Source: Pseudoleptotrichia goodfellowii
GTDB taxonomy: Bacteria; Fusobacteriota; Fusobacteriia; Fusobacteriales; Leptotrichiaceae
Length of the DNA stretch: 64,000 bases
Direction: 5' to 3'
NCBI RefSeq assembly: GCF_007990505.1
Contig: NZ_AP019822.1
Coordinates: 1,178,001 to 1,242,000, forward strand
A model generated the notes under the pieces. It made no database searches. It worked only from the letters and a program-made list of their open reading frames with translations, and was not told the DNA's origin. The position numbers and the translations under genes are program-made. Shown piece by piece: positions 1 through 64,000 of the stretch (position 1 is its first letter; the number at the start of each line of letters is the position of its first letter).

Positions 1-30
1 AAATTGCTTACTATAAGTGAGAGCATAGAT

Positions 31-81
31 ATCTGTTTTATTGCTTCATTTTTGGTGTGCAGTTTTAAAACAGATTTTTTA
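31..81 (+). terminator. Leader hairpin 1 (terminator or attenuator) upstream of purL
   Basis: ATCTGTTTTA (31-40) pairs perfectly with TAAAACAGAT (66-75) and is followed at once by a T-run (75-80). This is a 10-bp intrinsic terminator with a 25-nt loop. It lies upstream of a small ORF and of purL, so it either ends transcription of a gene left of the window or is the first attenuator of the pur leader. The sequence upstream is outside the window, so a riboswitch aptamer cannot be assessed. Confidence 0.6.
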
Positions 82-92
82 TTGGAGGAATA

Positions 93-227
93 ATGAAAAA
101 AAGTTCAGTTGTTATGTTTCAAATATTTCATTGCGGACAAATTAAATGTTTGTCTTTGTTTGATGAGTTTGGAAATTCAGCGGCTGATAGTAATAAGTAT
201 AGATATTTTTACAATCTAAGTGTATAA
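93..227 (+). CDS. 44-codon leader ORF upstream of purL
   Basis: The ATG at 93 is preceded by a strong ribosome binding site (ATTGGAGGAATAATG). The frame stays open for 44 codons and stops at 225-227. The predicted peptide is basic at its start, has two cysteines in an HCGQIKC motif, and ends in an aromatic-rich NKYRYFYNL segment. It has no membrane segment and I do not recognise a family. Its last codons and stop lie inside the second leader hairpin (213-247), so a ribosome reaching the stop would cover the hairpin's left arm. That geometry fits a translated leader controlling readthrough into purL, which is inference. It could also be an ordinary small protein or a chance ORF. Confidence 0.4.
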   Translation: MKKSSVVMFQIFHCGQIKCLSLFDEFGNSAADSNKYRYFYNLSV

Positions 228-247
228 ATTCGCTTAGATTTTTTATT
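213..247 (+). terminator. Leader hairpin 2 (attenuator-like terminator) before purL
   Basis: AATCTAAG (213-220) pairs with CTTAGATT (233-240) and is followed by a T-rich tract. The left arm overlaps the final codons of the leader ORF and the stop codon is in the loop. Only about 28 nt separate it from the purL start, so transcripts from further upstream must read through it to express purL. Confidence 0.6.
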
Positions 248-274
248 TAAAATAAAATTTTAAGGAGTTGTATA

Positions 275-3200
275 ATGAATTATCGAATATTTGTGGAAAA
301 AAAGAAAAATTTCAGGGTGGAAGCACAAAGTCTGTTAAATGATTTAAAAGATAATTTATCTGTTAAAAATCTTGAGAATGTCAGAATATTGAATATATAC
401 GATATTTTCAATCTGAACAAGAAAGATCTGAAAAAGCTTGATACTTCGGTATTTTCTGAAATTAATGCCGATGATATTTATTATTATCTTGAAGATGTAT
501 TGGAAGAGACAGGGGTAAAAAGAGAAAATGAAATATATTTTGCAACGGAATTTTTACCAGGACAATATGATCAGAGAGCGGATTCGGCAGTTCAATGTAT
601 AAATCTCCTGTCGGACAGTGAAAATGTAGCCGTAAAAAGCGGGAAATTGATAATTTTATACGGAAAAGTTTCCGAAGAAGATATAAAAAGAATAAAGAAA
701 TATTATATAAATGAAGTCGAAATGAAAGAAAAGGATTTGGCAATATTAATTGAAAACAGAGAAAAGGAAAACACTGAAAAAGTTCCTGTTTTTAAAAGCT
801 TTAGAGAAAAAAGCGAAAAGGAAATGGAAGAATTTAAGAAAAATCTTGAACTTGCAATGACTGTGAAAGATTTGCTATTTATTCAGAATTATTTTAAAAA
901 TGAAGAAAAAAGAGATCCGAGTGAAACGGAAATAAGAGTTCTCGATACTTACTGGTCGGATCATTGCAGACACACAACCTTTGAAACGATAATAGACGAT
1001 ATAAAAATAGAAAATGAAAAATATAAAGATATTATTGAAAAAACTTTGAGTGAGTATATTAAAAGCAGAGAATACGTACATGGAGAAAAAATCGATAAAA
1101 AACCTGTAACTTTAATGGATTTGGCGACTATTTTCGGGAAAGAAGCTAGAAAAAAAGGACTTCTTTCGGATTTGGAAGTTTCCGATGAAATAAATGCGTG
1201 TTCGATATATATAGACGTGCCTGTAGAGAGAATAGGTGAAAACGGTAATAAAATTGTAACTGATGAAAAATGGATATTGCAGTTTAAAAATGAAACGCAT
1301 AATCACCCTACAGAAATAGAGCCTTTTGGGGGAGCTTCCACTTGTATAGGCGGGGCAATAAGAGATCCGCTGTCAGGAAGGACTTTTGTATATCAGGCTA
1401 TGAGAATAAGCGGTTCGGGAGATCCTACCGAAAAAATAGAAAATACCATAAAAGGAAAATTGCCACAAAAAGTTATTACACAAAAGGCAGCACACGGATT
1501 TTCCTCTTACGGAAATCAAATAGGACTGACTACAACTTATGTAAACGAAATATATGATGAAGGATACAAGGCAAAGAGAATGGAGCTCGGATTGGTTGTC
1601 GGAGCCGCACCTGCCGAAAATATTATAAGAGAAAAGCCTGAAAAAGGTGATGTAGTAATACTTTTAGGAGGAAGAACGGGACGGGACGGAATAGGCGGAG
1701 CAACAGGCTCTTCCAAAGAACATACAACCGAATCTGCCGAAAAATGCGGAGCCGAAGTTCAAAAAGGAAATGCGATAATTGAAAGAAAGATACAGAGACT
1801 ATTCAGAAATAAAGATGTAACAAAATTAATAAAAAAATGTAATGATTTCGGGGCAGGAGGGGTTTCAGTAGCTATAGGAGAACTCGCCGACGGGCTGGAA
1901 ATCGACTTAAATAAAGTGAAAGTGAAGTATACAGGGCTTACAGGAACGGAACTCGCTATATCCGAATCGCAGGAAAGAATGGCAGTAGTAATAGCCAAAG
2001 AAAATATAGAAAAATTTATAGAATATGCTGAAAAAGAAAATCTCGAGGCATATAAAGTAGCTGAAGTTACTGATACAAACAGGCTTGTAATGAAATATAA
2101 CAATGAGATAATCGCAGATATTTCAAGAGATTTTTTAAATACGAACGGAGCGAAGTCCAATATAAAAATTGAAATAGAAAACACAGGAGAATTGGACTTT
2201 ACAAGAAAAATAGAAGGAAAAACTTTGAAAGAAAAATTTGTGAATAATATGAAAGATTTGAATGTATGCTCTCAAAGAGGATTAATGGAGAGTTTTGATT
2301 CTACGATAGGTTCAACTACAGTTTTAATGCCTTACGGAGGTAAGTATCAGCTTACACCGTCGGAAGTTTCGGTGCAGAAAGTGTCCGTTGTAAATGGAGA
2401 AACAAATGTTGCATCTATGGTCGGGTACGGATATAATCCTTATATTGCAAAACAGTCGACATTTCACGGAGGAGCTTTTGCAGTTATAGAGTCATTGTGT
2501 AAAATCGTTGCTTCAGGAGGAAATTACAAAAATGTAAGATTTACTTTTCAGGAATATTTTGAAAGATTAGGGAATGATCCGAAAAAATGGGGAAAACCTT
2601 TATCGGCTCTATTAGGAACTTTATATGTTCAAAAAGAATTCGGTCTTCCTTCTATCGGAGGAAAAGATTCCATGAGCGGAACTTTCCATGATATATCTGT
2701 TCCTCCGACATTAGTATCTTTTGCAGTGAGTGTTACCGACTCGAAAAATGTTATTTCAGGAGAGTTAAAAAAAGGAGGAAATAAAATATATCTTATAAAA
2801 ACGGCTTATGATAAGAATAATTTGCCGGATTTAAGAGATTTGAAAGAAAATTTTGACTTTTTGACGGAAAATATTAAAAATAAGAAAATAATATCGGCTA
2901 ATGCAGTTAAAGGCGGAGGGATAGCCGAAACAATCGGGAAAATGACATTCGGAAATAAAAAAGGTGTAAATATAAACTTTGATGAGATAAGTTCTGACGA
3001 TTTGTTTAAGATGAGTTACGGAGTATTTATTATTGAAACGGAAGATGAACTGAATTATAAAAATGCCGTTTTAATAGGAAGTGTTATAAACGATAGAAAT
3101 ATAACATTGAATACATCTGATGAGAGTGCAGAAATAGAATTGGAACAGCTTATCGAAGAATGGGAAAAACCGCTTGAAAAAATATTTCCGACAAGAGTAT

Positions 3201-4081
3201 CAGAGAGAGAAAAAGAAAATTCTTCAAAAAGTCTGAACTTTGAAGTGAAAAAAATTAATTCGGCTCAGGCAGTGGAGAAGTTTGCAAAGCCGAGAGTGTT
3301 TATTCCTGTATTCCCGGGAACAAACTGTGAATATGACTTGGAAAGAGCGTTCAGTAAAGAAGGCGGAGTTGTAAAAATGAGTATATTCAATAATCTTTCT
3401 TATGAAAATATATTAAATTCTATTGATGACTTTGCAAAAGAAATAGACAACTCGCAAATACTGATGCTTCCGGGAGGATTCAGTGCAGGAGATGAGCCTG
3501 ACGGCTCGGCAAAATTTATAGTTGCTGTATTGAAAAATAAAAAAATTACGGAAGCGGTAGACAGATTTTTGAAAAGGGACGGGCTTATACTCGGAATATG
3601 TAATGGTTTTCAGGCATTGATAAAGTCGGGATTGTTGCCTTACGGAGAAATAAGAGAATTAAATGAAGATTCGCCGACATTGACTCATAATGCTATAAGT
3701 AAACATATGTCGAAAATTGTGAGAACCAAAATTATAACAAATGATTCGCCGTGGCTTACAGGAATAGAAACAGACGAAATTCATGCTGTTCCTCTTTCTC
3801 ATGGAGAGGGAAGAGTTGTAATAACCGAAAAAGAATACAGACAGCTGATGGAAAATAATCAGATTGCTACAAAATATGTGGATTTTGAAGGGAATCCAAG
3901 CATGGAAACGGAATTTAATCCGAACGGCTCATATTATGCGATAGAAGGAATACTGGCTTGTAACGGAAGAATTTTCGGAAAAATGGCTCATTCAGAAAGA
4001 ACAGGAACAAATTTATATAAAAATATATACGGCAATAAGGAACAGAATATATTCAAAAACGGGATAAAGTTCTTTAAATAA
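275..4081 (+). CDS. purL: Phosphoribosylformylglycinamidine synthase, single chain
   Basis: This enzyme converts FGAR, glutamine and ATP to FGAM in purine synthesis. At 1268 residues it is the large form in which synthetase and glutaminase are fused. Visible motifs are YWSDHCRHTTF near residue 225, the glycine-rich GGRTGRDGIGGATGSS near 465, and a C-terminal class I glutaminase with FPGTNCEYD, PGGFSAGDEPDGSAKF and GICNGFQAL. The nucleophile Cys is about residue 1109 and the His/Glu pair HSE is at 1239-1241, so this glutaminase looks intact, unlike that of PurF. The ATG at 275 follows AAGGAG. It is the first structural gene of the operon and purE follows 30 nt later. Fused PurL needs no separate PurQ or PurS, and none is present. 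Confidence 0.97.
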   Translation: MNYRIFVEKKKNFRVEAQSLLNDLKDNLSVKNLENVRILNIYDIFNLNKKDLKKLDTSVFSEINADDIYYYLEDVLEETGVKRENEIYFATEFLPGQYDQRADSAVQCINLLSDSENVAVKSGKLIILYGKVSEEDIKRIKKYYINEVEMKEKDLAILIENREKENTEKVPVFKSFREKSEKEMEEFKKNLELAMTVKDLLFIQNYFKNEEKRDPSETEIRVLDTYWSDHCRHTTFETIIDDIKIENEKYKDIIEKTLSEYIKSREYVHGEKIDKKPVTLMDLATIFGKEARKKGLLSDLEVSDEINACSIYIDVPVERIGENGNKIVTDEKWILQFKNETHNHPTEIEPFGGASTCIGGAIRDPLSGRTFVYQAMRISGSGDPTEKIENTIKGKLPQKVITQKAAHGFSSYGNQIGLTTTYVNEIYDEGYKAKRMELGLVVGAAPAENIIREKPEKGDVVILLGGRTGRDGIGGATGSSKEHTTESAEKCGAEVQKGNAIIERKIQRLFRNKDVTKLIKKCNDFGAGGVSVAIGELADGLEIDLNKVKVKYTGLTGTELAISESQERMAVVIAKENIEKFIEYAEKENLEAYKVAEVTDTNRLVMKYNNEIIADISRDFLNTNGAKSNIKIEIENTGELDFTRKIEGKTLKEKFVNNMKDLNVCSQRGLMESFDSTIGSTTVLMPYGGKYQLTPSEVSVQKVSVVNGETNVASMVGYGYNPYIAKQSTFHGGAFAVIESLCKIVASGGNYKNVRFTFQEYFERLGNDPKKWGKPLSALLGTLYVQKEFGLPSIGGKDSMSGTFHDISVPPTLVSFAVSVTDSKNVISGELKKGGNKIYLIKTAYDKNNLPDLRDLKENFDFLTENIKNKKIISANAVKGGGIAETIGKMTFGNKKGVNINFDEISSDDLFKMSYGVFIIETEDELNYKNAVLIGSVINDRNITLNTSDESAEIELEQLIEEWEKPLEKIFPTRVSEREKENSSKSLNFEVKKINSAQAVEKFAKPRVFIPVFPGTNCEYDLERAFSKEGGVVKMSIFNNLSYENILNSIDDFAKEIDNSQILMLPGGFSAGDEPDGSAKFIVAVLKNKKITEAVDRFLKRDGLILGICNGFQALIKSGLLPYGEIRELNEDSPTLTHNAISKHMSKIVRTKIITNDSPWLTGIETDEIHAVPLSHGEGRVVITEKEYRQLMENNQIATKYVDFEGNPSMETEFNPNGSYYAIEGILACNGRIFGKMAHSERTGTNLYKNIYGNKEQNIFKNGIKFFK

Positions 4082-4111
4082 TTTTATAATCAGGGAAGGA
4101 GAGAAAAACTG

Positions 4112-4591
4112 ATGAAAATAGCAATATTTTTCGGAAGTAAATCGGATACGGAGAAAATGAGAGGAGCGGCTAATTGCCTGAAAGAATTCGGGATAGAATA
4201 CGAGGCTTATATATTGTCGGCCCACAGAGTTCCCGAAAAACTTGAGGAAGTTTTGGCAGAAGTTGAGAAAAAGGGAGCAGAAGTAATAATCGCAGGAGCG
4301 GGACTTGCGGCACATTTACCGGGAGTAATAGCTTCAAAAACAGTTCTGCCTGTAATAGGAGTTCCATTGAATGCGGCATTGGGAGGAACAGATTCTCTGT
4401 ACTCCATAGTACAGATGCCTAAGTCAATACCTGTAGCTACTGTAGGGATAGACAATTCGTATAATGCAGGAATGCTCGCAGTAGAAATACTCGCAGTAAA
4501 ATATGAAGATATAAAAGAAAAACTTGTAAAATTCAGAAAAGAAATGAAAGAAAAATTTATAAAAGAAAATGAGCAAAAAGTTGAGTTTTAA
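4112..4591 (+). CDS. purE: PurE, carboxyaminoimidazole ribonucleotide mutase (class I-like)
   Basis: A 159-residue PurE. Class I members convert N5-CAIR to CAIR. The N-terminal GSKSD phosphate loop, SAHRVP (catalytic His38), GAGLAAHLPG and SIVQMP motifs are all present. The layout resembles class I (E. coli-like) PurE more than the PurK-independent class II enzymes. Class I normally works with the ATP-dependent PurK, but no purK lies in this cluster. Position 40 is Val in SAHRVP where Thr is usual. The start is supported by GGAAGGAGAG upstream. purC follows after a 96-nt gap in which I see no hairpin or gene. Confidence 0.95.
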   Translation: MKIAIFFGSKSDTEKMRGAANCLKEFGIEYEAYILSAHRVPEKLEEVLAEVEKKGAEVIIAGAGLAAHLPGVIASKTVLPVIGVPLNAALGGTDSLYSIVQMPKSIPVATVGIDNSYNAGMLAVEILAVKYEDIKEKLVKFRKEMKEKFIKENEQKVEF

Positions 4592-4687
4592 TAGAAGATT
4601 TGAGAGGTTTAATTAGGAATCGCAAAAAGTTAAAAGAATAAAATTGTTATTTAAAATATAAATTTGATTATAGAAAATGGAGGAAAA

Positions 4688-5395
4688 ATGGAAAAGAAAG
4701 AATTTATTTATGAAGGAAAAGCAAAACAGGTTTATTCTACAGATGACGAAAATCTTGTAATTATACACTATAAAGACGATGCAACAGCAGGAAACGGAGT
4801 AAAGAAAGGAACAATAAAGGATAAAGGAATTATAAATAACAAAATTACGGCAAAATTGTTTTCGGTGCTTGAAAAAAACGGGATAAGAACACATTTTAAA
4901 GAAATGCTCAATGAAAGAGATCAGCTTTGTGAAAAACTTGAGATTGTTCCTCTTGAAGTAATAGTAAGAAACGTTATAACAGGATCAATGGCAAAAAGAG
5001 TGGGAATAAAAGACGGTACAATACCTAAAACTACAATCTTTGAAATTTGCTATAAGAATGATGAATACGGAGATCCGTTAATTAACGATTATCATGCGGT
5101 AGCCATGGGACTTACGACTTTTGAAGAATTGAAATATATTTATGAAACAACTTCAAAAATAAACGATTTATTGAAAAAAGTGTTCGATGAAGAAGGAATT
5201 ACTTTAGTCGACTTTAAAATAGAATTCGGTAAAAATAGCAAAGGAGAAATACTTTTGGCTGATGAAATAACTCCGGATACTTGCAGACTTTGGGATAAAG
5301 AAACAGGAAAAAAACTTGATAAAGACAGATTCAGACAGGATTTGGGAGGAATAGAAGAGGCTTACATCGAGATATTAAAAAGACTGGAGGCATAA
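4688..5395 (+). CDS. purC: SAICAR synthetase
   Basis: The enzyme ligates aspartate to CAIR using ATP. The 235-residue protein has the usual family length and carries YEGKAKQVY at the N-terminus, [12 protein letters not shown], the [15 protein letters not shown] core, [14 protein letters not shown] and [13 protein letters not shown] chose the ATG at 4688 because GGAGG lies just before it. The in-frame TTG 24 nt upstream has no ribosome binding site and would place that Shine-Dalgarno inside the coding region. The GGAGG used by purF overlaps the end of purC, which suggests tight coupling. Confidence 0.96.
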
Positions 5396-5400
5396 GAAAA

Positions 5401-6774
5401 ATGGCGAGTGTAAAAAGTGCAGATAAAATTGAAGAAGGAGGAGTTTTTGCTCTTTATTCAAGAAAATTGAGAACGGATCTTGCGGGACTTGCATACTACG
5501 GAATGTATGCGTTACAACATAGAGGACAGGAAAGTGCAGGTTTCAGTATTGCAGACTCTATATCGGAAAACGAAGTAAAACTGAAAACTGTTAAAGGAAG
5601 AGGTCTTGTAGCCGATGTATTTTCATTAAAAGACTTACAGTCTTATTCAGGAAATATCCTTGTGGGACATTTGAAATATGCTACCGAAGGAGGAGCGTCT
5701 TCACACAGTTATCAGCCGCTAAGAGGCGAATCGATCATGGGAAAAGTTGCTATTGTTCATAACGGGAACTTATTGAACACAAAAGAGTTGAAAGAAGAAC
5801 TGATGAAAAACGGCTCGATTTTCCAAACTAAAACCGATACGGAAATTATTCTGAAATTATTGGGAAAAAACGGGAAATTCGGATATGATCAGGCTATTCT
5901 AAACACATTGAAAAAACTGAAAGGCTCTTTTGCTATTGCGGTTATAATAGAGGATAAATTAATCGGAATAAGAGATCCTTTAGGAACAAGACCTTTATGT
6001 CTGGGAATGAGAGAAGACGGAGTTTACGTTCTGGCTTCCGAATCGTGTGCATTGGATGCAGTAAATGCTGAGTTTGTGAGGGATATAGAGCCGGGAGAAA
6101 TAGTAGTTATCGACAAACAGGGAATAGAATCAATAAGATATGCGAATAAAAAGAAAAAATCCTTTTCATCTTTTGAATATATATATTTTGCACGTCCCGA
6201 CAGTGTTATTGACGGGATAAATGTATACAGCTCAAGACATGAAGCCGGAAAACTTTTATATAAGCAGAATCCGATAGAAGCTGATTTGGTAATAGGAGTC
6301 CCGGATTCAGGAGTGCCTGCAGCTATCGGATATTCCGAAGCAAGCGGTATTCCTTATGGAACGGCTCTTCTGAAGAATAAATATGTAGGAAGAACATTTA
6401 TTTTGCCTACACAGGAACTTAGAGAAAATGCCGTAAGAGTTAAACTTAATTCGATGAAAAGTCTTATTGAGAATAAAAGAATCGTTGTAGTGGACGATTC
6501 GCTTGTAAGAGGGACTACTTCAAAAATTCTTATAAAAATTCTTTTTGAGGCGGGAGCAAAAGAAGTGCATTTCCGTTCGGCATCTCCTGTCGTTATAAGC
6601 GAGTCTTATTTCGGAGTGAATATTGCCAGTGAAAATGAACTTATAGGAAATACAATGACAATCGATGAAATAAGAGATTATATCGGTGCAACATCGTTGG
6701 ATTATCTTTCAATAGAAAATATAAAGAAAGCATTACAGAATAAAGATGTGAATTTGGATTGTTTTAAAGATTAA
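5401..6774 (+). CDS. purF: Amidophosphoribosyltransferase-like PurF lacking the catalytic cysteine
   Basis: PurF makes phosphoribosylamine from PRPP, normally using glutamine. The 457-residue protein aligns end to end with the B. subtilis-type enzyme. It has an N-terminal Ntn glutaminase fold (LQHRGQESAGFS, HNGNL with Asn121-Gly122, TDTEI with Asp146) and a PRTase domain with VVVDDSLVRGTTS and a YVGRTFILPTQ segment. The invariant nucleophile in EECGVF is replaced: this protein reads EEGGVF, with Gly13. The glutamine-binding Arg in HVRYAT is Lys92 (HLKYAT). The four cysteines that hold the 4Fe-4S cluster in B. subtilis PurF are also absent. The PRTase half looks functional, so an ammonia-dependent enzyme is the simplest inference. 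The start is 5 nt after purC. Confidence 0.93.
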   Translation: MASVKSADKIEEGGVFALYSRKLRTDLAGLAYYGMYALQHRGQESAGFSIADSISENEVKLKTVKGRGLVADVFSLKDLQSYSGNILVGHLKYATEGGASSHSYQPLRGESIMGKVAIVHNGNLLNTKELKEELMKNGSIFQTKTDTEIILKLLGKNGKFGYDQAILNTLKKLKGSFAIAVIIEDKLIGIRDPLGTRPLCLGMREDGVYVLASESCALDAVNAEFVRDIEPGEIVVIDKQGIESIRYANKKKKSFSSFEYIYFARPDSVIDGINVYSSRHEAGKLLYKQNPIEADLVIGVPDSGVPAAIGYSEASGIPYGTALLKNKYVGRTFILPTQELRENAVRVKLNSMKSLIENKRIVVVDDSLVRGTTSKILIKILFEAGAKEVHFRSASPVVISESYFGVNIASENELIGNTMTIDEIRDYIGATSLDYLSIENIKKALQNKDVNLDCFKD

Positions 6775-6814
6775 ATTTTTTAAGTATTTAATGTAAATAG
6801 AAAGGAAAAATAAA

Positions 6815-7813
6815 ATGGCGATTTCTTATAAAGATTCCGGTGTGGATAAGGAAGAAGGATATAAAACCGTAGAGAAAATAAAAGAAAAGGTAAAAAGCAC
6901 ATACAGCAGTAATGTTATGAATGAACTGGGCAGTTTTGGAGCATTGTATAAGCTTGGAGATTATAAAAAGCCGGTGCTTGTGTCGGGAACTGACGGTGTC
7001 GGAACGAAATTGAAAATTGCCTTTGAAACAGGAAAATACGACACTGTAGGAATTGACTGCGTGGCAATGTGTATAAACGACATATTATGTCACGGAGCGA
7101 AACCTTTATTCTTTTTGGATTATCTTGCATGCGGAAAACTTGATTCGGATGTGTCTTCGGAAATAATAAAAGGAGTAGTTGAAGGCTGTCTCCAGTCGGA
7201 AGCTTCACTGATAGGAGGAGAAACGGCGGAAATGCCCGGATTTTATGCTCACGGAGAGTATGATATAGCGGGGTTTGCAGTGGGAGTCGTAGAAGAAGAT
7301 AAAATTGTAAACGGCTCCGATATAAAGGAAGGAAATGTGATTATTGCTCTTTCTTCCAGCGGTGCTCACAGTAACGGATTTTCATTAATAAGAAAACTTT
7401 TTACCGATTTGAATGAAGAATACGAAGGAAAAACTGTAGGAGAATATCTGCTCACACCTACAAAAATATATGTAAAATCAATTCAAAAATTGACTGAAAA
7501 TATTAAAGTGAACGGAATGGCTCATATAACAGGAGGAGGTCTCATAGAAAATATTCCGAGAATAATTCCTGAAGGATTGTGTGCCAATATTGAAAAAGAA
7601 AAAATACAAATTCATCCGTTATTTAAAAATGATAAATTTAAAAATGTAAATGAAGATGAAATGTGGGGAACATTTAATATGGGAGTAGGATTTACAGTTA
7701 TTCTTGATAAAAAAGACAGTGAAAAAGCTATGGAAATTTTAAGAGAAAACGGTGAAACTGCATATGAAATAGGCTATATAAGTAAAGGAGATAAAAAAAT
7801 ATGTCTGAAATAA
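6815..7813 (+). CDS. purM: Phosphoribosylformylglycinamidine cyclo-ligase (AIR synthetase)
   Basis: PurM closes FGAM to AIR with ATP and belongs to the same superfamily as the PurL synthetase domain. The 332-residue length is typical. Motifs are SGTDGVGTKLKIA, GGETAEMPG, SSGAHSNGFSLIRK and HITGGGLIENIPRI. The ATG at 6815 follows AAAGGAAAAA. Its 3' end overlaps the purN start by 13 nt, which implies translational coupling. Confidence 0.97.
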   Translation: MAISYKDSGVDKEEGYKTVEKIKEKVKSTYSSNVMNELGSFGALYKLGDYKKPVLVSGTDGVGTKLKIAFETGKYDTVGIDCVAMCINDILCHGAKPLFFLDYLACGKLDSDVSSEIIKGVVEGCLQSEASLIGGETAEMPGFYAHGEYDIAGFAVGVVEEDKIVNGSDIKEGNVIIALSSSGAHSNGFSLIRKLFTDLNEEYEGKTVGEYLLTPTKIYVKSIQKLTENIKVNGMAHITGGGLIENIPRIIPEGLCANIEKEKIQIHPLFKNDKFKNVNEDEMWGTFNMGVGFTVILDKKDSEKAMEILRENGETAYEIGYISKGDKKICLK

Positions 7814-8400
7814 AACCGAAAATCGCAGTTTTGGTATCAGGTTCAGGGTCAAATTTGCAAACAATTATTAATAATATTGAAAACGGAAATTTGAATTGTG
7901 AAATTTCATATGTGATAGCCGACAGATTCTGTTATGCTTTGGAAAGAGCTGAAAAACATAAAATCAAATCAGTTTTACTGGATAGAAAGATATACGGGGA
8001 TAAACTTTCGGATAAAATAAATAAAATTTTGGAGAAAAATAATGAAAAGACTTCCTATATAATACTGGCAGGATATTTGTCCATATTGTCAGAAGAATTT
8101 ATCGGAAAATGGGAAAAAAAGATAATCAATATTCATCCGTCATTACTTCCTAAATACGGAGGAAAGGGAATGTGCGGAATGAAAGTACACGAGGCGGTCA
8201 TAAAAAATAAGGAAAAAGAAAGCGGCTGCACCATTCATTATGTGGATTCCGGGATAGATACAGGAGAGCCTATAATGAGCATTAAAGTAGAAGTTTCTGA
8301 AAATGATACGCCTGAAAGTCTGCAAAAAAAAGTTCTGGAAAAAGAGCATATACTGCTGACACAGGGGATAATAAAACTTCTGGAAAATGAAAGAGTTTAA
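7801..8400 (+). CDS. purN: Phosphoribosylglycinamide formyltransferase
   Basis: PurN formylates GAR using 10-formyltetrahydrofolate. The 199-residue protein contains the N-terminal phosphate-binding VLVSGSGSNLQTI and the catalytic core INIHPSLLPKY. It also has HEAV and the conserved Asp of YVDSGIDTGEPIM. Translation starts inside the last codons of purM, in a different frame. The cell therefore has the folate-dependent GAR transformylase; the formate-dependent PurT is not seen here. Confidence 0.96.
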   Translation: MSEIKPKIAVLVSGSGSNLQTIINNIENGNLNCEISYVIADRFCYALERAEKHKIKSVLLDRKIYGDKLSDKINKILEKNNEKTSYIILAGYLSILSEEFIGKWEKKIINIHPSLLPKYGGKGMCGMKVHEAVIKNKEKESGCTIHYVDSGIDTGEPIMSIKVEVSENDTPESLQKKVLEKEHILLTQGIIKLLENERV

Positions 8401-8438
8401 AAAATCGGGGAAAATAAATTAACGGGAGGAATATTAAT

Positions 8439-9959
8439 TTGAAAAAAAGAGCTTTGATAAGTGTTTTTGATAAAAGCGGAATACTTGAATTTGCAAGATT
8501 TTTATATGAGAAAAATGTAGAAATAGTATCTACAGGAGGAACATACAGATATTTGAAAGAAAATGGGCTTGAAGTAACTGAAATTTCCGAAGTAACCAAT
8601 TTTAAGGAAATGCTTGACGGAAGAGTGAAAACTCTGCATCCGAATATACATGGAGGAATACTCGCTGTAAGAAATAATAAGGAACATATGGAAACTATTG
8701 AAAAAGAAGGGATTCAAACGATAGATTTTGTAATTGTAAATCTTTATCCTTTTTTCAGAGAAGTACAGACAGATAAAAGTTTTGACGAGAAAATCGAATT
8801 TATCGATATAGGCGGACCTACAATGCTCAGATCCGCTGCAAAGTCTTTTGCAGATGTAACAGTAATATGTGATACCGAAGATTATGCAAAGGTACGGGAA
8901 GAATTGGAAAGTAAAGGGGAAACTTCTTTAGAAACAAGAAAAAAACTGGCAGGAAAAGTGTTTAACCTCACGTCTGCTTATGATGCGGCTATTTCCAATT
9001 TCCTTCTTGATGAAGAATATCCGAAATATTTGAGTTTGTCTTATGAAAAGAAATTTGATTTAAGATACGGAGAAAATCCTCATCAAACTTCAGCTTACTA
9101 TGTGTCAACTACGGAAAATGGAAGTATGAAAAATTTTGTTCAGTTAAACGGAAAAGAATTGTCTTTTAACAATATAAGAGATATGGACATAGCATGGAAA
9201 GTAACTGGAGAATTTGATGAGATAGCCTGCTGTGCGGTAAAACACTCGACTCCATGCGGAACGGCTATAGGAGAAGACGTATTTACAGCCTATAAGAAAG
9301 CTCATGACAGCGACCCTGTTTCTATATTCGGAGGAATTGTTGCAATAAACAGAGAAATAGATGCAAAAACTGCCGAAGAATTAAATAAAATATTTTTAGA
9401 AATAGTAATCGCTCCTTCTTATTCTGAAGAAGCCCTTGAAATATTGAAAAATAAGAAAAATTTGAGAGTAATACAGTGTGAAGTTCCTTGTTCTCAGGAT
9501 AAACTTGAGTATATTAAAGTGGACGGAGGAATACTTGTTCAGGAAACAAACACAAAAATGATAGAAGAAATGAAAGTCGTAACTGAAAAACAACCGAGTG
9601 AAAGAGAAAAACAGGATGTGATTTTGGGAATGAAAGTGGTAAAACACGTCAAATCTAATGCGATTGTAGTAGTGAAAGACGGTACTGCCAAAGGTATCGG
9701 AACAGGTCAGACAAATAGAATATGGGCTACAATTCATGCTCTTGAACATGCCAAAGGAGAAGGAGAATCATTGGAAGGAGCAGTGCTTGCATCTGATGCT
9801 TTTTTCCCGTTCAGAGATTGTGTGGATGAAGCTGCCAAATACGGAATAAAAGCTATAGTACAACCGGGAGGCTCGATGAGAGATCAGGAATCTGTAGATG
9901 CTTGCAATGAACATGGGATAAGTATGGTATTTACAGGGATAAGACATTTTAAACATTAA
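8439..9959 (+). CDS. purH: Bifunctional AICAR transformylase / IMP cyclohydrolase
   Basis: PurH carries out the last two steps to IMP. The 506 residues divide into an N-terminal MGS-like cyclohydrolase domain ([24 protein letters not shown]) and a C-terminal transformylase domain (RYGENPHQ and [10 protein letters not shown] with the catalytic Lys-His pair; the family usually has Asn-Pro after KHT/S, here Thr-Pro). The start is a TTG at 8439 with GGGAGGA eight bases upstream, and no in-frame ATG fits better. A structured repeat begins 8 nt after the stop codon. Confidence 0.96.
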
Positions 9960-9967
9960 ATTTTATA

Positions 9968-10112
9968 CCTACTTTTTTGAAAAAAAGTAGGGCAAAAAAC
10001 TTATCAACCTCAAATTTTACATACTCAAAAATGCCCGTTCGCTACAAAAACAAAAAGGATGTTTTTGTTACGCTCACTAACACATTTTTCACGTTGTAAA
10101 ATTTGAAGGTTG
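9968..10112. repeat. Structured hairpin repeat, copy 1
   Basis: This is a nested palindrome in the purH-purD gap. A first hairpin, CCTACTTTTTT (9968-9978) with AAAAAAGTAGG (9981-9991), is followed by GCAAAAAAC. The main element has an outer stem of CAACCTCAAATTTTAC (10005-10020) and GTAAAATTTGAAGGTTG (10096-10112). Inside it are a middle stem (AAAAATG with CATTTTT) and an inner stem (ACAAAAAC 10044-10051 with GTTTTTGT 10061-10068). Copies 2 and 3 are at 26373-26530 and 28041-28185. The loops of copy 1 and copy 3 are nearly identical once copy 3 is reverse-complemented. The hairpin is not followed by a T-run on this strand, so it is not a standard terminator. Confidence 0.85.
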
Positions 10113-10179
10113 TGGAAGAGTATCTAAAAATTGAAGAAAATTGAGATTATATAAAAAATGTAATAAAAAAGGATTTTGA

Positions 10180-10329
10180 AAAAATAGAAAGAAATTTAAG
10201 AAAAGAAATGAAAAAATTGTAAGCAGTGATCATAAACCTGAAATAAAAATATGTCCTAAATTTATGAGGAAATGCTATTTGGAAGATTGTCCTGAACATC
10301 AGAAACCGGAGGATTTAAAGGAGGAATAA
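10180..10329 (+). other. Cysteine-containing open frame ending in TAATG at purD (small ORF or gene remnant)
   Basis: A frame opens after a stop at 10177-10179 and ends with TAA overlapping the purD ATG by one base (TAATG). It reads a charged peptide with three cysteines (ICPKF, KCYLEDCPEH) and an acidic tail. The only in-frame ATG is at 10263, which would give about 21 residues and has no clear ribosome binding site. It could be the tail of a decayed gene displaced by the upstream repeat, or a coupling leader for purD. I do not recognise a family. Confidence 0.25.
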
Positions 10330-11594
10330 TGAAAATACTTATAGTAGGTGCAGGCGGTAGAGAACATGCGATTGCATGGAAACTTTCCCAAAACAGAAAA
10401 GTTGAGAAAATATATATTGCACCCGGAAATGCAGGCTCAGAACTGATAGATACTGTAGAAAATTTGGAATTGTCAAGTATAGGAGAATATATAAATTTTG
10501 CAAAGAAAAACAGTATTGATTTGACTATTGTCGGAAGTGAAGAACTGCTGATGCAGGGAATAGTTGATGAGTTTAGAAAAAATAATCTCAAAATATTCGG
10601 ACCGGATAAAAAAGCAGCTTTACTTGAAGGAAGTAAGGCTTATGCAAAAGATTTTATGAAAAAATATGACATAAAAACGGCAACTTATGAAATTTTTGAC
10701 AGATATGAAGATGCGATGAATTATTTGGATAATTATGGAAAAGAAAATTTTCCGGTAGTAGTTAAAGCGAGCGGGCTTGCAGCAGGAAAAGGAGTAATAA
10801 TTGCACAAAATCTTAAAGAGGCAAAAGAAGCGGTAACGGACATTATGATTAATAAAAAATTTGCTTCCTCAGGAAATAAAATAGTGATAGAGGAATATCT
10901 GGATGGAAAAGAGGCATCTATCCTTTCTTTTACCGATTGTAATGTAATTCTGCCGCTATTATCTGCAAAGGATCATAAAAAAATCGGAGAAAATGAAACA
11001 GGATTGAACACAGGGGGCATGGGAGTAATTTCTCCGAATCCATACGTAACTGATGAAGTATTTCAGGAATTTAAGGAAAAAATAATGGCACCTACATTGA
11101 AAGGTCTTAAAAATGAGGGGATGGACTTTGAAGGAGTAATATTTTTCGGATTGATGATTACGAAAAAAGGTGTATATTTACTGGAATACAATATGAGATT
11201 AGGAGATCCGGAAACACAGGCAGTATTACCTTTGCTTGAAACAGATTTAATGGACATAATAGAAAATTCATTTGATAAAAGGTTATCGGAAGTAGAAATA
11301 AAGTGGAAACCGTTATATTCGTGCTGTGTTGTAGCTGTAGCAGGAGGTTATCCTGAAAAATACAATAAAGGTGATATAATTAAAGGAATAAAGGATTTTC
11401 AGGAAGATGAGCAAAATATATTGTTTATAGCAGGAGCAAAAAAGGAAAACGGAGATTTTTTTACTGCGGGCGGAAGAGTTCTGAATGTCGTAAGTTTGGG
11501 AGATTCCCCTGAAGAAGCAAGAAAAACAGCTTACGATAAGATAAAAAAAATAAACTTTGATAATATTTATTACAGAAAAGATATAGGGGTGTAA
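10329..11594 (+). CDS. purD: Phosphoribosylamine-glycine ligase
   Basis: PurD joins glycine to phosphoribosylamine, using the PurF product, with ATP. The 421-residue ATP-grasp protein has the N-terminal GGREHAIAWKL, the ATP-binding KASGLAAGKGV, NTGGMGVISP and the metal-binding EYNMRLGDPETQ. AAAGGAGGAATAATG gives a strong start. It is separated from purH by 369 nt that hold the structured repeat, so it may depend on readthrough across that element or on its own promoter, which I could not identify. It is the last gene of the cluster. Confidence 0.97.
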   Translation: MKILIVGAGGREHAIAWKLSQNRKVEKIYIAPGNAGSELIDTVENLELSSIGEYINFAKKNSIDLTIVGSEELLMQGIVDEFRKNNLKIFGPDKKAALLEGSKAYAKDFMKKYDIKTATYEIFDRYEDAMNYLDNYGKENFPVVVKASGLAAGKGVIIAQNLKEAKEAVTDIMINKKFASSGNKIVIEEYLDGKEASILSFTDCNVILPLLSAKDHKKIGENETGLNTGGMGVISPNPYVTDEVFQEFKEKIMAPTLKGLKNEGMDFEGVIFFGLMITKKGVYLLEYNMRLGDPETQAVLPLLETDLMDIIENSFDKRLSEVEIKWKPLYSCCVVAVAGGYPEKYNKGDIIKGIKDFQEDEQNILFIAGAKKENGDFFTAGGRVLNVVSLGDSPEEARKTAYDKIKKINFDNIYYRKDIGV

Positions 11595-11685
11595 CAATAA
11601 TCAGATTGAAACAGAAAAAAGAATTAGATGGGAATATTGAAAAAATACAGGAGTACAGTAGATCAGAATAATAAGAAGTATTTAA

Positions 11686-11738
11686 AAATTGTCTTAAACA
11701 GGAAAATTAATTCCTCAGTCTAAGACAATTTTTTTTAA
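11686..11738. terminator. Bidirectional terminator between purD and fabV
   Basis: AAATTGTCTTA (11686-11696) pairs perfectly with TAAGACAATTT (11721-11731). The plus strand continues into eight Ts and the minus strand into a shorter T-run. It lies between convergent purD and fabV, so it can serve both. The 90 nt between purD and this hairpin hold nothing I can recognise. Confidence 0.88.
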
Positions 11739-11741
11739 CAA

Positions 11742-12935
11742 TTACGGTTGTAATTTTGCAAGTTCGTCCAAATCAATATCAGCGTCATAATCGACATTAT
11801 CAAAGCCGAAACCGCTTAAGTTCATAAATTCTTCTCTTGCACCTTTATAATCACTTATTTCTTTGAAGTTTTCAGGAGTAACTTTATCCCATAAATCTTC
11901 CACTTCAGCTTGAACATCTTCACGCATTTCCCAGTTGTCAGGTCTTAATCTTCTTTCGGAATCAATTTCACGTTTATTTCCGTAAATCATATCTTTCAGA
12001 AGTCTGTGTTTCTGTTCGATAGTTCCTTCATGCAGTCCTTTTTCTTTCATAACTCTGTAAAGTAAAGCGGCATACAGAGGGAATATCGGTATAACAGCAC
12101 TTGCCCTTGTCATAAGTGCTTTGCTTAATGATACAAAAGCTTCTCCGTCATATTTTTTCTTTAAGAAATCGTTTAATGTGTCGGAAGTATGTTCCAAATC
12201 TCTTTTCGCAGCTCCGATAGTACCGTCTTTGTAAATTCCGTATGTTACTTTAGGTCCTAAATACGAATAAGCTACTGTCTTAAATCTGTTATCAATAACT
12301 CCCGCTTCGTCAAGAGCCTCAACCCAAAGTTTCCAGTCTTCTCCACCCATTACTTTTACTGTACTGTGGATTTCTTCGGGAGTGGCAACCCCCATAATAG
12401 TTTCTTCAATTTCTTCTTTTTCAAGATTGATTGACGGACCGACAATTTCTTTTTCAGTAGATTTTAAAGCCGATCTGTATGTAACTCCGTCTTTGGGATC
12501 AGTTCTTACAGCACTTGCCAAGCTGTAAATCAATAAATCTATTTTCCCGCCGAATTCTTCTTTTATATATTTTATAACATCTTGTTTCATTTCATTTGAA
12601 AAAGCATCACCCATGAAGTTTTTTGAAATTAAACCTTCTTTTTTTGCAGCTTCATTGAAAGCAATAGTGTTCCACCAACCTGCACTTCCTGTTCTTTTTC
12701 CTTCTACACCTTTTTCGTAAGCTACTCCGATAGTGTCAGCTCCTGCTCCGAATGCCAAAGAAATTCTTGAAGCAAGTCCGTATCCTGAAGATGATCCTAT
12801 TATAAGTACTTTTTTAGGTCCTGTATATTTATCTTGCGATTTTACATAATCAATCTGCCTTTTCACAAATTCGTAGGCTCCGATAGGATGATTAACAAGA
12901 GCCAAACTTCCTTTTAATCTAGGTTTTATAACCAT
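11742..12935 (-). CDS. fabV: FabV-type trans-2-enoyl-CoA/ACP reductase
   Basis: This enzyme performs NAD(P)H-dependent reduction of 2-enoyl-ACP or 2-enoyl-CoA and belongs to the FabV/TER branch of short-chain dehydrogenases. The 397-residue length fits the family. The N-terminal region has MVIKPRLKG and HPIGAYEFV, the nucleotide-binding loop is IIGSSSGYGLASR, and the active site is the family's Y-x8-K (Tyr235, Lys244 in YKDGTIGAAK). AGGAGG precedes the ATG on the minus strand. It is monocistronic, with its own promoter and terminator. Whether it serves fatty-acid synthesis or butyrate-type fermentation cannot be decided from sequence. Confidence 0.95.
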   Translation of the reverse strand: MVIKPRLKGSLALVNHPIGAYEFVKRQIDYVKSQDKYTGPKKVLIIGSSSGYGLASRISLAFGAGADTIGVAYEKGVEGKRTGSAGWWNTIAFNEAAKKEGLISKNFMGDAFSNEMKQDVIKYIKEEFGGKIDLLIYSLASAVRTDPKDGVTYRSALKSTEKEIVGPSINLEKEEIEETIMGVATPEEIHSTVKVMGGEDWKLWVEALDEAGVIDNRFKTVAYSYLGPKVTYGIYKDGTIGAAKRDLEHTSDTLNDFLKKKYDGEAFVSLSKALMTRASAVIPIFPLYAALLYRVMKEKGLHEGTIEQKHRLLKDMIYGNKREIDSERRLRPDNWEMREDVQAEVEDLWDKVTPENFKEISDYKGAREEFMNLSGFGFDNVDYDADIDLDELAKLQP

Positions 12936-12965
12936 TTTTCCCTCCTAAAAATAATTTATCACTAA

Positions 12966-12994
12966 AGTATACAATAATTATTTAAAATTTACAA
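12966..12994 (-). promoter_or_regulatory. fabV promoter
   Basis: On the minus strand TTGTAA (-35, at 12989-12994) and TATACT (-10, at 12966-12971) are separated by exactly 17 nt, about 30 nt upstream of the fabV start. This is a good match to a sigma-70-type promoter. Confidence 0.7.
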
Positions 12995-13092
12995 TAGTAA
13001 AGAAATTTTTTTAATATAGTAAACAAGTGATACAAACTCTAAAATATTGGAAATTTCAGAAAAAAAATGTAAAAAAATTTTTTTAAAATACT

Positions 13093-13120
13093 TTGAAAAT
13101 TATGTAAAAAATGTTATAGT
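13093..13120 (+). promoter_or_regulatory. Promoter of the giant autotransporter
   Basis: TTGAAA (13093-13098) and TATAGT (13115-13120) lie 16 nt apart, leaving a leader of roughly 125 nt before the start codon at 13252. The 316-nt divergent region between fabV and the adhesin contains this and the fabV promoter and no gene I can see. The tract around 13060-13090 is strongly A/T-biased. Confidence 0.6.
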
Positions 13121-13251
13121 AAAGAAATGTTATTTTTGTACACTAAAACATGTATAAAAAATAAGAAAAAACTATTATGATTAGATTTTTTTATAAGTAA
13201 TTTATAATATTCAACTAAAGAAAATTAAAAATAACAAAAAGGAGTGAAAAA

Positions 13252-16200
13252 ATGAGTAATAATCTTAAACAGATGGAAAAGGATTTAAGAGCATTGGCAA
13301 AAAGATGCAAAGATGTTAAGTATTCAAGAAGTTTATTATTGACTTTTTTATTGACAGGTATGCTTTCTTTTTCAGCGGGTCTTACATCTTCCGAATTGGA
13401 AAATACTGAAAATTCTATAAATTCGGCTAAAAAAGATTTAAATTCATCCATTAACGATATGAAAATTATGTTCAGACAGGCAAAAAGAGATAATAACAGG
13501 TTATTGAAAAATGCCAATTTGGAATTAATTCAACTAATGGAACAGGGAGATCAGGTTATAAAATCTCCATGGAGTTCATGGCAGTTCGGAATGAACTACT
13601 TTTACAACAATTGGAGCGGAACATACAAAGGATTGGGAGATAAACAGGAAAAATATCCCTATGAAGGTATTTATTCAAGAAGTAACTGGAAAGTCAGAAA
13701 TGCAATGGATATGGTTCAAAATAAAAGTACAGGAGGAGGTCCTTTAACTCCGGGAAATGATCCTTTGGGTTCGTGGCAAAACATAAGTAACTCTTCAGGC
13801 GGTATTTCTATTGACAGGGATAATTCAATAAGCTCTTCGACTAACGGAAACAGAAGTTGGGGATTGGTAGATTTGAGAAATCTTAAAGAACCTACATCGG
13901 AAGTTGAGATATTGGCACGTATTTCTCCAAAAGAAGTTACAAAACAGGCTATAACATTGAACATTACTCAGCCTGCAATAAACGAACTGGAGGCACCTAT
14001 AGTAAATCCTCAGGTAAATAAACCTCTGGATGCCCCTGTAATTACGCTTCCTGAAGTTGAGAAAGTGGAAATCAGTGCTTTAAATATAACTGCACCGAGT
14101 GCTCCTACAGCACCGACTGCTCCGGGAGCTCCTGTTATAAATATAAGTATAACACCACCAAACGCACCAAATGCACTGACAGCACCAAGTGCACCATCAG
14201 TGCCAAATATTTCAGTTACACCAAGTGCACCAAGCGTTTTAACAGCACCGAACATAAATATAAATGTAACAGCACCAAGTATTAATGCTTTGACGATAGC
14301 TACACCGCCGACTGTAGTGGCTCCGCAAGTTGTTTCACCACAAATTAAGCCGGTTGATTTTGTTATTGATCCGTCAGGGGATGCTAAAAATGGGTATATT
14401 ATGCGAAGTCAAGCTTGGAATTATTTAGGTGCAATCCCTACAACATTGAATGTAACCGAAAATCATAATGGTAATTTTGTTACTATAAATAACGGTGTAG
14501 GTAATGTATTTACTGTTCCAAGGACTCAAACAATAAATGTAACAAAAGGAAATAATAGAGCTTTAGTTGTAGATGAGGTAAATCAAACAAGAACTATAAG
14601 ATCAGAAGCTACGATTAATCTACAAGCTGTAAAAAATGTAGGAATTGATTTGCAGGGAGGACATAGCGGTTCTGCAACAGCTCCTACAATAGCAACTGTT
14701 GTCAATGCAGGAACTATTACCGGACTTGCAACGGATCCGAGTACAGGGACTGCGAATAAAGAGCACATAGCTTTTGGTTTCAATAATGCTGATGCTTCCA
14801 ACAATACAACAATGACACATATGATAAACGAAAATAAAATAGAATTAAATGCACCTTCAAGTGCCGGAATACAATTAAAACCTGAAGATCCTAATAACTG
14901 GCAACCTGGAAGTTGGGGAGTGACACCTCTTAGAATAGTATCAAGAGATCCTAAAAGTGAACGTGCAAAAGTATTGATGAAAGCTGATAATACAGGAACA
15001 GTTAATTTAAATGGAAGTAAGAGTTTCGGAATATTAACAGTGTTTAATGCCGGTGTTCCAGCAAGTTTGATGGCTCCGGGGGCTAATTATAACGCAAATA
15101 ATCATAATTTAAAAGCAGAAAGAAATATGGCAGGTGTACGTTATTTACCAGGAGGAGAATTGGGACGTTCTGCTCTTGCAGGAGATGCCAATAAAAAATA
15201 TATAAGTGGAATATACAACACAGGAAGTATAAATATACTTGGAGATGAAAGTATTGCTGTCGGTTTATTACAAGAAATACAGGAAGTAATTCTTGAAGGA
15301 AATATCAATATCGGAAATCAGGCATCACTTACTCAAGGAAGTAATGCAAACAGTAAAACAAAAACAGATAAAGTAGAAGAAGCAGTAGGAGTATTTGCGG
15401 GAGTACCTACCCGTCCTGTAAAGGTCAATGAAATTGATAGTATGGGAAATCGAAATACTTCAGGAGATGTAGTAGGTACAAAAACAGTAGAATTACACAA
15501 AAATATCACTTTAGGGGCAGTTGCGGAAAACAGTATAGGGGCTTTGGTTGGAGATACCTCTGTAGACCTGAATGACGGTAAATTAAACGGTACACAAACA
15601 ACAGGACGTAAATTGAATAGAAGTGGGGATATTACTGCAAAATCAGGCTCAACTATTACTGTAGGAGGAATAAAAAACTACGGATTTGTAGTAAATAACT
15701 CTGCTCATTCTTCAGAATTCGGTGCTACTTTAGATGACTTAAGATACAGTGTCGATAAAGTGAATCATGGAAGAGGAATAAACGAAGGAACAATAAACGT
15801 AACAGGAAATGAATCTGTCGGTTTTGCTTTAATAAAAGGTGGAAATTCTTCAAACAGCGGAACAATAAGTGTAAAAGATAATGCAGAAAACTCTATTGGT
15901 TTCTATGGAAAAGAAGACACTTTTGCAAATACCGGAACAATACAGGTAACATCTACTAAAAAGAAAAATAAAGCTATCGTTTTGGACGGACAGACGGCAG
16001 CGAATAAAATAAATTTCACTAATACAGGTAATATATATGTAAATGTGGGAGAAAACGGGAATACAAACTTAATCGGAACCGAAAATATAGGAATTTATGC
16101 TCAAGGAAATTATAAATTTGATCATAATGGCGGAACTGTAAAAGCAGGAAGCAATGCTATTGCTTTCTATGTGAAAGATGCAACAGGAGAAGTAAATGTA

Positions 16201-19200
16201 AAAGCTCCTATAGTATTATCTGACAGCGGAACAGGTGCTAATGCAGGAACAACAATAGGAATATATTCTGACGGAAATGCAAAAGTTAAGTTTAACAGTA
16301 CAAAACTAACAATAGGTGAAAGAGCAGTAGGACTTTATTCATCTGACGGAACAAAATTTAATAATACATTTGAAATTAACGCCGGAAAAACATTAGAAGT
16401 AGTATTAGGTAAAAATTCAACTTTTGGACTTTTAAAAGGGAATGCTACTTCACCGTTGTTAAGTAAATATTTAAATAATAATTCGTCAAATAAAATAAAT
16501 ATAACTACTTTTGGAGAAGGAGCAAGTATATTTTATGCTACAGATACTGGAAAAGCTGTTTTAGATTCTGATTATACTGTAACAAACGGCGGAGCAGCTT
16601 CAACTTCGGTATTGGTAGGAACAAACGGATCTACTGTAGAAGTTGCTGCAGGAAAAACATTGACAACAAATACCAATGTAGGACTTATTGCAACTAAAGG
16701 AAGCGGAACTGCTTCGACAGCATTAAACTCAGGAAATATTGTGTCCAACAGAGATAACGGAATAGGAATTTATACAGAAGGAAGTACAGGAACTAACAAA
16801 GGAACTGTTACAATGAAAAATCAAGCTTCTGTTGCTATTTTAGGAGAAAATAATTCTACATTACTTAATGATACCACAGGAAAAATAGTATTGGAAAAAG
16901 GACAGTCAGCAGGAATTTATGGAAGTAACTCAAATATTACAAATAAAGGAGCAACATCTCCAAATACCGGAATTTATGTTCAGGATTCAGGCTTAGCAGG
17001 AATTTACGGATTGTTGTCTAGTAATGCCGATAAAACTTTAAGCAATGAAGGACTAATAAAACTTGAAGGGAGTGCCAAATCAGGTTCGGCAGGAATTTAT
17101 GCAAAACTGACAAGTACTTCAAATAAATTGACTACTAATAACAGCGGAACTATTGAAGTAGTACAGACAAGTTCAACAGGAATTTATGCGGAAAATGCTT
17201 CTGCACAAAATAATACAAAATCAGAAGTTAATAACAGCGGATTTATTAAAGTAAGCGGAGCAAATTCGGTAGGAATTACAGGAAAGAAATCCAAAATAAC
17301 AAATTCAGGAACGGGAGCTAACAAAGGAATTGAACTTTCGGCAAACGGCTCTGCAGGAATTTTGGCAAGTGATAATTCTGAAGTTAATAACAGCGGAAGA
17401 ATAGAAAGTACAGCAGGAACAGGTTTAGTCGGTATTTCAGTAGATGGAACTTCTACTGCCAATAATAGCGGAACTATTACTATAGGGACTTTATCAAGTA
17501 CAGCTATATCAAGTGAAGGAGGAGCTGTAACAAATTCGGGAACAGTTACTTTGGCTAAAGAAAGTTCAACAGGTATATCCGTTAAAAACGGAAATATTAC
17601 TAATACATCTTCAGGAAATATAGAAGTAAAAGATAAAAATTCAGTAGGTATATATGCAAATTTAACAACCGGAGCTACTCAAAATGTAAGTAGTGCGGGA
17701 ACAATTTCACTATTGACTCCGACAGGTGTTCCTGAAAAATCGGCAGCTATTTACAGTCTCTACGACAGTGCTGCAACAGGAACTTTAAATACAACAAATA
17801 CAGGAACTATTGATGTAGATCAAAAAGGTTCAGTGGGTATTTTTGCTAAAAATGAAAGCACTCAGGATAAAACTAAATCCAATGCTGTTAACAACAAAAT
17901 AATTACTGTTAAAAAAGAAGGCTCTGCAGGAATGTTGGGAGAAAAATCAACTTTAAAAAATACTCCAACTGCTGCTAATGAAGGAATTATTCTGTCGGCT
18001 ATAAAAACAGCAGGAATGATAGGAAATGCAAAATCCGATGTAATTAACAGCGGAAATATAGAAACAAAAACAGCAACGCCTACAGCTGCCGCTGAGGGAT
18101 TAGTAGGAATTTCACTGGACGACTCGACAGGAGTTAATGAAACTTCGGGAAAAATTACTTTGGGAACTGATTTCTCTACAGGAATGTATGGTAAAAACAG
18201 TTCAACATTAACAAACAAAGGAAATATTACAGGAAATAATAAAAATGCAGTAGGTATGGCAGCTGATAATTCTACGGCTGTTAATGAAGCTGCAGGAACT
18301 ATAACTTTAAACAAAAAAGAATCTACAGGAATATTCGGTAAAACAAGTCAGGAACTAAGAAATAAAGGTAACATTATCGGAAATGCAGAAAAAGCTGTAG
18401 GTATAGTAGGAGAAAGCTCGAAAATATATAATGATAACGGAGCCGCAATTACTCTAAAAGGAAAAACTTCTACAGGAATATTCGGTGAAGTTAATTCTAC
18501 TGTTACAAATGCAGGAAAAATAGAGACTACGACAGCAACGCCTGCAAATGCCGGCGAAGGACTGACAGGGATTTCCTTGAATGCTTCAACTGCTACTAAT
18601 ACTTCAACAGGACAAATTATACTGGGAACAGAATACTCTACAGGAATATTCGGTGAAGCTGCTTCGACACTGACAAATGAAGGAAGTATTACAGGAAGCA
18701 AAGCGTATGCGGTAGGTATGGCAGGAAAAGCATCTACAGTAACTAATAAGAATATTATTACTTTGGATAAAGCAAACTCCACAGGAATATTCGGTCAGGA
18801 TAATTCTACTTTGCTGAACGACACAAATGGAACGATTACATTAAAAGAAGACAGTTCGGTAGGAATATATTCCAAATCAAATTCTGCAACGGCTAAAAAC
18901 CTCGGAACTATAGTAATGGAAAAGAAAAGTTCAGCGGGAATGTTGGGAGATGAAGCAGAGCTTGAAAACAGTAACTCTATAACAACAAAAGACGAGAAGT
19001 CTGCAGGAATGTTTGCTAAAAATACAAATGCAATAAATAAGAAAAATATAAATGTTGATGGAAAAGAGTCTGCGGGAATATTGATTCAGTTAGACGGAAA
19101 AGACAAAGTTCTTTCGGGAGTTAATGATGCGTCTACCGGAACTATTAATATAAACAATGAACTTTCAGCGGGAATGTTAGGAAAAATAACTTCAGCATCA

Positions 19201-20952
19201 GGACCTTCGGCAAGTTCCAAAGTAACATTGGAAAATAAAAATAATATTATTGTTACTGCAAAAAAATCTGTAGGAATGATGGTAGACAATGATTCTACAA
19301 CAGTTGCAAAAGGAAATGTAAAAGCTGAAAATACAGGTACAATTACATTAACAGCAGGCACAAGCAATGAAGAAAACATCGGTATTCTGGCAAATAAAAA
19401 TGCTACAGGAATAAATAAAGGAGCAATAAATGTAAACAGTAAAAAATCTGTAGGTATGTTGGGACAGGCCGCTTCAGATGTTACGAATGAAAAAACTGTT
19501 ACTGTGGCAAGTGAAGAAGCAATCGGCATGTTGGCAAAAGGAACAAATTCTTCAGCAATAAACAAAAATTTAATAAATATTACTGCCAATAAATCTTTAG
19601 GAATGATGGCGGAAAGCGGAGCTAAAATTACAAATGAAAAAACTGTTACATTGGCAGGTGAAGAAGGTGTCGGCATGTTAGCAAAAGGAGCAAACTCCGA
19701 AGCTGACAACAAAGATACAATCAATGTAAGAGGTAAAAAATCATTAGGTATGCTGTCGGAAGATTCGGCATCTGTAAAAAATAATAAGAATATAGAAGTA
19801 GAAGCTGAAAGCGGAGTAGGAATATTTGTCCGTGATAACGGAACAGGAACGGGAACAGGAGAAAATACTTCTACAGGAACAATTAATCTTAAAAATAAAA
19901 ATGCAGTTGGAATTTTCGCTAAAAATAACGGAACAGGAAATTCTGCTAAAAACTCGGGAATTATTAATTTGGCAGGAGCTGCAGGACAAAATTACGAATC
20001 ATTGATAGGAATGTTTGCACAGGCAGAAGCAGGAAAAAATGCAAATGTGGAAAATGCAAATATTATTAATGTAAATACAAATAAATCAGTAGGAATGTAC
20101 GCAAAAAATGATGCTGCAAATACCGAGTCAGCTGTAATATTAAATAATCAAAACGGAACAATAAATATAAACAGTGCCGGATCTGCAGGAATTTATGCAC
20201 CGAAAGCAACTGTTTCCAAAGTAGGAACAGTTAATTTGAAAGATTCTGTTGACACAAACGGTTCTTCGGCAGTATATGTCTCAGAGGGAGGAAAAGTAGC
20301 AGATACAGACAGTGCGGTTATCAATCTGGGTACTGTAAATCAAAACAGAGTTGCATACTATGTAAACGGTGCTAACAGCTCATTGGCAGGTACAAATATC
20401 GGAAAAGTTTCCGGATACGGAGTAGGAGTTTATTTACAGGGAAATTCGGCTTCGGATATTGCTGCATTGACTGCATCTACGCCTGAATTGAATTATAAAA
20501 ATAATGGACTTAGCGGAAACGGAATAATAGGACTGTTATTAAAAGGCAATACGGATATAAGCAACTATACAAAGAAAATTACTGTGGGAGATACTGTTGA
20601 TAAAAATGCTGCTGTTTCGGGAGATAAAGCAAAATATGCAATAGGTGTATATGCTGACGGTCAGGGAACAACTGCAGCAACGCCTTATGAAATAAAAGCC
20701 GATATTACAACAGGTAAAAACGGAGTAGGAATATTTGCCGATGAAGACAGTCACATTAAATACAGCGGAAATATGAAAATCGGAGACGGAACAACTGCCG
20801 GAACGGGAATATTTATTACTAAGAAAAAAGGAGCAACAGGAGGAAGTGTAACTCTGACTTCAAACACAATCGAATTGTTAGGAACAGGAGGAGTTGCGGT
20901 TATTGCTTCGGAAGGTACTACAATTAACGGAGAACTGCTACAATTAAATTAG
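13252..20952 (+). CDS. Giant autotransporter adhesin, N-terminal 2566 residues (frameshifted)
   Basis: This is the first part of a type V-secreted surface protein. Residues 1-25 are charged, followed by a hydrophobic stretch (about 26-43) ending SFSAG, which is the extended signal region typical of fusobacterial autotransporters. A predicted coiled-coil segment (about 45-100) and an aromatic stretch (SPWSSWQFGMNYFYNNW) complete the family's N-terminal domain. Residues about 280-365 form an Ala-Pro-rich linker, and the rest is a long beta-helix-like passenger with recurring G-[IM]-[FLY]-[GA] turns (STGIFG, SAGMLG, VGMMA). AAGGAG supports the start. The frame ends at 20952, but the passenger continues in another frame, so this is not the true C-terminus and the product as written has no membrane anchor. 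Confidence 0.9.
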   Translation: MSNNLKQMEKDLRALAKRCKDVKYSRSLLLTFLLTGMLSFSAGLTSSELENTENSINSAKKDLNSSINDMKIMFRQAKRDNNRLLKNANLELIQLMEQGDQVIKSPWSSWQFGMNYFYNNWSGTYKGLGDKQEKYPYEGIYSRSNWKVRNAMDMVQNKSTGGGPLTPGNDPLGSWQNISNSSGGISIDRDNSISSSTNGNRSWGLVDLRNLKEPTSEVEILARISPKEVTKQAITLNITQPAINELEAPIVNPQVNKPLDAPVITLPEVEKVEISALNITAPSAPTAPTAPGAPVINISITPPNAPNALTAPSAPSVPNISVTPSAPSVLTAPNININVTAPSINALTIATPPTVVAPQVVSPQIKPVDFVIDPSGDAKNGYIMRSQAWNYLGAIPTTLNVTENHNGNFVTINNGVGNVFTVPRTQTINVTKGNNRALVVDEVNQTRTIRSEATINLQAVKNVGIDLQGGHSGSATAPTIATVVNAGTITGLATDPSTGTANKEHIAFGFNNADASNNTTMTHMINENKIELNAPSSAGIQLKPEDPNNWQPGSWGVTPLRIVSRDPKSERAKVLMKADNTGTVNLNGSKSFGILTVFNAGVPASLMAPGANYNANNHNLKAERNMAGVRYLPGGELGRSALAGDANKKYISGIYNTGSINILGDESIAVGLLQEIQEVILEGNINIGNQASLTQGSNANSKTKTDKVEEAVGVFAGVPTRPVKVNEIDSMGNRNTSGDVVGTKTVELHKNITLGAVAENSIGALVGDTSVDLNDGKLNGTQTTGRKLNRSGDITAKSGSTITVGGIKNYGFVVNNSAHSSEFGATLDDLRYSVDKVNHGRGINEGTINVTGNESVGFALIKGGNSSNSGTISVKDNAENSIGFYGKEDTFANTGTIQVTSTKKKNKAIVLDGQTAANKINFTNTGNIYVNVGENGNTNLIGTENIGIYAQGNYKFDHNGGTVKAGSNAIAFYVKDATGEVNVKAPIVLSDSGTGANAGTTIGIYSDGNAKVKFNSTKLTIGERAVGLYSSDGTKFNNTFEINAGKTLEVVLGKNSTFGLLKGNATSPLLSKYLNNNSSNKINITTFGEGASIFYATDTGKAVLDSDYTVTNGGAASTSVLVGTNGSTVEVAAGKTLTTNTNVGLIATKGSGTASTALNSGNIVSNRDNGIGIYTEGSTGTNKGTVTMKNQASVAILGENNSTLLNDTTGKIVLEKGQSAGIYGSNSNITNKGATSPNTGIYVQDSGLAGIYGLLSSNADKTLSNEGLIKLEGSAKSGSAGIYAKLTSTSNKLTTNNSGTIEVVQTSSTGIYAENASAQNNTKSEVNNSGFIKVSGANSVGITGKKSKITNSGTGANKGIELSANGSAGILASDNSEVNNSGRIESTAGTGLVGISVDGTSTANNSGTITIGTLSSTAISSEGGAVTNSGTVTLAKESSTGISVKNGNITNTSSGNIEVKDKNSVGIYANLTTGATQNVSSAGTISLLTPTGVPEKSAAIYSLYDSAATGTLNTTNTGTIDVDQKGSVGIFAKNESTQDKTKSNAVNNKIITVKKEGSAGMLGEKSTLKNTPTAANEGIILSAIKTAGMIGNAKSDVINSGNIETKTATPTAAAEGLVGISLDDSTGVNETSGKITLGTDFSTGMYGKNSSTLTNKGNITGNNKNAVGMAADNSTAVNEAAGTITLNKKESTGIFGKTSQELRNKGNIIGNAEKAVGIVGESSKIYNDNGAAITLKGKTSTGIFGEVNSTVTNAGKIETTTATPANAGEGLTGISLNASTATNTSTGQIILGTEYSTGIFGEAASTLTNEGSITGSKAYAVGMAGKASTVTNKNIITLDKANSTGIFGQDNSTLLNDTNGTITLKEDSSVGIYSKSNSATAKNLGTIVMEKKSSAGMLGDEAELENSNSITTKDEKSAGMFAKNTNAINKKNINVDGKESAGILIQLDGKDKVLSGVNDASTGTININNELSAGMLGKITSASGPSASSKVTLENKNNIIVTAKKSVGMMVDNDSTTVAKGNVKAENTGTITLTAGTSNEENIGILANKNATGINKGAINVNSKKSVGMLGQAASDVTNEKTVTVASEEAIGMLAKGTNSSAINKNLINITANKSLGMMAESGAKITNEKTVTLAGEEGVGMLAKGANSEADNKDTINVRGKKSLGMLSEDSASVKNNKNIEVEAESGVGIFVRDNGTGTGTGENTSTGTINLKNKNAVGIFAKNNGTGNSAKNSGIINLAGAAGQNYESLIGMFAQAEAGKNANVENANIINVNTNKSVGMYAKNDAANTESAVILNNQNGTININSAGSAGIYAPKATVSKVGTVNLKDSVDTNGSSAVYVSEGGKVADTDSAVINLGTVNQNRVAYYVNGANSSLAGTNIGKVSGYGVGVYLQGNSASDIAALTASTPELNYKNNGLSGNGIIGLLLKGNTDISNYTKKITVGDTVDKNAAVSGDKAKYAIGVYADGQGTTAATPYEIKADITTGKNGVGIFADEDSHIKYSGNMKIGDGTTAGTGIFITKKKGATGGSVTLTSNTIELLGTGGVAVIASEGTTINGELLQLN
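18055..18800 (+). repeat. Intragenic duplicated block in the adhesin passenger
   Basis: Two blocks offset by about 461 nt share the same order of segments. The GCAACGCCT tract occurs near 18074 and 18535, then GGxATTTC, TCTACAGGAAT, ACAAA[CT][GA]AAGGA and GTAGGTATGGCAG. Related 49-codon units recur further on, with AATGAAAAAACTGTTAC at 19486 and 19633. These homologous tracts can recombine and change passenger length. Confidence 0.6.
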
Positions 20953-21110
20953 TAGGTACGAACATCAAAGGTGTAGGAGTTTACGGTAAAAAAGGATCAA
21001 ATATCAATGTAGGAAGCTGGAATTTTGAAAATAACGGAAATCAGGCTGAAGAAATCCGTTCGGAAGAAGGCGGAGCTTACGTTACTACCAATAAAACTTT
21101 AAATCCGAGA

Positions 21111-24100
21111 ATGGTATTAACTCATGTTATTAACGGAGAAACAGGAATAGACAGCGGAAAAACAGTTACATCCGTAGCTGACGGATCTATAGCAGCCACA
21201 GAAAATATAGGACTTATGGCAGAAGGAATTAAAAATCCTACTTCTCCATTAGCCGGAGGATGGAGATACCCTAACTTTGAAGTTGTAAATCAGGGAACTG
21301 TTGATTTCTCGGCAGCTGAAAAATCTACAGGAATTTTTGCCAATTCAGCGAGAGTTCAAAATGACGGAGTAATAAAAGTTGGAAAAAATTCAACGGCTAT
21401 TTACGGTATTTATAAACATGATACAAGAAAATACGACGGAGCACCTGCAGGCTTTGAAAATGAATTAAAATTGGAAACAACAGCAAATTCAGATATAATT
21501 TTAGGCGATAATTCAACAGGAATGTATCTGATAAATGCCCAAACAATAAACAATCTCGGCGGAGAAATAAAATCCGATACAGGAGCAACAAGAAACGTCG
21601 GTATATATGCAATAAACGGACATGATACAACAGCTGCAAATAATAAAGTTCTGACAATGAATACAGCTGCTAAAATAACTTTAGGAGACGGTTCAGTAGG
21701 ACTTTACAGTAAAGGACAGTCGGATACTGTAAGAAATATTGTAACTAATACAGGAGATGTTACTGTAGGCAAAAAATTGGAAGACACAAGTGTAACACCT
21801 AAAAAAGAATATCCTTCGGTTGCATTCTATGCTGAAAATACTAATTTGGATACAAATTCAAATATTACTGTAGGACAGGAAGGAATTGCTTTCTACGGAA
21901 AACATTCGGATATAGTTGCAAGAGGTACTGCAAATATTTCAAATAAAGGAGTATTGGCATATCTTGAAAATTCCAGATTTATTTCTCATTTGGGAAATTT
22001 GAGTTCCACTCAAAATACAATGCTTTATCTGAAAAACAGTATCGCTCAATTAGACGGAGCCGGAACATCTGTTGATATGGACGTGGCGGACGGATATACG
22101 GGAGCATACATTGAAGGAAATTCGCAACTGACAGGAATAAAAAATATTACATTGGGAAGAGGATCTACGGGACTTTTCTTAAAAGATGCAAACTTTACTT
22201 CACAAGCTGACAAAATTATCGGAACTCAGGAAGATGCAAAAGGAATATTATCCGTAAATTCCAATTTGACAAATAACAGTAAAATTGAGTTAAGCGGAGA
22301 TAATTCTATAGGAATTTATTCAAATGCCGATAATACAAAAAATGTAATCAATAACGGAGAATTAACTGTATCAGGTAAGAAAACACTGGGAGTATTCCTG
22401 AAAGGCGGACAGTCTTTTGAAAATAATGCAAATATAAATATAGGAGATTCTGCAAATGCGACAGAGCCGACAATAGGTATATTTACTACAGAAGGAACTT
22501 CAAATATTAGACATAATACAGGAACAATAGAAGTAGGAGAAAAATCCATAGGTATTTATTCTACAACTAATTCCAATGTGGAAATAAACAGCGGTAAAAT
22601 CCATGTTAAAGATCAGGGAATCGGAATATATAAACAGGACGGAAAAGTTGATTTAAGAGGTGAACTGAACATAGATCCTCACACTGCAACAGCAGTAAAT
22701 TCAGAGCCTACAGGAGTGTATGGAGTAAACGGAGCTGAAATAAACGATCAGGCTTCTAAAATCACAATAGGCGATAAATCTTACGGATTTATTCTGAATA
22801 ATACAGATCCGATTAAAACCAACGTATATAATAATACAAATTTCGGACCTGTAACTATGGGAAATAACAGTGTATTCTTATATTCCAACGGAAAAGCCGT
22901 TATTAACAATAACAGAGATTTAAATTCAAACGGTTCGGAACATTTGATAGGGTTCTATATTAAAAACGGCGGAGAATTTACTAATAACGGAACTGTTGAT
23001 TTCTCCACAGGAAAAGGTAATATAGGAATTTATGCACCGGGAGGAACTGCAACAAACAAAGGAAGAGTACTGGTAGGTCTTACAGACGATATAGATCCTC
23101 TAACAGGAAATGTTTATACAGATCCGACTAAAATTGTATACGGTATAGGAATGGCTGCAGATAACGGCGGACATCTTATAAATGACGGAGAAGTAAGAGT
23201 TTACGGAAATAAATCTATAGGATTATTCGGATCGGGAGCAGGAACAATAGTCGAAAATACTCCTAACGGAAGAATCTTACTGGATGGAAGCAGAGCGACT
23301 GCTACTGATAAAATTCAGGCAATGACAGGTGTTTACGTGGATGAAGGAGCTACTTTCAGAAACTACGGAACTATCCAGACAACGGATTCTTATGCGGGAA
23401 GAGACGGAAAAGTAAATCCTAATGTCAGTGGACTTGCGGGAGTTGCGGTTATGAACGGATCTACTCTTGAAAATCACGGAAAAATCTTAATAGATGCCGA
23501 TAACAGTTACGGAGTAGTTATAAGAGGTAAAAGAGCTGCAGATGGTACTGTGGAAAAATATGCAGTAATTAAAAACTACGGAGAAATAAGAGTAAGAGGT
23601 AAAGGAACAACAGGAATCAGCTGGAAAAATGTAAGCAGAGCCGACATTGAAGAATTGGAAAGACAAATTAACAGCAGATTATCTTCGGATCCGAGCGGAC
23701 AGGAATTGAGACAGGCAGGCGGAACGGATAAAAGCTTTGAAGATGTTACAATTACTGTAAAAGACGGAAAACCTACTTTCTCAAGAAACGGAGTAAAAGT
23801 TTCCGAAGATGAAATTGAAGAAATTGACAAAATATTGGGAACTCAGTCAAATCTTGGATTGTCGGATATAGGATTCTATATTGATACTTTAGGAAGAACA
23901 AAACCTATTGATATTGACGGAGCAACTCCTCCGATAAACAGCCAGTTGATTATCGGTACTGAATACTCTGAAAAAACTAATAAGAAACAATGGTTTGTAA
24001 AAGAAGACGTAATAAAACCTTTCCTTGACCAGATTCAGGGAAGAAACTTCAAATTGACTTCTTTGGCAGGTTCATTGACTTGGGTAGCAACTCCTGTCCT

Positions 24101-25265
24101 TGATAATCACGGACAGATAAAAGGTGTCGCAATGGCAAAATTGGCTTATACTTCTTTTGTGAGAACGACGGACAATGCTTATAACTTCACAGACGGACTG
24201 GAACAAAGATACGATATGAATACTCTTGATTCTGCTGAAAAAAGAATATTCAATAAGTTAAACGGAATCGGAAAAAATGAAGAAACTCTCTTGACACAGG
24301 CATTTGACGAAATGATGGGACATCAGTATGCGAATGTTCAGCAAAGAACAGCATCTACAGGAAGAGCATTGGATAAAGAAATTACTCATTTGAGAAAAGA
24401 ATGGGATAATAAAACTAAAAATTCCAATAAGATAAAAGTGTTCGGAATGAAAGATGAATATAATACAGATACCGCAGGAATAATAGACTACACAAGTAAT
24501 GCTTACGGAGTGGCTTATGTTCATGAAAATGAAACAATTAAGTTGGGAAATTCAAGCGGATGGTATGCAGGAGCTGTAAACAATACATTCAAGTTTAAAG
24601 ACATAGGAAGATCAAAAGAAAACACTACTATGTTAAAACTCGGAGCATTTAAGTCGACAGCATTCGACCATAACGGAAGCTTGAACTGGACAGTATCGGG
24701 AGAAGGTTATATAGCAAGAAGCGATATGCATAGAAAATTCTTAGTAGTAGATGAAATCTTTAACGCAAAATCAAGCTATAATACTTACGGAACTGCAATC
24801 AAAAATGAAATAAGCAAAGAGTTCAGAACAGGAGAAAAATTCAGTATAAGACCTTACGGAAGTTTAAAACTTGAATACGGAAGATTCAACACAATTAAGG
24901 AAAAAGACGGAGAAATGAGACTTGAAATAAAAGGAAACGATTATTACTCTGTAAAACCTGAAGTAGGAATCGAATTCAAATATAAACAACCTATGGCAGT
25001 TAAAACAATGTTTACAACTACATTAGGCTTAGGATATGAAAACGAGCTTGGAAAAGTAGGAGATACAAAAAATAAAGGAAGAGTGGCATATACTGATGCG
25101 GACTGGTTTGATATAAGAGGAGAAAAAGACGACAGAAAAGGAAACTTTAAAGCCGACTTGAATATCGGAATAGAAAATCAGAGATTCGGAGTAACATTAA
25201 ACGGAGGATATGACACAAAAGGTAAAAATATAAGAGGAGGATTGGGAATTAGAGTTATTTACTAA
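21111..25265 (+). CDS. Giant autotransporter adhesin, C-terminal part with beta-barrel (downstream of frameshift)
   Basis: This is the continuation of the adhesin. Its reading frame is open from 20928, and the sense sequence from about 20934 (TATIKLVGTNIKGVGVYG) continues the passenger of the first ORF directly. The ATG at 21111 is only the first available Met and has no convincing ribosome binding site. The 1384 residues from that Met hold more beta-helix repeats, a linker region, and an autotransporter barrel over roughly the last 280 residues, ending NIRGGLGIRVIY with a terminal aromatic residue as outer-membrane barrels do. Joining the frames over a 2-nt difference gives one protein of about 4003 residues. 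As the sequence stands, the barrel is separated from its signal peptide. Confidence 0.85.
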   Translation: MVLTHVINGETGIDSGKTVTSVADGSIAATENIGLMAEGIKNPTSPLAGGWRYPNFEVVNQGTVDFSAAEKSTGIFANSARVQNDGVIKVGKNSTAIYGIYKHDTRKYDGAPAGFENELKLETTANSDIILGDNSTGMYLINAQTINNLGGEIKSDTGATRNVGIYAINGHDTTAANNKVLTMNTAAKITLGDGSVGLYSKGQSDTVRNIVTNTGDVTVGKKLEDTSVTPKKEYPSVAFYAENTNLDTNSNITVGQEGIAFYGKHSDIVARGTANISNKGVLAYLENSRFISHLGNLSSTQNTMLYLKNSIAQLDGAGTSVDMDVADGYTGAYIEGNSQLTGIKNITLGRGSTGLFLKDANFTSQADKIIGTQEDAKGILSVNSNLTNNSKIELSGDNSIGIYSNADNTKNVINNGELTVSGKKTLGVFLKGGQSFENNANINIGDSANATEPTIGIFTTEGTSNIRHNTGTIEVGEKSIGIYSTTNSNVEINSGKIHVKDQGIGIYKQDGKVDLRGELNIDPHTATAVNSEPTGVYGVNGAEINDQASKITIGDKSYGFILNNTDPIKTNVYNNTNFGPVTMGNNSVFLYSNGKAVINNNRDLNSNGSEHLIGFYIKNGGEFTNNGTVDFSTGKGNIGIYAPGGTATNKGRVLVGLTDDIDPLTGNVYTDPTKIVYGIGMAADNGGHLINDGEVRVYGNKSIGLFGSGAGTIVENTPNGRILLDGSRATATDKIQAMTGVYVDEGATFRNYGTIQTTDSYAGRDGKVNPNVSGLAGVAVMNGSTLENHGKILIDADNSYGVVIRGKRAADGTVEKYAVIKNYGEIRVRGKGTTGISWKNVSRADIEELERQINSRLSSDPSGQELRQAGGTDKSFEDVTITVKDGKPTFSRNGVKVSEDEIEEIDKILGTQSNLGLSDIGFYIDTLGRTKPIDIDGATPPINSQLIIGTEYSEKTNKKQWFVKEDVIKPFLDQIQGRNFKLTSLAGSLTWVATPVLDNHGQIKGVAMAKLAYTSFVRTTDNAYNFTDGLEQRYDMNTLDSAEKRIFNKLNGIGKNEETLLTQAFDEMMGHQYANVQQRTASTGRALDKEITHLRKEWDNKTKNSNKIKVFGMKDEYNTDTAGIIDYTSNAYGVAYVHENETIKLGNSSGWYAGAVNNTFKFKDIGRSKENTTMLKLGAFKSTAFDHNGSLNWTVSGEGYIARSDMHRKFLVVDEIFNAKSSYNTYGTAIKNEISKEFRTGEKFSIRPYGSLKLEYGRFNTIKEKDGEMRLEIKGNDYYSVKPEVGIEFKYKQPMAVKTMFTTTLGLGYENELGKVGDTKNKGRVAYTDADWFDIRGEKDDRKGNFKADLNIGIENQRFGVTLNGGYDTKGKNIRGGLGIRVIY

Positions 25266-25282
25266 TCCGTATCTTAAAATGA

Positions 25283-25323
25283 AAGAGGCTTGACTCAATA
25301 TAATTTGAGAGAGCCTTTTTCTT
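25283..25323 (+). terminator. Terminator of the autotransporter
   Basis: AGAGGCT pairs with AGCCTTT around a nested CTCAA/TTGAG stem and is followed by a T-run. It lies about 20 nt after the adhesin stop codon. Confidence 0.85.
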
Positions 25324-25364
25324 TTATCAAAGGCATAAAGATACTATCATTTTCGGGTTTTATT

Positions 25365-25373
25365 TGCTATAAT
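25365..25373 (+). promoter_or_regulatory. Extended -10 promoter for the first nucleoside hydrolase
   Basis: TGCTATAAT is a perfect extended -10 (TGnTATAAT) 48 nt before the start codon. No strong -35 is visible, which is acceptable for extended -10 promoters. Confidence 0.6.
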
Positions 25374-25420
25374 TAAAAAATATTAAAAATAAATCGTTAA
25401 CTATAGAAGATGGGAGAATT

Positions 25421-26365
25421 ATGAAAAAAAGAAGAATTTATTTGAATCATAACGGCGGAGTGGACGATTTGATTTCATTATATCTGCTGTTGAAAATGGA
25501 AGATGCGGAATTAGTCGGAGTAAGTGTTATGGATGCGGACTGTTATATACAACCGGCAGCTTCGGCAACAAGAAAAATTATAGAAAAATTCGGTTCCGAA
25601 AAAGATAAAAAAATAAAAATTGCATTATCGGATTCAAGGGCAGTAAATCCTTTTCCGAAAGATTGGAGAATGCATGCGTTTGTTGTAGATGCACTTCCTA
25701 TTTTAAACGAAAAGAAACCTTTAACAGTAGAAGAATCAAATATAAAAGCACATGAAGATATAATTCGTGTGCTGAAAGAATCTGATGAAAAAACTGATCT
25801 TGTATTTATAGAACCACTGACAGATTTGGCAAGAGCATTGGATAAAGATTCGAGTATAGAAGAAAAAATCGGGAAATTGTACTGGATGGGAGGAACATTC
25901 TTGGAACACGGTAATGTAGAAGAACCTGAACATGACGGAACGGCAGAATGGAATGTTTACTGGGATCCCTTTGCAGCTAAAAGAGTATGGGAATCAAATA
26001 TAAAAATAGAACTTGTAGCTTTGGAAAGTACGAGAATGGTACCTTTAACGGCAGAAGTACGTGATATGTGGGCAAGTCAGCGAAAATATGAAGGAGTGGA
26101 CTTTTTAGGTCAATGTTATGCAACAGTATCTCCATTAACTCATTTTGTAACAAATTCCACTTATTTTTTGTGGGATGTACTGACAACTGCATCTTTCGGT
26201 AAAGAAAACCTTGTAAAAAGAGAAGTTGTAAACAGTGATGTAATAACAGAAGGTCCAAACAGAGGAAGAACTGTCAGAAAAGAAAACGGACGTCCTGTAG
26301 ATTTGGTTTATCATGTTGACAGAGACAGTTTTTTTGAGTATATAACGGATTTGGCGAAGCAATAG
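25421..26365 (+). CDS. Nucleoside hydrolase-family protein with atypical metal motif
   Basis: A 314-residue member of the inosine/uridine-preferring nucleoside hydrolase family, which cleaves ribonucleosides to base and ribose. The usual N-terminal calcium site DxDPGxDD is here NHNGGVDD: the first two Asp are Asn and the Pro is Gly, while the DD pair is kept. Other hallmarks are present: the YWMGG loop, AEWNVYWDP in place of the common AEFNIYADP, and a C-terminal WDV Asp. It may be a divergent subfamily with another substrate. It has its own extended -10 promoter and is not in an operon. A canonical paralog lies at 34133-35071. A structured repeat starts 7 nt after the stop. Confidence 0.85.
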   Translation: MKKRRIYLNHNGGVDDLISLYLLLKMEDAELVGVSVMDADCYIQPAASATRKIIEKFGSEKDKKIKIALSDSRAVNPFPKDWRMHAFVVDALPILNEKKPLTVEESNIKAHEDIIRVLKESDEKTDLVFIEPLTDLARALDKDSSIEEKIGKLYWMGGTFLEHGNVEEPEHDGTAEWNVYWDPFAAKRVWESNIKIELVALESTRMVPLTAEVRDMWASQRKYEGVDFLGQCYATVSPLTHFVTNSTYFLWDVLTTASFGKENLVKREVVNSDVITEGPNRGRTVRKENGRPVDLVYHVDRDSFFEYITDLAKQ

Positions 26366-26372
26366 TTTTTAA

Positions 26373-26530
26373 CTTCCTTTTTTCAAAAAAGGAAGCGAAA
26401 AAACATCCGACTAAAATTTTACTAATTCAAAATAACTCATTCCACAACAAAAACAACTGTTTGAGCGTAGCGAGTCTGTTGTTTTTGTAACGTTTCATTC
26501 GTATTTTTCAAAGTAAAATTTTAATGTCGG
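26373..26530. repeat. Structured hairpin repeat, copy 2
   Basis: The first hairpin is CTTCCTTTTTT (26373-26383) with AAAAAAGGAAG (26385-26395), followed by CGAAAAAAC as in copy 1. The outer stem is CCGACTAAAATTTTACT (26407-26423) with AGTAAAATTTTAATGTCGG (ending 26530), and the inner stem is ACAAAAACAAC with GTTGTTTTTGT. Stem sequences differ from copy 1 but remain complementary. Confidence 0.8.
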
Positions 26531-26684
26531 GAGAAAGTCAGATAATATTAGAGTAATAATTAAAAATAAGACATGGAAACTTGCAGAAAAATATGCAAGA
26601 GATAGTTTTAATAATTTTAAACCTGACAATCAAAGTATAAAATAGTAAGGGAAATTTTTATAATGAAATAGATAAGATAAAAAA
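26531..26684 (+). other. Gap between repeat 2 and the IS91 remnant, with a short open frame
   Basis: A frame across 26531-26645 reads a lysine-rich peptide ending KLAEKYARDSFNNFKPDN and a stop (TAG at 26643-26645). It has no start codon or ribosome binding site in sight and is probably the tail of a decayed gene. Nothing else is recognisable. Confidence 0.2.
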
Positions 26685-27951
26685 AGCCGAATTGAAATTC
26701 GGCTGATTTTTTTGTATACTGTATTTATGACTAGTAAACACTTTATACAAAATAAACTGAAAACTATCTTCAGTAATAAAAACATTGTACTAAATTCTTT
26801 AAACTTTTGCAAGAAAAATTATCTTAACCCTAAACACCTTCAATATATTAAATTTTCTATCTCTAAATTTCTTGCTTGTAGAGATTTATCCAAAGGCTTT
26901 GTTTCTTTCAAATGCCCTAACTGTCCTATTACTTACAAATTCCCTCTTTCCTGTAAATCCAGACTCTGTCCTTCTTGCGGTTACAAATATTCGCAACTTT
27001 GGACTGATAATATTCATAAACATATTCTAAACATTCCTCACAGACATGTTCTTTTTACTATTCCTAAAGCATGCAGAATATTTCTAAAAAGAATAAAAGA
27101 ATTAATAAAATTTCCAAATCTTCTAAATATTACTTCACTGATTCTGATATTCTTCATTATGGTCTTATTTCTGTTATTCATACTTTCGGGCGTGATTTAA
27201 AATGGAATCCTCATATTCACGCTATCGTTTCTCTCGGAGGATTTAATAAAATTTTGATTTTAAAAACTTGAATACTTTAATGTTGATACTATTGCAGCTC
27301 AATGGAAATATCACGTCCTTGATATTATTTCTAAGGGGAACTATCCTAATCAAAAAATTAAAAGATTAGCTAAAATTACTGTCAATAAGCTATATAGTCA
27401 AAATGCAAGATTCTTTTTTAATGTCAGAAGCGGTGATGTCAATAACACCAAAGGTATTATCAAATACTTAGGTCGATATCTTGCACGTTCTCCTATTGCT
27501 GAGTATAAAATTACTGATATTACTGACAATGAAGTTACTTTCTTTTACAATGATTTAGCTAATGATAAACAAAAACATTTATTACTATGCCTATTCAAAA
27601 ATTTATTTCCCAAATTTTAATCCATGTACCTCCTAAAAATTTTAAAATGGTTAATAGATATGGACTATATGCAAGACATATTTCCAATAAGCTAAAAAGA
27701 GCTGTTATTCCTTTTAAGAAGAATATTGTCCCTAATAAATTTTCTTTTTATCAAAGACAAACATTTAAAACTTTCGGTATAAATCCTTTCTATTGTCCTA
27801 TATGTAACATTAGAATGATTGTATGGGAATTTTATCATTATTTATATCCCAAACCTAAAAGATATTATTAAATCTTTTTAATCCAACTATGTTGGATATT
27901 TTGTCATACATTTTTTTTGATAAAAAGATAATAAAGAGGCTTACGCCTCTT
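26685..27951 (+). mobile_element. Decayed IS91-type (rolling-circle) insertion element
   Basis: The body is a broken IS91-family transposase bounded by hairpins. On the left, AGCCGAAT (26685-26692) pairs with ATTCGGCT (26697-26704), followed by seven Ts. On the right, ATCCAAC/GTTGGAT (27881-27897) is followed by AAGAGGC/GCCTCTT (27934-27951). IS91 elements end in hairpin-bearing ori and ter sites rather than terminal inverted repeats, which fits, but the exact ends cannot be fixed. The element lies between structured repeat copies 2 and 3. Confidence 0.6.
26727..27871 (+). pseudogene. IS91-family transposase, multiply frameshifted
   Basis: The N-terminal zinc-binding domain is intact: FKCPNC, CKSRLCPSCG and the IPHRHVLFTIPK segment. 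Near 27070 the frame breaks, probably with a deletion, and continues as GRDLKWNPHIHAIVSLGG, which carries the HUH metal-binding motif. A lesion near 27250 and another near 27270 shift it to EYFNVDTIAAQWKYH and ARFFFNVRSGDV. A further shift near 27580 leads to the C-terminal MPIQKF, SFYQRQTFKTFG and CPICNIRM zinc-like segment. At least four lesions make it non-functional. The likely original start is the ATG at 26727. Confidence 0.85.
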
Positions 27952-28040
27952 ATATAATTTGCAAAATATATTATTAAATCACTTTTTAAACATTTTTATA
28001 ATCATTAAATTTAAATTTACTTTCCTTAGGAATAAAAAAA

Positions 28041-28185
28041 CAACCTCCAGATTTTACAACGAAAAAAATGTGTTAGTGAGTGTTATGAAAATATCTTTTT
28101 TATTTTCATAACGAACGGGCATTTTTGAGTATGTAAAATTTGAGGTTGTTAAGTGGGAGTATGAGGGCGACGTTTAAGCCCTCAT
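28041..28185. repeat. Structured hairpin repeat, copy 3 (inverted relative to copy 1)
   Basis: The outer stem is CAACCTCCAGATTTTAC (28041-28057) with GTAAAATTTGAGGTTG (28133-28148). The inner stem GTTATGAAAAT (28082-28092) pairs perfectly with ATTTTCATAAC (28102-28112). A separate hairpin ATGAGGGC/GCCCTCAT (28161-28168, 28178-28185) lies next to the stop of the leftward permease gene. Reverse-complemented, the loops match copy 1 almost base for base while the inner stem differs by paired changes. The flanking 27952-28040 is featureless AT-rich DNA. Confidence 0.85.
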
Positions 28186-28195
28186 AAATATAATA

Positions 28196-29431
28196 TTAGC
28201 ATTCTGTATCATCAATAAACTCATCTTCCATAAGTTTTTTAAGGTTTTCAGGCATATTGTCTATTATAGGATTGTTGTTTTCTTTAGGACTGTTATCCCT
28301 ACTATTTCTTGAAGCTGAATCATCGCTATCTTCCGAAGTGTCGCTGAATATTTCCCTGAAAAATCCTATCTCTAGTTCTTTTGAAAAAACATTTTTCAAT
28401 ATAATCATAACTACAGGCCCTATAAGAAATCCCATAACTCCGAAAAACTTGAATCCCGAATACATTGATATTAAAGTTACCAGAGGATGTACACCTATGT
28501 TTTGACTTATAAGTTTAGGCTCAAGCATCTGTCTTACAGAAAGCACCAGCAGATAAATCAGAATTAGTGCTATTCCGAGCTTTATATCTCCAAGAATAAA
28601 CGATATTCCTGCCCACGGAAGTAAAACAGCACCTGCTCCCAATATAGGCAATGCATCAATCAGACAAATTACAATAGATATTAATAACGGATATGAAACA
28701 TTAAATTCGAGGAAAAATAATATATTAAAAGAAATCAGTAACTCGAAAAAACATATCGTCATAAGAATAATCTGTGCTTTAACATAAGAGCCAAGCACTG
28801 TAAACATCTCTCTTTTTATATTATATACTTTTCTGAGCCACGATTCAGGAAGCTGCTGTTCGAGAAAATTCAATATTTCTTTTTTATCAAGACTTATGAA
28901 AAAAGTTGATAACACTGTAATACATATATATATTATTATTGTCGGGATCGAAGTAACAAAATATATAAGACCGTTTATAAAACGACCGAATTTTGATGAT
29001 CCCATTGAGATAAATCCGGCAACGGAATTTTTAATCTGTTCTGTAAATCCTTTGGGCAGATAACCTAAATATATATGACTCTGATCGATAGTCAAAGTCC
29101 ATAATCTTTTAAATTCTTCAGCATAATTGTTTATATTTTTGGAAAGTTTATAAATTTCCCCGAAAAGTCTGAGAGAAGTAATACTTATAAAACTTAGGAA
29201 AAATAATAAGAATACAACTATTGACGTAATTGTGGCAAATTTTTTGGAAAATTTCAGTTTGTTTTGTAAAAAATTTGCAAAAGGCTGAGTTATTATGGAA
29301 AAAAATACAGCTATTACAAAAGGAAAAAGAAATATTCCCAATTTGAAAAGCAGAAGTATCATAATAAGTATTAAAACTATATACAGTATAAAGTATAATT
29401 TTTTAAAATCGAATCTTTTATAATTTGACAT
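28196..29431 (-). CDS. AI-2E family transporter / PerM-like permease
   Basis: A 411-residue inner-membrane protein with about eight hydrophobic segments: two near the N-terminus (about 12-52), one at about 65-90, one at about 150-180, and a C-terminal cluster from about 215 to 345. It ends in a long acidic, Ser/Asp-rich soluble tail. The layout and the LPGAG-like segment (ALPILGAGAVLLPW) fit the AI-2E exporter/PerM/YtvI superfamily. Members export the quorum signal AI-2, act as Na+/H+ antiporters or have no known substrate, so none is assigned here. AAGGGG precedes the ATG. It is a single-gene unit on the minus strand, divergent from the exporter operon. Confidence 0.85.
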   Translation of the reverse strand: MSNYKRFDFKKLYFILYIVLILIMILLLFKLGIFLFPFVIAVFFSIITQPFANFLQNKLKFSKKFATITSIVVFLLFFLSFISITSLRLFGEIYKLSKNINNYAEEFKRLWTLTIDQSHIYLGYLPKGFTEQIKNSVAGFISMGSSKFGRFINGLIYFVTSIPTIIIYICITVLSTFFISLDKKEILNFLEQQLPESWLRKVYNIKREMFTVLGSYVKAQIILMTICFFELLISFNILFFLEFNVSYPLLISIVICLIDALPILGAGAVLLPWAGISFILGDIKLGIALILIYLLVLSVRQMLEPKLISQNIGVHPLVTLISMYSGFKFFGVMGFLIGPVVMIILKNVFSKELEIGFFREIFSDTSEDSDDSASRNSRDNSPKENNNPIIDNMPENLKKLMEDEFIDDTEC

Positions 29432-29606
29432 AATTTCCCCTTAAATAAATTTTGATAAGGATATTATAGACCAAATAATCAAAATTGTAAATAAAAATCG
29501 GAAATTTGAAAAAATTATAATTATAATAATTATATATAAAATAAAAAGTAATTTCTAAGTATACAAGAGTACAATAGTTTTAATTTGCAAAAGAAAGGGG
29601 AAGTTT

Positions 29607-30878
29607 ATGCTGAAAGCAATTCCTGAAATGAAAAATAAAAAATTTCAACTTTTACTTTTATTTTTTGTAAGTGCTTTAAGTTACGGTGCAACGGTAGATG
29701 ATGTGATTTCCGAATATGAGCAGAAGTCGTATACAACCAAAATAAATCAGGCCAACTTGAGGACATACGACATAAAAGATAAAGCATTGAAGAAAGGAGA
29801 CTGGAATACAATAAAACTGACTTCGGAAAATTCCTACGAAAAAAACAAAACTTATGACGGAGTGAGCATGGAAAATACAGCAAGTTTCGGAATGCTTTAT
29901 TATAAAAACGGTTATAATTTTACCAACAAAGAATTTACCGAAAATAAAGTGGGAGTATCGAAAACGCTGAACGATTTTTTTTACAGCGACAATAAATATA
30001 ATACGAATATCAATAACATCTCAAGGGATATACAGAAGATAAGTAATGAAACAAATAAAAATACCGAAATTCGTAATTTGATAGACTTGTACAAAAATTA
30101 TAAAAATAAGGAAAAAGAATTGGAGCAGAGTAAAATTTCTCTTCAAGGTAAGAAAAAAGACTATGATATACTCGCAAGAAAATATCAGTTAGGAACTGCT
30201 TCAAAGTTTGATTATGATCTGGCAAAAAATGAATATGAAACTACGGATCTCAAGAAGCAGAATACCGAAAGAGAACTTAAAATACTCGGTGAAAATTTTA
30301 TGATTTATAATGTTACTCTTCCTAAAAAGGAAAAACTGGAAGATTTGAAAACTGTAGAACTGAAAAAGGAAGATTTCTATAATTTAAAGTTATCAGAGGC
30401 TGAAAAAATAAAATTAAATGAAACTTTAAATGAAGAGAAAATGAGAAAAGAAAAGTTTGACTATAATATTCCGAAAATTACCGCTGATGCAGGATATTCT
30501 TTTGAAAAGAAAAGTTTTACAGTAGGAGTGGGAGTATCAAAGACTTTTAAATTGTATAATGACACTATTGAAGACCTGAAAAATGAAGCGGAAAAATTAA
30601 GACTGGAATACGAACAGAAGAAAAATGAAATTCTTTCCAATGCCGGTCAGGAGATGCTTAATTATACCACTTATCAGACAAATGAACTGATAAGCAAAAA
30701 AGCACTGGATATAGCAAAAGAAGATTATGCGATATATGCCAAAAAATATGAATTGGGATCTGATACTTTTGCCAACTATGTGGAAAAAAGAAATACATAT
30801 GAAAAAGCAATCATGGATTATGAAATAGCGAAAAACGAACTGGCTGCATTTACAAAGAAGATTAAATACTATAAATAA
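29607..30878 (+). CDS. TolC-family outer-membrane efflux protein
   Basis: The protein has 423 residues. Residues 1-27 form a signal peptide (LLLLFFVSALSYGA), followed by long alpha-helical, Lys/Glu-rich segments with the paired A[KR]KY[EQ]LG motifs (ARKYQLGTASKFDYDLAKNEY near 190 and AKKYELGSDTFANYVEKRN near 375) that mark the two TolC repeats. It would form the outer-membrane channel for the adaptor and ABC genes that follow at 33-nt and shorter spacings. The ATG at 29607 has GGGGAAG upstream; a second ATG 21 nt later is possible but less well placed. The 175-nt region upstream is AT-rich and I could not pick out a confident promoter. Confidence 0.9.
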   Translation: MLKAIPEMKNKKFQLLLLFFVSALSYGATVDDVISEYEQKSYTTKINQANLRTYDIKDKALKKGDWNTIKLTSENSYEKNKTYDGVSMENTASFGMLYYKNGYNFTNKEFTENKVGVSKTLNDFFYSDNKYNTNINNISRDIQKISNETNKNTEIRNLIDLYKNYKNKEKELEQSKISLQGKKKDYDILARKYQLGTASKFDYDLAKNEYETTDLKKQNTERELKILGENFMIYNVTLPKKEKLEDLKTVELKKEDFYNLKLSEAEKIKLNETLNEEKMRKEKFDYNIPKITADAGYSFEKKSFTVGVGVSKTFKLYNDTIEDLKNEAEKLRLEYEQKKNEILSNAGQEMLNYTTYQTNELISKKALDIAKEDYAIYAKKYELGSDTFANYVEKRNTYEKAIMDYEIAKNELAAFTKKIKYYK

Positions 30879-30910
30879 TAATTTAAACGAAAGTTTTATG
30901 AGGTGATTTT

Positions 30911-32047
30911 GTGTTAAAGGAGAAATTTAAACCTTTCTGCAATAATAAAGCGATATGCCTTTTAATATTGGCTGTTTTGTTTTTAGTTGCCTGCGGAAAG
31001 AAAAATGTTGAGAAAGAGTATGAAGTTACTACGGTAGAAAGAGGAGATATAAGCCTTTCTATTGAAAAAACGGGACAAGTAGTATCTGAAAATGAAGTAG
31101 CCGTTTATACTACGGCAAATCAGAGAGTTAATAAGGTGTTTTTTAAAGCCGGAGATAATGTGAAAAAAGGCGATGTAGTGTTGACTTTTTATCCTGTCGA
31201 CAGAAATGAACTGCAAAGAAAAATACAGATTAAAAGTTTGGAAGTACAACAGAAACAGAGAGATTTGAGAAATGCATCGGAACTGAAAAAAATAGGAGGA
31301 GCTTCTGCAGTGTCTGTAGATGATGCGAGAATAGCACTTCAAACAGCTCAGTTGGAACTGTCTTCGTTAAGAGAAGATTATGCGTTACTGGTAGACAATA
31401 TAAAAAGTCCCGTTGACGGAGTAATAACTGCGATGACTGCTGATGAGAATTATCGTGTAAACACTGAAACTACTTTGTTTAAAGTATCGGATGCAAAAAA
31501 CATGAAAGTGGAAGTGAGTCTTACCGATTCAGAGATACAGAATATAGCTGTAGGTCAGAGAGTTGAAATATCTTCAGATGCTTTGCCTAAAGGACAGCAG
31601 ATAGAAGGAACTGTATCGCAAATATCCGGAGTTGCAACTAAAAATGCAAATCTGGATGAAAGTAATACGACAGTCAGTATAAAACTTTCAGATCCTAAAG
31701 GATTAAGACCGGGAGCGACTATTAATGCAATAATTTACTATAAAGAAAGCAAAAATATTTTAAAAGTACCATACAGTGCAGTTATAAATGAAAGCGGTAA
31801 ATATTATGTATTTACAGTGGGAAAAGATAATAAAGTAACTAAGAAAGAAGTTACTGTAGGAGAAACTGATAATCTGTATTATGAAATTTCTACAGGACTT
31901 TCTTCAGGTGAAAAAATAATTACTGTAGTAGATGAAGCTCTGCAAAACGGACAAAAGATAAAAATTGCCGATCCCGGCAAACCTCAAAAAGGTGCAAAAG
32001 GTAAAGGAGACGTAAAGCAGGAAAGTTTTGAAGCACCGCCAAGATAG
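30911..32047 (+). CDS. MacA/HlyD-type periplasmic adaptor lipoprotein
   Basis: This 378-residue membrane fusion protein links the ABC transporter to the TolC-like channel. The N-terminus has a hydrophobic segment ending in the lipobox LVAC (Cys28), so it is probably lipid-anchored. A biotinyl-lipoyl-like half (VFFKAGDNVKKGDVV), a helical hairpin (about 95-150), the matching half (IKSPVDGVITAMTADE) and a beta-barrel region (RPGATINAIIYYKES) follow in family order. The start is GTG at 30911 with GAGGTG upstream. Its C-terminus is Lys/Gly-rich. Confidence 0.9.
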   Translation: MLKEKFKPFCNNKAICLLILAVLFLVACGKKNVEKEYEVTTVERGDISLSIEKTGQVVSENEVAVYTTANQRVNKVFFKAGDNVKKGDVVLTFYPVDRNELQRKIQIKSLEVQQKQRDLRNASELKKIGGASAVSVDDARIALQTAQLELSSLREDYALLVDNIKSPVDGVITAMTADENYRVNTETTLFKVSDAKNMKVEVSLTDSEIQNIAVGQRVEISSDALPKGQQIEGTVSQISGVATKNANLDESNTTVSIKLSDPKGLRPGATINAIIYYKESKNILKVPYSAVINESGKYYVFTVGKDNKVTKKEVTVGETDNLYYEISTGLSSGEKIITVVDEALQNGQKIKIADPGKPQKGAKGKGDVKQESFEAPPR

Positions 32048-32075
32048 ATAAATCAATAATTTAAGAGGTACTTTT

Positions 32076-32768
32076 ATGATAGATGTAAAAAAAATAGTAA
32101 AAATATATAAAAACGGAAATATGTCACTGGAAGTTTTAAAAGGACTTAATTTATTTGTTGCGGAGAAAGAATACGTGGCATTAATGGGACCGTCAGGAAG
32201 CGGAAAATCTACATTTATGAATATACTTGGATGTCTTGACAGACTTACTTCCGGGAAATACATACTCGACAATGTTGACGTTTCCACAATGAAAGGTGAT
32301 GAACTTTCCAAAGTCAGAAATGAAAAAATCGGCTTTGTATTTCAGTCTTTTAATTTGCTGCCCAGATTGTCGGCACTTGAAAATGTAGCTCTTCCTGCCC
32401 TTTATGCAGGAGTTAAAAGAGAAGAAAGAATGGAGAAAGCAAAGAAGGCTTTGGAAAGTGTAGGATTGGGTGAAAGAATACACCATAAGCCCGGTGAAAT
32501 GTCCGGAGGACAAAGACAGAGAGTAGCAATAGCAAGAGCAATAATAAACGATCCTAAAATACTTCTTGCCGATGAACCTACAGGAAATCTGGATTCCAAA
32601 TCAGGGGAAGAAGTTTTGGGAATTTTTAAAAGATTAAATGATAACGGGACAACAATAGTAATGGTAACTCACGAAGAAGATGTTGCCGAACATTGTAAAA
32701 GAATAGTGAGATTAAAAGACGGAGTTATAGAATCCGATTATATTGTTGAAGACAGGAGAGGAGTGTAA
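32076..32768 (+). CDS. MacB-like ABC transporter ATPase
   Basis: A 230-residue nucleotide-binding subunit of the MacB/LolD type. Walker A is GPSGSGKST, the Q-loop is FVFQSFNLLPRLSALENV, the signature is MSGGQRQRVAIARA, Walker B is ILLADEPTGNLDS, and the switch His is in VTHEEDVA. The stop codon directly abuts the permease start, so the two are coupled. In classical MacB the ATPase and permease are fused; here they are split. Confidence 0.94.
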   Translation: MIDVKKIVKIYKNGNMSLEVLKGLNLFVAEKEYVALMGPSGSGKSTFMNILGCLDRLTSGKYILDNVDVSTMKGDELSKVRNEKIGFVFQSFNLLPRLSALENVALPALYAGVKREERMEKAKKALESVGLGERIHHKPGEMSGGQRQRVAIARAIINDPKILLADEPTGNLDSKSGEEVLGIFKRLNDNGTTIVMVTHEEDVAEHCKRIVRLKDGVIESDYIVEDRRGV

Positions 32769-33986
32769 ATGGATTTTTTTGAATCACTGAAATTATCTGT
32801 CAGTAATTTATTCAGCTATAAAGTGAGATCGTTTTTAACAATGCTCGGAATAATAATCGGTATCTCGGCAGTTGTTATGATGTCCTCTCTCGGAGCAGGA
32901 GTAAAAGAAAATATTGTGGGAGATTTGAATAAATTGGGAGTAGGAAACTTTCAGGTTTTTATTGATACTTCTCCCGGTCAAACTTATAAAAGTGAAGATT
33001 TATTCACGACTAAGGATATTGAAAATTTGAAGGCGATAGAAGGAGTAGAAGCGGTATCTCCCAGTTCCGATGCCTATGCGAGAATAAATATAGGAGAAAA
33101 TCAAAGTGCAATGGTTGTAGGTTCGGGAGTAACTCAGGATACTTTTAAAATTACGAATTATACAATTGTTAAAGGAAGAAAATTTTTACCTGATGAATAC
33201 AGAAAAGACGGCAGATATATAATAATTGACAGCACGAGTGCCGATATGCTTTTTCCCGGTCAAAATCCTGTGGGTCAAAAACTGGCACTGAATTTCAGAA
33301 AAAATATGCAAATTGTAACAATAGTAGGAGTATATAAAAATCCTTTTGCAAATTTAGGAGGCGGAGGAGGCCCCGATTTACCGGTTTTTGCTCTTTTTCC
33401 TAATGAGTATCTGAACCATATAAACGGAAACGCACAAAATAAGTTTACATCTTTGGATATGAAAGCCGGTAATGCTAAAGAACTTGAAATTGTAATGGAA
33501 AGAGTAAGAGAATTTTTAAAGAGCAGAGGAAGTTCTCCTAAAACATACAGTGTCAGAAATTCGGCACAGGGACTGGATGAATTTAATAACATACTTAATA
33601 TGATTTCTTTATGTATAAGCGGAGTTGCAGCTATTTCCCTATTTGTAGGTGGAATAGGCGTAATGAATATAATGCTTGTAAGTGTTACTGAAAGAATCAG
33701 AGAAGTTGGACTTAGAAAAGCTATAGGGGCCAAAACAAAAGATATATTACTTCAGTTTCTTATAGAGGCTGTTATCCTTACTTGCTTCGGAGGGATTATC
33801 GGAGTATTTTTGGGTTATGGAGGAGCATTACTTGTAGGAATATTTATTAAAACAACCCCTATTTTAAGCCCTGTAGTAGTTATAGTATCATTAGTAGTTT
33901 CAACCATGACAGGACTGATATTCGGAGTTTATCCGGCTAAAAAAGCTGCAGCACTTGATCCTATTGAAGCATTGAGAGTAGATTAA
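32769..33986 (+). CDS. MacB-like ABC transporter permease (FtsX fold)
   Basis: The 405-residue permease has one N-terminal membrane helix (about 20-42), a large periplasmic MacB-PCD domain (about 45-270), and three C-terminal helices with the FtsX-type VMNIMLVSVTERIREVGLRK coupling region. It ends PAKKAAALDPIEALR, a common MacB ending. With the adaptor and TolC-like protein it forms a tripartite exporter; candidate substrates for this family are macrolides, peptides or lipoproteins, and none can be chosen. A terminator follows. Confidence 0.94.
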   Translation: MDFFESLKLSVSNLFSYKVRSFLTMLGIIIGISAVVMMSSLGAGVKENIVGDLNKLGVGNFQVFIDTSPGQTYKSEDLFTTKDIENLKAIEGVEAVSPSSDAYARINIGENQSAMVVGSGVTQDTFKITNYTIVKGRKFLPDEYRKDGRYIIIDSTSADMLFPGQNPVGQKLALNFRKNMQIVTIVGVYKNPFANLGGGGGPDLPVFALFPNEYLNHINGNAQNKFTSLDMKAGNAKELEIVMERVREFLKSRGSSPKTYSVRNSAQGLDEFNNILNMISLCISGVAAISLFVGGIGVMNIMLVSVTERIREVGLRKAIGAKTKDILLQFLIEAVILTCFGGIIGVFLGYGGALLVGIFIKTTPILSPVVVIVSLVVSTMTGLIFGVYPAKKAAALDPIEALRVD

Positions 33987-34011
33987 TTTTAATTAAATGA
34001 CTTAAATAGAT

Positions 34012-34056
34012 TCCTGCTGACTATGATTTAAATTTTTCATAGTAAGCAGGATTTTT
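34012..34056 (+). terminator. Terminator of the exporter operon
   Basis: TCCTGCTGACTATGA (34012-34026) pairs with TCATAGTAAGCAGGA (34037-34051) apart from one internal mismatch, then a T-run. It closes the four-gene exporter operon. Confidence 0.85.
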
Positions 34057-34088
34057 AAAAAACAGAAGAAAAAATTGAAAAAATAGTG

Positions 34089-34094
34089 TATAAT
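34089..34094 (+). promoter_or_regulatory. Probable -10 box of the nucleoside/ribose salvage operon
   Basis: A perfect TATAAT, directly preceded by GTG, lies 39 nt upstream of the start codon. The expected -35 position is only A-rich, so the promoter is weakly supported. Confidence 0.4.
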
Positions 34095-34132
34095 TAGATA
34101 AAAGAGCTTTAAAATTAATTTCAGGAGGAAAA

Positions 34133-35071
34133 ATGAAAAAGAAAATTATTTTAGACTGTGATCCGGGTCATGATGATGCGATAGCAATAATGGCTGCAGG
34201 ATTACATGAAGATTTTGAGTTACTCGGAATTACTACTGTAGCAGGAAATCAGACTATAGAAAAAACTACAAATAATGCTTTGAGGATATGTGATTATTTC
34301 AATTTTAAAACACCTGTATACAGAGGAATGAGCGAGCCTTTAGTAAGAAAAAATCAGATAATTGCAACAGATTTCCACGGAGAAACAGGTCTTGACGGAA
34401 TAAAACTTGATAAAACCGATAGACAGCCTGAAAAAGAACACGGAGTTAATTTTATTATAAATACTCTTTTGAACAGTAATGAAAAAATAACTCTTGTACC
34501 TGTAGGACCTTTGACTAATATAGCAATGGCACTGAAACTTGAGCCGAAAATAAAAGAAAAAATAGAAAAAATTGTTCTTATGGGGGGAAGCTGTAAAGGC
34601 GGAAATGTAACACCTTTTGCTGAATTTAATATATATGCGGATCCTGAAGCAGCATCTATAGTATTTTCTTCGGGAGTACCTATATTTATGATGGGACTTG
34701 AAGTTACGAATAAAACTGCACCTGATGAGAAAATCGTGAAAAAAATTCAGAGACTGAAAACAAAGGCAGCAGACTTTTTAAATCAGGGACTACATTTTCC
34801 TAAGAGATACGATGAAAACGGTAATTTTATATATCATACGTTACATGATGTGGTTACTTTGATTTATTTAATAGATCAAAATACAGTAAAATTGGAAAAA
34901 ATAAATTGTGAAATCGAAACAAAAGATGAAGAAAAATACGGACAGACAATTTGCAGTAATTGCGACTGTAAAGACAATAATAATATTTCGAGCTCAAATA
35001 TTCAGACAGCTGTGGAAATTGACTTGGATAAGTTCTGGGAAATTATTTTCGAAGTGATTGAGAAATATTAG
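34133..35071 (+). CDS. Inosine-uridine preferring nucleoside hydrolase
   Basis: The enzyme cleaves nucleosides to free base and ribose in the cytoplasm. The 312-residue protein has the canonical calcium motif DCDPGHDDA at the N-terminus, VPVGPLTNIA, VLMGGSCKGGN, AEFNIYADPEAA and the C-terminal HDVVT Asp. AGGAGG precedes the start. Only nine bases separate it from the next gene, and ribokinase is third in line, so the ribose released would be phosphorylated by RbsK in the same operon. The C-terminal part has an unusual Cys-rich SNCDCKDNNN loop. Confidence 0.94.
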   Translation: MKKKIILDCDPGHDDAIAIMAAGLHEDFELLGITTVAGNQTIEKTTNNALRICDYFNFKTPVYRGMSEPLVRKNQIIATDFHGETGLDGIKLDKTDRQPEKEHGVNFIINTLLNSNEKITLVPVGPLTNIAMALKLEPKIKEKIEKIVLMGGSCKGGNVTPFAEFNIYADPEAASIVFSSGVPIFMMGLEVTNKTAPDEKIVKKIQRLKTKAADFLNQGLHFPKRYDENGNFIYHTLHDVVTLIYLIDQNTVKLEKINCEIETKDEEKYGQTICSNCDCKDNNNISSSNIQTAVEIDLDKFWEIIFEVIEKY

Positions 35072-35080
35072 GGGGGGAGG

Positions 35081-35656
35081 ATGACAATATTTTGTAACAC
35101 AATTTGCCTATTATTATACTCGTATTCGTATATAATTTTATTTATTTTTCCGCTTCTTATTTTATTATCTTATTTAGCTGGAGTATTATTAATGCAAAAA
35201 ATATTAAAAAAAATAGTTAGGGCAGTTCTTTTTATGTTTTTTCAATTAACTATCCTTCCTGTTTTTTCGTCTGTTTTGAGCTTAATACTTTTTCCTCTAA
35301 ATTTTTATAAAACTTTGTATATAATAATTTCAGGATTAGTATATATGATTTTTGAAGTAATATTTGGAGTTTATATTGAAAGAAAATGTTCAAAAAAAGA
35401 GAAACTGGGAATAATATTAGTTGATATTATTTTTATTCTATTAGTAGGAATACCGTATTTAGTCAATTTTAAAAAAATAAGTTTATTTTTTTCAAAAATT
35501 TTTACTGCACCTATAATATTATATGCAAAAACATTTTTTCCTAATGGTAATTTAAAAAATTTAACTTTACTATGGTTTTTTATGCAGATTTCTTTTTTGG
35601 GAGGGATTTTGCTTTCAAATATAGTAAAATCTGTGTTTAAAAAGATATATCGTTAA
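35081..35656 (+). CDS. Unknown multi-pass membrane protein in the nucleoside salvage operon
   Basis: A 191-residue, very hydrophobic protein with about five membrane segments (roughly 12-38, 48-70, 75-98, 110-128 and 165-182) and basic loops (ERKCSKKEK). I recognise no family. The ribosome binding site is a run of Gs (GGGGGGGAGG) six bases upstream. It lies between a nucleoside hydrolase and ribokinase, so a role in nucleoside or ribose uptake is possible, but its sequence shows no known transporter motif. Its codons are more A/T-rich than its neighbours, which may reflect the hydrophobic composition. Confidence 0.75.
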   Translation: MTIFCNTICLLLYSYSYIILFIFPLLILLSYLAGVLLMQKILKKIVRAVLFMFFQLTILPVFSSVLSLILFPLNFYKTLYIIISGLVYMIFEVIFGVYIERKCSKKEKLGIILVDIIFILLVGIPYLVNFKKISLFFSKIFTAPIILYAKTFFPNGNLKNLTLLWFFMQISFLGGILLSNIVKSVFKKIYR

Positions 35657-35685
35657 TAAATAATATCAAAATAAGGAGAATAAAT

Positions 35686-36612
35686 ATGAAAAAAGCACTT
35701 GTAATAGGAAGTTTGAATATGGATATGACGGCAAAAGTGGAAAATCTTCCTAAATTAGGCGAAACTATTTTCAGTAATGAATTTTATGAAAGTTGTGGAG
35801 GTAAAGGAGCAAATCAGGCAGTTGCAATGTCAAAATTGGGAATGACTACAGAAATGATAGGAATGGTAGGAAATGATTCCCAAGGAGATAGGTTAATCAA
35901 TAATCTTATAAAACATAATGTTAAAGCAGATAACATTATAAAAAGTAACGATTTAACGGGAAGAGCAATAATAACTGTAGATAAAAAAGGAAACAATAAC
36001 ATTATTGTAATTCCGGGATGCAACTTTAAAATTTCTGAAAAAGATATACAAGATAAAATCGGAGTTATAGCTGAAAGTGATATCGTTATATTACAAAATG
36101 AAATTCCTTCGGAAGTAGTTGAATACTCACTTTTAAAAGCTAAAGAGCTTCAAAAAATTACGATATTTAATCCTGCACCTGCGAGAAAGTTAAGTGATAA
36201 AATGTATCAAAATATTGACTATTTAATATTAAATGAAACGGAAATGGAAGAAATTTTTGATATAGGTATTCATGACAAAGTTTATATAGGAAGGATATTT
36301 CATAAAAAGAAAGAGTGCGGTATTAAAAATATTATACTTACACTGGGTGAGAACGGCAGTGTACTTTTTGATGAAAATGATAATGTTAAAAAATTTGATG
36401 CGTACGAAGTAGAAGCTGTAGATACTACAGCAGCAGGAGATTCATTTATCGGAGCATTTGCTTTAAAAATCTGTGAAACAAATAATCCTGATGAAGCTAT
36501 TAAATATGCAACTGCAACATCAGCTATCGTTGTAACTCGACAAGGAGCACAGGATTCTATACCTTCACCTGAAGAAATTGAAGAATTTATTGAAAAACAC
36601 CCGATCAGATAA
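35686..36612 (+). CDS. rbsK: Ribokinase
   Basis: This PfkB-family sugar kinase phosphorylates ribose to ribose-5-phosphate. The 308-residue protein has the N-terminal GSLNMDMT substrate motif, GGKGANQAVA, and the C-terminal DTTAAGDSFIGAF with the catalytic Asp and anion hole. The family usually has DTTGAGD; here Ala replaces Gly. The gene is last in the salvage operon after the nucleoside hydrolase, consistent with capturing the freed ribose. Confidence 0.93.
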   Translation: MKKALVIGSLNMDMTAKVENLPKLGETIFSNEFYESCGGKGANQAVAMSKLGMTTEMIGMVGNDSQGDRLINNLIKHNVKADNIIKSNDLTGRAIITVDKKGNNNIIVIPGCNFKISEKDIQDKIGVIAESDIVILQNEIPSEVVEYSLLKAKELQKITIFNPAPARKLSDKMYQNIDYLILNETEMEEIFDIGIHDKVYIGRIFHKKKECGIKNIILTLGENGSVLFDENDNVKKFDAYEVEAVDTTAAGDSFIGAFALKICETNNPDEAIKYATATSAIVVTRQGAQDSIPSPEEIEEFIEKHPIR

Positions 36613-36642
36613 CACAACAATAGAAATAAAACTGTAAAAAAC

Positions 36643-36700
36643 GAAGTGTATTAAAAAAGTTAGATAAAACTAACATTATCTTGATACACTTCATTTTATT
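36643..36700 (+). terminator. Terminator after rbsK
   Basis: GAAGTGTAT (36643-36651) pairs with ATACACTTC (36684-36692), enclosing an inner GTTAG/CTAAC hairpin, and runs into ATTTTATTTTT. It separates rbsK from the convergent hicB. Confidence 0.75.
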
Positions 36701-36770
36701 TTTAAGTTTGACTAAAATATCTCTTTTCAAAAAAATTATGTAGATTCTTAATATTTAAAGTCGATTTTAC

Positions 36771-37172
36771 TTATTTGATTCCTAATTCTTCTTTTAAAGC
36801 TTCCTGTAATATATGTGAAAAATTTAAATTTTTTTCTATTGCACGTTCATTTAGCCATTGAGGTATAGTCAGTGTCTTTTTTACTGCTTTATTTCTGATA
36901 GATTTTCTTACAGATGGCATCCACACGTCAATTAAGAGAACTTTCTCGTCAAAGTTTAAATTTATCATATTTAAAGATGAAGACTTCGGAATTTTTTCTT
37001 TTGCTCTTTCTATTTGGTACATCCAGCCGCCCAGAACATCTCTCGCCATATATAAGGCTTCTTCATCGTTTTTCCCGCATGAAATACATCCGGGCAAATC
37101 AGGAAAGGTAATAGTAATACCGTCTTCACCATACTTAAATATCGCCGGATAAAGATAGCTGTCTTTTGTCAT
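36771..37172 (-). CDS. hicB: HicB-family antitoxin
   Basis: The 133-residue antitoxin has an N-terminal HicB fold (YPAIFKYGEDGITITFPDLPGC, with the usual DLPGC turn) and a C-terminal ribbon-helix-helix-like segment (KKTLTIPQWLNERAIEKN). The latter would bind the operator at 37440-37457 and repress the pair. It follows hicA by 36 nt on the same strand with its own AGGAGG. Confidence 0.93.
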   Translation of the reverse strand: MTKDSYLYPAIFKYGEDGITITFPDLPGCISCGKNDEEALYMARDVLGGWMYQIERAKEKIPKSSSLNMINLNFDEKVLLIDVWMPSVRKSIRNKAVKKTLTIPQWLNERAIEKNLNFSHILQEALKEELGIK

Positions 37173-37208
37173 TATTATACCTCCTGTTTAACAAGGGGAG
37201 GGGAAATT

Positions 37209-37412
37209 TTAAAATTGAATGCCCGCTTGTTTAAATATTGCTTTTACAGTTGCAATGGGAATATCCTTTCGAGGATGAGGAACTGTCACTTTACCCGATT
37301 CAGGCTTATCGGGATTAACAAAATAATGATGACTCCCTCTCGACTCTCCTGTTTCTTCCCATCCATTGTCCTTCAATATTTTAATAATCTCCCTAGAAAT
37401 GTAAGACTTCAT
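37209..37412 (-). CDS. hicA: HicA-family mRNA interferase toxin
   Basis: A 67-residue double-stranded-RNA-binding-like toxin. It has the expected layout: EIIKILKDNGW, then GSHHYF with the catalytic His (28/29), and VPHPRKDIP. HicA degrades mRNA and is neutralised by HicB. It is first in the operon, as is usual for hicAB, and GGGAGG precedes the ATG. Confidence 0.93.
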   Translation of the reverse strand: MKSYISREIIKILKDNGWEETGESRGSHHYFVNPDKPESGKVTVPHPRKDIPIATVKAIFKQAGIQF

Positions 37413-37432
37413 TCAACATTCCTCCCAAAAAT

Positions 37433-37461
37433 ATAATACCACGTATTTTAGTACGTGTCAA
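37433..37461 (-). promoter_or_regulatory. hicAB promoter with operator in the spacer
   Basis: On the minus strand a perfect -35 TTGACA (37456-37461) and a -10 TATTAT (37433-37438) are spaced by 17 nt. The palindrome CACGTA-N6-TACGTG (37440-37457) fills the spacer and overlaps the -35. This is the likely HicB or HicAB operator, where binding would block RNA polymerase directly. Confidence 0.8.
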
Positions 37462-37568
37462 TATTTTTTTTGAAAATTTACATTAAAATATTAGAAAGAC
37501 CTATAAAATATGAAAAATTGAATTATAAAAAACACTATATTGAACTTTCTTAAATTTTTACAATAATA

Positions 37569-38513
37569 TTAAGGCAATATATTTCCCGCAGCTTTGTATA
37601 TATCATACCATTCTTCTCTGGAAAGAGTTATATTTGAAGCTGTCGAAATATCGGAAATACGATTTGAATTCATTGTTCCGACTATTACCTGAATCTTTGC
37701 AGGATGTCTTAAAATCCACGCTGTAGCAATAGCAGTATCCGAAACTCCGTATTTTTGAGCAATTTTATTTATAATAATATTCAAATCCTTGAATTTGTCA
37801 TTATTCAGGAATACGCCTTCAAAAAATCCGTATTGGAAAGGAGACCAAGCCTGTATAGTAATATCTTTTAGACGGCAATATTCAAGAATACTTCCGTCCC
37901 TGTCAGATGCCCTTTCGTTTTTCAGATTTACATTTATTCCGTTATCAATAATTCCCGAGTGCATAATACTGAATTGAAGCTGATTTGCAATCAGTTTCTG
38001 ATCGACATATTTCTGTAAAAGTTCCATTTGTGCAGGATTTTGATTACTTACTCCGAAGTATTTTACTTTTCCCTCTTTATAGAGAGTATCAAAAGCTGTG
38101 GCAACTTCTTCAGGTTCCATAAGGGTATCAGGTCTGTGAAGTAAAAATACATCAATATAATCAGTATTCAGGCGTTTCAGACTTTCGTTTGCGGATTTTA
38201 TAATATGCTCTTTTGAAAAATCAAAATGAGTTTTGTAAGTACCGTCGGGATAATCTTTTACAATAATTCCGCATTTTGTCTGTATAAATATGTTTTCTCT
38301 TTTAATATTATTGCTTTTTATAATTTTACCGAAAATTTCTTCGGATTTTCCTCTGCCGTAAATATCTGCATGATCAAAAAAATTGATTCCTTTATCAATA
38401 GAGGTTAAAACGGCTTTTTCTCCTTTTTCGTAAGGAATATCGGCTATTCTCATACAACCGAGCGAGATTTCCGAAACGGGTAGTCCGACTTTTCCCAAAT
38501 CTATAGTTTTCAT
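37569..38513 (-). CDS. Aldo/keto reductase (YdhF-like)
   Basis: The 314-residue protein is an NAD(P)H-dependent oxidoreductase with the family's catalytic tetrad visible as Asp47 (FFDHADIYG), Tyr52, Lys80 (QTKCG) and His116 (LLHRPD). The C-terminal cofactor-binding region contains IQVIVGTMNSNRI. It is closest in layout to the YdhF group; the substrate is unknown. GGAGG precedes the ATG. The Wzz-like gene lies upstream on the same strand only 19 nt away, so the two are probably cotranscribed. Confidence 0.9.
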   Translation of the reverse strand: MKTIDLGKVGLPVSEISLGCMRIADIPYEKGEKAVLTSIDKGINFFDHADIYGRGKSEEIFGKIIKSNNIKRENIFIQTKCGIIVKDYPDGTYKTHFDFSKEHIIKSANESLKRLNTDYIDVFLLHRPDTLMEPEEVATAFDTLYKEGKVKYFGVSNQNPAQMELLQKYVDQKLIANQLQFSIMHSGIIDNGINVNLKNERASDRDGSILEYCRLKDITIQAWSPFQYGFFEGVFLNNDKFKDLNIIINKIAQKYGVSDTAIATAWILRHPAKIQVIVGTMNSNRISDISTASNITLSREEWYDIYKAAGNILP

Positions 38514-38532
38514 AGTTTTCCTCCGATAATAA

Positions 38533-39282
38533 CTAATTTTTGTCTTTTATTTCATTCCAGTCAAGAGTTTTGGAAAATTCTTTAATAAATGCTGCAAACA
38601 CCCCTAAAAACAGTCCTAAAAACAGTGCTCCTGCAAGGATAATTTTTTTGCTTAAAGCAGGTTTTGTATTCAGTGAAATTAGTTTTACAACAGGGCTCGT
38701 ATCATTTTTCAACAGTCTGTAATACGCAAGTCTTGAAACTAGAGTGTCGCTCAATGAATCTTTAGTAGTTCTTATATCCGTATTTTTAGTTATAAAATTA
38801 TATTGTTCTTCCAACAGTTTTATTTGTGTATCCAAAAATTTATTTTCTTTATTTCCTAAATATTCTGTGGCGAGTTGAACATATTCTTTGGAAAATTCTT
38901 CGCCTTCGGTTTTACTTTTTGTAGAAAATTTTACTTTGATAGTAGGGTTGTTTGTTTCTGATTGGGCATTCAGCCTTGAAGACATATCTTTTAAAAATTT
39001 TTCATCGGATAATCCTGTATTTTTCAAAGTTTTGGAATTTTTCTTTATAAACAGGAAAAAATCAAAAGAGTTCAGTGAATATTGGGAAGTTTCTCCAATT
39101 TCGTTTAAAACTCTGTCATTTCCGTATAAATTGATTTCCGATTTGTAGGATTTATTCGTAAACGCATACACAGCTCCGAGTGCTGTTATCATTGCCGTTA
39201 TTAAGACTATCATTACAAGGTTTTTGTAGAGTATTTTTATTATTATATTCAAATTTATGGATTGCTGTTTTTCGTTGCTCAT
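38533..39282 (-). CDS. Wzz-like chain-length determinant domain protein (orphan)
   Basis: A 249-residue inner-membrane protein with two membrane helices (about 18-40 and 218-238) flanking a mostly helical periplasmic part. The second helix is preceded by NTKPALSKK, the Pro-rich signature of the Wzz/BY-kinase adaptor family that sets polysaccharide chain length. There is no kinase domain and no glycan cluster nearby. AGGAAG precedes the ATG. Confidence 0.75.
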   Translation of the reverse strand: MSNEKQQSINLNIIIKILYKNLVMIVLITAMITALGAVYAFTNKSYKSEINLYGNDRVLNEIGETSQYSLNSFDFFLFIKKNSKTLKNTGLSDEKFLKDMSSRLNAQSETNNPTIKVKFSTKSKTEGEEFSKEYVQLATEYLGNKENKFLDTQIKLLEEQYNFITKNTDIRTTKDSLSDTLVSRLAYYRLLKNDTSPVVKLISLNTKPALSKKIILAGALFLGLFLGVFAAFIKEFSKTLDWNEIKDKN

Positions 39283-39431
39283 ATTTACTTCCTTTCAAAA
39301 TTATTCTTATATTATATAAATTTTATCAAAAAAAGTCGGATAATACAAACTAAATTTTTAAAAATTTTGATATATAATATAAAATATGATAGAATAAACA
39401 GGCAGTAACATTAAGAATTGAAAGGAAAAAT

Positions 39432-40580
39432 ATGTATATAAATAAAACAGTAAAAGAAATTCAAATATCGGATATAAGAAAAATATATGAAAAAATGCAG
39501 ACACATGAAAATCCTCTGAATATGTCTTTGGGAGAACCTGACATTGATGTGCCTGATGAAGTAAAAGAAGCGGTAGCATATCACGCTTTGAATACAAGAA
39601 TAAAGTATTCTCCCGTAGGTGGAATACCTGAATTACGGGGGAAAATTGCTGAATTTTATAATAAAAATTTTGAAGGAAGTTTCACGATGGACAATGTTTT
39701 AGTAACTGTAGGTTCTACAGAAGGATTGGCCTCGGTTATGAAAGCAGTAATTGCCGAAGGAGATGAAGTGTTAATGCCCACTCCTGCATATGTCGGATAC
39801 GGTTCCCTTATAAAAATGACAGGCGGAGTACCTAAATATATTGACTTGAGGGAAAATGACTTTAATTTGACAAAAGAAATTCTTGAAAAAAACGTAACGG
39901 AAAAAACAAAACTGATTATACTGACTTACCCGAATAATCCGTCAGGAGCGATATTACACGAAGAAGAAATGGAGAAAATTGCCGAATTTTTAAAAGACAA
40001 AGAAATATATCTTTTAAGCGACGAAATATACGGTTCTATAACATTCGGAAAATATACATCTTTTGGAAAATATTCGGAAATATTGAAAAAGCAGTTAATA
40101 ATAATCAGCGGATTTTCAAAATCCCACTCAATGACAGGATACAGAATAGGTTATATTATTACAAATCCTGAATTACAGCTGCAAGTAAAGAAAGTAAGCC
40201 AGTATAATGTTACGAGTACATCTACATTATCACAATATGGGGCATTGACAGCACTTGAAAAATGTTCGGACAGAAAACAGGTTTCTGAAATCTACAGGAA
40301 GAGAGTAGAGTATTTTTTAAAAGAACTTGAAAAAATGAGATTTAAGTGTATCAAACCTGAAGGAGCTTTTTATATTTTTGCAGGATATGAAAATATTGAT
40401 AAACTGAAAAATATGAAGTCTTTGGATTTTGCTTTGGATTTACTCGAAAAAACAGGTCTTGCAATAGTTCCGGGATCTACATTTCAAGTGGAAAAATATA
40501 TGAGATTTTCAATAGTGCACGATATACCTGTGTTGGAAGAAGCGGTGAAAAGACTAAAAGAATATGTGGAAAATCTTTAA
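39432..40580 (+). CDS. PLP-dependent aminotransferase, class I/II
   Basis: The 382-residue fold-type I enzyme has the family landmarks: SLGEPDIDVP, YSPVGGIPELR, the cofactor loop GSTEGLA, YPNNPSG, LLSDEIYGS and the Schiff-base lysine in SGFSKSHSMTGYRIGY. It is similar in layout to PatA or aspartate/aromatic aminotransferases, and the donor cannot be assigned. GAAAGGAAAA precedes the start. The rRNA methylase gene follows 15 nt later. Confidence 0.92.
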   Translation: MYINKTVKEIQISDIRKIYEKMQTHENPLNMSLGEPDIDVPDEVKEAVAYHALNTRIKYSPVGGIPELRGKIAEFYNKNFEGSFTMDNVLVTVGSTEGLASVMKAVIAEGDEVLMPTPAYVGYGSLIKMTGGVPKYIDLRENDFNLTKEILEKNVTEKTKLIILTYPNNPSGAILHEEEMEKIAEFLKDKEIYLLSDEIYGSITFGKYTSFGKYSEILKKQLIIISGFSKSHSMTGYRIGYIITNPELQLQVKKVSQYNVTSTSTLSQYGALTALEKCSDRKQVSEIYRKRVEYFLKELEKMRFKCIKPEGAFYIFAGYENIDKLKNMKSLDFALDLLEKTGLAIVPGSTFQVEKYMRFSIVHDIPVLEEAVKRLKEYVENL

Positions 40581-40595
40581 AGAGAGGGAATATAA

Positions 40596-42041
40596 GTGAA
40601 AAGAGGAGAGGAAATCGAAATAGAAGTTACGGGAATAGAGTTTCCCAACAAGCCTTACGGAGTTTACGGGGAGAAAAAAGTTTATCCGGTTGGGAATTAT
40701 ATTATCGGACACAAATTAAAAGGAACTGTCACAAAAATAAGAAATAAAAAGTCTGAACTTAAAAAAATAGAAATTTTGGAAAAAGCAGCAAATGAAATAG
40801 AGCCGTTTTGTCCTCACTTTAATATATGCGGTGGATGTACATTTCAAAATATGAATTATGGTGATCAGACTGAATTGAAGAGCAGTCTTGTACTTAACAT
40901 ATTGAAAAGAGCGGCAAATTATGAATTTGAATATGAAAAAATCATAAAAAGTCCTAAGGAATTTGAATACAGGAATAAAATGGAATTCAGTTTCGGAAAT
41001 GAAATAATAGACGGACCTTTGACTTTGGGAATGCACAAAAAAGGGAGTTTTCACGATATTATTACAGTAAATGAATGTAAACTCATGGATATTGATTTCA
41101 GGAAAATATTGACTGCAACTGCAGATTATTTCAGAAAAAAGGAAGAAGAGGGAGAACTTTCATTTTATCATCGTATTCAGCATATAGGATATTTGAGAAA
41201 TTTTGTTATAAGAAAGGGCGAAAAAACAGGAGAAATAAGTATAAATCTTATAACAACATCACAAATCGATTTTGATTTATCCGAGTGGAAAGAGATAATG
41301 CTGAATTTAGAACTGAAAAATAAAATTTACGGTATAATTCATACTATTAACGATAATTTGTCGGATTCGGTGCAGTCGGATGAAGAAAATATATTATACG
41401 GAAATCGGGATATAAATGAGAGGATTTTTGATCTGAATTTTAAAATAAGTCCTTATTCTTTTTTTCAGACAAATTCCGACGGAGTGGAACTGCTTTACGG
41501 AAAAGTTATGGAATATATTGATGTTATAAGTGAAAATGAAGAACTGGATAACAGCAATACAGATATTATAAAAAATCCTCAAAATGTAAAAGACTGTGTT
41601 GTTTTTGATTTGTTCAGCGGAACAGGAACAATAGGACAAATTGTTTCAAAAAAAGCAAAACAGGTGTACGGAATAGAATTAATCGAAGAGGCTGTGAAGA
41701 AAGCCAATGAAACTGCTAAATTCAACAATATAGAAAATGCTGAATTTATTGCAGGAGATGTATTTGAGAAACTCGATGAACTTGAAGAAAGGGATGTAAA
41801 ACCCGATATTATTATTCTTGATCCACCAAGGCCCGGAGTGGGAGAAAAAACTATAACAAAACTTTTAAAATATAATGTTTCAAATATAATCTATGTTTCG
41901 TGTAATCCGAAAACACTGGCACAAGATTTAGCAATATTTCATAATAATGGCTACAGACTTGTAAAATCTTGCCCTGTAGACATGTTTCCGCAGACGCCGC
42001 ATGTGGAAGTTGTGAATTTGTTGGTAAAAAATAGTATATAA
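40596..42041 (+). CDS. rlmD: 23S rRNA (uracil-C5)-methyltransferase, RlmD/RumA family
   Basis: The 481-residue protein methylates uracil in 23S rRNA with SAM. It has an N-terminal TRAM domain and a 4Fe-4S motif (Cys72, Cys78 and Cys81 in CPHFNICGGC, with a fourth in NECKLMD). The SAM-binding domain contains VFDLFSGTGTIGQ, LDPPRPGVGEK and the catalytic Cys in YVSCNPKTLAQD. RlmD or RlmCD specificity cannot be told apart here. The start is GTG at 40596 after GAGGGA. Confidence 0.88.
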   Translation: MKRGEEIEIEVTGIEFPNKPYGVYGEKKVYPVGNYIIGHKLKGTVTKIRNKKSELKKIEILEKAANEIEPFCPHFNICGGCTFQNMNYGDQTELKSSLVLNILKRAANYEFEYEKIIKSPKEFEYRNKMEFSFGNEIIDGPLTLGMHKKGSFHDIITVNECKLMDIDFRKILTATADYFRKKEEEGELSFYHRIQHIGYLRNFVIRKGEKTGEISINLITTSQIDFDLSEWKEIMLNLELKNKIYGIIHTINDNLSDSVQSDEENILYGNRDINERIFDLNFKISPYSFFQTNSDGVELLYGKVMEYIDVISENEELDNSNTDIIKNPQNVKDCVVFDLFSGTGTIGQIVSKKAKQVYGIELIEEAVKKANETAKFNNIENAEFIAGDVFEKLDELEERDVKPDIIILDPPRPGVGEKTITKLLKYNVSNIIYVSCNPKTLAQDLAIFHNNGYRLVKSCPVDMFPQTPHVEVVNLLVKNSI

Positions 42042-42149
42042 ATCTATAAATAGGAGAGAAGTTTTATGGTATATTTTGTAATTATAGTGATAGAACAATT
42101 TAATTTTAAGCTATAACATATTACAAATGAAATACGAGGAGGCATATTT

Positions 42150-42191
42150 ATGAGTGCGTTATCAATTAGAGTCAGTGAAAAAAATATATAA
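42150..42191 (+). pseudogene. Truncated antitoxin start (DUF6290/RelB-like), 13 codons
   Basis: A strong GAGGAGG site precedes an ATG whose product MSALSIRVSEKN matches the first strand of small ribbon-helix-helix antitoxins, but TAA comes at codon 14. The helices and any toxin partner are missing. The flanking sequence 42042-42149 has no other gene I can support. Confidence 0.4.
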
Positions 42192-42199
42192 TTTATAAA

Positions 42200-42247
42200 A
42201 AGAAGCTGTGAAATAGAAAAAAATCTAATTTTTACAGCTTCTTTTTT
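42200..42247. terminator. Bidirectional terminator between rlmD region and the DUF cluster
   Basis: AGAAGCTGT (42201-42209) pairs with ACAGCTTCT (42234-42242) and is followed by a T-run. The minus strand also has a T-rich tail, so it can serve the convergent leftward gene. Confidence 0.82.
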
Positions 42248-42250
42248 ATT

Positions 42251-42715
42251 CTAATTTCCCAGAAGTGCAGCAATAAGTCCGAAAGACATTATCAGAAAGA
42301 AAATAAAGAACATCAAAGCAATTATTCCTACATAAAGAATTAAATAATATTTTATTGCTTTTGCTATAGTTAAAATAGACAAACGAAGATTCTCTCCGTT
42401 TTTATTTATAATTGCACTATCTATATATTCTCCTGTTTTATAAACTTTTATTCCTATAAATATGAGAGGTATACCTATCAGAAATAAAGCATAAATTACA
42501 CCGCCTACAGTAATAAACACTCCGAATATTTTACAAACTATTGATAAAAATTTTAAAGCTTTTACCATTTCAGCATCCAATTTAAGTTCCATAACATTTT
42601 TTTGAGACTGATCCCGACTTAAAAAATCGTTATTTTCATTTGTATTTTCAGGAAAATTGTATATTTCCTGATCTTTTTCATTCAATTTTTTTCTTACATC
42701 ATCTTCTATAGTCAT
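42251..42715 (-). CDS. Small membrane protein, DUF5362-like paralog 4
   Basis: The 154-residue protein begins MTIEDDVRKKLN, then has an acidic, low-complexity spacer (about 15-45) and a membrane domain of two N-side helices (about 55-90) and one C-terminal helix pair (about 115-150). The central GIPLIFIGIKVYKTGEYI motif recurs in all four proteins of this cluster. The function is unknown; the DUF5362 match is from memory. It is last of the three-gene leftward unit, 12 nt from its neighbour, with AAGGAG upstream. Confidence 0.75.
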   Translation of the reverse strand: MTIEDDVRKKLNEKDQEIYNFPENTNENNDFLSRDQSQKNVMELKLDAEMVKALKFLSIVCKIFGVFITVGGVIYALFLIGIPLIFIGIKVYKTGEYIDSAIINKNGENLRLSILTIAKAIKYYLILYVGIIALMFFIFFLIMSFGLIAALLGN

Positions 42716-42727
42716 TTTATCTCCTTC

Positions 42728-43141
42728 TTATCTGAAAGCCTTAAAATACAATATTACTAAAATAATTTCCAAAACAGTAACAACAATAAGTAATTTAAGA
42801 GCTTTCGCTAAAATATCAAAATATGTTTTTATCTTTTCACCGTTTTTTTGGCTTATTCCTTCTTTCAAAAGTTTTGCTGAATCAAAAATTTTTAAAGCAA
42901 CATTTATTAAAGGAATACCCGCAATAGCACCGATTACAGTAATGCAAAACAGGATTCCCAGCATTATATATATAATTCCGATTATATTTGATGTCAATGA
43001 TATTGTATTTGAATTTTTTATTATTAAATCATCGACATTAAAAGTTATTTTTCTTTGAGTTTCGGAATCATCGGAAAAATACTCCGGTATTCCTTTATCT
43101 TTACTATTCAGTTTTTTTCTCACATCATCTGCTATACTCAT
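42728..43141 (-). CDS. Small membrane protein, DUF5362-like paralog 3
   Basis: The 137-residue paralog shares the N-terminal ADDVRKKLN signature and the AGIPLINVALKIFDSAKLL core with its neighbours. It has three to four predicted membrane segments after a polar N-terminal third, and no catalytic motif is visible. It starts 15 nt after the preceding gene's stop, so it is probably cotranscribed. Confidence 0.75.
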   Translation of the reverse strand: MSIADDVRKKLNSKDKGIPEYFSDDSETQRKITFNVDDLIIKNSNTISLTSNIIGIIYIMLGILFCITVIGAIAGIPLINVALKIFDSAKLLKEGISQKNGEKIKTYFDILAKALKLLIVVTVLEIILVILYFKAFR

Positions 43142-43156
43142 TTTCTACTCCGTTTT

Positions 43157-43570
43157 TTAAATTAAATGAGTTATTATTCTAAATATTGAAAAAGCCGCTT
43201 CTAATATAAAAATAATAACTGTCAATACAAGAACTTTTGAGGCAGCATTAAAATAGCCCTTTATATTTCGTTCGTCTTTGCTGTAAAGACTTTGTTTTAA
43301 AAACTTTGCCGCTTCAAACAAAGAAAAAGCAGCTATTATTTTAAGAATTCCGCTGATTATTTTGATTATTGTCAGACATTCCATTATTCCGATTATTATA
43401 TTTAAAACTCCCCATATTTTAAGTATTAGAGAAATAGAATTTATATTTTTAACGGTCAAATCATCAAGTTCAAAAGATATTTCATTACTGTTATTCGGTT
43501 CATTTTCGTAAACATTTGAAGAATACTCTGAAAGTTCAGTTATTTCTTCATTCGATATTTCTGTGTTCAT
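43157..43570 (-). CDS. Small membrane protein, DUF5362-like paralog 2 (divergent)
   Basis: A 137-residue paralog that lacks the DDVRKKLN start and begins MNTEISNEEITE, but keeps the SFELDDL segment and the membrane core (GILKIIAAFSLFEAAKFLKQ). I chose the ATG at 43570 because AAGGAGGTC lies five bases upstream; the ATG 15 nt earlier would place that ribosome binding site inside the gene. It is the most diverged of the four. Confidence 0.7.
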   Translation of the reverse strand: MNTEISNEEITELSEYSSNVYENEPNNSNEISFELDDLTVKNINSISLILKIWGVLNIIIGIMECLTIIKIISGILKIIAAFSLFEAAKFLKQSLYSKDERNIKGYFNAASKVLVLTVIIFILEAAFSIFRIITHLI

Positions 43571-43632
43571 TTTGACCTCCTTCATAATTTATATAAATTT
43601 TAATATAACTACAGAAAAATGTCAATAAAAAT

Positions 43633-43680
43633 AAAAAAGATTCTTTTAAAACTTTAACTGTTTATATAAAGAACCTTTTT
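43633..43680 (-). terminator. Terminator between paralog 1 and paralog 2
   Basis: On the minus strand AAAGGTTCTTT pairs with AAAGAATCTTT (one G-U pair) and is followed by a T-run. It separates the upstream paralog (43697-44176) from the three-gene unit. Confidence 0.65.
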
Positions 43681-43696
43681 CATTTTAATATCAGAT

Positions 43697-44176
43697 TTAT
43701 GAATTTGCAGCAATTGCTAAAATTACAATAAAAACGAAAAATGCTAATACTGTAATAACTAGATAAACTGCCAAATAAATCAATGAATATTTTGAAAATT
43801 TTCCCTTAGCTATGAAATACTCTCTTAAATCGTTTTCATCATTACTATACAAAAGTCTTTCAATCGCTTTTGATGCATTAAACAGTTTTAATGCGATAAA
43901 AATTAACGGAATACCTATAATATATATTGCTGTCAATACTCCCTGTATCATCATGAGTACACCTATAATTTTATTAAACAATGAAATCATTTTGAGCTCT
44001 TTTTTCATCATTTCATCCAATTTCAATTTTACTTCGGGAACAGAAGAATCTTTTCCCTGATATGAACTTTCATATTGATTAAGAGGAGCGGGAGTATTTT
44101 CAAATTCGAGTAATTCTTTCTTTTCTTCCTTCTCATCGTCATTCAGTTTTTTTCTAACATCATCTTCAAAGCTCAT
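43697..44176 (-). CDS. Small membrane protein, DUF5362-like paralog 1
   Basis: The 159-residue protein begins MSFEDDVRKKLNDDEKEEK, followed by a charged spacer and a membrane core containing IGIPLIFIALKLFNASKAIE. It shares its start and core with paralogs 3 and 4, so the cluster arose by tandem duplication. AGGAGG precedes the ATG. The 148-nt gap to the divergent ATP-grasp gene holds the promoter of the latter. Confidence 0.75.
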   Translation of the reverse strand: MSFEDDVRKKLNDDEKEEKKELLEFENTPAPLNQYESSYQGKDSSVPEVKLKLDEMMKKELKMISLFNKIIGVLMMIQGVLTAIYIIGIPLIFIALKLFNASKAIERLLYSNDENDLREYFIAKGKFSKYSLIYLAVYLVITVLAFFVFIVILAIAANS

Positions 44177-44278
44177 TTTTAACCTCCTTCATTTTTATAT
44201 AGATATTAATACAATTAGAATCAAATGTCAATAGGGCAACCGAAAAAAGAAAATTCAATTCTAAAAATATAACAGATG

Positions 44279-44287
44279 TGCTATAAT
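44279..44287 (+). promoter_or_regulatory. Extended -10 promoter for the ATP-grasp/esterase pair
   Basis: TGCTATAAT is an exact extended -10, 37 nt upstream of the ATP-grasp start. TTCTAA lies in the -35 position at 44259 and is a poor match. Confidence 0.6.
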
Positions 44288-44324
44288 ACTTTAATAAATT
44301 AAAGTAAAGAGGAGATGGGACAAC

Positions 44325-45524
44325 ATGAATTTTATTTACATTTCGCCGCACTTTCCTAAAACAAATTGGAATTTTTGCGACAGATTAAAACAAAACGGAG
44401 TAACTGTATTGGGGATTGCAGATGTTTCGTATGATGAACTGGATGAAAGACTTAGAAATTCTTTGACGGAATATTATAAAGTTTCTTCACTTGAAAATTA
44501 TGATGAAGTATTGAAAGCAGTGGGTTATTTTACTTTTAAATACGGAAAAATCGACTGGCTTGAATCCAATAATGAATACTGGCTTGAACAGGATGCAAGA
44601 TTACGTACGGATTTCAATATAAATACCGGGATAAAATCTGATGAAATTCTTAATATAAAAGAAAAATCTCTTATGAAAAATTCTTATAAAAAAGCCGGAG
44701 TGGGAACGGCACATTATCATACAGTTTCCACTTTGGAAGAAGGGAAAGAATTTGTAAAAAAAGTCGGATATCCTGTAGTAGTGAAGCCTGATAACGGAGT
44801 AGGGGCGAGCAATACTTACAGAATAAGAAATGAAAAGGAATTGACAGAATTTTATAAAAATCTGCCCAATGTAAAATATATTATGGAAGAATACGTTTCA
44901 GGGGATCTTGTTTCATATGATGCCATAATAGACGGAGAGGGAAATCCTATTTTTGAGTCGGGTATAACTTGGGAACCTACAATTATGGATATAGTCAATG
45001 AAGGACTTGATTTATATTACTATGTCAGAAAGGAATTGCCGCCGAAATTGGTTGATGCGGGAAGAAGAACGGTAAAAGGTTTCGGAGTAAAAAGCCGATT
45101 TATTCATACGGAATTTTTCAGATTAAAAGAGGATAAAGAAGGATTGGGCAAAAAAGGCGATTATATCGGACTGGAAGTAAATATGCGTCCTGCAGGAGGC
45201 TACACTCCTGACATGTACAACTATGCCAATAATACGGATGTTTATCAAATATGGGCTGATATGGTAGCTTTCGGGAAAATCGTGAATGCTTCTCTTAATG
45301 AAGATCTTGATAAATATTTCTGTGTTTACGTGAGCAGAAGAGATACAAGAAATTATGTTCACACCCATGAAGAAATAATCGAAAAATACAATAATCAGCT
45401 TGTAATGTATGAAAGAATGCCTGATTTGTATTCGGCAGCTATGGGAAATAATATGTATACTGCGAAATTTTTATTAAAAGAAGATATGGACGAATTTGTT
45501 GACTTTGTTCATAAAACTGTTTAA
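44325..45524 (+). CDS. ATP-grasp ligase of unknown specificity
   Basis: A 399-residue enzyme with an N-terminal Rossmann-like part (FIYISPHFPKTNWNF), then an ATP-grasp domain. Visible are the first ATP-binding lysine region YPVVVKPDNGVGAS, the adenine-binding hinge YIMEEYVSGD, and the metal-binding GLEVNMRPAGGYTPD. Such enzymes join a carboxylate to an amine or thiol through an acyl phosphate. The family-specific product is not identifiable. An esterase gene follows 33 nt later and is probably cotranscribed. This pairing is noted in a separate finding. Confidence 0.85.
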   Translation: MNFIYISPHFPKTNWNFCDRLKQNGVTVLGIADVSYDELDERLRNSLTEYYKVSSLENYDEVLKAVGYFTFKYGKIDWLESNNEYWLEQDARLRTDFNINTGIKSDEILNIKEKSLMKNSYKKAGVGTAHYHTVSTLEEGKEFVKKVGYPVVVKPDNGVGASNTYRIRNEKELTEFYKNLPNVKYIMEEYVSGDLVSYDAIIDGEGNPIFESGITWEPTIMDIVNEGLDLYYYVRKELPPKLVDAGRRTVKGFGVKSRFIHTEFFRLKEDKEGLGKKGDYIGLEVNMRPAGGYTPDMYNYANNTDVYQIWADMVAFGKIVNASLNEDLDKYFCVYVSRRDTRNYVHTHEEIIEKYNNQLVMYERMPDLYSAAMGNNMYTAKFLLKEDMDEFVDFVHKTV

Positions 45525-45557
45525 CAAAAAAAAACATATGAAAGAAGAGGTAATTTA

Positions 45558-46292
45558 ATGTATACGGAATATAAAAAAGATTACAGTAATCATTTAGGTA
45601 GAGAATTTGAATTTAAAAGATATGGAAACAGCGGAAAACCTTGTCTTGTTTTTCCGCCTCAGGACGGTCGTTATCACAATTATGAGGACTTTAAGATGGT
45701 AGAAACATTATCGGATTATATAGAAAGAGGAGAGTTGCAATTATTCTGTGTGGACAGCATTGACAGTGAAACATGGTCGGACAGAAACGGTAATCCGAGA
45801 GAAAGAATAGAAAAACAGGAAAAATGGTTTAAATATATGTCGGAAGAATTTATTCCGAAAATTTATGAGTGGACAGGAAGGCAGGATTTAATAGTAACAG
45901 GATGCAGTATGGGCGGTTCTCATGCGGGAATACTGTTTTTTCGTAGGCCCGATTTATTTGAAACACTTATTTCATTAAGTGGTGCTTATAATCCGTCAAT
46001 GTTTTTCGGAGATTATATGGATAATCTGGTTTATGATAATTCTCCTGTACATTTCCTTAAAAATATGCCTTCGGATCATTATTATCTGGATTTATACAGA
46101 CAGAAAAATATAATAATCTGTATCGGACAGGGAGCTTGGGAAGAAGACCTTATTCCCGGAAATAAAGAAATGGAAATAATTCTTAAAGAGAAAAATGTTC
46201 CCGCATGGGTTGATTTCTGGGGATATGACGTTGTACATGACTGGAACTGGTGGCAAGTTCAGATAAGGTATTTTATGAAGAAAGTACTGTAG
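45558..46292 (+). CDS. Alpha/beta hydrolase, esterase D-like
   Basis: The 244-residue protein has the nucleophile elbow GCSMGGSH (Ser about 117) and a C-terminal catalytic His in VVHDWNWWQVQ. This layout is typical of the putative-esterase family that includes esterase D and the antigen 85 relatives. An oxyanion segment CLVFPPQDGR lies near residue 30. It has no signal peptide, so it acts in the cytoplasm. The substrate is unknown, but its partner is an ATP-grasp ligase. Confidence 0.85.
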   Translation: MYTEYKKDYSNHLGREFEFKRYGNSGKPCLVFPPQDGRYHNYEDFKMVETLSDYIERGELQLFCVDSIDSETWSDRNGNPRERIEKQEKWFKYMSEEFIPKIYEWTGRQDLIVTGCSMGGSHAGILFFRRPDLFETLISLSGAYNPSMFFGDYMDNLVYDNSPVHFLKNMPSDHYYLDLYRQKNIIICIGQGAWEEDLIPGNKEMEIILKEKNVPAWVDFWGYDVVHDWNWWQVQIRYFMKKVL

Positions 46293-46301
46293 ATAGATTC
46301 A

Positions 46302-46332
46302 ACGGGAACTTTTATCATTGTTCCCGTATTTT
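46302..46332 (+). terminator. Weak terminator-like hairpin after the esterase gene
   Basis: ACGGGAAC (46302-46309) pairs perfectly with GTTCCCGT (46320-46327), followed only by ATTTTC. The short T-run may allow readthrough to the ABC genes. Confidence 0.5.
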
Positions 46333-46385
46333 CACAGTTAAATATACAAAAATTTCTCTTAATTTTAAAGAAAGGATAATAAAAA

Positions 46386-48116
46386 ATGTTAAAAAAGTTG
46401 CTTTCATACGTGAAAGAGTACAAAATACCGTCTATTTTATCGCCCTTATTCATTTCGGTAGAAGTTATGCTGGAAATACTGATACCGTTTTTAATGGCAT
46501 CGATAATAGATGACGGACTTGAAAAAGGAAATATGCAGCACATTTATTTTATCGGTTTTATAACCCTGATTGTTGCAATGGTTTCCCTTTACACAGGCTT
46601 TTCTGCAGGAAAACATGCAGCTAAAGCATCTGCAGGATTTGCAAAAAATATAAGAAAAGCAGTATTTTACAAAATACAGGATTTTTCTTTCACAAATATT
46701 GATAAGTTTTCGACTGCAGGACTTATAACAAGATTTACTACGGATATTGCAAATATACAAAATTCTTATCAGATGATTTTGAGAATTTTCGTAAGAGCTC
46801 CGTTAATGCTTATATTTGCTACATTAATGACTATCTACATAAATGCCAAATTATCTCTTATATTTATAGGGGCTATCGTGATTTTCGGAATAGTGATGAC
46901 CGTTGTTATTCTTCTTGTTTATCCTATTTTTACTAAAGCGATGAGAAAATATGACAACATTAATTCAAGTTTACAGGAAAATATTAACGGGATAAGAGTA
47001 GTAAAAGCATATGTCAGAGAAGATTACGAAATAAATAAATTTGAAAAAGCTACAGATGAACTGAAAAATACATTATTGTCAGCGGAGAAAATAGCCGTAT
47101 TTGTATCCCCGGCAATGTTATTCTGTATGTACGGATGTATCATTCTGCTTTCATGGTTCGGAGCGAAGATGATTGTCGTAAATGAGCTTACTACGGGACA
47201 GCTTATGAGTCTGTTTTCATATACGGCAAATATTATCATAAGTATTTTAATGGTAACTATGATAATCGTGAGATTGACAATTTCAAGAGCATCTGCCGAA
47301 CGTATTGTAGAAGTTCTGAATGAAGAGCCTACTATAAAAAATCCTGAAAATCCTGTATACGAAGTAAAAGACGGCTCAATTTCTTTTGAAAATGTGAACT
47401 TCAGTTACAGTAATAATCCCGATATTTTAAATCTTAAAAATATCAATCTTGAGATAAAACAGGGAGAAACAATAGGTATAATCGGAGGAACGGGAAGTGC
47501 AAAATCGGCTCTTGTTCAGCTTATTCCGAGATTGTACGATGTTCTAAACGGAACTGTAAAAGTCGGTGGAATAAATGTAAAAGATTATGATATAAAGACA
47601 TTGAGAGATAATGTGGCAATGGTACTTCAAAAAAATATATTATTTTCGGGAACTATAAAAGAAAATCTTATGTGGGGAAATAGAAATGCTACCGAAGAAG
47701 AAATGATACATGCATGTAAACTTGCCCAAGCCGATGAGTTTATTCAAAAATTCCCCGATAAATACGATACTTATATAGAACAGGGAGGCTCCAACATTTC
47801 GGGAGGTCAGAAACAAAGGCTTTGTATAGCAAGAGCATTGCTTAAAAATCCTAAAATACTTATTTTGGACGACTCTACAAGTGCTGTCGATACAAAAACT
47901 GACAGACTTATAAGAGAAGCCTTTAAAAATGAAATACCGAATATTACAAAAATTATTATTGCACAAAGAATTTCATCGATAAAAGAAGCAGATAAAATAA
48001 TAGTTTTAGACGATGGAAATATAAGCGGAACAGGAATCCACGAAGAATTAATTATTTCAAACAATATTTATAAAGAAGTACACGATTCTCAAGAGGAAGG
48101 AGGAAAAAATGAATAA
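46386..48116 (+). CDS. Heterodimeric ABC exporter subunit with degenerate ATP site
   Basis: The 576-residue half-exporter has six membrane helices (about 15-300) fused to an ATPase domain. Its Walker A is GGTGSAKSA: Ala372 replaces the glycine before Lys373, and Ala follows Ser374 where Thr is common. Walker B ends LDDSTSAVD, with Asp496 in place of the catalytic Glu. The signature ISGGQKQR is canonical. This is the degenerate-site subunit of a BmrC/BmrD- or TM287/288-like pair. The next gene starts within its last codons. Confidence 0.93.
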   Translation: MLKKLLSYVKEYKIPSILSPLFISVEVMLEILIPFLMASIIDDGLEKGNMQHIYFIGFITLIVAMVSLYTGFSAGKHAAKASAGFAKNIRKAVFYKIQDFSFTNIDKFSTAGLITRFTTDIANIQNSYQMILRIFVRAPLMLIFATLMTIYINAKLSLIFIGAIVIFGIVMTVVILLVYPIFTKAMRKYDNINSSLQENINGIRVVKAYVREDYEINKFEKATDELKNTLLSAEKIAVFVSPAMLFCMYGCIILLSWFGAKMIVVNELTTGQLMSLFSYTANIIISILMVTMIIVRLTISRASAERIVEVLNEEPTIKNPENPVYEVKDGSISFENVNFSYSNNPDILNLKNINLEIKQGETIGIIGGTGSAKSALVQLIPRLYDVLNGTVKVGGINVKDYDIKTLRDNVAMVLQKNILFSGTIKENLMWGNRNATEEEMIHACKLAQADEFIQKFPDKYDTYIEQGGSNISGGQKQRLCIARALLKNPKILILDDSTSAVDTKTDRLIREAFKNEIPNITKIIIAQRISSIKEADKIIVLDDGNISGTGIHEELIISNNIYKEVHDSQEEGGKNE

Positions 48117-49995
48117 ATCGGAAAACAAAGAAAATAAAGGAAAACAATTTAAAGCACTTTTACGATTAATAGGATATATGTTTAATCTGTATAAATTTCA
48201 TTTTGCAGCCGTTGTAATATTTATACTTTTAAGCTCTCTCAGTATGGTCAAAGGAACAATGTATACAAAACAGCTTATTGACGGCTATATCGTACCGAAT
48301 ATAGGAAATCCGAATATTGATTTTGCTCCTCTTGTAAAAATCATTCTTTCAATGATAGGAGTATATTCCGTAGGGATTTTATGCTCTTATTTATCAGGAA
48401 GATTCATGGTTGTTACAGCTCAGGGGACTTTGAAACAGTTGAGAGATGATGTTTTTATCCATATGGAAAAACTGCCTATAAAATATTTCGATACTCATGC
48501 TCATGGAGATATAATGAGTGTTTACTCAAGCGATATTGACACACTGCGTGACATGATAACGGAAAGTCTCGCCCAGATAATATCGGCAATAATAACAATC
48601 GTAAGTGTACTTGCTTCGATGTTTATTCTGAGTGTGCCTTTGACAATTTTTGCCGTATTTATGATAGTTCTCATAATTACTACGACAAAAATAATATCCG
48701 AAAAAAGCGGAAAGAATTTTAAAGAACAGCAGGAAAATATCGGTTCTGTAAACGGATATATAGAAGAAATGCTTGAAGGACTTAAAGTCGTTAAAGTCTT
48801 TTCCCATGAAGAAGAATCCAAAGAAAGATTTGACGATTTAAACGAAAAACTGTTTGTAAGTTCGGATAAAGCCAACAAATACGGAAATATTTTAGGCCCT
48901 GTTGTAGGAAACCTGGGAAATATAAACTTTGTGCTGACAGCTTCTATCGGATCCTTTTTGGCTCTTGGCGGCATAGGAGGATTCACTTTGGGGGGACTTG
49001 CTTCTTTCCTTCAGTTTACGAGAACATTAAATCAGCCTATAGCTCAAACAACACAACAAATAAATTCTGTTATGCTGGCAGCGGCGGGAGCTTTGAGAGT
49101 ATTTAAACTTCTTGATGAAAATCCCGAATTTGATGAAGGATATGTTACTCTTGTAAATGCTGAATTTGACAGCGAAAACAATATAAGAGAAACTGAAAAA
49201 CATACCGGAATGTGGGCTTGGAAACATCCTCACGAAGATGGAAATGTAACTTACGAAAAACTTCTCGGAGATGCAGTCTTTGAGCATGTAGATTTCGGTT
49301 ATAATGAAAATAAGATTATTTTGCACGATATTAATTTATATGCAGAGCCGGGGCAGAAAATAGCCTTTGTAGGAGCAACAGGAGCAGGAAAAACGACAAT
49401 TACGAATCTGATAAACAGATTTTATGATATACAAAACGGTAAAATAAGATATGACGGAATCAATATTAAAAAGATAAATAAATCTTATCTGAGAAAATCG
49501 TTGGGAATAGTATTGCAGGATACTCAGCTTTTTTCGGGAACTGTTGCAGATAACATTCGTTACGGAAAGCTGAATGCCTCTGATGAAGAAGTATATGCAG
49601 CGGCAAAACTTGCCAATGCTCATCATTTTATAAAGCATTTGCCCAAAGGATATGACACTTATCTGGCTAACGGAGGAGCAAATCTTTCCCAAGGACAAAG
49701 ACAGCTTCTTTCCATAGCAAGAGCTGCTATTGCCGATCCGCCTGTACTTATACTGGACGAAGCTACTTCAAGTATAGATACGAGAACAGAGAAAATCGTT
49801 CAGGAAGGAATGGACAAACTGATGAAAGGCAGAACAGTATTTGTAATAGCTCACAGACTTTCGACTATAAGAAATTCAGATGTGATAATGGTTCTCAATC
49901 AGGGAAGAATAATAGAAAGAGGAAGTCACGAAGAACTGCTTAAAATGAAAGGTATTTATTATCAGCTTTATACAGGAGGATTTGAACTTGAATAG
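48109..49995 (+). CDS. Heterodimeric ABC exporter subunit with active ATP site
   Basis: The 628-residue partner has six N-terminal membrane helices, a longer linker (about 360-400) and an ATPase domain. Walker A GATGAGKTT and Walker B LILDEATSS with the catalytic Glu are canonical, whereas the signature is LSQGQRQ, not LSGGQ. So its altered signature faces the degenerate Walker motifs of the first subunit, as in known asymmetric exporters. It overlaps the first subunit by 8 nt. The exporter probably handles drugs or lipids. Confidence 0.94.
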   Translation: MNKSENKENKGKQFKALLRLIGYMFNLYKFHFAAVVIFILLSSLSMVKGTMYTKQLIDGYIVPNIGNPNIDFAPLVKIILSMIGVYSVGILCSYLSGRFMVVTAQGTLKQLRDDVFIHMEKLPIKYFDTHAHGDIMSVYSSDIDTLRDMITESLAQIISAIITIVSVLASMFILSVPLTIFAVFMIVLIITTTKIISEKSGKNFKEQQENIGSVNGYIEEMLEGLKVVKVFSHEEESKERFDDLNEKLFVSSDKANKYGNILGPVVGNLGNINFVLTASIGSFLALGGIGGFTLGGLASFLQFTRTLNQPIAQTTQQINSVMLAAAGALRVFKLLDENPEFDEGYVTLVNAEFDSENNIRETEKHTGMWAWKHPHEDGNVTYEKLLGDAVFEHVDFGYNENKIILHDINLYAEPGQKIAFVGATGAGKTTITNLINRFYDIQNGKIRYDGINIKKINKSYLRKSLGIVLQDTQLFSGTVADNIRYGKLNASDEEVYAAAKLANAHHFIKHLPKGYDTYLANGGANLSQGQRQLLSIARAAIADPPVLILDEATSSIDTRTEKIVQEGMDKLMKGRTVFVIAHRLSTIRNSDVIMVLNQGRIIERGSHEELLKMKGIYYQLYTGGFELE

Positions 49996-50632
49996 AAAAA
50001 ACGGAATATCGGAAAATGACTTAAAGAAAAAACTTTTTAAATTTGTAAAAATTTTTATCGTTATTTTTCTTTTTCCGTTTATAATTATTCAACTTCTGAC
50101 TATTTCCGAAATGAAAAAAGAAAAAGACGGGAAAGATAAAAAAGTGGATTATGTTGTAGTTTTAGGAGGAAGAGTAAGAGGAGAAAAGCCTTCACGTTCT
50201 TTATATAAAAGGATTGAAAAAGCCGCCGAATATTTAAAAGAACACGAAAATATAAAAGTAGTGGCTTCGGGAGGTAAAGGAAAAGGAGAAGAAATTTCCG
50301 AAGCCGAAGCTATAAAAAGAGAATTGGTTAAATTGGGAATTTCCGAAAACAGAATAATTACAGAAGATAAATCTGTAAATACAGTGGAAAATTTTAAATT
50401 TACTTTAGAAAAAATAAAGGAAAACGAAAGTGAAAATAAAGAGAAAAAATTTAAAATACTTATAGTTACGAATGATTATCACGTATACAGATCAAAAAAA
50501 ATAGCGGAATTACTCGGATTTGAGGCTTACGGACTGGGAGCAAAAACTCCTTTGATTTCCCTTCCGAAATCTTATATAAGAGAATTTGCTTCGATAATTA
50601 AGTATTATTTTACTAAAAACAGTATTAAATAA
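49988..50632 (+). CDS. YdcF/DUF218-family protein
   Basis: A 214-residue protein with one N-terminal membrane helix (about 20-42) and a cytoplasmic or periplasmic DUF218 domain. The motifs are VDYVVVLGGRV, KVVASGGKGKGE, TVENFKFT and LIVTNDYHVYRS. The family includes SanA/YdcF proteins linked to envelope precursors, but a role here is inference. The start is TTG at 49988 with AGGAGG eight bases upstream; the TTG 6 nt earlier is too close to that site. The start lies inside the end of the ABC gene. Confidence 0.85.
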   Translation: MNRKNGISENDLKKKLFKFVKIFIVIFLFPFIIIQLLTISEMKKEKDGKDKKVDYVVVLGGRVRGEKPSRSLYKRIEKAAEYLKEHENIKVVASGGKGKGEEISEAEAIKRELVKLGISENRIITEDKSVNTVENFKFTLEKIKENESENKEKKFKILIVTNDYHVYRSKKIAELLGFEAYGLGAKTPLISLPKSYIREFASIIKYYFTKNSIK

Positions 50633-50643
50633 TGCGTTTTTTG

Positions 50644-50652
50644 TGGTATAAT
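50644..50652 (+). promoter_or_regulatory. Extended -10 promoter for the secreted protein gene
   Basis: TGGTATAAT is an exact extended -10, 34 nt upstream of the start at 50687. No -35 is clear. Confidence 0.6.
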
Positions 50653-50686
50653 ATAAAAAACAGATTTTAAAAGCAAAAGGAGAAAA

Positions 50687-51214
50687 ATGAAAAAATTATT
50701 ATTAGCAGCAATTTTGGCATTGGGAGTTCAGTCTTTCAGTTGCGAATTTATGAAAAACCCTGATTTATTACTCGGAAGAGTAATCGACAAATTAAAGTCG
50801 GAAAAAAAGACAAATGACATTTTTTGCGACAGCGATGAATTGAAAATGGCTTATTATATTATCGATAACGGTGATTATAATTTGAATATCGGAATAAAGT
50901 TGGGCATAAATCCGCAAACTACAAATAATGACTTCAGAAATGATTTTTATAAAAAGTTGACTGAATATACAAACGTTTTAAAGAATGTGGACAAGAAAAA
51001 TTTAAACGGATTGCCTTTACCTGATAAGGAAGTATTAAGATTTTACGGTTATGTGGAACCTGAAAAAAACTTCTTTTATATAGGAAAATATGAATATGAC
51101 AGAAAAACAAATAAGTACAAAATGGTAGTAAATTCTCAGGGAAAAACTATTTTTGACCAAATGGGATTATTTACAGGTGTTAATGTTGAATATTCCGATG
51201 AAATCGTATTCTAA
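50687..51214 (+). CDS. Secreted protein of unknown function
   Basis: The 175-residue protein has a classical signal peptide (MKKLLLAAILALGVQSFS), then a Cys at 19 that is not in a convincing lipobox. The remainder is charged and Lys/Asp-rich, with no motif I recognise. It has its own extended -10 promoter and AAGGAG. It probably resides in the periplasm. Confidence 0.75.
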   Translation: MKKLLLAAILALGVQSFSCEFMKNPDLLLGRVIDKLKSEKKTNDIFCDSDELKMAYYIIDNGDYNLNIGIKLGINPQTTNNDFRNDFYKKLTEYTNVLKNVDKKNLNGLPLPDKEVLRFYGYVEPEKNFFYIGKYEYDRKTNKYKMVVNSQGKTIFDQMGLFTGVNVEYSDEIVF

Positions 51215-51250
51215 AATCAATAAAATTTTAAAATAAACAGGAGTAGAGAG

Positions 51251-52156
51251 ATGAAGCAGAAAAAAATAAGAAAAGCTGTAATACCTGCAGCAGGATTGGG
51301 AACAAGAGTTTTACCCGCAACAAAAGCTCAGCCGAAAGAAATGTTGGCGATTGTAGATAAACCTGCGTTGCAGTATCTGGTTGAAGAACTTATAGATTCG
51401 GGAATAGAAGAAATATTAATTATTACAGGGAGAAATAAGGCTTCTATTGAAAATCATTTTGACTATTCTTATGAATTGGAGAAAACTTTAGAGGAAAATG
51501 GAAAAAAAGATTTACTTAAAGTTGTAGATGATATTTCCAAAATGTCCAACATTTACTATGTACGACAGAAAAAACCTTTAGGATTGGGACATGCAGTCGG
51601 ATGTGCCGAAGCGTTTGTAGGAAACGAGCCTTTTGTAGTGCTTCTCGGAGATGATATAATGTATGCCGATCCGTCTAAAGGAGAACTCCCTGTAACAAAA
51701 CAGCTTATTGACAAATACGAAGAATTAAATGGGGGAACCATTTTGGGTGTACAGGAAGTACCCGAAAAAGAAGTGGGAAAATACGGAATTATAAATCCTT
51801 TAAAAGAAATAGACAGTCAGACAGTGGAAGTGGAGAATTTTATAGAAAAACCTTCTGTAGAAGAAGCACCGAGCAGACTTGCAGCTTTAGGCAGATATGT
51901 ACTGGAGCCTGAAATATTTGAGTTTCTTAAAAAAACAAAACCGGGAAAAGGCGGAGAAATTCAGCTTACTGATGCAATTCTCGATATGAAAAATTCCGGG
52001 AAAAAATTATATGCTTACAATTTTAAAGGATTGAGATATGATACAGGAGATAAATTCGGAATGTTTGTAGCAAATGTGGAGTTCGGACTAAGACATCCTG
52101 AATTAAAAGACAGAACGAAAGAATATCTGAAAAAGTTATATGAAAGTATAAAATAA
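51251..52156 (+). CDS. galU: UTP-glucose-1-phosphate uridylyltransferase
   Basis: GalU makes UDP-glucose from UTP and glucose-1-phosphate. The 301-residue length fits. Motifs are VIPAAGLGTRVLPATKAQPKEML at the N-terminus (nucleotide loop), QKKPLGLGHAV, LLGDDIM and ENFIEKP. It lies 36 nt after the secreted protein gene and may share its transcript. UDP-glucose feeds envelope glycans. Confidence 0.95.
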   Translation: MKQKKIRKAVIPAAGLGTRVLPATKAQPKEMLAIVDKPALQYLVEELIDSGIEEILIITGRNKASIENHFDYSYELEKTLEENGKKDLLKVVDDISKMSNIYYVRQKKPLGLGHAVGCAEAFVGNEPFVVLLGDDIMYADPSKGELPVTKQLIDKYEELNGGTILGVQEVPEKEVGKYGIINPLKEIDSQTVEVENFIEKPSVEEAPSRLAALGRYVLEPEIFEFLKKTKPGKGGEIQLTDAILDMKNSGKKLYAYNFKGLRYDTGDKFGMFVANVEFGLRHPELKDRTKEYLKKLYESIK

Positions 52157-52176
52157 ATTCCCTTTGGAGAAATTCA

Positions 52177-53277
52177 ATGATAAAAACAGTTAAAAAAACA
52201 ATTTTATTTTGTATGTTTACAGTTTTATTCTGTAATATTGCTTTCTCATTAAAGGCTGAAAATAAAGCAGATATGAATGATGAAGGATATAAAGAAATAG
52301 AAAAAGAACTGAAAAATATTAAAGATAAGGAAAAAAACATAGATAAACAGTTGGATATGACAAAATGTACAGTCAAAACTTCAAAAACTAAAAGTAACTT
52401 GCCCGTATGTCAAAATTCAACAGCTTTTTTTCAAAATACAACTTCATATAAAAACAACAAACCTCTTAAAGTTTATCCTGACAAAGATGAAGTTCTGCTT
52501 GAAACACCTATAGTAGTCGAAACAAATACGAAAACAGATAAAGGAAATATACCTTCATCAGGAAAATATAACAAAAAGGTGAAAGAATACAAGGCAAATT
52601 ATGATTACGAGATCAATAAAAATACTAAAGTAGGAATAGGTCTTAATCATAAAGATAAAGAATTAAGGCAGTATAAGGATCAAAAACGTCACAAAAGAGA
52701 TGCCGATGATAATAATGTTTCTTTAAATACCGAATATGAAAAAGACGGTCTTACCTACAGAGGAGAAGTTGAATTCGGAAAAGGATATTATTATAAAAAA
52801 GGTATTAAAAATGAAACACCTCAAAGTCATTATGATTATATAAATTCCAGAGGAAATGTTTTATATAAAAAAGATTTGGGAAATGATACAGAACTTGTGC
52901 CTTCTGCAGAAGTAGAAATTAAAAATACTAATGAAAGAAATGTGGGTAATAATGGAAGAAATTATATACCTGCTGAAAATTCGGATATAGTAACTACTGC
53001 AGGAGTGAAACTGAAACAAAAATATAATGATAAAATAAAATGGGAAGTAGGCACTGAATATAAACAGAATATGAAAAATGTAATTACCGGGAAAACAAAT
53101 TACAATAAGAGTCTTAATAATGATACTTATGAGCGTGGAACGTTTATAACAGGAGCAAATGTTCAGTACAAAAAAGATGATTCGGTTACATACAAACTCG
53201 GATATAATTTTGAGAAAAACAGAGATTATAACAACCGTGTTTTGAATTTCAGTGTTACTTATCAAATAAAAGATTAG
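52177..53277 (+). CDS. Putative outer-membrane beta-barrel protein
   Basis: The 366-residue protein has an N-terminal signal peptide (about 1-27), a Lys/Glu-rich coiled segment (about 30-60), a Cys-bearing region and a C-terminal half of alternating hydrophobic/polar strands (YKANYDYEINKNTKVGIGL, NVQYKKDDSVTYKLGYNF). It ends VLNFSVTYQIKD, close to the final-strand pattern of outer-membrane barrels. I do not recognise a named family. It starts 20 nt after galU with TTGGAG upstream. Confidence 0.7.
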   Translation: MIKTVKKTILFCMFTVLFCNIAFSLKAENKADMNDEGYKEIEKELKNIKDKEKNIDKQLDMTKCTVKTSKTKSNLPVCQNSTAFFQNTTSYKNNKPLKVYPDKDEVLLETPIVVETNTKTDKGNIPSSGKYNKKVKEYKANYDYEINKNTKVGIGLNHKDKELRQYKDQKRHKRDADDNNVSLNTEYEKDGLTYRGEVEFGKGYYYKKGIKNETPQSHYDYINSRGNVLYKKDLGNDTELVPSAEVEIKNTNERNVGNNGRNYIPAENSDIVTTAGVKLKQKYNDKIKWEVGTEYKQNMKNVITGKTNYNKSLNNDTYERGTFITGANVQYKKDDSVTYKLGYNFEKNRDYNNRVLNFSVTYQIKD

Positions 53278-53295
53278 AAATTATCGGAGGTCGGA

Positions 53296-54819
53296 ATGCT
53301 TTTAGGGGGAAATGAAGAAACACGGAAAATCGACGAATATGCTATAAATACTTTAGGTATTCCCGGCATTGTTCTCATGGAAAATGCAGCTGCTTCTTTT
53401 GTAAAAAATCTTGACTTGACTGCTGACAGTTATCTTGTGATATGCGGTAAAGGAAATAACGGAGGAGACGGTTATGCGATTGCAAGACAGTTAAACGCTT
53501 TAGGCAAAAACATAACTGTTTTTTGTATTGATAATCAGAATATGAGCAAAGACTGTAAAATAAATTATGAAATATGTAAAAATATGAATATAAAAATATC
53601 TTCCGATATTGATGAACTGGATGAACTTTTAATTAACTCCCGAGGAGTAATTGACGGAATTTTCGGGACAGGATTAAATTCCCCTGTAACAGGAATATAT
53701 AGAGAAGTCATAGAAAAAATTAACAGGCATTCTCAGCATTGTAAAATATATTCGGTAGACATACCTTCGGGAATTAACGGAAATACCGGAGAAATAATGG
53801 GAACGGCAGTGAAAGCATTTAAGACCGTTTCTTTTGTTATTTATAAAAAAGGATTTTTAAACAGGAAAAATAAAGAGTATTTCGGAGAAATAAGAGTAGA
53901 GAATATCGGAGTAAATGAAAACAGTTTTTTACATTTAATAAAAGCTCATTATTTAACAGAAAAAGAAATACAGAAAATAATTATCGGACGTAATGAATTT
54001 TCTCATAAAGGAGATTTCGGAAAAATTTTGATATTCGCAGGAAGCAAAGGCTTTTCAGGAGCTGCAAAAATAGCTGTAAATTCCTGTATTAGAAGCGGTT
54101 CAGGACTTGTTACTTTACTCACATATGATAATATTTTAAATGAAGTTTCCTCAAAAATGACAGAAGCAATGACATTAGGGATAAACAGCGATTTTGTTGA
54201 GGAAAATTTTCCAGAAATTGAAAAGATGATATTAAATTCTGACGTAATGGCAATAGGACCGGGAATCGGAAAATCTGAAAAATCACTTGTTATATTGGAA
54301 AAACTTCTAAGTTTCAAGAAAAATATCAAAGGAAACGATATAAAACTTGTTATTGATGCCGACGGTTTAAATCTGTTGTCTGAAAATAAATATCTTTTTA
54401 AAGAAATTGAAAATCGGGCTGTTCTTACTCCTCATTCAGTGGAGTTTTCGAGATTATCCGGATTTTCACTTGAAGAAATTGAAAAATACAGATTTGAAAT
54501 TTGCAGAGATTTTGCCTTATCCAACAAAGTAATATTGCTTTTAAAAGGCAAAAATACTTTAATAACCGACGGAAATGAAGTATATATTAACAGTACCGGA
54601 AATCCCTATATGGCTAACGGAGGAGCAGGAGATTGCCTTACAGGAATAATAGCTTCTCTTTCAGGACAAAATTACGGATTATTTGAAAGTGCTTATACAG
54701 GAGCATTTTTACACGGATATATTGCCGACGGGCTTTTTAAAGAACAGTATATAATAAATGCTTCGCATATAATTGAAAACATTCCGAAATATATGAAAAA
54801 ACTGTTTTGTGGAAAATAA
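53296..54819 (+). CDS. nnr: Bifunctional NAD(P)HX epimerase/dehydratase
   Basis: This protein repairs hydrated NAD(P)H. Of its 507 residues, the N-terminal YjeF domain (about 1-215) has GKGNNGGDGYAIARQL and DGIFGTGL. The C-terminal kinase-like dehydratase domain (about 225-500) has FAGSKGFSGAAKIA, GPGIGKS and NGGAGDCLTGI. GGAGG precedes the ATG. It is 18 nt after the barrel gene. Confidence 0.94.
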   Translation: MLLGGNEETRKIDEYAINTLGIPGIVLMENAAASFVKNLDLTADSYLVICGKGNNGGDGYAIARQLNALGKNITVFCIDNQNMSKDCKINYEICKNMNIKISSDIDELDELLINSRGVIDGIFGTGLNSPVTGIYREVIEKINRHSQHCKIYSVDIPSGINGNTGEIMGTAVKAFKTVSFVIYKKGFLNRKNKEYFGEIRVENIGVNENSFLHLIKAHYLTEKEIQKIIIGRNEFSHKGDFGKILIFAGSKGFSGAAKIAVNSCIRSGSGLVTLLTYDNILNEVSSKMTEAMTLGINSDFVEENFPEIEKMILNSDVMAIGPGIGKSEKSLVILEKLLSFKKNIKGNDIKLVIDADGLNLLSENKYLFKEIENRAVLTPHSVEFSRLSGFSLEEIEKYRFEICRDFALSNKVILLLKGKNTLITDGNEVYINSTGNPYMANGGAGDCLTGIIASLSGQNYGLFESAYTGAFLHGYIADGLFKEQYIINASHIIENIPKYMKKLFCGK

Positions 54820-54822
54820 TAC

Positions 54823-54851
54823 TTGCCAATAAAGAAAATAATATATATAAT
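54823..54851 (+). promoter_or_regulatory. Promoter of the ribF-scpA-murJ unit
   Basis: TTGCCA (54823-54828) and TATAAT (54846-54851) are separated by exactly 17 nt, about 40 nt upstream of ribF. This is the best plus-strand match to a sigma-70 promoter I found in the window. Confidence 0.75.
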
Positions 54852-54890
54852 GTAGTTTGGAAGAAAATCTATTTAGGAAGTTGAAGAAAA

Positions 54891-55898
54891 ATGAGTATGA
54901 AAATAATTACAAAAAAAGAAAAAGAAGTTGAAGAATTTCTTAAATTTGAAAATACAAGTTGTGTTAATGAAGAAGAACTGAAACAGAGTAAAAATATAGT
55001 TATATTGGGTAATTTTGACGGAGTTCACAGAGGACACGCGAAATTACTGGAAAGAGCGGTAAAAAAAGCACGAGAAAAAGGATACAAAACTATAGTTTAT
55101 ACTTTTTGCGAATATCCTCAAAAAAAAGAAAGCAGAATTACTACTCCTTCGGAAAAGTGCCAATTAATCAACAATTTTAATATTGACTATGTTTATATGG
55201 ATAATTTTGAAGATGTTAAAAATTTTTCTCCTGAAGAATTTATCGAAAAAATTCTTATACAAAAACTGAATGTAAGAGAGATATACTGTGGATTCAATTT
55301 TACATTGGGAAAAGGAAAATCCGGAAATGTAAGAATTATGGAAAATATTCTAAGGGAGAAATATAACAACAGTATTGTTTTAAATATTCAGCCTTTAATT
55401 TTAGACGATGAAAATGAAATCATAAGCAGTACAAGAATAAGAAAATACATTCAGAAGTCGGATTTATCAAAAGCAAAAGAATTATTAGGACATAATTTTA
55501 TTATTATGGGCGAAGTCGTTCACGGGAAAAAACTCGGAAGAACTCTCGGTTTTCCTACAGCCAATCTGACCTTTGAAAACAGAATATATCCTGAATTGGG
55601 AGTATACGGGGTATATGTTCATATAGAAGGAGATAGCAATATTTATCACGGTATAATGAATATAGGAAAAAATCCTACAGTAAAATCCGATTCTTTATTA
55701 CTGAATGTTGAAACCAATATATTTGATTTTGAGCAGGATATTTACGGTAAAATTATATTGATAGAAGTATTGGAAAAAGTAGGAAAAGAAAAAAAATTAA
55801 ACTCGCTGGAAGAACTTATTCAAAAAATCAGCGATAATGTTTCCAATTGGAGAAAAAGAATAGATGAAAAATACCACAATAAAAATAAAAATAGATAA
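54891..55898 (+). CDS. ribF: Bifunctional riboflavin kinase/FAD synthetase
   Basis: RibF converts riboflavin to FMN and FAD. The 335-residue protein has an N-terminal nucleotidyltransferase domain with ILGNFDGVHRGH and SSTRIRKYI, and a C-terminal kinase domain with GRTLGFPTANL and IMNIGKNPTV. A second ATG 6 nt downstream is also possible. Its 3' end overlaps scpA by 35 nt. Confidence 0.94.
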   Translation: MSMKIITKKEKEVEEFLKFENTSCVNEEELKQSKNIVILGNFDGVHRGHAKLLERAVKKAREKGYKTIVYTFCEYPQKKESRITTPSEKCQLINNFNIDYVYMDNFEDVKNFSPEEFIEKILIQKLNVREIYCGFNFTLGKGKSGNVRIMENILREKYNNSIVLNIQPLILDDENEIISSTRIRKYIQKSDLSKAKELLGHNFIIMGEVVHGKKLGRTLGFPTANLTFENRIYPELGVYGVYVHIEGDSNIYHGIMNIGKNPTVKSDSLLLNVETNIFDFEQDIYGKIILIEVLEKVGKEKKLNSLEELIQKISDNVSNWRKRIDEKYHNKNKNR

Positions 55899-56562
55899 TT
55901 TTGAAGGACCGTTGGATCTTCTTATACATCTGATAGAAAAAAAGCAGATGAAAATTACTGAAATCAATATTTCTCAAATAATAGACGATTATTTGAATTA
56001 TATAAGAGAGCAGAAAGAAGAAAATCTTAAAATTAAAGTCGAATTTCTAATTATGGCAACGGATCTTATTGAAATTAAGGCTTACTCTATATTAAACAAA
56101 GAGAAAAAAGACGAAAAAATAGAAAATCTTGAAAGAAAAATACTGGAATATAAATTATTTAAAGAAATTTCGGTATTATTTTCCGAATATGAAAATGAAT
56201 ATAATATCCCTTATAAAAGAACGGGAAATAAAAATATTGAAACTGCAATGATAGAATATGATATCTCAGGACTGACATTGGATTCACTGCTTAACAGTTT
56301 CAGAGCATTATTAGAAGAAGAAGATAAAGAGAAACTGATTCTAAATCTTGAAGAGGAGTATTCTACTGAAGATGCTGCCGATGAAATAAGTGAACTTATG
56401 GAGACTAAAGATCGTATAGGATTCAGTGAATTACTGAAAAATAAATTTACAAAATCAAGAATAGTTTCGTTATTTTTATGTGTTCTTGAAATGTTTAAAA
56501 GCGGATATATTGACATAATAAATGAAAATAAAGAATTTTATATACAAAAACTATCTTTTTAG
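55864..56562 (+). CDS. scpA: Segregation and condensation protein A
   Basis: ScpA is the kleisin subunit of the SMC condensin complex in chromosome segregation. The 232-residue protein has the N-terminal FEGPLDLLIHLIEKKQMKI and a winged-helix C-terminus (SRIVSLFLCVLEMFKSG). It starts inside the end of ribF, so translation is coupled. No scpB is adjacent. Confidence 0.93.
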   Translation: MKNTTIKIKIDNFEGPLDLLIHLIEKKQMKITEINISQIIDDYLNYIREQKEENLKIKVEFLIMATDLIEIKAYSILNKEKKDEKIENLERKILEYKLFKEISVLFSEYENEYNIPYKRTGNKNIETAMIEYDISGLTLDSLLNSFRALLEEEDKEKLILNLEEEYSTEDAADEISELMETKDRIGFSELLKNKFTKSRIVSLFLCVLEMFKSGYIDIINENKEFYIQKLSF

Positions 56563-56576
56563 GAAAGGCAATTTTA

Positions 56577-58055
56577 ATGTTTAAATCAAGTTTTATTGTT
56601 ATGGCTATAAATATGCTGAGTAGACTGCTTGGTCTAATTAGAGAAATGATAATAGGGGGCATGTTCGGAGCCACCGGACTGACCGATGCTTATGTAAGTG
56701 CCACCAAAATTCCGAATTTTTTTACTACTTTATTTGGTGAAGGCTCCATGGGAACTGTGTTTATACCTATTTATAACAGAGGATTGGAAGAAAAAGGTGT
56801 TGAAAAAACTAATGATTTTGTTTTTTCAATATTGAATCTGATAATTGCTTTTACGTCTACTTTATCAGTTATAATGATTGTATTTTCAAGGCAAATACTC
56901 AAGATTACTACAGGTTTTAAAGATCCTGAAAGATTTGAAACGGCAAATAATTTACTGAAAATAATGGCATTTTACTTTCTGTTTATTGCACTTTCGGGAG
57001 TAGTTTCATCTTTCCTGAACAATTATAAGAAATTTGCAATAGCAGCTTCTACAGGACTTGTGTTTAACCTTACAATCATAATAGGAACATTGCTTTTATC
57101 CAAAAAAATCGGGATATACGGCTTGGGGATAGCATATCTGCTATCGGGAGTGTTTCAGCTCGGAATGATGCTGCCTCAGTTTTTTCAGATAATAAAGAAA
57201 TATAAGTTTATATTCAATCTAAAAGACGAATATGTCCGAGAGATGTTTCTACTGATGATTCCCACATTGATTGGGATATTCGGCTATCAAATAAATGAAA
57301 TTGTAGATAATAACTTTGCAACAAGGCTTTCAGCAGGAACTGCCAGTGCGTTAAATTATGCAAGCAGACTTTATTTATTACCGATAGGTGTATTTGCAAT
57401 ATCATTATCGGTCGTAATTTTTCCGACATTATCTCAGGCAGTAGTAAAAAATCAAAGAAAAAAAGTAAAAAATACGATACAAAAAGGACTGAATATGCTG
57501 GCATTCCTTATTATTCCATCATCAACAGTGTTAATGGGATATGCCGAACCGATAGTAACACTGATATATAAGAGAGGGCATTTTTCAGATAAAGGAGTTA
57601 TAACAACAGCAGGAGCATTAAAATTTTACGCTTTGGGATTATTATTTTTCTCTACGATACACTTACTGACCCGAAGCCATTATGTATATAAAGATAGAAC
57701 GTTACCTGTTATTTCATCATTTGTTGCAATTTTTATAAATATAGTACTGGATTGGCTCTTATATGAAAAATATCAGTATATAGGACTTACAATAGCAACT
57801 TCATTTTCAGCAATGGTAAACTATATGATATTATTAATTTCTCTGAATAAACGGCATATCAGGCTGAATAATCTGATTTATTTAAAATTCCTCGTTCTAT
57901 CCCTTGTAATATCTCTGGCAGCCTTTTGTGTATCCAATATGATAAAAGTTCCGCCATTGGGTAAATTCGGTATTTTAGTAAATATTACAGCGTTTGCAGT
58001 ATTATATCTAGGAATATGGGCAATTCCGGTAATGACGAAGAAATCAAAAAAGTAA
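56577..58055 (+). CDS. murJ: Lipid II flippase MurJ
   Basis: MurJ moves lipid II across the inner membrane for peptidoglycan synthesis. The 492-residue protein has about 14 membrane helices. It has the family N-terminus (MLSRLLGLIREMIIGG), the GATGLTDAY loop and FFTTLFGEGSM, and SRLYLLPIGVFAISL in the second half. It is 14 nt after scpA, with AGGAAAGG upstream. Confidence 0.93.
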   Translation: MFKSSFIVMAINMLSRLLGLIREMIIGGMFGATGLTDAYVSATKIPNFFTTLFGEGSMGTVFIPIYNRGLEEKGVEKTNDFVFSILNLIIAFTSTLSVIMIVFSRQILKITTGFKDPERFETANNLLKIMAFYFLFIALSGVVSSFLNNYKKFAIAASTGLVFNLTIIIGTLLLSKKIGIYGLGIAYLLSGVFQLGMMLPQFFQIIKKYKFIFNLKDEYVREMFLLMIPTLIGIFGYQINEIVDNNFATRLSAGTASALNYASRLYLLPIGVFAISLSVVIFPTLSQAVVKNQRKKVKNTIQKGLNMLAFLIIPSSTVLMGYAEPIVTLIYKRGHFSDKGVITTAGALKFYALGLLFFSTIHLLTRSHYVYKDRTLPVISSFVAIFINIVLDWLLYEKYQYIGLTIATSFSAMVNYMILLISLNKRHIRLNNLIYLKFLVLSLVISLAAFCVSNMIKVPPLGKFGILVNITAFAVLYLGIWAIPVMTKKSKK

Positions 58056-58066
58056 AATAATATAGA

Positions 58067-58098
58067 AAATCATCGTTATAAATAGCGGTGATTTTTTT
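58067..58098 (+). terminator. Terminator after murJ
   Basis: AATCATCG (58068-58075) pairs with CGGTGATT (58086-58093; one U-G pair) and runs into seven Ts. Confidence 0.85.
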
Positions 58099-58398
58099 AT
58101 ATTCATTACTTTCCGATAAATAAACCTATATCAGATATATAAATAAACCTTTTTCAAGTTTATTATTTAATATTGTCATCAGTTTAAAAATAAACTGTGT
58201 TTCGTTTTATTTGCCAGACGTTGAAAAGTGATTATAATAATCTTTTGTATTTTTGGAAAATACATTGATTTTATTTGTCTATAATTAAAATTATGAAAGT
58301 TTTGCAGAGTTGGTAATATATTTGTATAAAAAATGTGGAAAAGTATTTATCAATTTTTGATTATATGAAAGGGTTAAATTGGAAAAATCGTAAAATAA
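58099..58398. other. Gap between murJ and the acyl-CoA dehydrogenase-like gene
   Basis: About 300 nt of AT-rich DNA. ATAAATAAACCT occurs twice (near 58118 and 58140). I see no ORF with a ribosome binding site, no RNA gene signature and no promoter I would defend. It could hold decayed DNA. Confidence 0.4.
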
Positions 58399-58460
58399 AA
58401 AAGAACTGTCAGACAAGTTCTTATTTTTAGAAATATATTTTATCTTAAGACAGCTCTTTT
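58399..58460 (-). terminator. Terminator of the acyl-CoA dehydrogenase-like gene
   Basis: On the minus strand AAGAGCTGTC (58458-58449) pairs with GACAGTTCTT (58410-58401; one G-U) and is followed by TTTTTTATTTT. It lies just after the leftward gene. Confidence 0.75.
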
Positions 58461-58470
58461 TATGTTTTTA

Positions 58471-59916
58471 TTAACAGTATTCAAAATCCAGTATATCTTT
58501 TTTTATGTCTTTTATAAGAAATGTGGATAAATCTTCAGCATCAGTTTGAGAAAGAACAAATAATTTGGAAAGTATTTTTCCTGTAAAAACTTTTTTTATC
58601 TGGTCAATTTCATTCAGAGTATGGTTTTTCATGAAATTAATAATATCATCGGCTTTCTGAAGAAGATTTTCTGTAGATGTTTTTATTTCCTGAAATCTTT
58701 TATCAGATAGAAATCTTTCATACAGAGTCTGTTCCTTGCTTATTCTTATTCCTGATTTCTTTTCTTCGGAAGTAGCTTTTGAAAACTGATCATAAATATC
58801 CGCATAAAGCATATCATTAGGTCCTTCAAATATTGTAAACGGTCTGAAATCAACAGCTATGTTACTCATAGGATGACCTGCCTCAAATCCTTTGGCACCT
58901 AATAATTTTTGAGCTGTTTTTGCAGCTTCATAAGTATAATCTGTAGACAGACTTTTTATAATATTGGCCTCCATAAGTTTATCAGCTACCGATTTATCCG
59001 GAGAAACATTATTACATGTATAATTATACATAATTTTTGATGCTTCGTATCTTTTTTCTATTTCATCTATTTCACGTTCGACAAATTTTATTTCATTTCT
59101 GGAATATTTTTTTATATTTTTTACAATATATTCCATTATTCCATGGGTCATACCTATAAGTTGCAGACGACTTCTTATAAAGATATTTTGAAATTCCCTC
59201 AAGGAATTTGCTTTGGATTCCGATAATTTCATCAAATATTTCGCAGGAATAGCAGCATCAATATTATTAACTGCATATCTAACGGCTTTCAGACCTTCAG
59301 ATTGAAGAACTTCATATTTTATATATTCCTTCGGAACGAATATAAGACTTATTGTTTTTGAGAGTTTTCTGTCTTTTTTTTCTTTAGCTGCAACCAAAAG
59401 AAAATCACTTTGGGAATTTCCCTGCCAATATTTAGTCGACTTCAAGTGTATAGTATTTTCATCAACATATTCATAATATGACTGCATTTCTTTTGCAATA
59501 GCAGATCCTGACGTTTCAGGTTCGGTTATTGCCAAACCTCCGCCTTCACCTTTTAATATAAGTTCAAGTCCTTTAGAGATTTGTTCGTTATTTCCGAATT
59601 CTGTAAGAGGTTGAAGAACTAAAGCTCCTTCAATCCCTGTTCGCAGTGTTACAGGTACGCCGTAATTTCCGGCAATTCTCAATACTTCCTGAATTTCAAA
59701 CTGATTAGCTTTTCTTCCTCCGAATTTTTCGGCAAGGAAAGGGAGCAGCAGACCGTAATTTTTTATATCCAGCCATTTGTCCTCAGGCAGATAATTCATT
59801 AAATTTATTTTATTAATATTTTCCTGAGAAAATATATCGTTAAAAGCTTTTTTTATATTGTTCAGAAACTCTCCCGTATTCATTTTCACAAGAGCCTCAT
59901 CAATTAAATTAAGCAT
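58471..59916 (-). CDS. Acyl-CoA dehydrogenase-family protein
   Basis: The 481-residue flavoprotein has the family's FAD-binding ITEPETSGSA in the middle domain and a helical C-terminal domain with QLIGMTHGIMEY and AQKLLGAKGFEAGHP followed by FEGPNDMLY. A catalytic-base Glu may be the E in FEGPNDM, but assignment is uncertain. No electron-transfer flavoprotein or beta-oxidation gene is in the window, so its reaction is open. AAGGAGG precedes the ATG. Confidence 0.85.
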   Translation of the reverse strand: MLNLIDEALVKMNTGEFLNNIKKAFNDIFSQENINKINLMNYLPEDKWLDIKNYGLLLPFLAEKFGGRKANQFEIQEVLRIAGNYGVPVTLRTGIEGALVLQPLTEFGNNEQISKGLELILKGEGGGLAITEPETSGSAIAKEMQSYYEYVDENTIHLKSTKYWQGNSQSDFLLVAAKEKKDRKLSKTISLIFVPKEYIKYEVLQSEGLKAVRYAVNNIDAAIPAKYLMKLSESKANSLREFQNIFIRSRLQLIGMTHGIMEYIVKNIKKYSRNEIKFVEREIDEIEKRYEASKIMYNYTCNNVSPDKSVADKLMEANIIKSLSTDYTYEAAKTAQKLLGAKGFEAGHPMSNIAVDFRPFTIFEGPNDMLYADIYDQFSKATSEEKKSGIRISKEQTLYERFLSDKRFQEIKTSTENLLQKADDIINFMKNHTLNEIDQIKKVFTGKILSKLFVLSQTDAEDLSTFLIKDIKKDILDFEYC

Positions 59917-59994
59917 TCGGTACCTCCTTAAAAATAATATAATAAGTGTTATTATATCATAAAATACGACTTATAACAATACAAAGATTCTTCC

Positions 59995-60018
59995 GAAAAA
60001 AGAGCCCCGAAGGGCTCT
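59995..60018 (-). terminator. Minus-strand terminator with UUCG loop
   Basis: AGAGCCC (60001-60007) pairs with GGGCTCT (60012-60018). Read on the minus strand the loop is TTCG and a T-run follows, a strong intrinsic terminator. It lies between the leftward nuclease-like gene (60397) and the acyl-CoA dehydrogenase start. Confidence 0.8.
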
Positions 60019-60029
60019 AAAAGGAGTTT

Positions 60030-60223
60030 ATGAAGAAAAAAGTATATTGCTTTTGGTCAAGAATAGTATAACGTTTTACAATTAGTTTCCACTTTGGAAG
60101 ATATTTGTTTTATATTTGGAATTTGATAGTATTCAGATAGAAGAATCCGTCTTTAAAAATAGTGAAGTAGAAGAAGTTTATCATATAAATTTCAGTATTA
60201 CTTTTCAAACTTTATATACATAA
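60030..60223 (+). pseudogene. Possible outer-membrane protein debris
   Basis: AAAAGGAG precedes an ATG (60030) reading MKKKVYCFWSRIV and then a stop at codon 14. After further stops a frame from 60086 reads to 60223 and ends VYHINFSITFQTLYT, which has the alternating pattern of a final barrel strand. Together they look like the start and end of a lost secreted-barrel gene; the middle is gone. The rest of the 59917-60396 gap shows nothing else. Confidence 0.25.
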
Positions 60224-60396
60224 CATATATTATCGGACGTTAAATTGTGAAAGAAGAAATAGAAAAATTAATAAGTAAATTTATTATTTTCCCAATTTCA
60301 AGTTTAAAACAAAAAATTATTATACAATAAAAATGACTCAAACTGAAAAATTATTTTTAAATTTTCCGATACTTTTTCAATTTCCATATTTCCAAT

Positions 60397-60786
60397 TTAA
60401 TATGTATTATTATCATAATCTATATAGCCGACATATTTATAATAAACATTTTTTTCTTTCAGAAACTCTTTATCATCCACTGAAAATGCTGTCAGGATAA
60501 ATCTTAAATGACGTATATTTTTATGGCTGGAAACAACTACAAAATAATGAAGCTTGTCGATTTTCTTTTGATAAAAATGTTCTTTTTTAGAATTGGACCG
60601 TTTGGTCACGTAATCGGGATTATTTAATATAACATCTATAATTTCTAATGTTATTTCAGGATGTTTCTTTATAATATGCTCTTCAAACTGTTTTTTTTGC
60701 ATTATAACTTTTTGATGCAGTTTAGCATCAAATTCATAAATTTCTATTTTTTTTCCGGTTTTTGTATATCTTATTTTATTTTCCAA
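60397..60786 (-). CDS. Small nuclease-like protein (possible PBECR family)
   Basis: A 129-residue protein with the pattern HIIKKHPEITLEIIDVIL-NNPDY, then KKEHFYQKKID and HYFVVVSSHKNIRHLRF. The early His-rich region, the conserved NPD and the strand-rich end resemble the barnase/EndoU/colicin/RelE-like (PBECR) nuclease domains, but this is from memory. The start is TTG at 60786 with GGAGAG upstream. No antitoxin gene is adjacent, and the TRIC gene starts 48 nt upstream on the same strand. Confidence 0.55.
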   Translation of the reverse strand: MENKIRYTKTGKKIEIYEFDAKLHQKVIMQKKQFEEHIIKKHPEITLEIIDVILNNPDYVTKRSNSKKEHFYQKKIDKLHYFVVVSSHKNIRHLRFILTAFSVDDKEFLKEKNVYYKYVGYIDYDNNTY

Positions 60787-60834
60787 TATATCTCTCCATT
60801 TATTTTAAAGTTCGATAATATTTTTTGTTTTTAA

Positions 60835-61491
60835 TTAATTTATATTAGGTAAATTTACCTTGTATTTTATTATTACCAATCTTATTATTAACATTATTAT
60901 AAACAATATTGCCATAGTCGGTACTTTTAAAAAACTGAACTGAACTATGCATATATGATATAATATTCCTCCTCCGAATGCCAGTACTGCATATATATCT
61001 TCCCTCAGAACTATAGGTGTTTCGGTTACAAGCAGATCTCTTATAATACCCCCTCCTACTCCTGTCACTGCAGCGAGTATTCCTGTTGTAACCGTATTTA
61101 ATTCCAAACTGACACTTTTATTTGCTGCAATTAAAGTAAATGCTGCCAAACCTATTGAATCAAATATAAGATTGGAAGTTGTTATCAATTTGTACAATTT
61201 CATTTTTCTTCTTCTTGATATTTTTATTTTTTTTCGGATTTTTTTAGTAAACAGCCACATTATTCCGGAAGTTATTATAGCAATATAAAGTCCTTCAGGA
61301 TTTATAAGGACATCAGGTATTTGTGCTATAAGTATATCACGTAAGATCCCACCTCCAAGTGCTGTAATTACAGCGAGTAAAGTTATTCCGAATATATCAA
61401 GCTTATGTTTTACTCCTTTAAGAACTCCTGAAGCAGCAAAAGCTACTGTTCCCACATAATTACAAATTATTAAAAATATTTCAAATCTCAA
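60835..61491 (-). CDS. TRIC/UPF0126-family cation channel protein
   Basis: A 218-residue protein of seven membrane helices built from two repeats. Each repeat carries the family glycine motif: ITALGGGILRDI near 45 and VTGVGGGIIRDLL near 150. Prokaryotic TRIC proteins form trimeric potassium channels; the role in this organism is unknown. The start is TTG at 61491 with AAAGGA upstream. Confidence 0.9.
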   Translation of the reverse strand: MRFEIFLIICNYVGTVAFAASGVLKGVKHKLDIFGITLLAVITALGGGILRDILIAQIPDVLINPEGLYIAIITSGIMWLFTKKIRKKIKISRRRKMKLYKLITTSNLIFDSIGLAAFTLIAANKSVSLELNTVTTGILAAVTGVGGGIIRDLLVTETPIVLREDIYAVLAFGGGILYHICIVQFSFLKVPTMAILFIIMLIIRLVIIKYKVNLPNIN

Positions 61492-61511
61492 TTCTCGTTC
61501 CTTTCTTTATT

Positions 61512-64000
61512 TTACTCATATAAATCATATATAAGCTCCTGAGGTATTTTATGTTTCAGCTTCCATAAAATAGTCATAGGCTTATCTCCATAGCTTTTAT
61601 AATAATCGGCATTTCCCAGATAAATAAAAGGATTTGTCTTATTTCCGTCCATAAAAGCATATTTCCTTATAAAAATATGAACTTTGATTCCTTTTTCTTT
61701 ATGTTTTATAAACATTTGACCTACACTTGATTCATGAAAAGTCTTGGGTTGACTGATCCACTGGATAATATCGTCAGCATGGAGCGAATTATCATATTTC
61801 AGATTTTCCTGTGTTATATGAGATTTATCATTTGTTATAAACAGACAAATATCTTTATCGGTATTGGCATATCCTGCCCGCCAAGTACCTTTAGGTACTT
61901 TTGAATCAAGTAATATCTGAAGATCTATCCTCATATATTCTTTATGGGTCAGCAATATGTTTTCATTAAATTCTTCCATGTCGTTTTTAGCAAATTCATT
62001 AAGTCCCAATATGAGAAGCTGTTTTAGTCTTTTGTCAAATTCATCTCTTTTCTCAATAAAAAGTTTTTCGTATTTTTCAGAAATTTTATGGCCGTATAAA
62101 GTGTTTTCCAATATACTGTCTTCAACTAATTCTGAAAAAATTCTGTTTATTAAATATATCTTTTTAAATTCCGATTTTATATTGTAATAATTTTTATAAT
62201 TTCTTAAAAGTATTTCAGAATTTATATAATTTATATTTCCGTTTTTAAAATTTTGGCTTTCAAATTTCGTTTCTAAGAGATTTTTTATTATCAAATAAGT
62301 AAAAGGTTCGACTAATTTTATTTTTTTCTCTATATAAGCCAAAAATTCCGTTTCTTCATTTTTTAACGGATATTTTTTCTCAAAATCGACTTTTTCAAAA
62401 TAAATTTGAGCGTTATAAAATGATCCTGTCTTTAAAATTAATTCCGTAAATAATTCCATATTTGAATCAAAATCTGAAATCTCCAAAATATCGTCATGAG
62501 ATTTTCCTATTTCTGCTTTATATTCATCATACATATCTTTTAAAGTATTTCTAGAATTAAAATTAATTTTTTCAATTTTATTTATAATTCTTTCCTGACA
62601 TATTCTGTCGAGCTCAATATATGATCCTCCCGGAATATTTGAAAACTGATTTTTGATTTCATCTATTATTTTCTGTTTCTTGTCATATAAAAAATTTTTA
62701 CTGTGAATTTCTTCTGAAAAACTTTTAGTTATTAAATAGTCTTTTTTGTGATTTCCGATAAAATCGATGATTGTAACAAAATCTTTGTTACTTGATTTTC
62801 TAAGTCCTCTACCAATTTGCTGAATAAAAACTGTAGATGATAATGTCGGTCTTAAAAACAGTAAAAGATTTATATCGGGAATATCTATTCCTTCGTTTAA
62901 TATATCTACAACACATAATATTTCAAATTCCTTATTTCTAAAGCTTTCTAAGATTTTAGACCGTTTAGTCTTATTTGTTTTTGCGGTTAAAACTTTAGAT
63001 TTATATCCTCTTTTTATAAACTCATTTTTCATATATGACGCATGTTCTATATTTTGGCAAAAAGCGATTCCACTCATTTTATTTCCGTCATATCCGAATT
63101 TTTCAATTTTCTCAACTATATAATCAGTTCTGACAGATTGAGAAAGATTTTCTAAAAGTATTTCCCCGTTATATACACCGTTTTTATAGGGAATTTCTTC
63201 ATAATCTACAGTTTCATCATTAACACCGAAATAATGAAAAGGAGCTATAAGATCTTTTTCCATAGCCTTTTTCAGTCCTATTTCTCCGACTAAATTATAA
63301 TCGCATAAAGCCAATATTTCTTTTCCGTCCATCCTTTCAGGAGTAGCCGTAAGACCGAGCAGAAACTTCGGAGAAAAATGATTGATTACTTTATTATAAC
63401 TGTCGGCACTTGCATGATGAAATTCATCTATTATTATATAGTCAAACCTATCTTTTTTAAATTCTTTGTAACAGCTTCTCAGGGACTGGATTGAAGCAAA
63501 TATCATTTCAAAATTTGTTTCTTTTTTTCCTCCGAACATTTTTCCGAAGTTATTTTCAGGAACTTCAAGTATATTTGAAAAAACTTTCGCTGCATTTTCG
63601 AGAAGTTCTTCTCTGTGAGCAATAAAAAGAAATCTTGCTTTTTCTCTATTGTGTCCGATAATATTTTTACTTTTAAAAAACTCTTTTATATCCATTGCTG
63701 CCAAATAAGTTTTTCCTGTTCCTGTAGCTGCTACTACCAAGCCTTTTTTATTCCCGTTTTTTCTTGTGATTTTAAGTTTTTCCAATATCTCTTTCTGCAT
63801 ACTGTTAGGCTCAAAATTCTTTTTTTGAACCTGTAATTTTTTATAATCAAAAGTATTTTGGGGCTTGTTATTATTTCTGTAATCATCATATTTTTCAATA
63901 AAATCTTCTGATAATTTGACAGCTTCATTACTGTTCCAAAGCTTTTGAAATTGTACTAAAGATTTTTCATAAATATCCAAAAATGAACTGTTTACAAGTT
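61512..64000 (-). CDS. DEAD/DEAH helicase with C-terminal DUF3427-like domain, 5' part cut by window edge
   Basis: The frame is open to the right edge of the window, so the N-terminus is missing. The visible 829 or so residues contain a helicase core with Walker A ATGTGKTYLA, Walker B IIIDEFHHAS, LGLTATPERMDG and motif VI QQIGRGLRKS. A long C-terminal region follows with features of the restriction-associated helicase family (ISQPKTFHESSVGQM, FIYLGNADY). In such proteins a phospholipase D nuclease domain usually comes first; the first visible residues fit the end of such a domain, so I infer it lies beyond the window. The TTG at 63980 is not the true start. Confidence 0.85.
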   Translation of the reverse strand, partial: LVNSSFLDIYEKSLVQFQKLWNSNEAVKLSEDFIEKYDDYRNNNKPQNTFDYKKLQVQKKNFEPNSMQKEILEKLKITRKNGNKKGLVVAATGTGKTYLAAMDIKEFFKSKNIIGHNREKARFLFIAHREELLENAAKVFSNILEVPENNFGKMFGGKKETNFEMIFASIQSLRSCYKEFKKDRFDYIIIDEFHHASADSYNKVINHFSPKFLLGLTATPERMDGKEILALCDYNLVGEIGLKKAMEKDLIAPFHYFGVNDETVDYEEIPYKNGVYNGEILLENLSQSVRTDYIVEKIEKFGYDGNKMSGIAFCQNIEHASYMKNEFIKRGYKSKVLTAKTNKTKRSKILESFRNKEFEILCVVDILNEGIDIPDINLLLFLRPTLSSTVFIQQIGRGLRKSSNKDFVTIIDFIGNHKKDYLITKSFSEEIHSKNFLYDKKQKIIDEIKNQFSNIPGGSYIELDRICQERIINKIEKINFNSRNTLKDMYDEYKAEIGKSHDDILEISDFDSNMELFTELILKTGSFYNAQIYFEKVDFEKKYPLKNEETEFLAYIEKKIKLVEPFTYLIIKNLLETKFESQNFKNGNINYINSEILLRNYKNYYNIKSEFKKIYLINRIFSELVEDSILENTLYGHKISEKYEKLFIEKRDEFDKRLKQLLILGLNEFAKNDMEEFNENILLTHKEYMRIDLQILLDSKVPKGTWRAGYANTDKDICLFITNDKSHITQENLKYDNSLHADDIIQWISQPKTFHESSVGQMFIKHKEKGIKVHIFIRKYAFMDGNKTNPFIYLGNADYYKSYGDKPMTILWKLKHKIPQELIYDLYE

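Follow-up and report, generated by a model that had tools for sequence, protein, structure and literature searches.

The 64,000-nucleotide window of the Pseudoleptotrichia goodfellowii genome analysed here (contig NZ_AP019822.1, positions 1,178,001 to 1,242,000) holds three nested palindromes, each directly behind the stop codon of a gene. This raises the question of what places folded DNA of this kind at gene ends. A preliminary description had proposed that the palindromes depend on their folded structure, that they were inserted near gene ends or act in 3'-end processing, and that they could be a small non-autonomous mobile element. We evaluated these proposals with fold and covariation statistics, genome-wide searches, a placement null and comparison with relatives.

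All three elements were recovered where they had first been noticed, and against dinucleotide shuffles their folds gave z-scores of -6.9, -3.1 and -8.8 (copies 1, 2 and 3) in a window of 32.3% G+C. As shown in Table 1, each lies 7-9 nt from the upstream stop, in agreement with the spacing of about 10 nt first estimated, and Pfam matches bore out the naming of the upstream genes. In every copy a short hairpin (H1) is separated by about 10-13 nt from a second, long and interrupted one (H2). The copies had been said to share loops as well as layout. The layout is indeed common to all, but the loops of copy 2 belong to a different core family, F2 (CCGACTAAAATTTTAC..GTAAAATTTTAATGTCGG), and it is layout and H1 type that this copy has in common with copy 1. 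Compared with the 21 further copies of F2, moreover, the apical loop of copy 2 is inverted between intact arms. Copy 3 is 87% complementary to copy 1 over 115 nt, with an H1 (GAGGGC..GCCCTC) that differs from that of copies 1 and 2. The opposite orientation reported for the loops of copies 1 and 3 holds on the forward strand but not relative to the genes; copy 3 seems inverted because it and its gene both lie on the minus strand, and all three copies have an identical direction relative to their upstream genes. Elsewhere in the window, 13252-25265 encodes two repetitive reading frames of great length (2566 and 1384 aa), of which the latter includes an autotransporter beta-domain (PF03797).

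Table 1. Features around the three repeat copies (window coordinates; covariance-model, CM, matches in genome coordinates)
Feature	Position	Strand	Basis or remark
purH stop codon (TAA)	9957..9959	+	purH (AICARFT/IMPCHase) by Pfam
Copy 1 H1, type A (CCTACTTTTTTG..AAAAAGTAGG), 8 nt past stop	9968..9991	+	sequence, fold
Copy 1 H2, core F1; inner stem 10044-10052 / 10060-10068	10005..10112	+	fold; CM match G000:C1:1188003-1188116, 137.9 bits
Nucleoside hydrolase stop codon (TAG)	26363..26365	+	PF01156
Copy 2 H1, type A (CTTCCTTTTTT..AAAAAAGGAAG), 7 nt past stop	26373..26395	+	fold
Copy 2 H2, core F2 (CCGAC..GTCGG)	26407..26531	+	CM match 1204405-1204533, 55.5 bits
Degenerate IS91-like element (Zn_Tnp_IS91, Y2_Tnp fragments)	26677..28039	+	3' end abuts copy 3 H2
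Copy 3 H2, core F1; stem extends to 28039-28150	28041..28148	-	CM match 1206037-1206150, 133.4 bits
Copy 3 H1, type B (TATGAGGGC..GCCCTCATA), 9 nt past AI-2E transporter gene stop	28160..28186	-	fold
AI-2E transporter gene stop codon (TAA); gene 28196-29431	28196..28198	-	PF01594

The repeat extends well beyond the window. A BLAST search with copy 1 returned 67 matches, many of which overlap one another, in the 2,290,729-base genome that holds the window (2.29 Mb, hereafter G000). The genome-wide covariance-model search suggested at the outset, using a model built on 29 copies and a cut-off of roughly E=1e-5, returned about 66 separate sites, including cores unlike copy 1 in sequence; an absence of further copies is thus contradicted by both methods across the whole genome. 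A related repeat with H1 of type B and the core F4 (CCCGC..GCGGG) contributed about 35 more copies in a BLAST search with the F4 sequence, for a total of about 100 copies of short folded repeats in the genome.

These units are modular. H1 occurs as type A (CTACTTTTTT or CTTCCTTTTTT stems, then GCAAAAAA), type B (GAGGGC..GCCCTC, then ACTCC) or type C (AGGGG..CCCCT, then ACCCC), and the cores include F1 (CAAC..GTTG; copies 1 and 3), F2 (CGAC..GTCG; copy 2) and F5, the last found within a tandem CDI/fhaB-type array at 46-58 kb. Different H1 types can be joined to one core, as with F1, which is found behind all three. Near-identical H1 hairpins at the duplicated gene ends 716816 and 2137349 are followed by F1 and F2 cores, respectively, a case of module swapping, and at many sites an older truncated unit (H1 and left arm) stands directly before a complete one. 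The array around F5 (L073, G000:C1:42000-60000) combines C-terminal fragments of the fhaB/CDI type with small genes that resemble those of lipoproteins; most of these small genes are followed, 5-10 nt past the stop, by an F5 repeat in reverse, at a spacing of about 1 kb. F4 with H1 type B recurs in a second repeated gene cluster, at G000:C1:2110841-2128886 and 725846-729096, with the same flank (TTGTCTGATTATCTACATAGGCTCTGC), which suggests a segmental duplication carrying the repeat.

The paired inner-stem changes first seen between the window copies proved to be real over 29 copies, with UA:22/CG:7, GC:23/AU:5 and CG:22/UA:4/UG:3 at three pairs. In this alignment 98.4% of cells pair, 25 cells are changed on both sides as against 5.2 in shuffles (none of 500 shuffles reached the observed value), and the structure outscores every slid version of itself. 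Compensated positions lie in the outer, middle and inner stems. G-U exceeds A-C in four of five alignments (60 versus 38 cells in total, the cells not being independent), a weak excess of the kind expected under RNA-level selection and a slight indication of a role for the sense strand. The covariation had been taken as the signature of selection for, or dependence on, the fold. That the fold is maintained is upheld by these data, but paired changes by themselves would be produced alike by selection and by copying of one arm from the other at the DNA level.

Insertion near gene ends was evaluated at the 61 sites that lie outside the CDI array, where the tandem copies are reversed. At 32 of them the core starts 16-49 nt past the stop of a same-strand gene; 8.6 were expected, and the maximum in 20,000 draws was 21, when units were put at random and with random direction in the same gaps (genes called by a simple longest-ORF procedure). 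Placement is therefore well beyond chance, and this Monte-Carlo test contradicts a random position relative to genes. The upstream gene is on the strand of the unit at 49/61 sites, while the other 12/61 face no same-strand gene end, and in most sites H1 starts 0-12 nt past the stop. Between codirectional genes, 34 units are sense and nine antisense (p=1.7e-4). For most copies the orientation of the gene and the direction of replication cannot be told apart, but six sense copies would lie on the lagging strand with a terminus near 1.2 Mb, which indicates that direction follows the gene at least there. The first hairpin lies no more than 15 nt from the stop in 35/45 element-bearing (sense) genes, compared with 25/233 other genes, and F4 obeys the same rule, with seven of nine sense copies starting at most 14 nt past the stop. 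Four coding sequences end inside H1 (954026, 1259535, 1813781 and 2162651). At 1763652, in translations made by eye, the orthologues in two congeners, G001 and G002, end in MPWEK*, whereas the element-bearing gene ends in MPWE* right before H1. Such ends indicate that insertion of a unit just ahead of the old stop codon can provide the gene with a new one. Among element genes, TAG stops are over-represented (16/45 versus 34/194, p=0.013).

Position behind a stop would also suit a terminator. The immediate T-run of an intrinsic terminator, however, follows the foot of H2 in only 8/49 sense copies (2/35 of type A, 6/14 of type B/C), and its absence from the other 41 argues that most units are not simple intrinsic terminators. 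Insertion between a stop and its native terminator is not claimed as a general rule, as a native terminator downstream of the unit is clear in only 3/49.

BLAST over 60 relatives found many copies in the congeners G001 and G002, one in G009, which belongs to another genus, and 25-base matches only in two further genomes. The covariance model matched 55 times in G001, 23 in G002 and twice in G009, with no match in a search of five other relatives. The comparison of orthologous sites proposed for sister strains was made in sister species: gene ends traced into G001, G002 and G009 were mostly empty, the purH end was occupied in G000, G001 and G002, and further occupied ends were found in G001 (1322406 and 1863837). 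Intergenic DNA at these ends is too diverged between the species to display clean insertion ends or target duplications. The clade-limited spread, the filled and empty sites and the coding sequences ending inside H1 look like those of the small non-autonomous mobile element first suggested.

A tree of 68 cores, which rests on few columns and has many weak forks, grouped the purH copies of the three species with other copies of their own species. This suggests that the same gene end is held by species-specific types, through re-insertion or conversion. The gap concerned, between purH and purD of the pur operon (window 9960-10328), thus carries a structured repeat in three species, each with its own version. 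One G002 copy (L343, G002:C21:14757-14870) is 91% identical to window copy 1 and sits among G000 copies in the tree, as might follow from a recent transfer between species. In G001, some F1 units belong to composites about 430 nt long, in which H1 and F1 are followed by a conserved linker and then by a long hairpin and an H1, both reversed.

No gene that could move the repeat was found among the enzyme families searched. Y1 transposase (PF01797) is absent from G000 and G001 and present as one broken copy in G002; reverse transcriptase (RVT_1) was found in none of the three. The Y1-rich relatives G004 and G018 have no copy of the repeat by BLAST. Mobilisation by a RAYT/IS200 system was rejected on the absence of Y1 genes from G000 and G001. 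The IS91-like transposase was rejected as well, given that comparison with the transposon ends in G000 found its ends unrelated to the repeat, and that G002 has the repeat but no Y2 match. A transposon between facing copies was rejected too, as no transposase was seen by eye in the ORFs near the copies at 1.004-1.016 Mb, 954 kb and 1.85 Mb. No parent insertion sequence was found among the Y1, reverse transcriptase and IS91-like families.

The IS91-like element beside copy 3 is a neighbour and not part of the repeat. G000 has six such elements with Y2_Tnp and Zn_Tnp_IS91 matches (L031, L033, L034, L035, L037 and L038), 96-99% identical, the one in the window being degenerate. The 3' end lies within a few nucleotides of a hairpin or terminator-like palindrome in 6/6 copies (five identified by script, the sixth beside H2 of window copy 3), against a background of about 24% of positions. 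The element may target hairpins, with H2 of copy 3 as one such target.

Other explanations were weighed against these results. If the hairpins were immobile, vertically inherited 3'-UTR or terminator structures acting in cis, alike through common descent or conversion, the shared occupation of the purH end and of two more ends in G001 would follow, as would a position resembling that of ordinary terminators and the T-runs of type B/C copies. Against this stand copies 80-95% identical behind unrelated genes, orthologous ends that are mostly empty, the general scarcity of T-runs and the H1 hairpins that cut into coding sequences, and we regard this explanation as distinctly unlikely. Somewhat unlikely, in our judgement, is a mutational origin of the covariation, in which template switching during replication homogenises the palindrome arms and stop-proximal position reflects tolerance of inserts. 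The inverted apical loop of copy 2 indicates that these sequences also undergo hairpin events at the DNA level, so that template switching has to be taken seriously, in place of selection, as a source of part of the covariation; the weakness of the G-U excess favours it too. G-U intermediates are nonetheless present in the covarying pairs, and insert tolerance alone leaves the narrow distance and the sense orientation unexplained.

REP-type elements moved by RAYT, an IS200/IS605-like Y1 transposase, resemble the repeat in stop proximity, paired inverted hairpins and clade-limited spread (PMC3733652, PMC12306157), but the distribution of Y1 genes runs against such an origin both in the two repeat-richest genomes and in the Y1-rich relatives, leaving it very improbable. 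Integron-like attC sites, folded recombination sites behind the stops of captured genes, would likewise be palindromes foldable as single strands, in fixed orientation right after stops. The copies here, in contrast, are single and scattered behind core genes such as purH that have orthologues in sister species, with no cassette array, and a relation to attC is hardly credible.

We therefore consider it probable that the repeats form a non-autonomous family, dependent on structure, which settles at gene ends and turns there into a hairpin pair in the sense 3' UTR. Its unit of about 110-150 nt would join one of three interchangeable small hairpins (H1) to one of several core families (H2), and would have spread within a small clade, one genus with traces in a neighbouring one, by a trans-acting enzyme or by conversion between copies. 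It would land at the stop codon or a few nucleotides before or after it, mostly with H1 towards the gene, and be transcribed into the 3' UTR of the coding strand. Hairpins of E. coli REPs within 15 nt of a stop slow the terminating ribosome, and effects on mRNA stability are expected (PMC12306157). This precedent counts in favour of a like effect of H1, which, within about 12 nt of the stop, may slow the terminating ribosome, with H2 as a putative barrier to 3' exonucleases; the repeats probably affect how messages end. If placement reflects targeting, the family finds gene ends, or is restricted to them, with no REP transposase of the known sort, and the route by which REP-like repeats reach stop codons can be tested in a new lineage. 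Should selection be responsible instead, dozens of unrelated genes have in common a 3'-UTR structure that can be exchanged among them, and its effects on translation termination and mRNA decay are measurable. A bolder proposal, speculative and on our estimate fairly unlikely, is that the repeats represent mobile DNA of a new class, able to read gene ends: an enzyme would insert the modular two-hairpin element in sense directly at stop codons, and newer copies would displace older ones in place time and again, so that one gene end is reoccupied in different species and unrelated genes come to share their 3' UTRs as an exchangeable regulatory part.

No published description of these repeats was found in the open-licence literature. 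Plasmid and phage collections gave no match to the repeat. Rfam covariance models matched nothing in the window at the gathering threshold, and over 9900-10200 there was no hit even at E values of up to 1. The likeness to E. coli REPs lies in many intergenic copies with a hairpin directly after the stop (PMC12306157), within 15 nt of it in 35/45 sense copies here. REPs, however, are hairpins of 20-40 nt tagged by an unpaired GTAG or CGTC and served by RAYT, whereas the present repeat is a two-hairpin unit of 110-150 nt with interchangeable H1 types, has GTAG only within some H1 stems, and abounds in genomes without RAYT (G000 and G001). Low-GC firmicutes have AT-rich stable stem-loops near the stop codons of upstream genes, described as terminator-like (PMC1590033); most copies here differ in the missing T-run at the foot of H2 and in belonging to dispersed sequence families.

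Closer in build are the dispersed palindromic repeats. ERIC, Correia/NEMIS and RUP are 100-150 bp long, with long inverted repeats and many intergenic copies (PMC2229807), and the present repeat resembles them in these features, but no TA-terminated terminal inverted repeats were seen in it and no parent insertion sequence was found among the families searched. As with MITEs, it is short, present in many copies and without coding capacity, and at orthologous loci most ends are empty and some occupied. The YPAL (RU-2) repeat of Yersinia is a palindrome of about 168 bp that lacks TA ends; its filled and empty sites are the ground for regarding it as mobile, and it is tied to the transcripts of upstream genes and has target sites near dyad symmetry and variable target duplications (PMC2229807). 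We set the present repeat beside YPAL by description, for its palindromic build and its filled and empty sites, and claim no relation in sequence. By analogy, it may work like the E. coli REPs, but without RAYT, and be built like repeats of the YPAL or MITE type.
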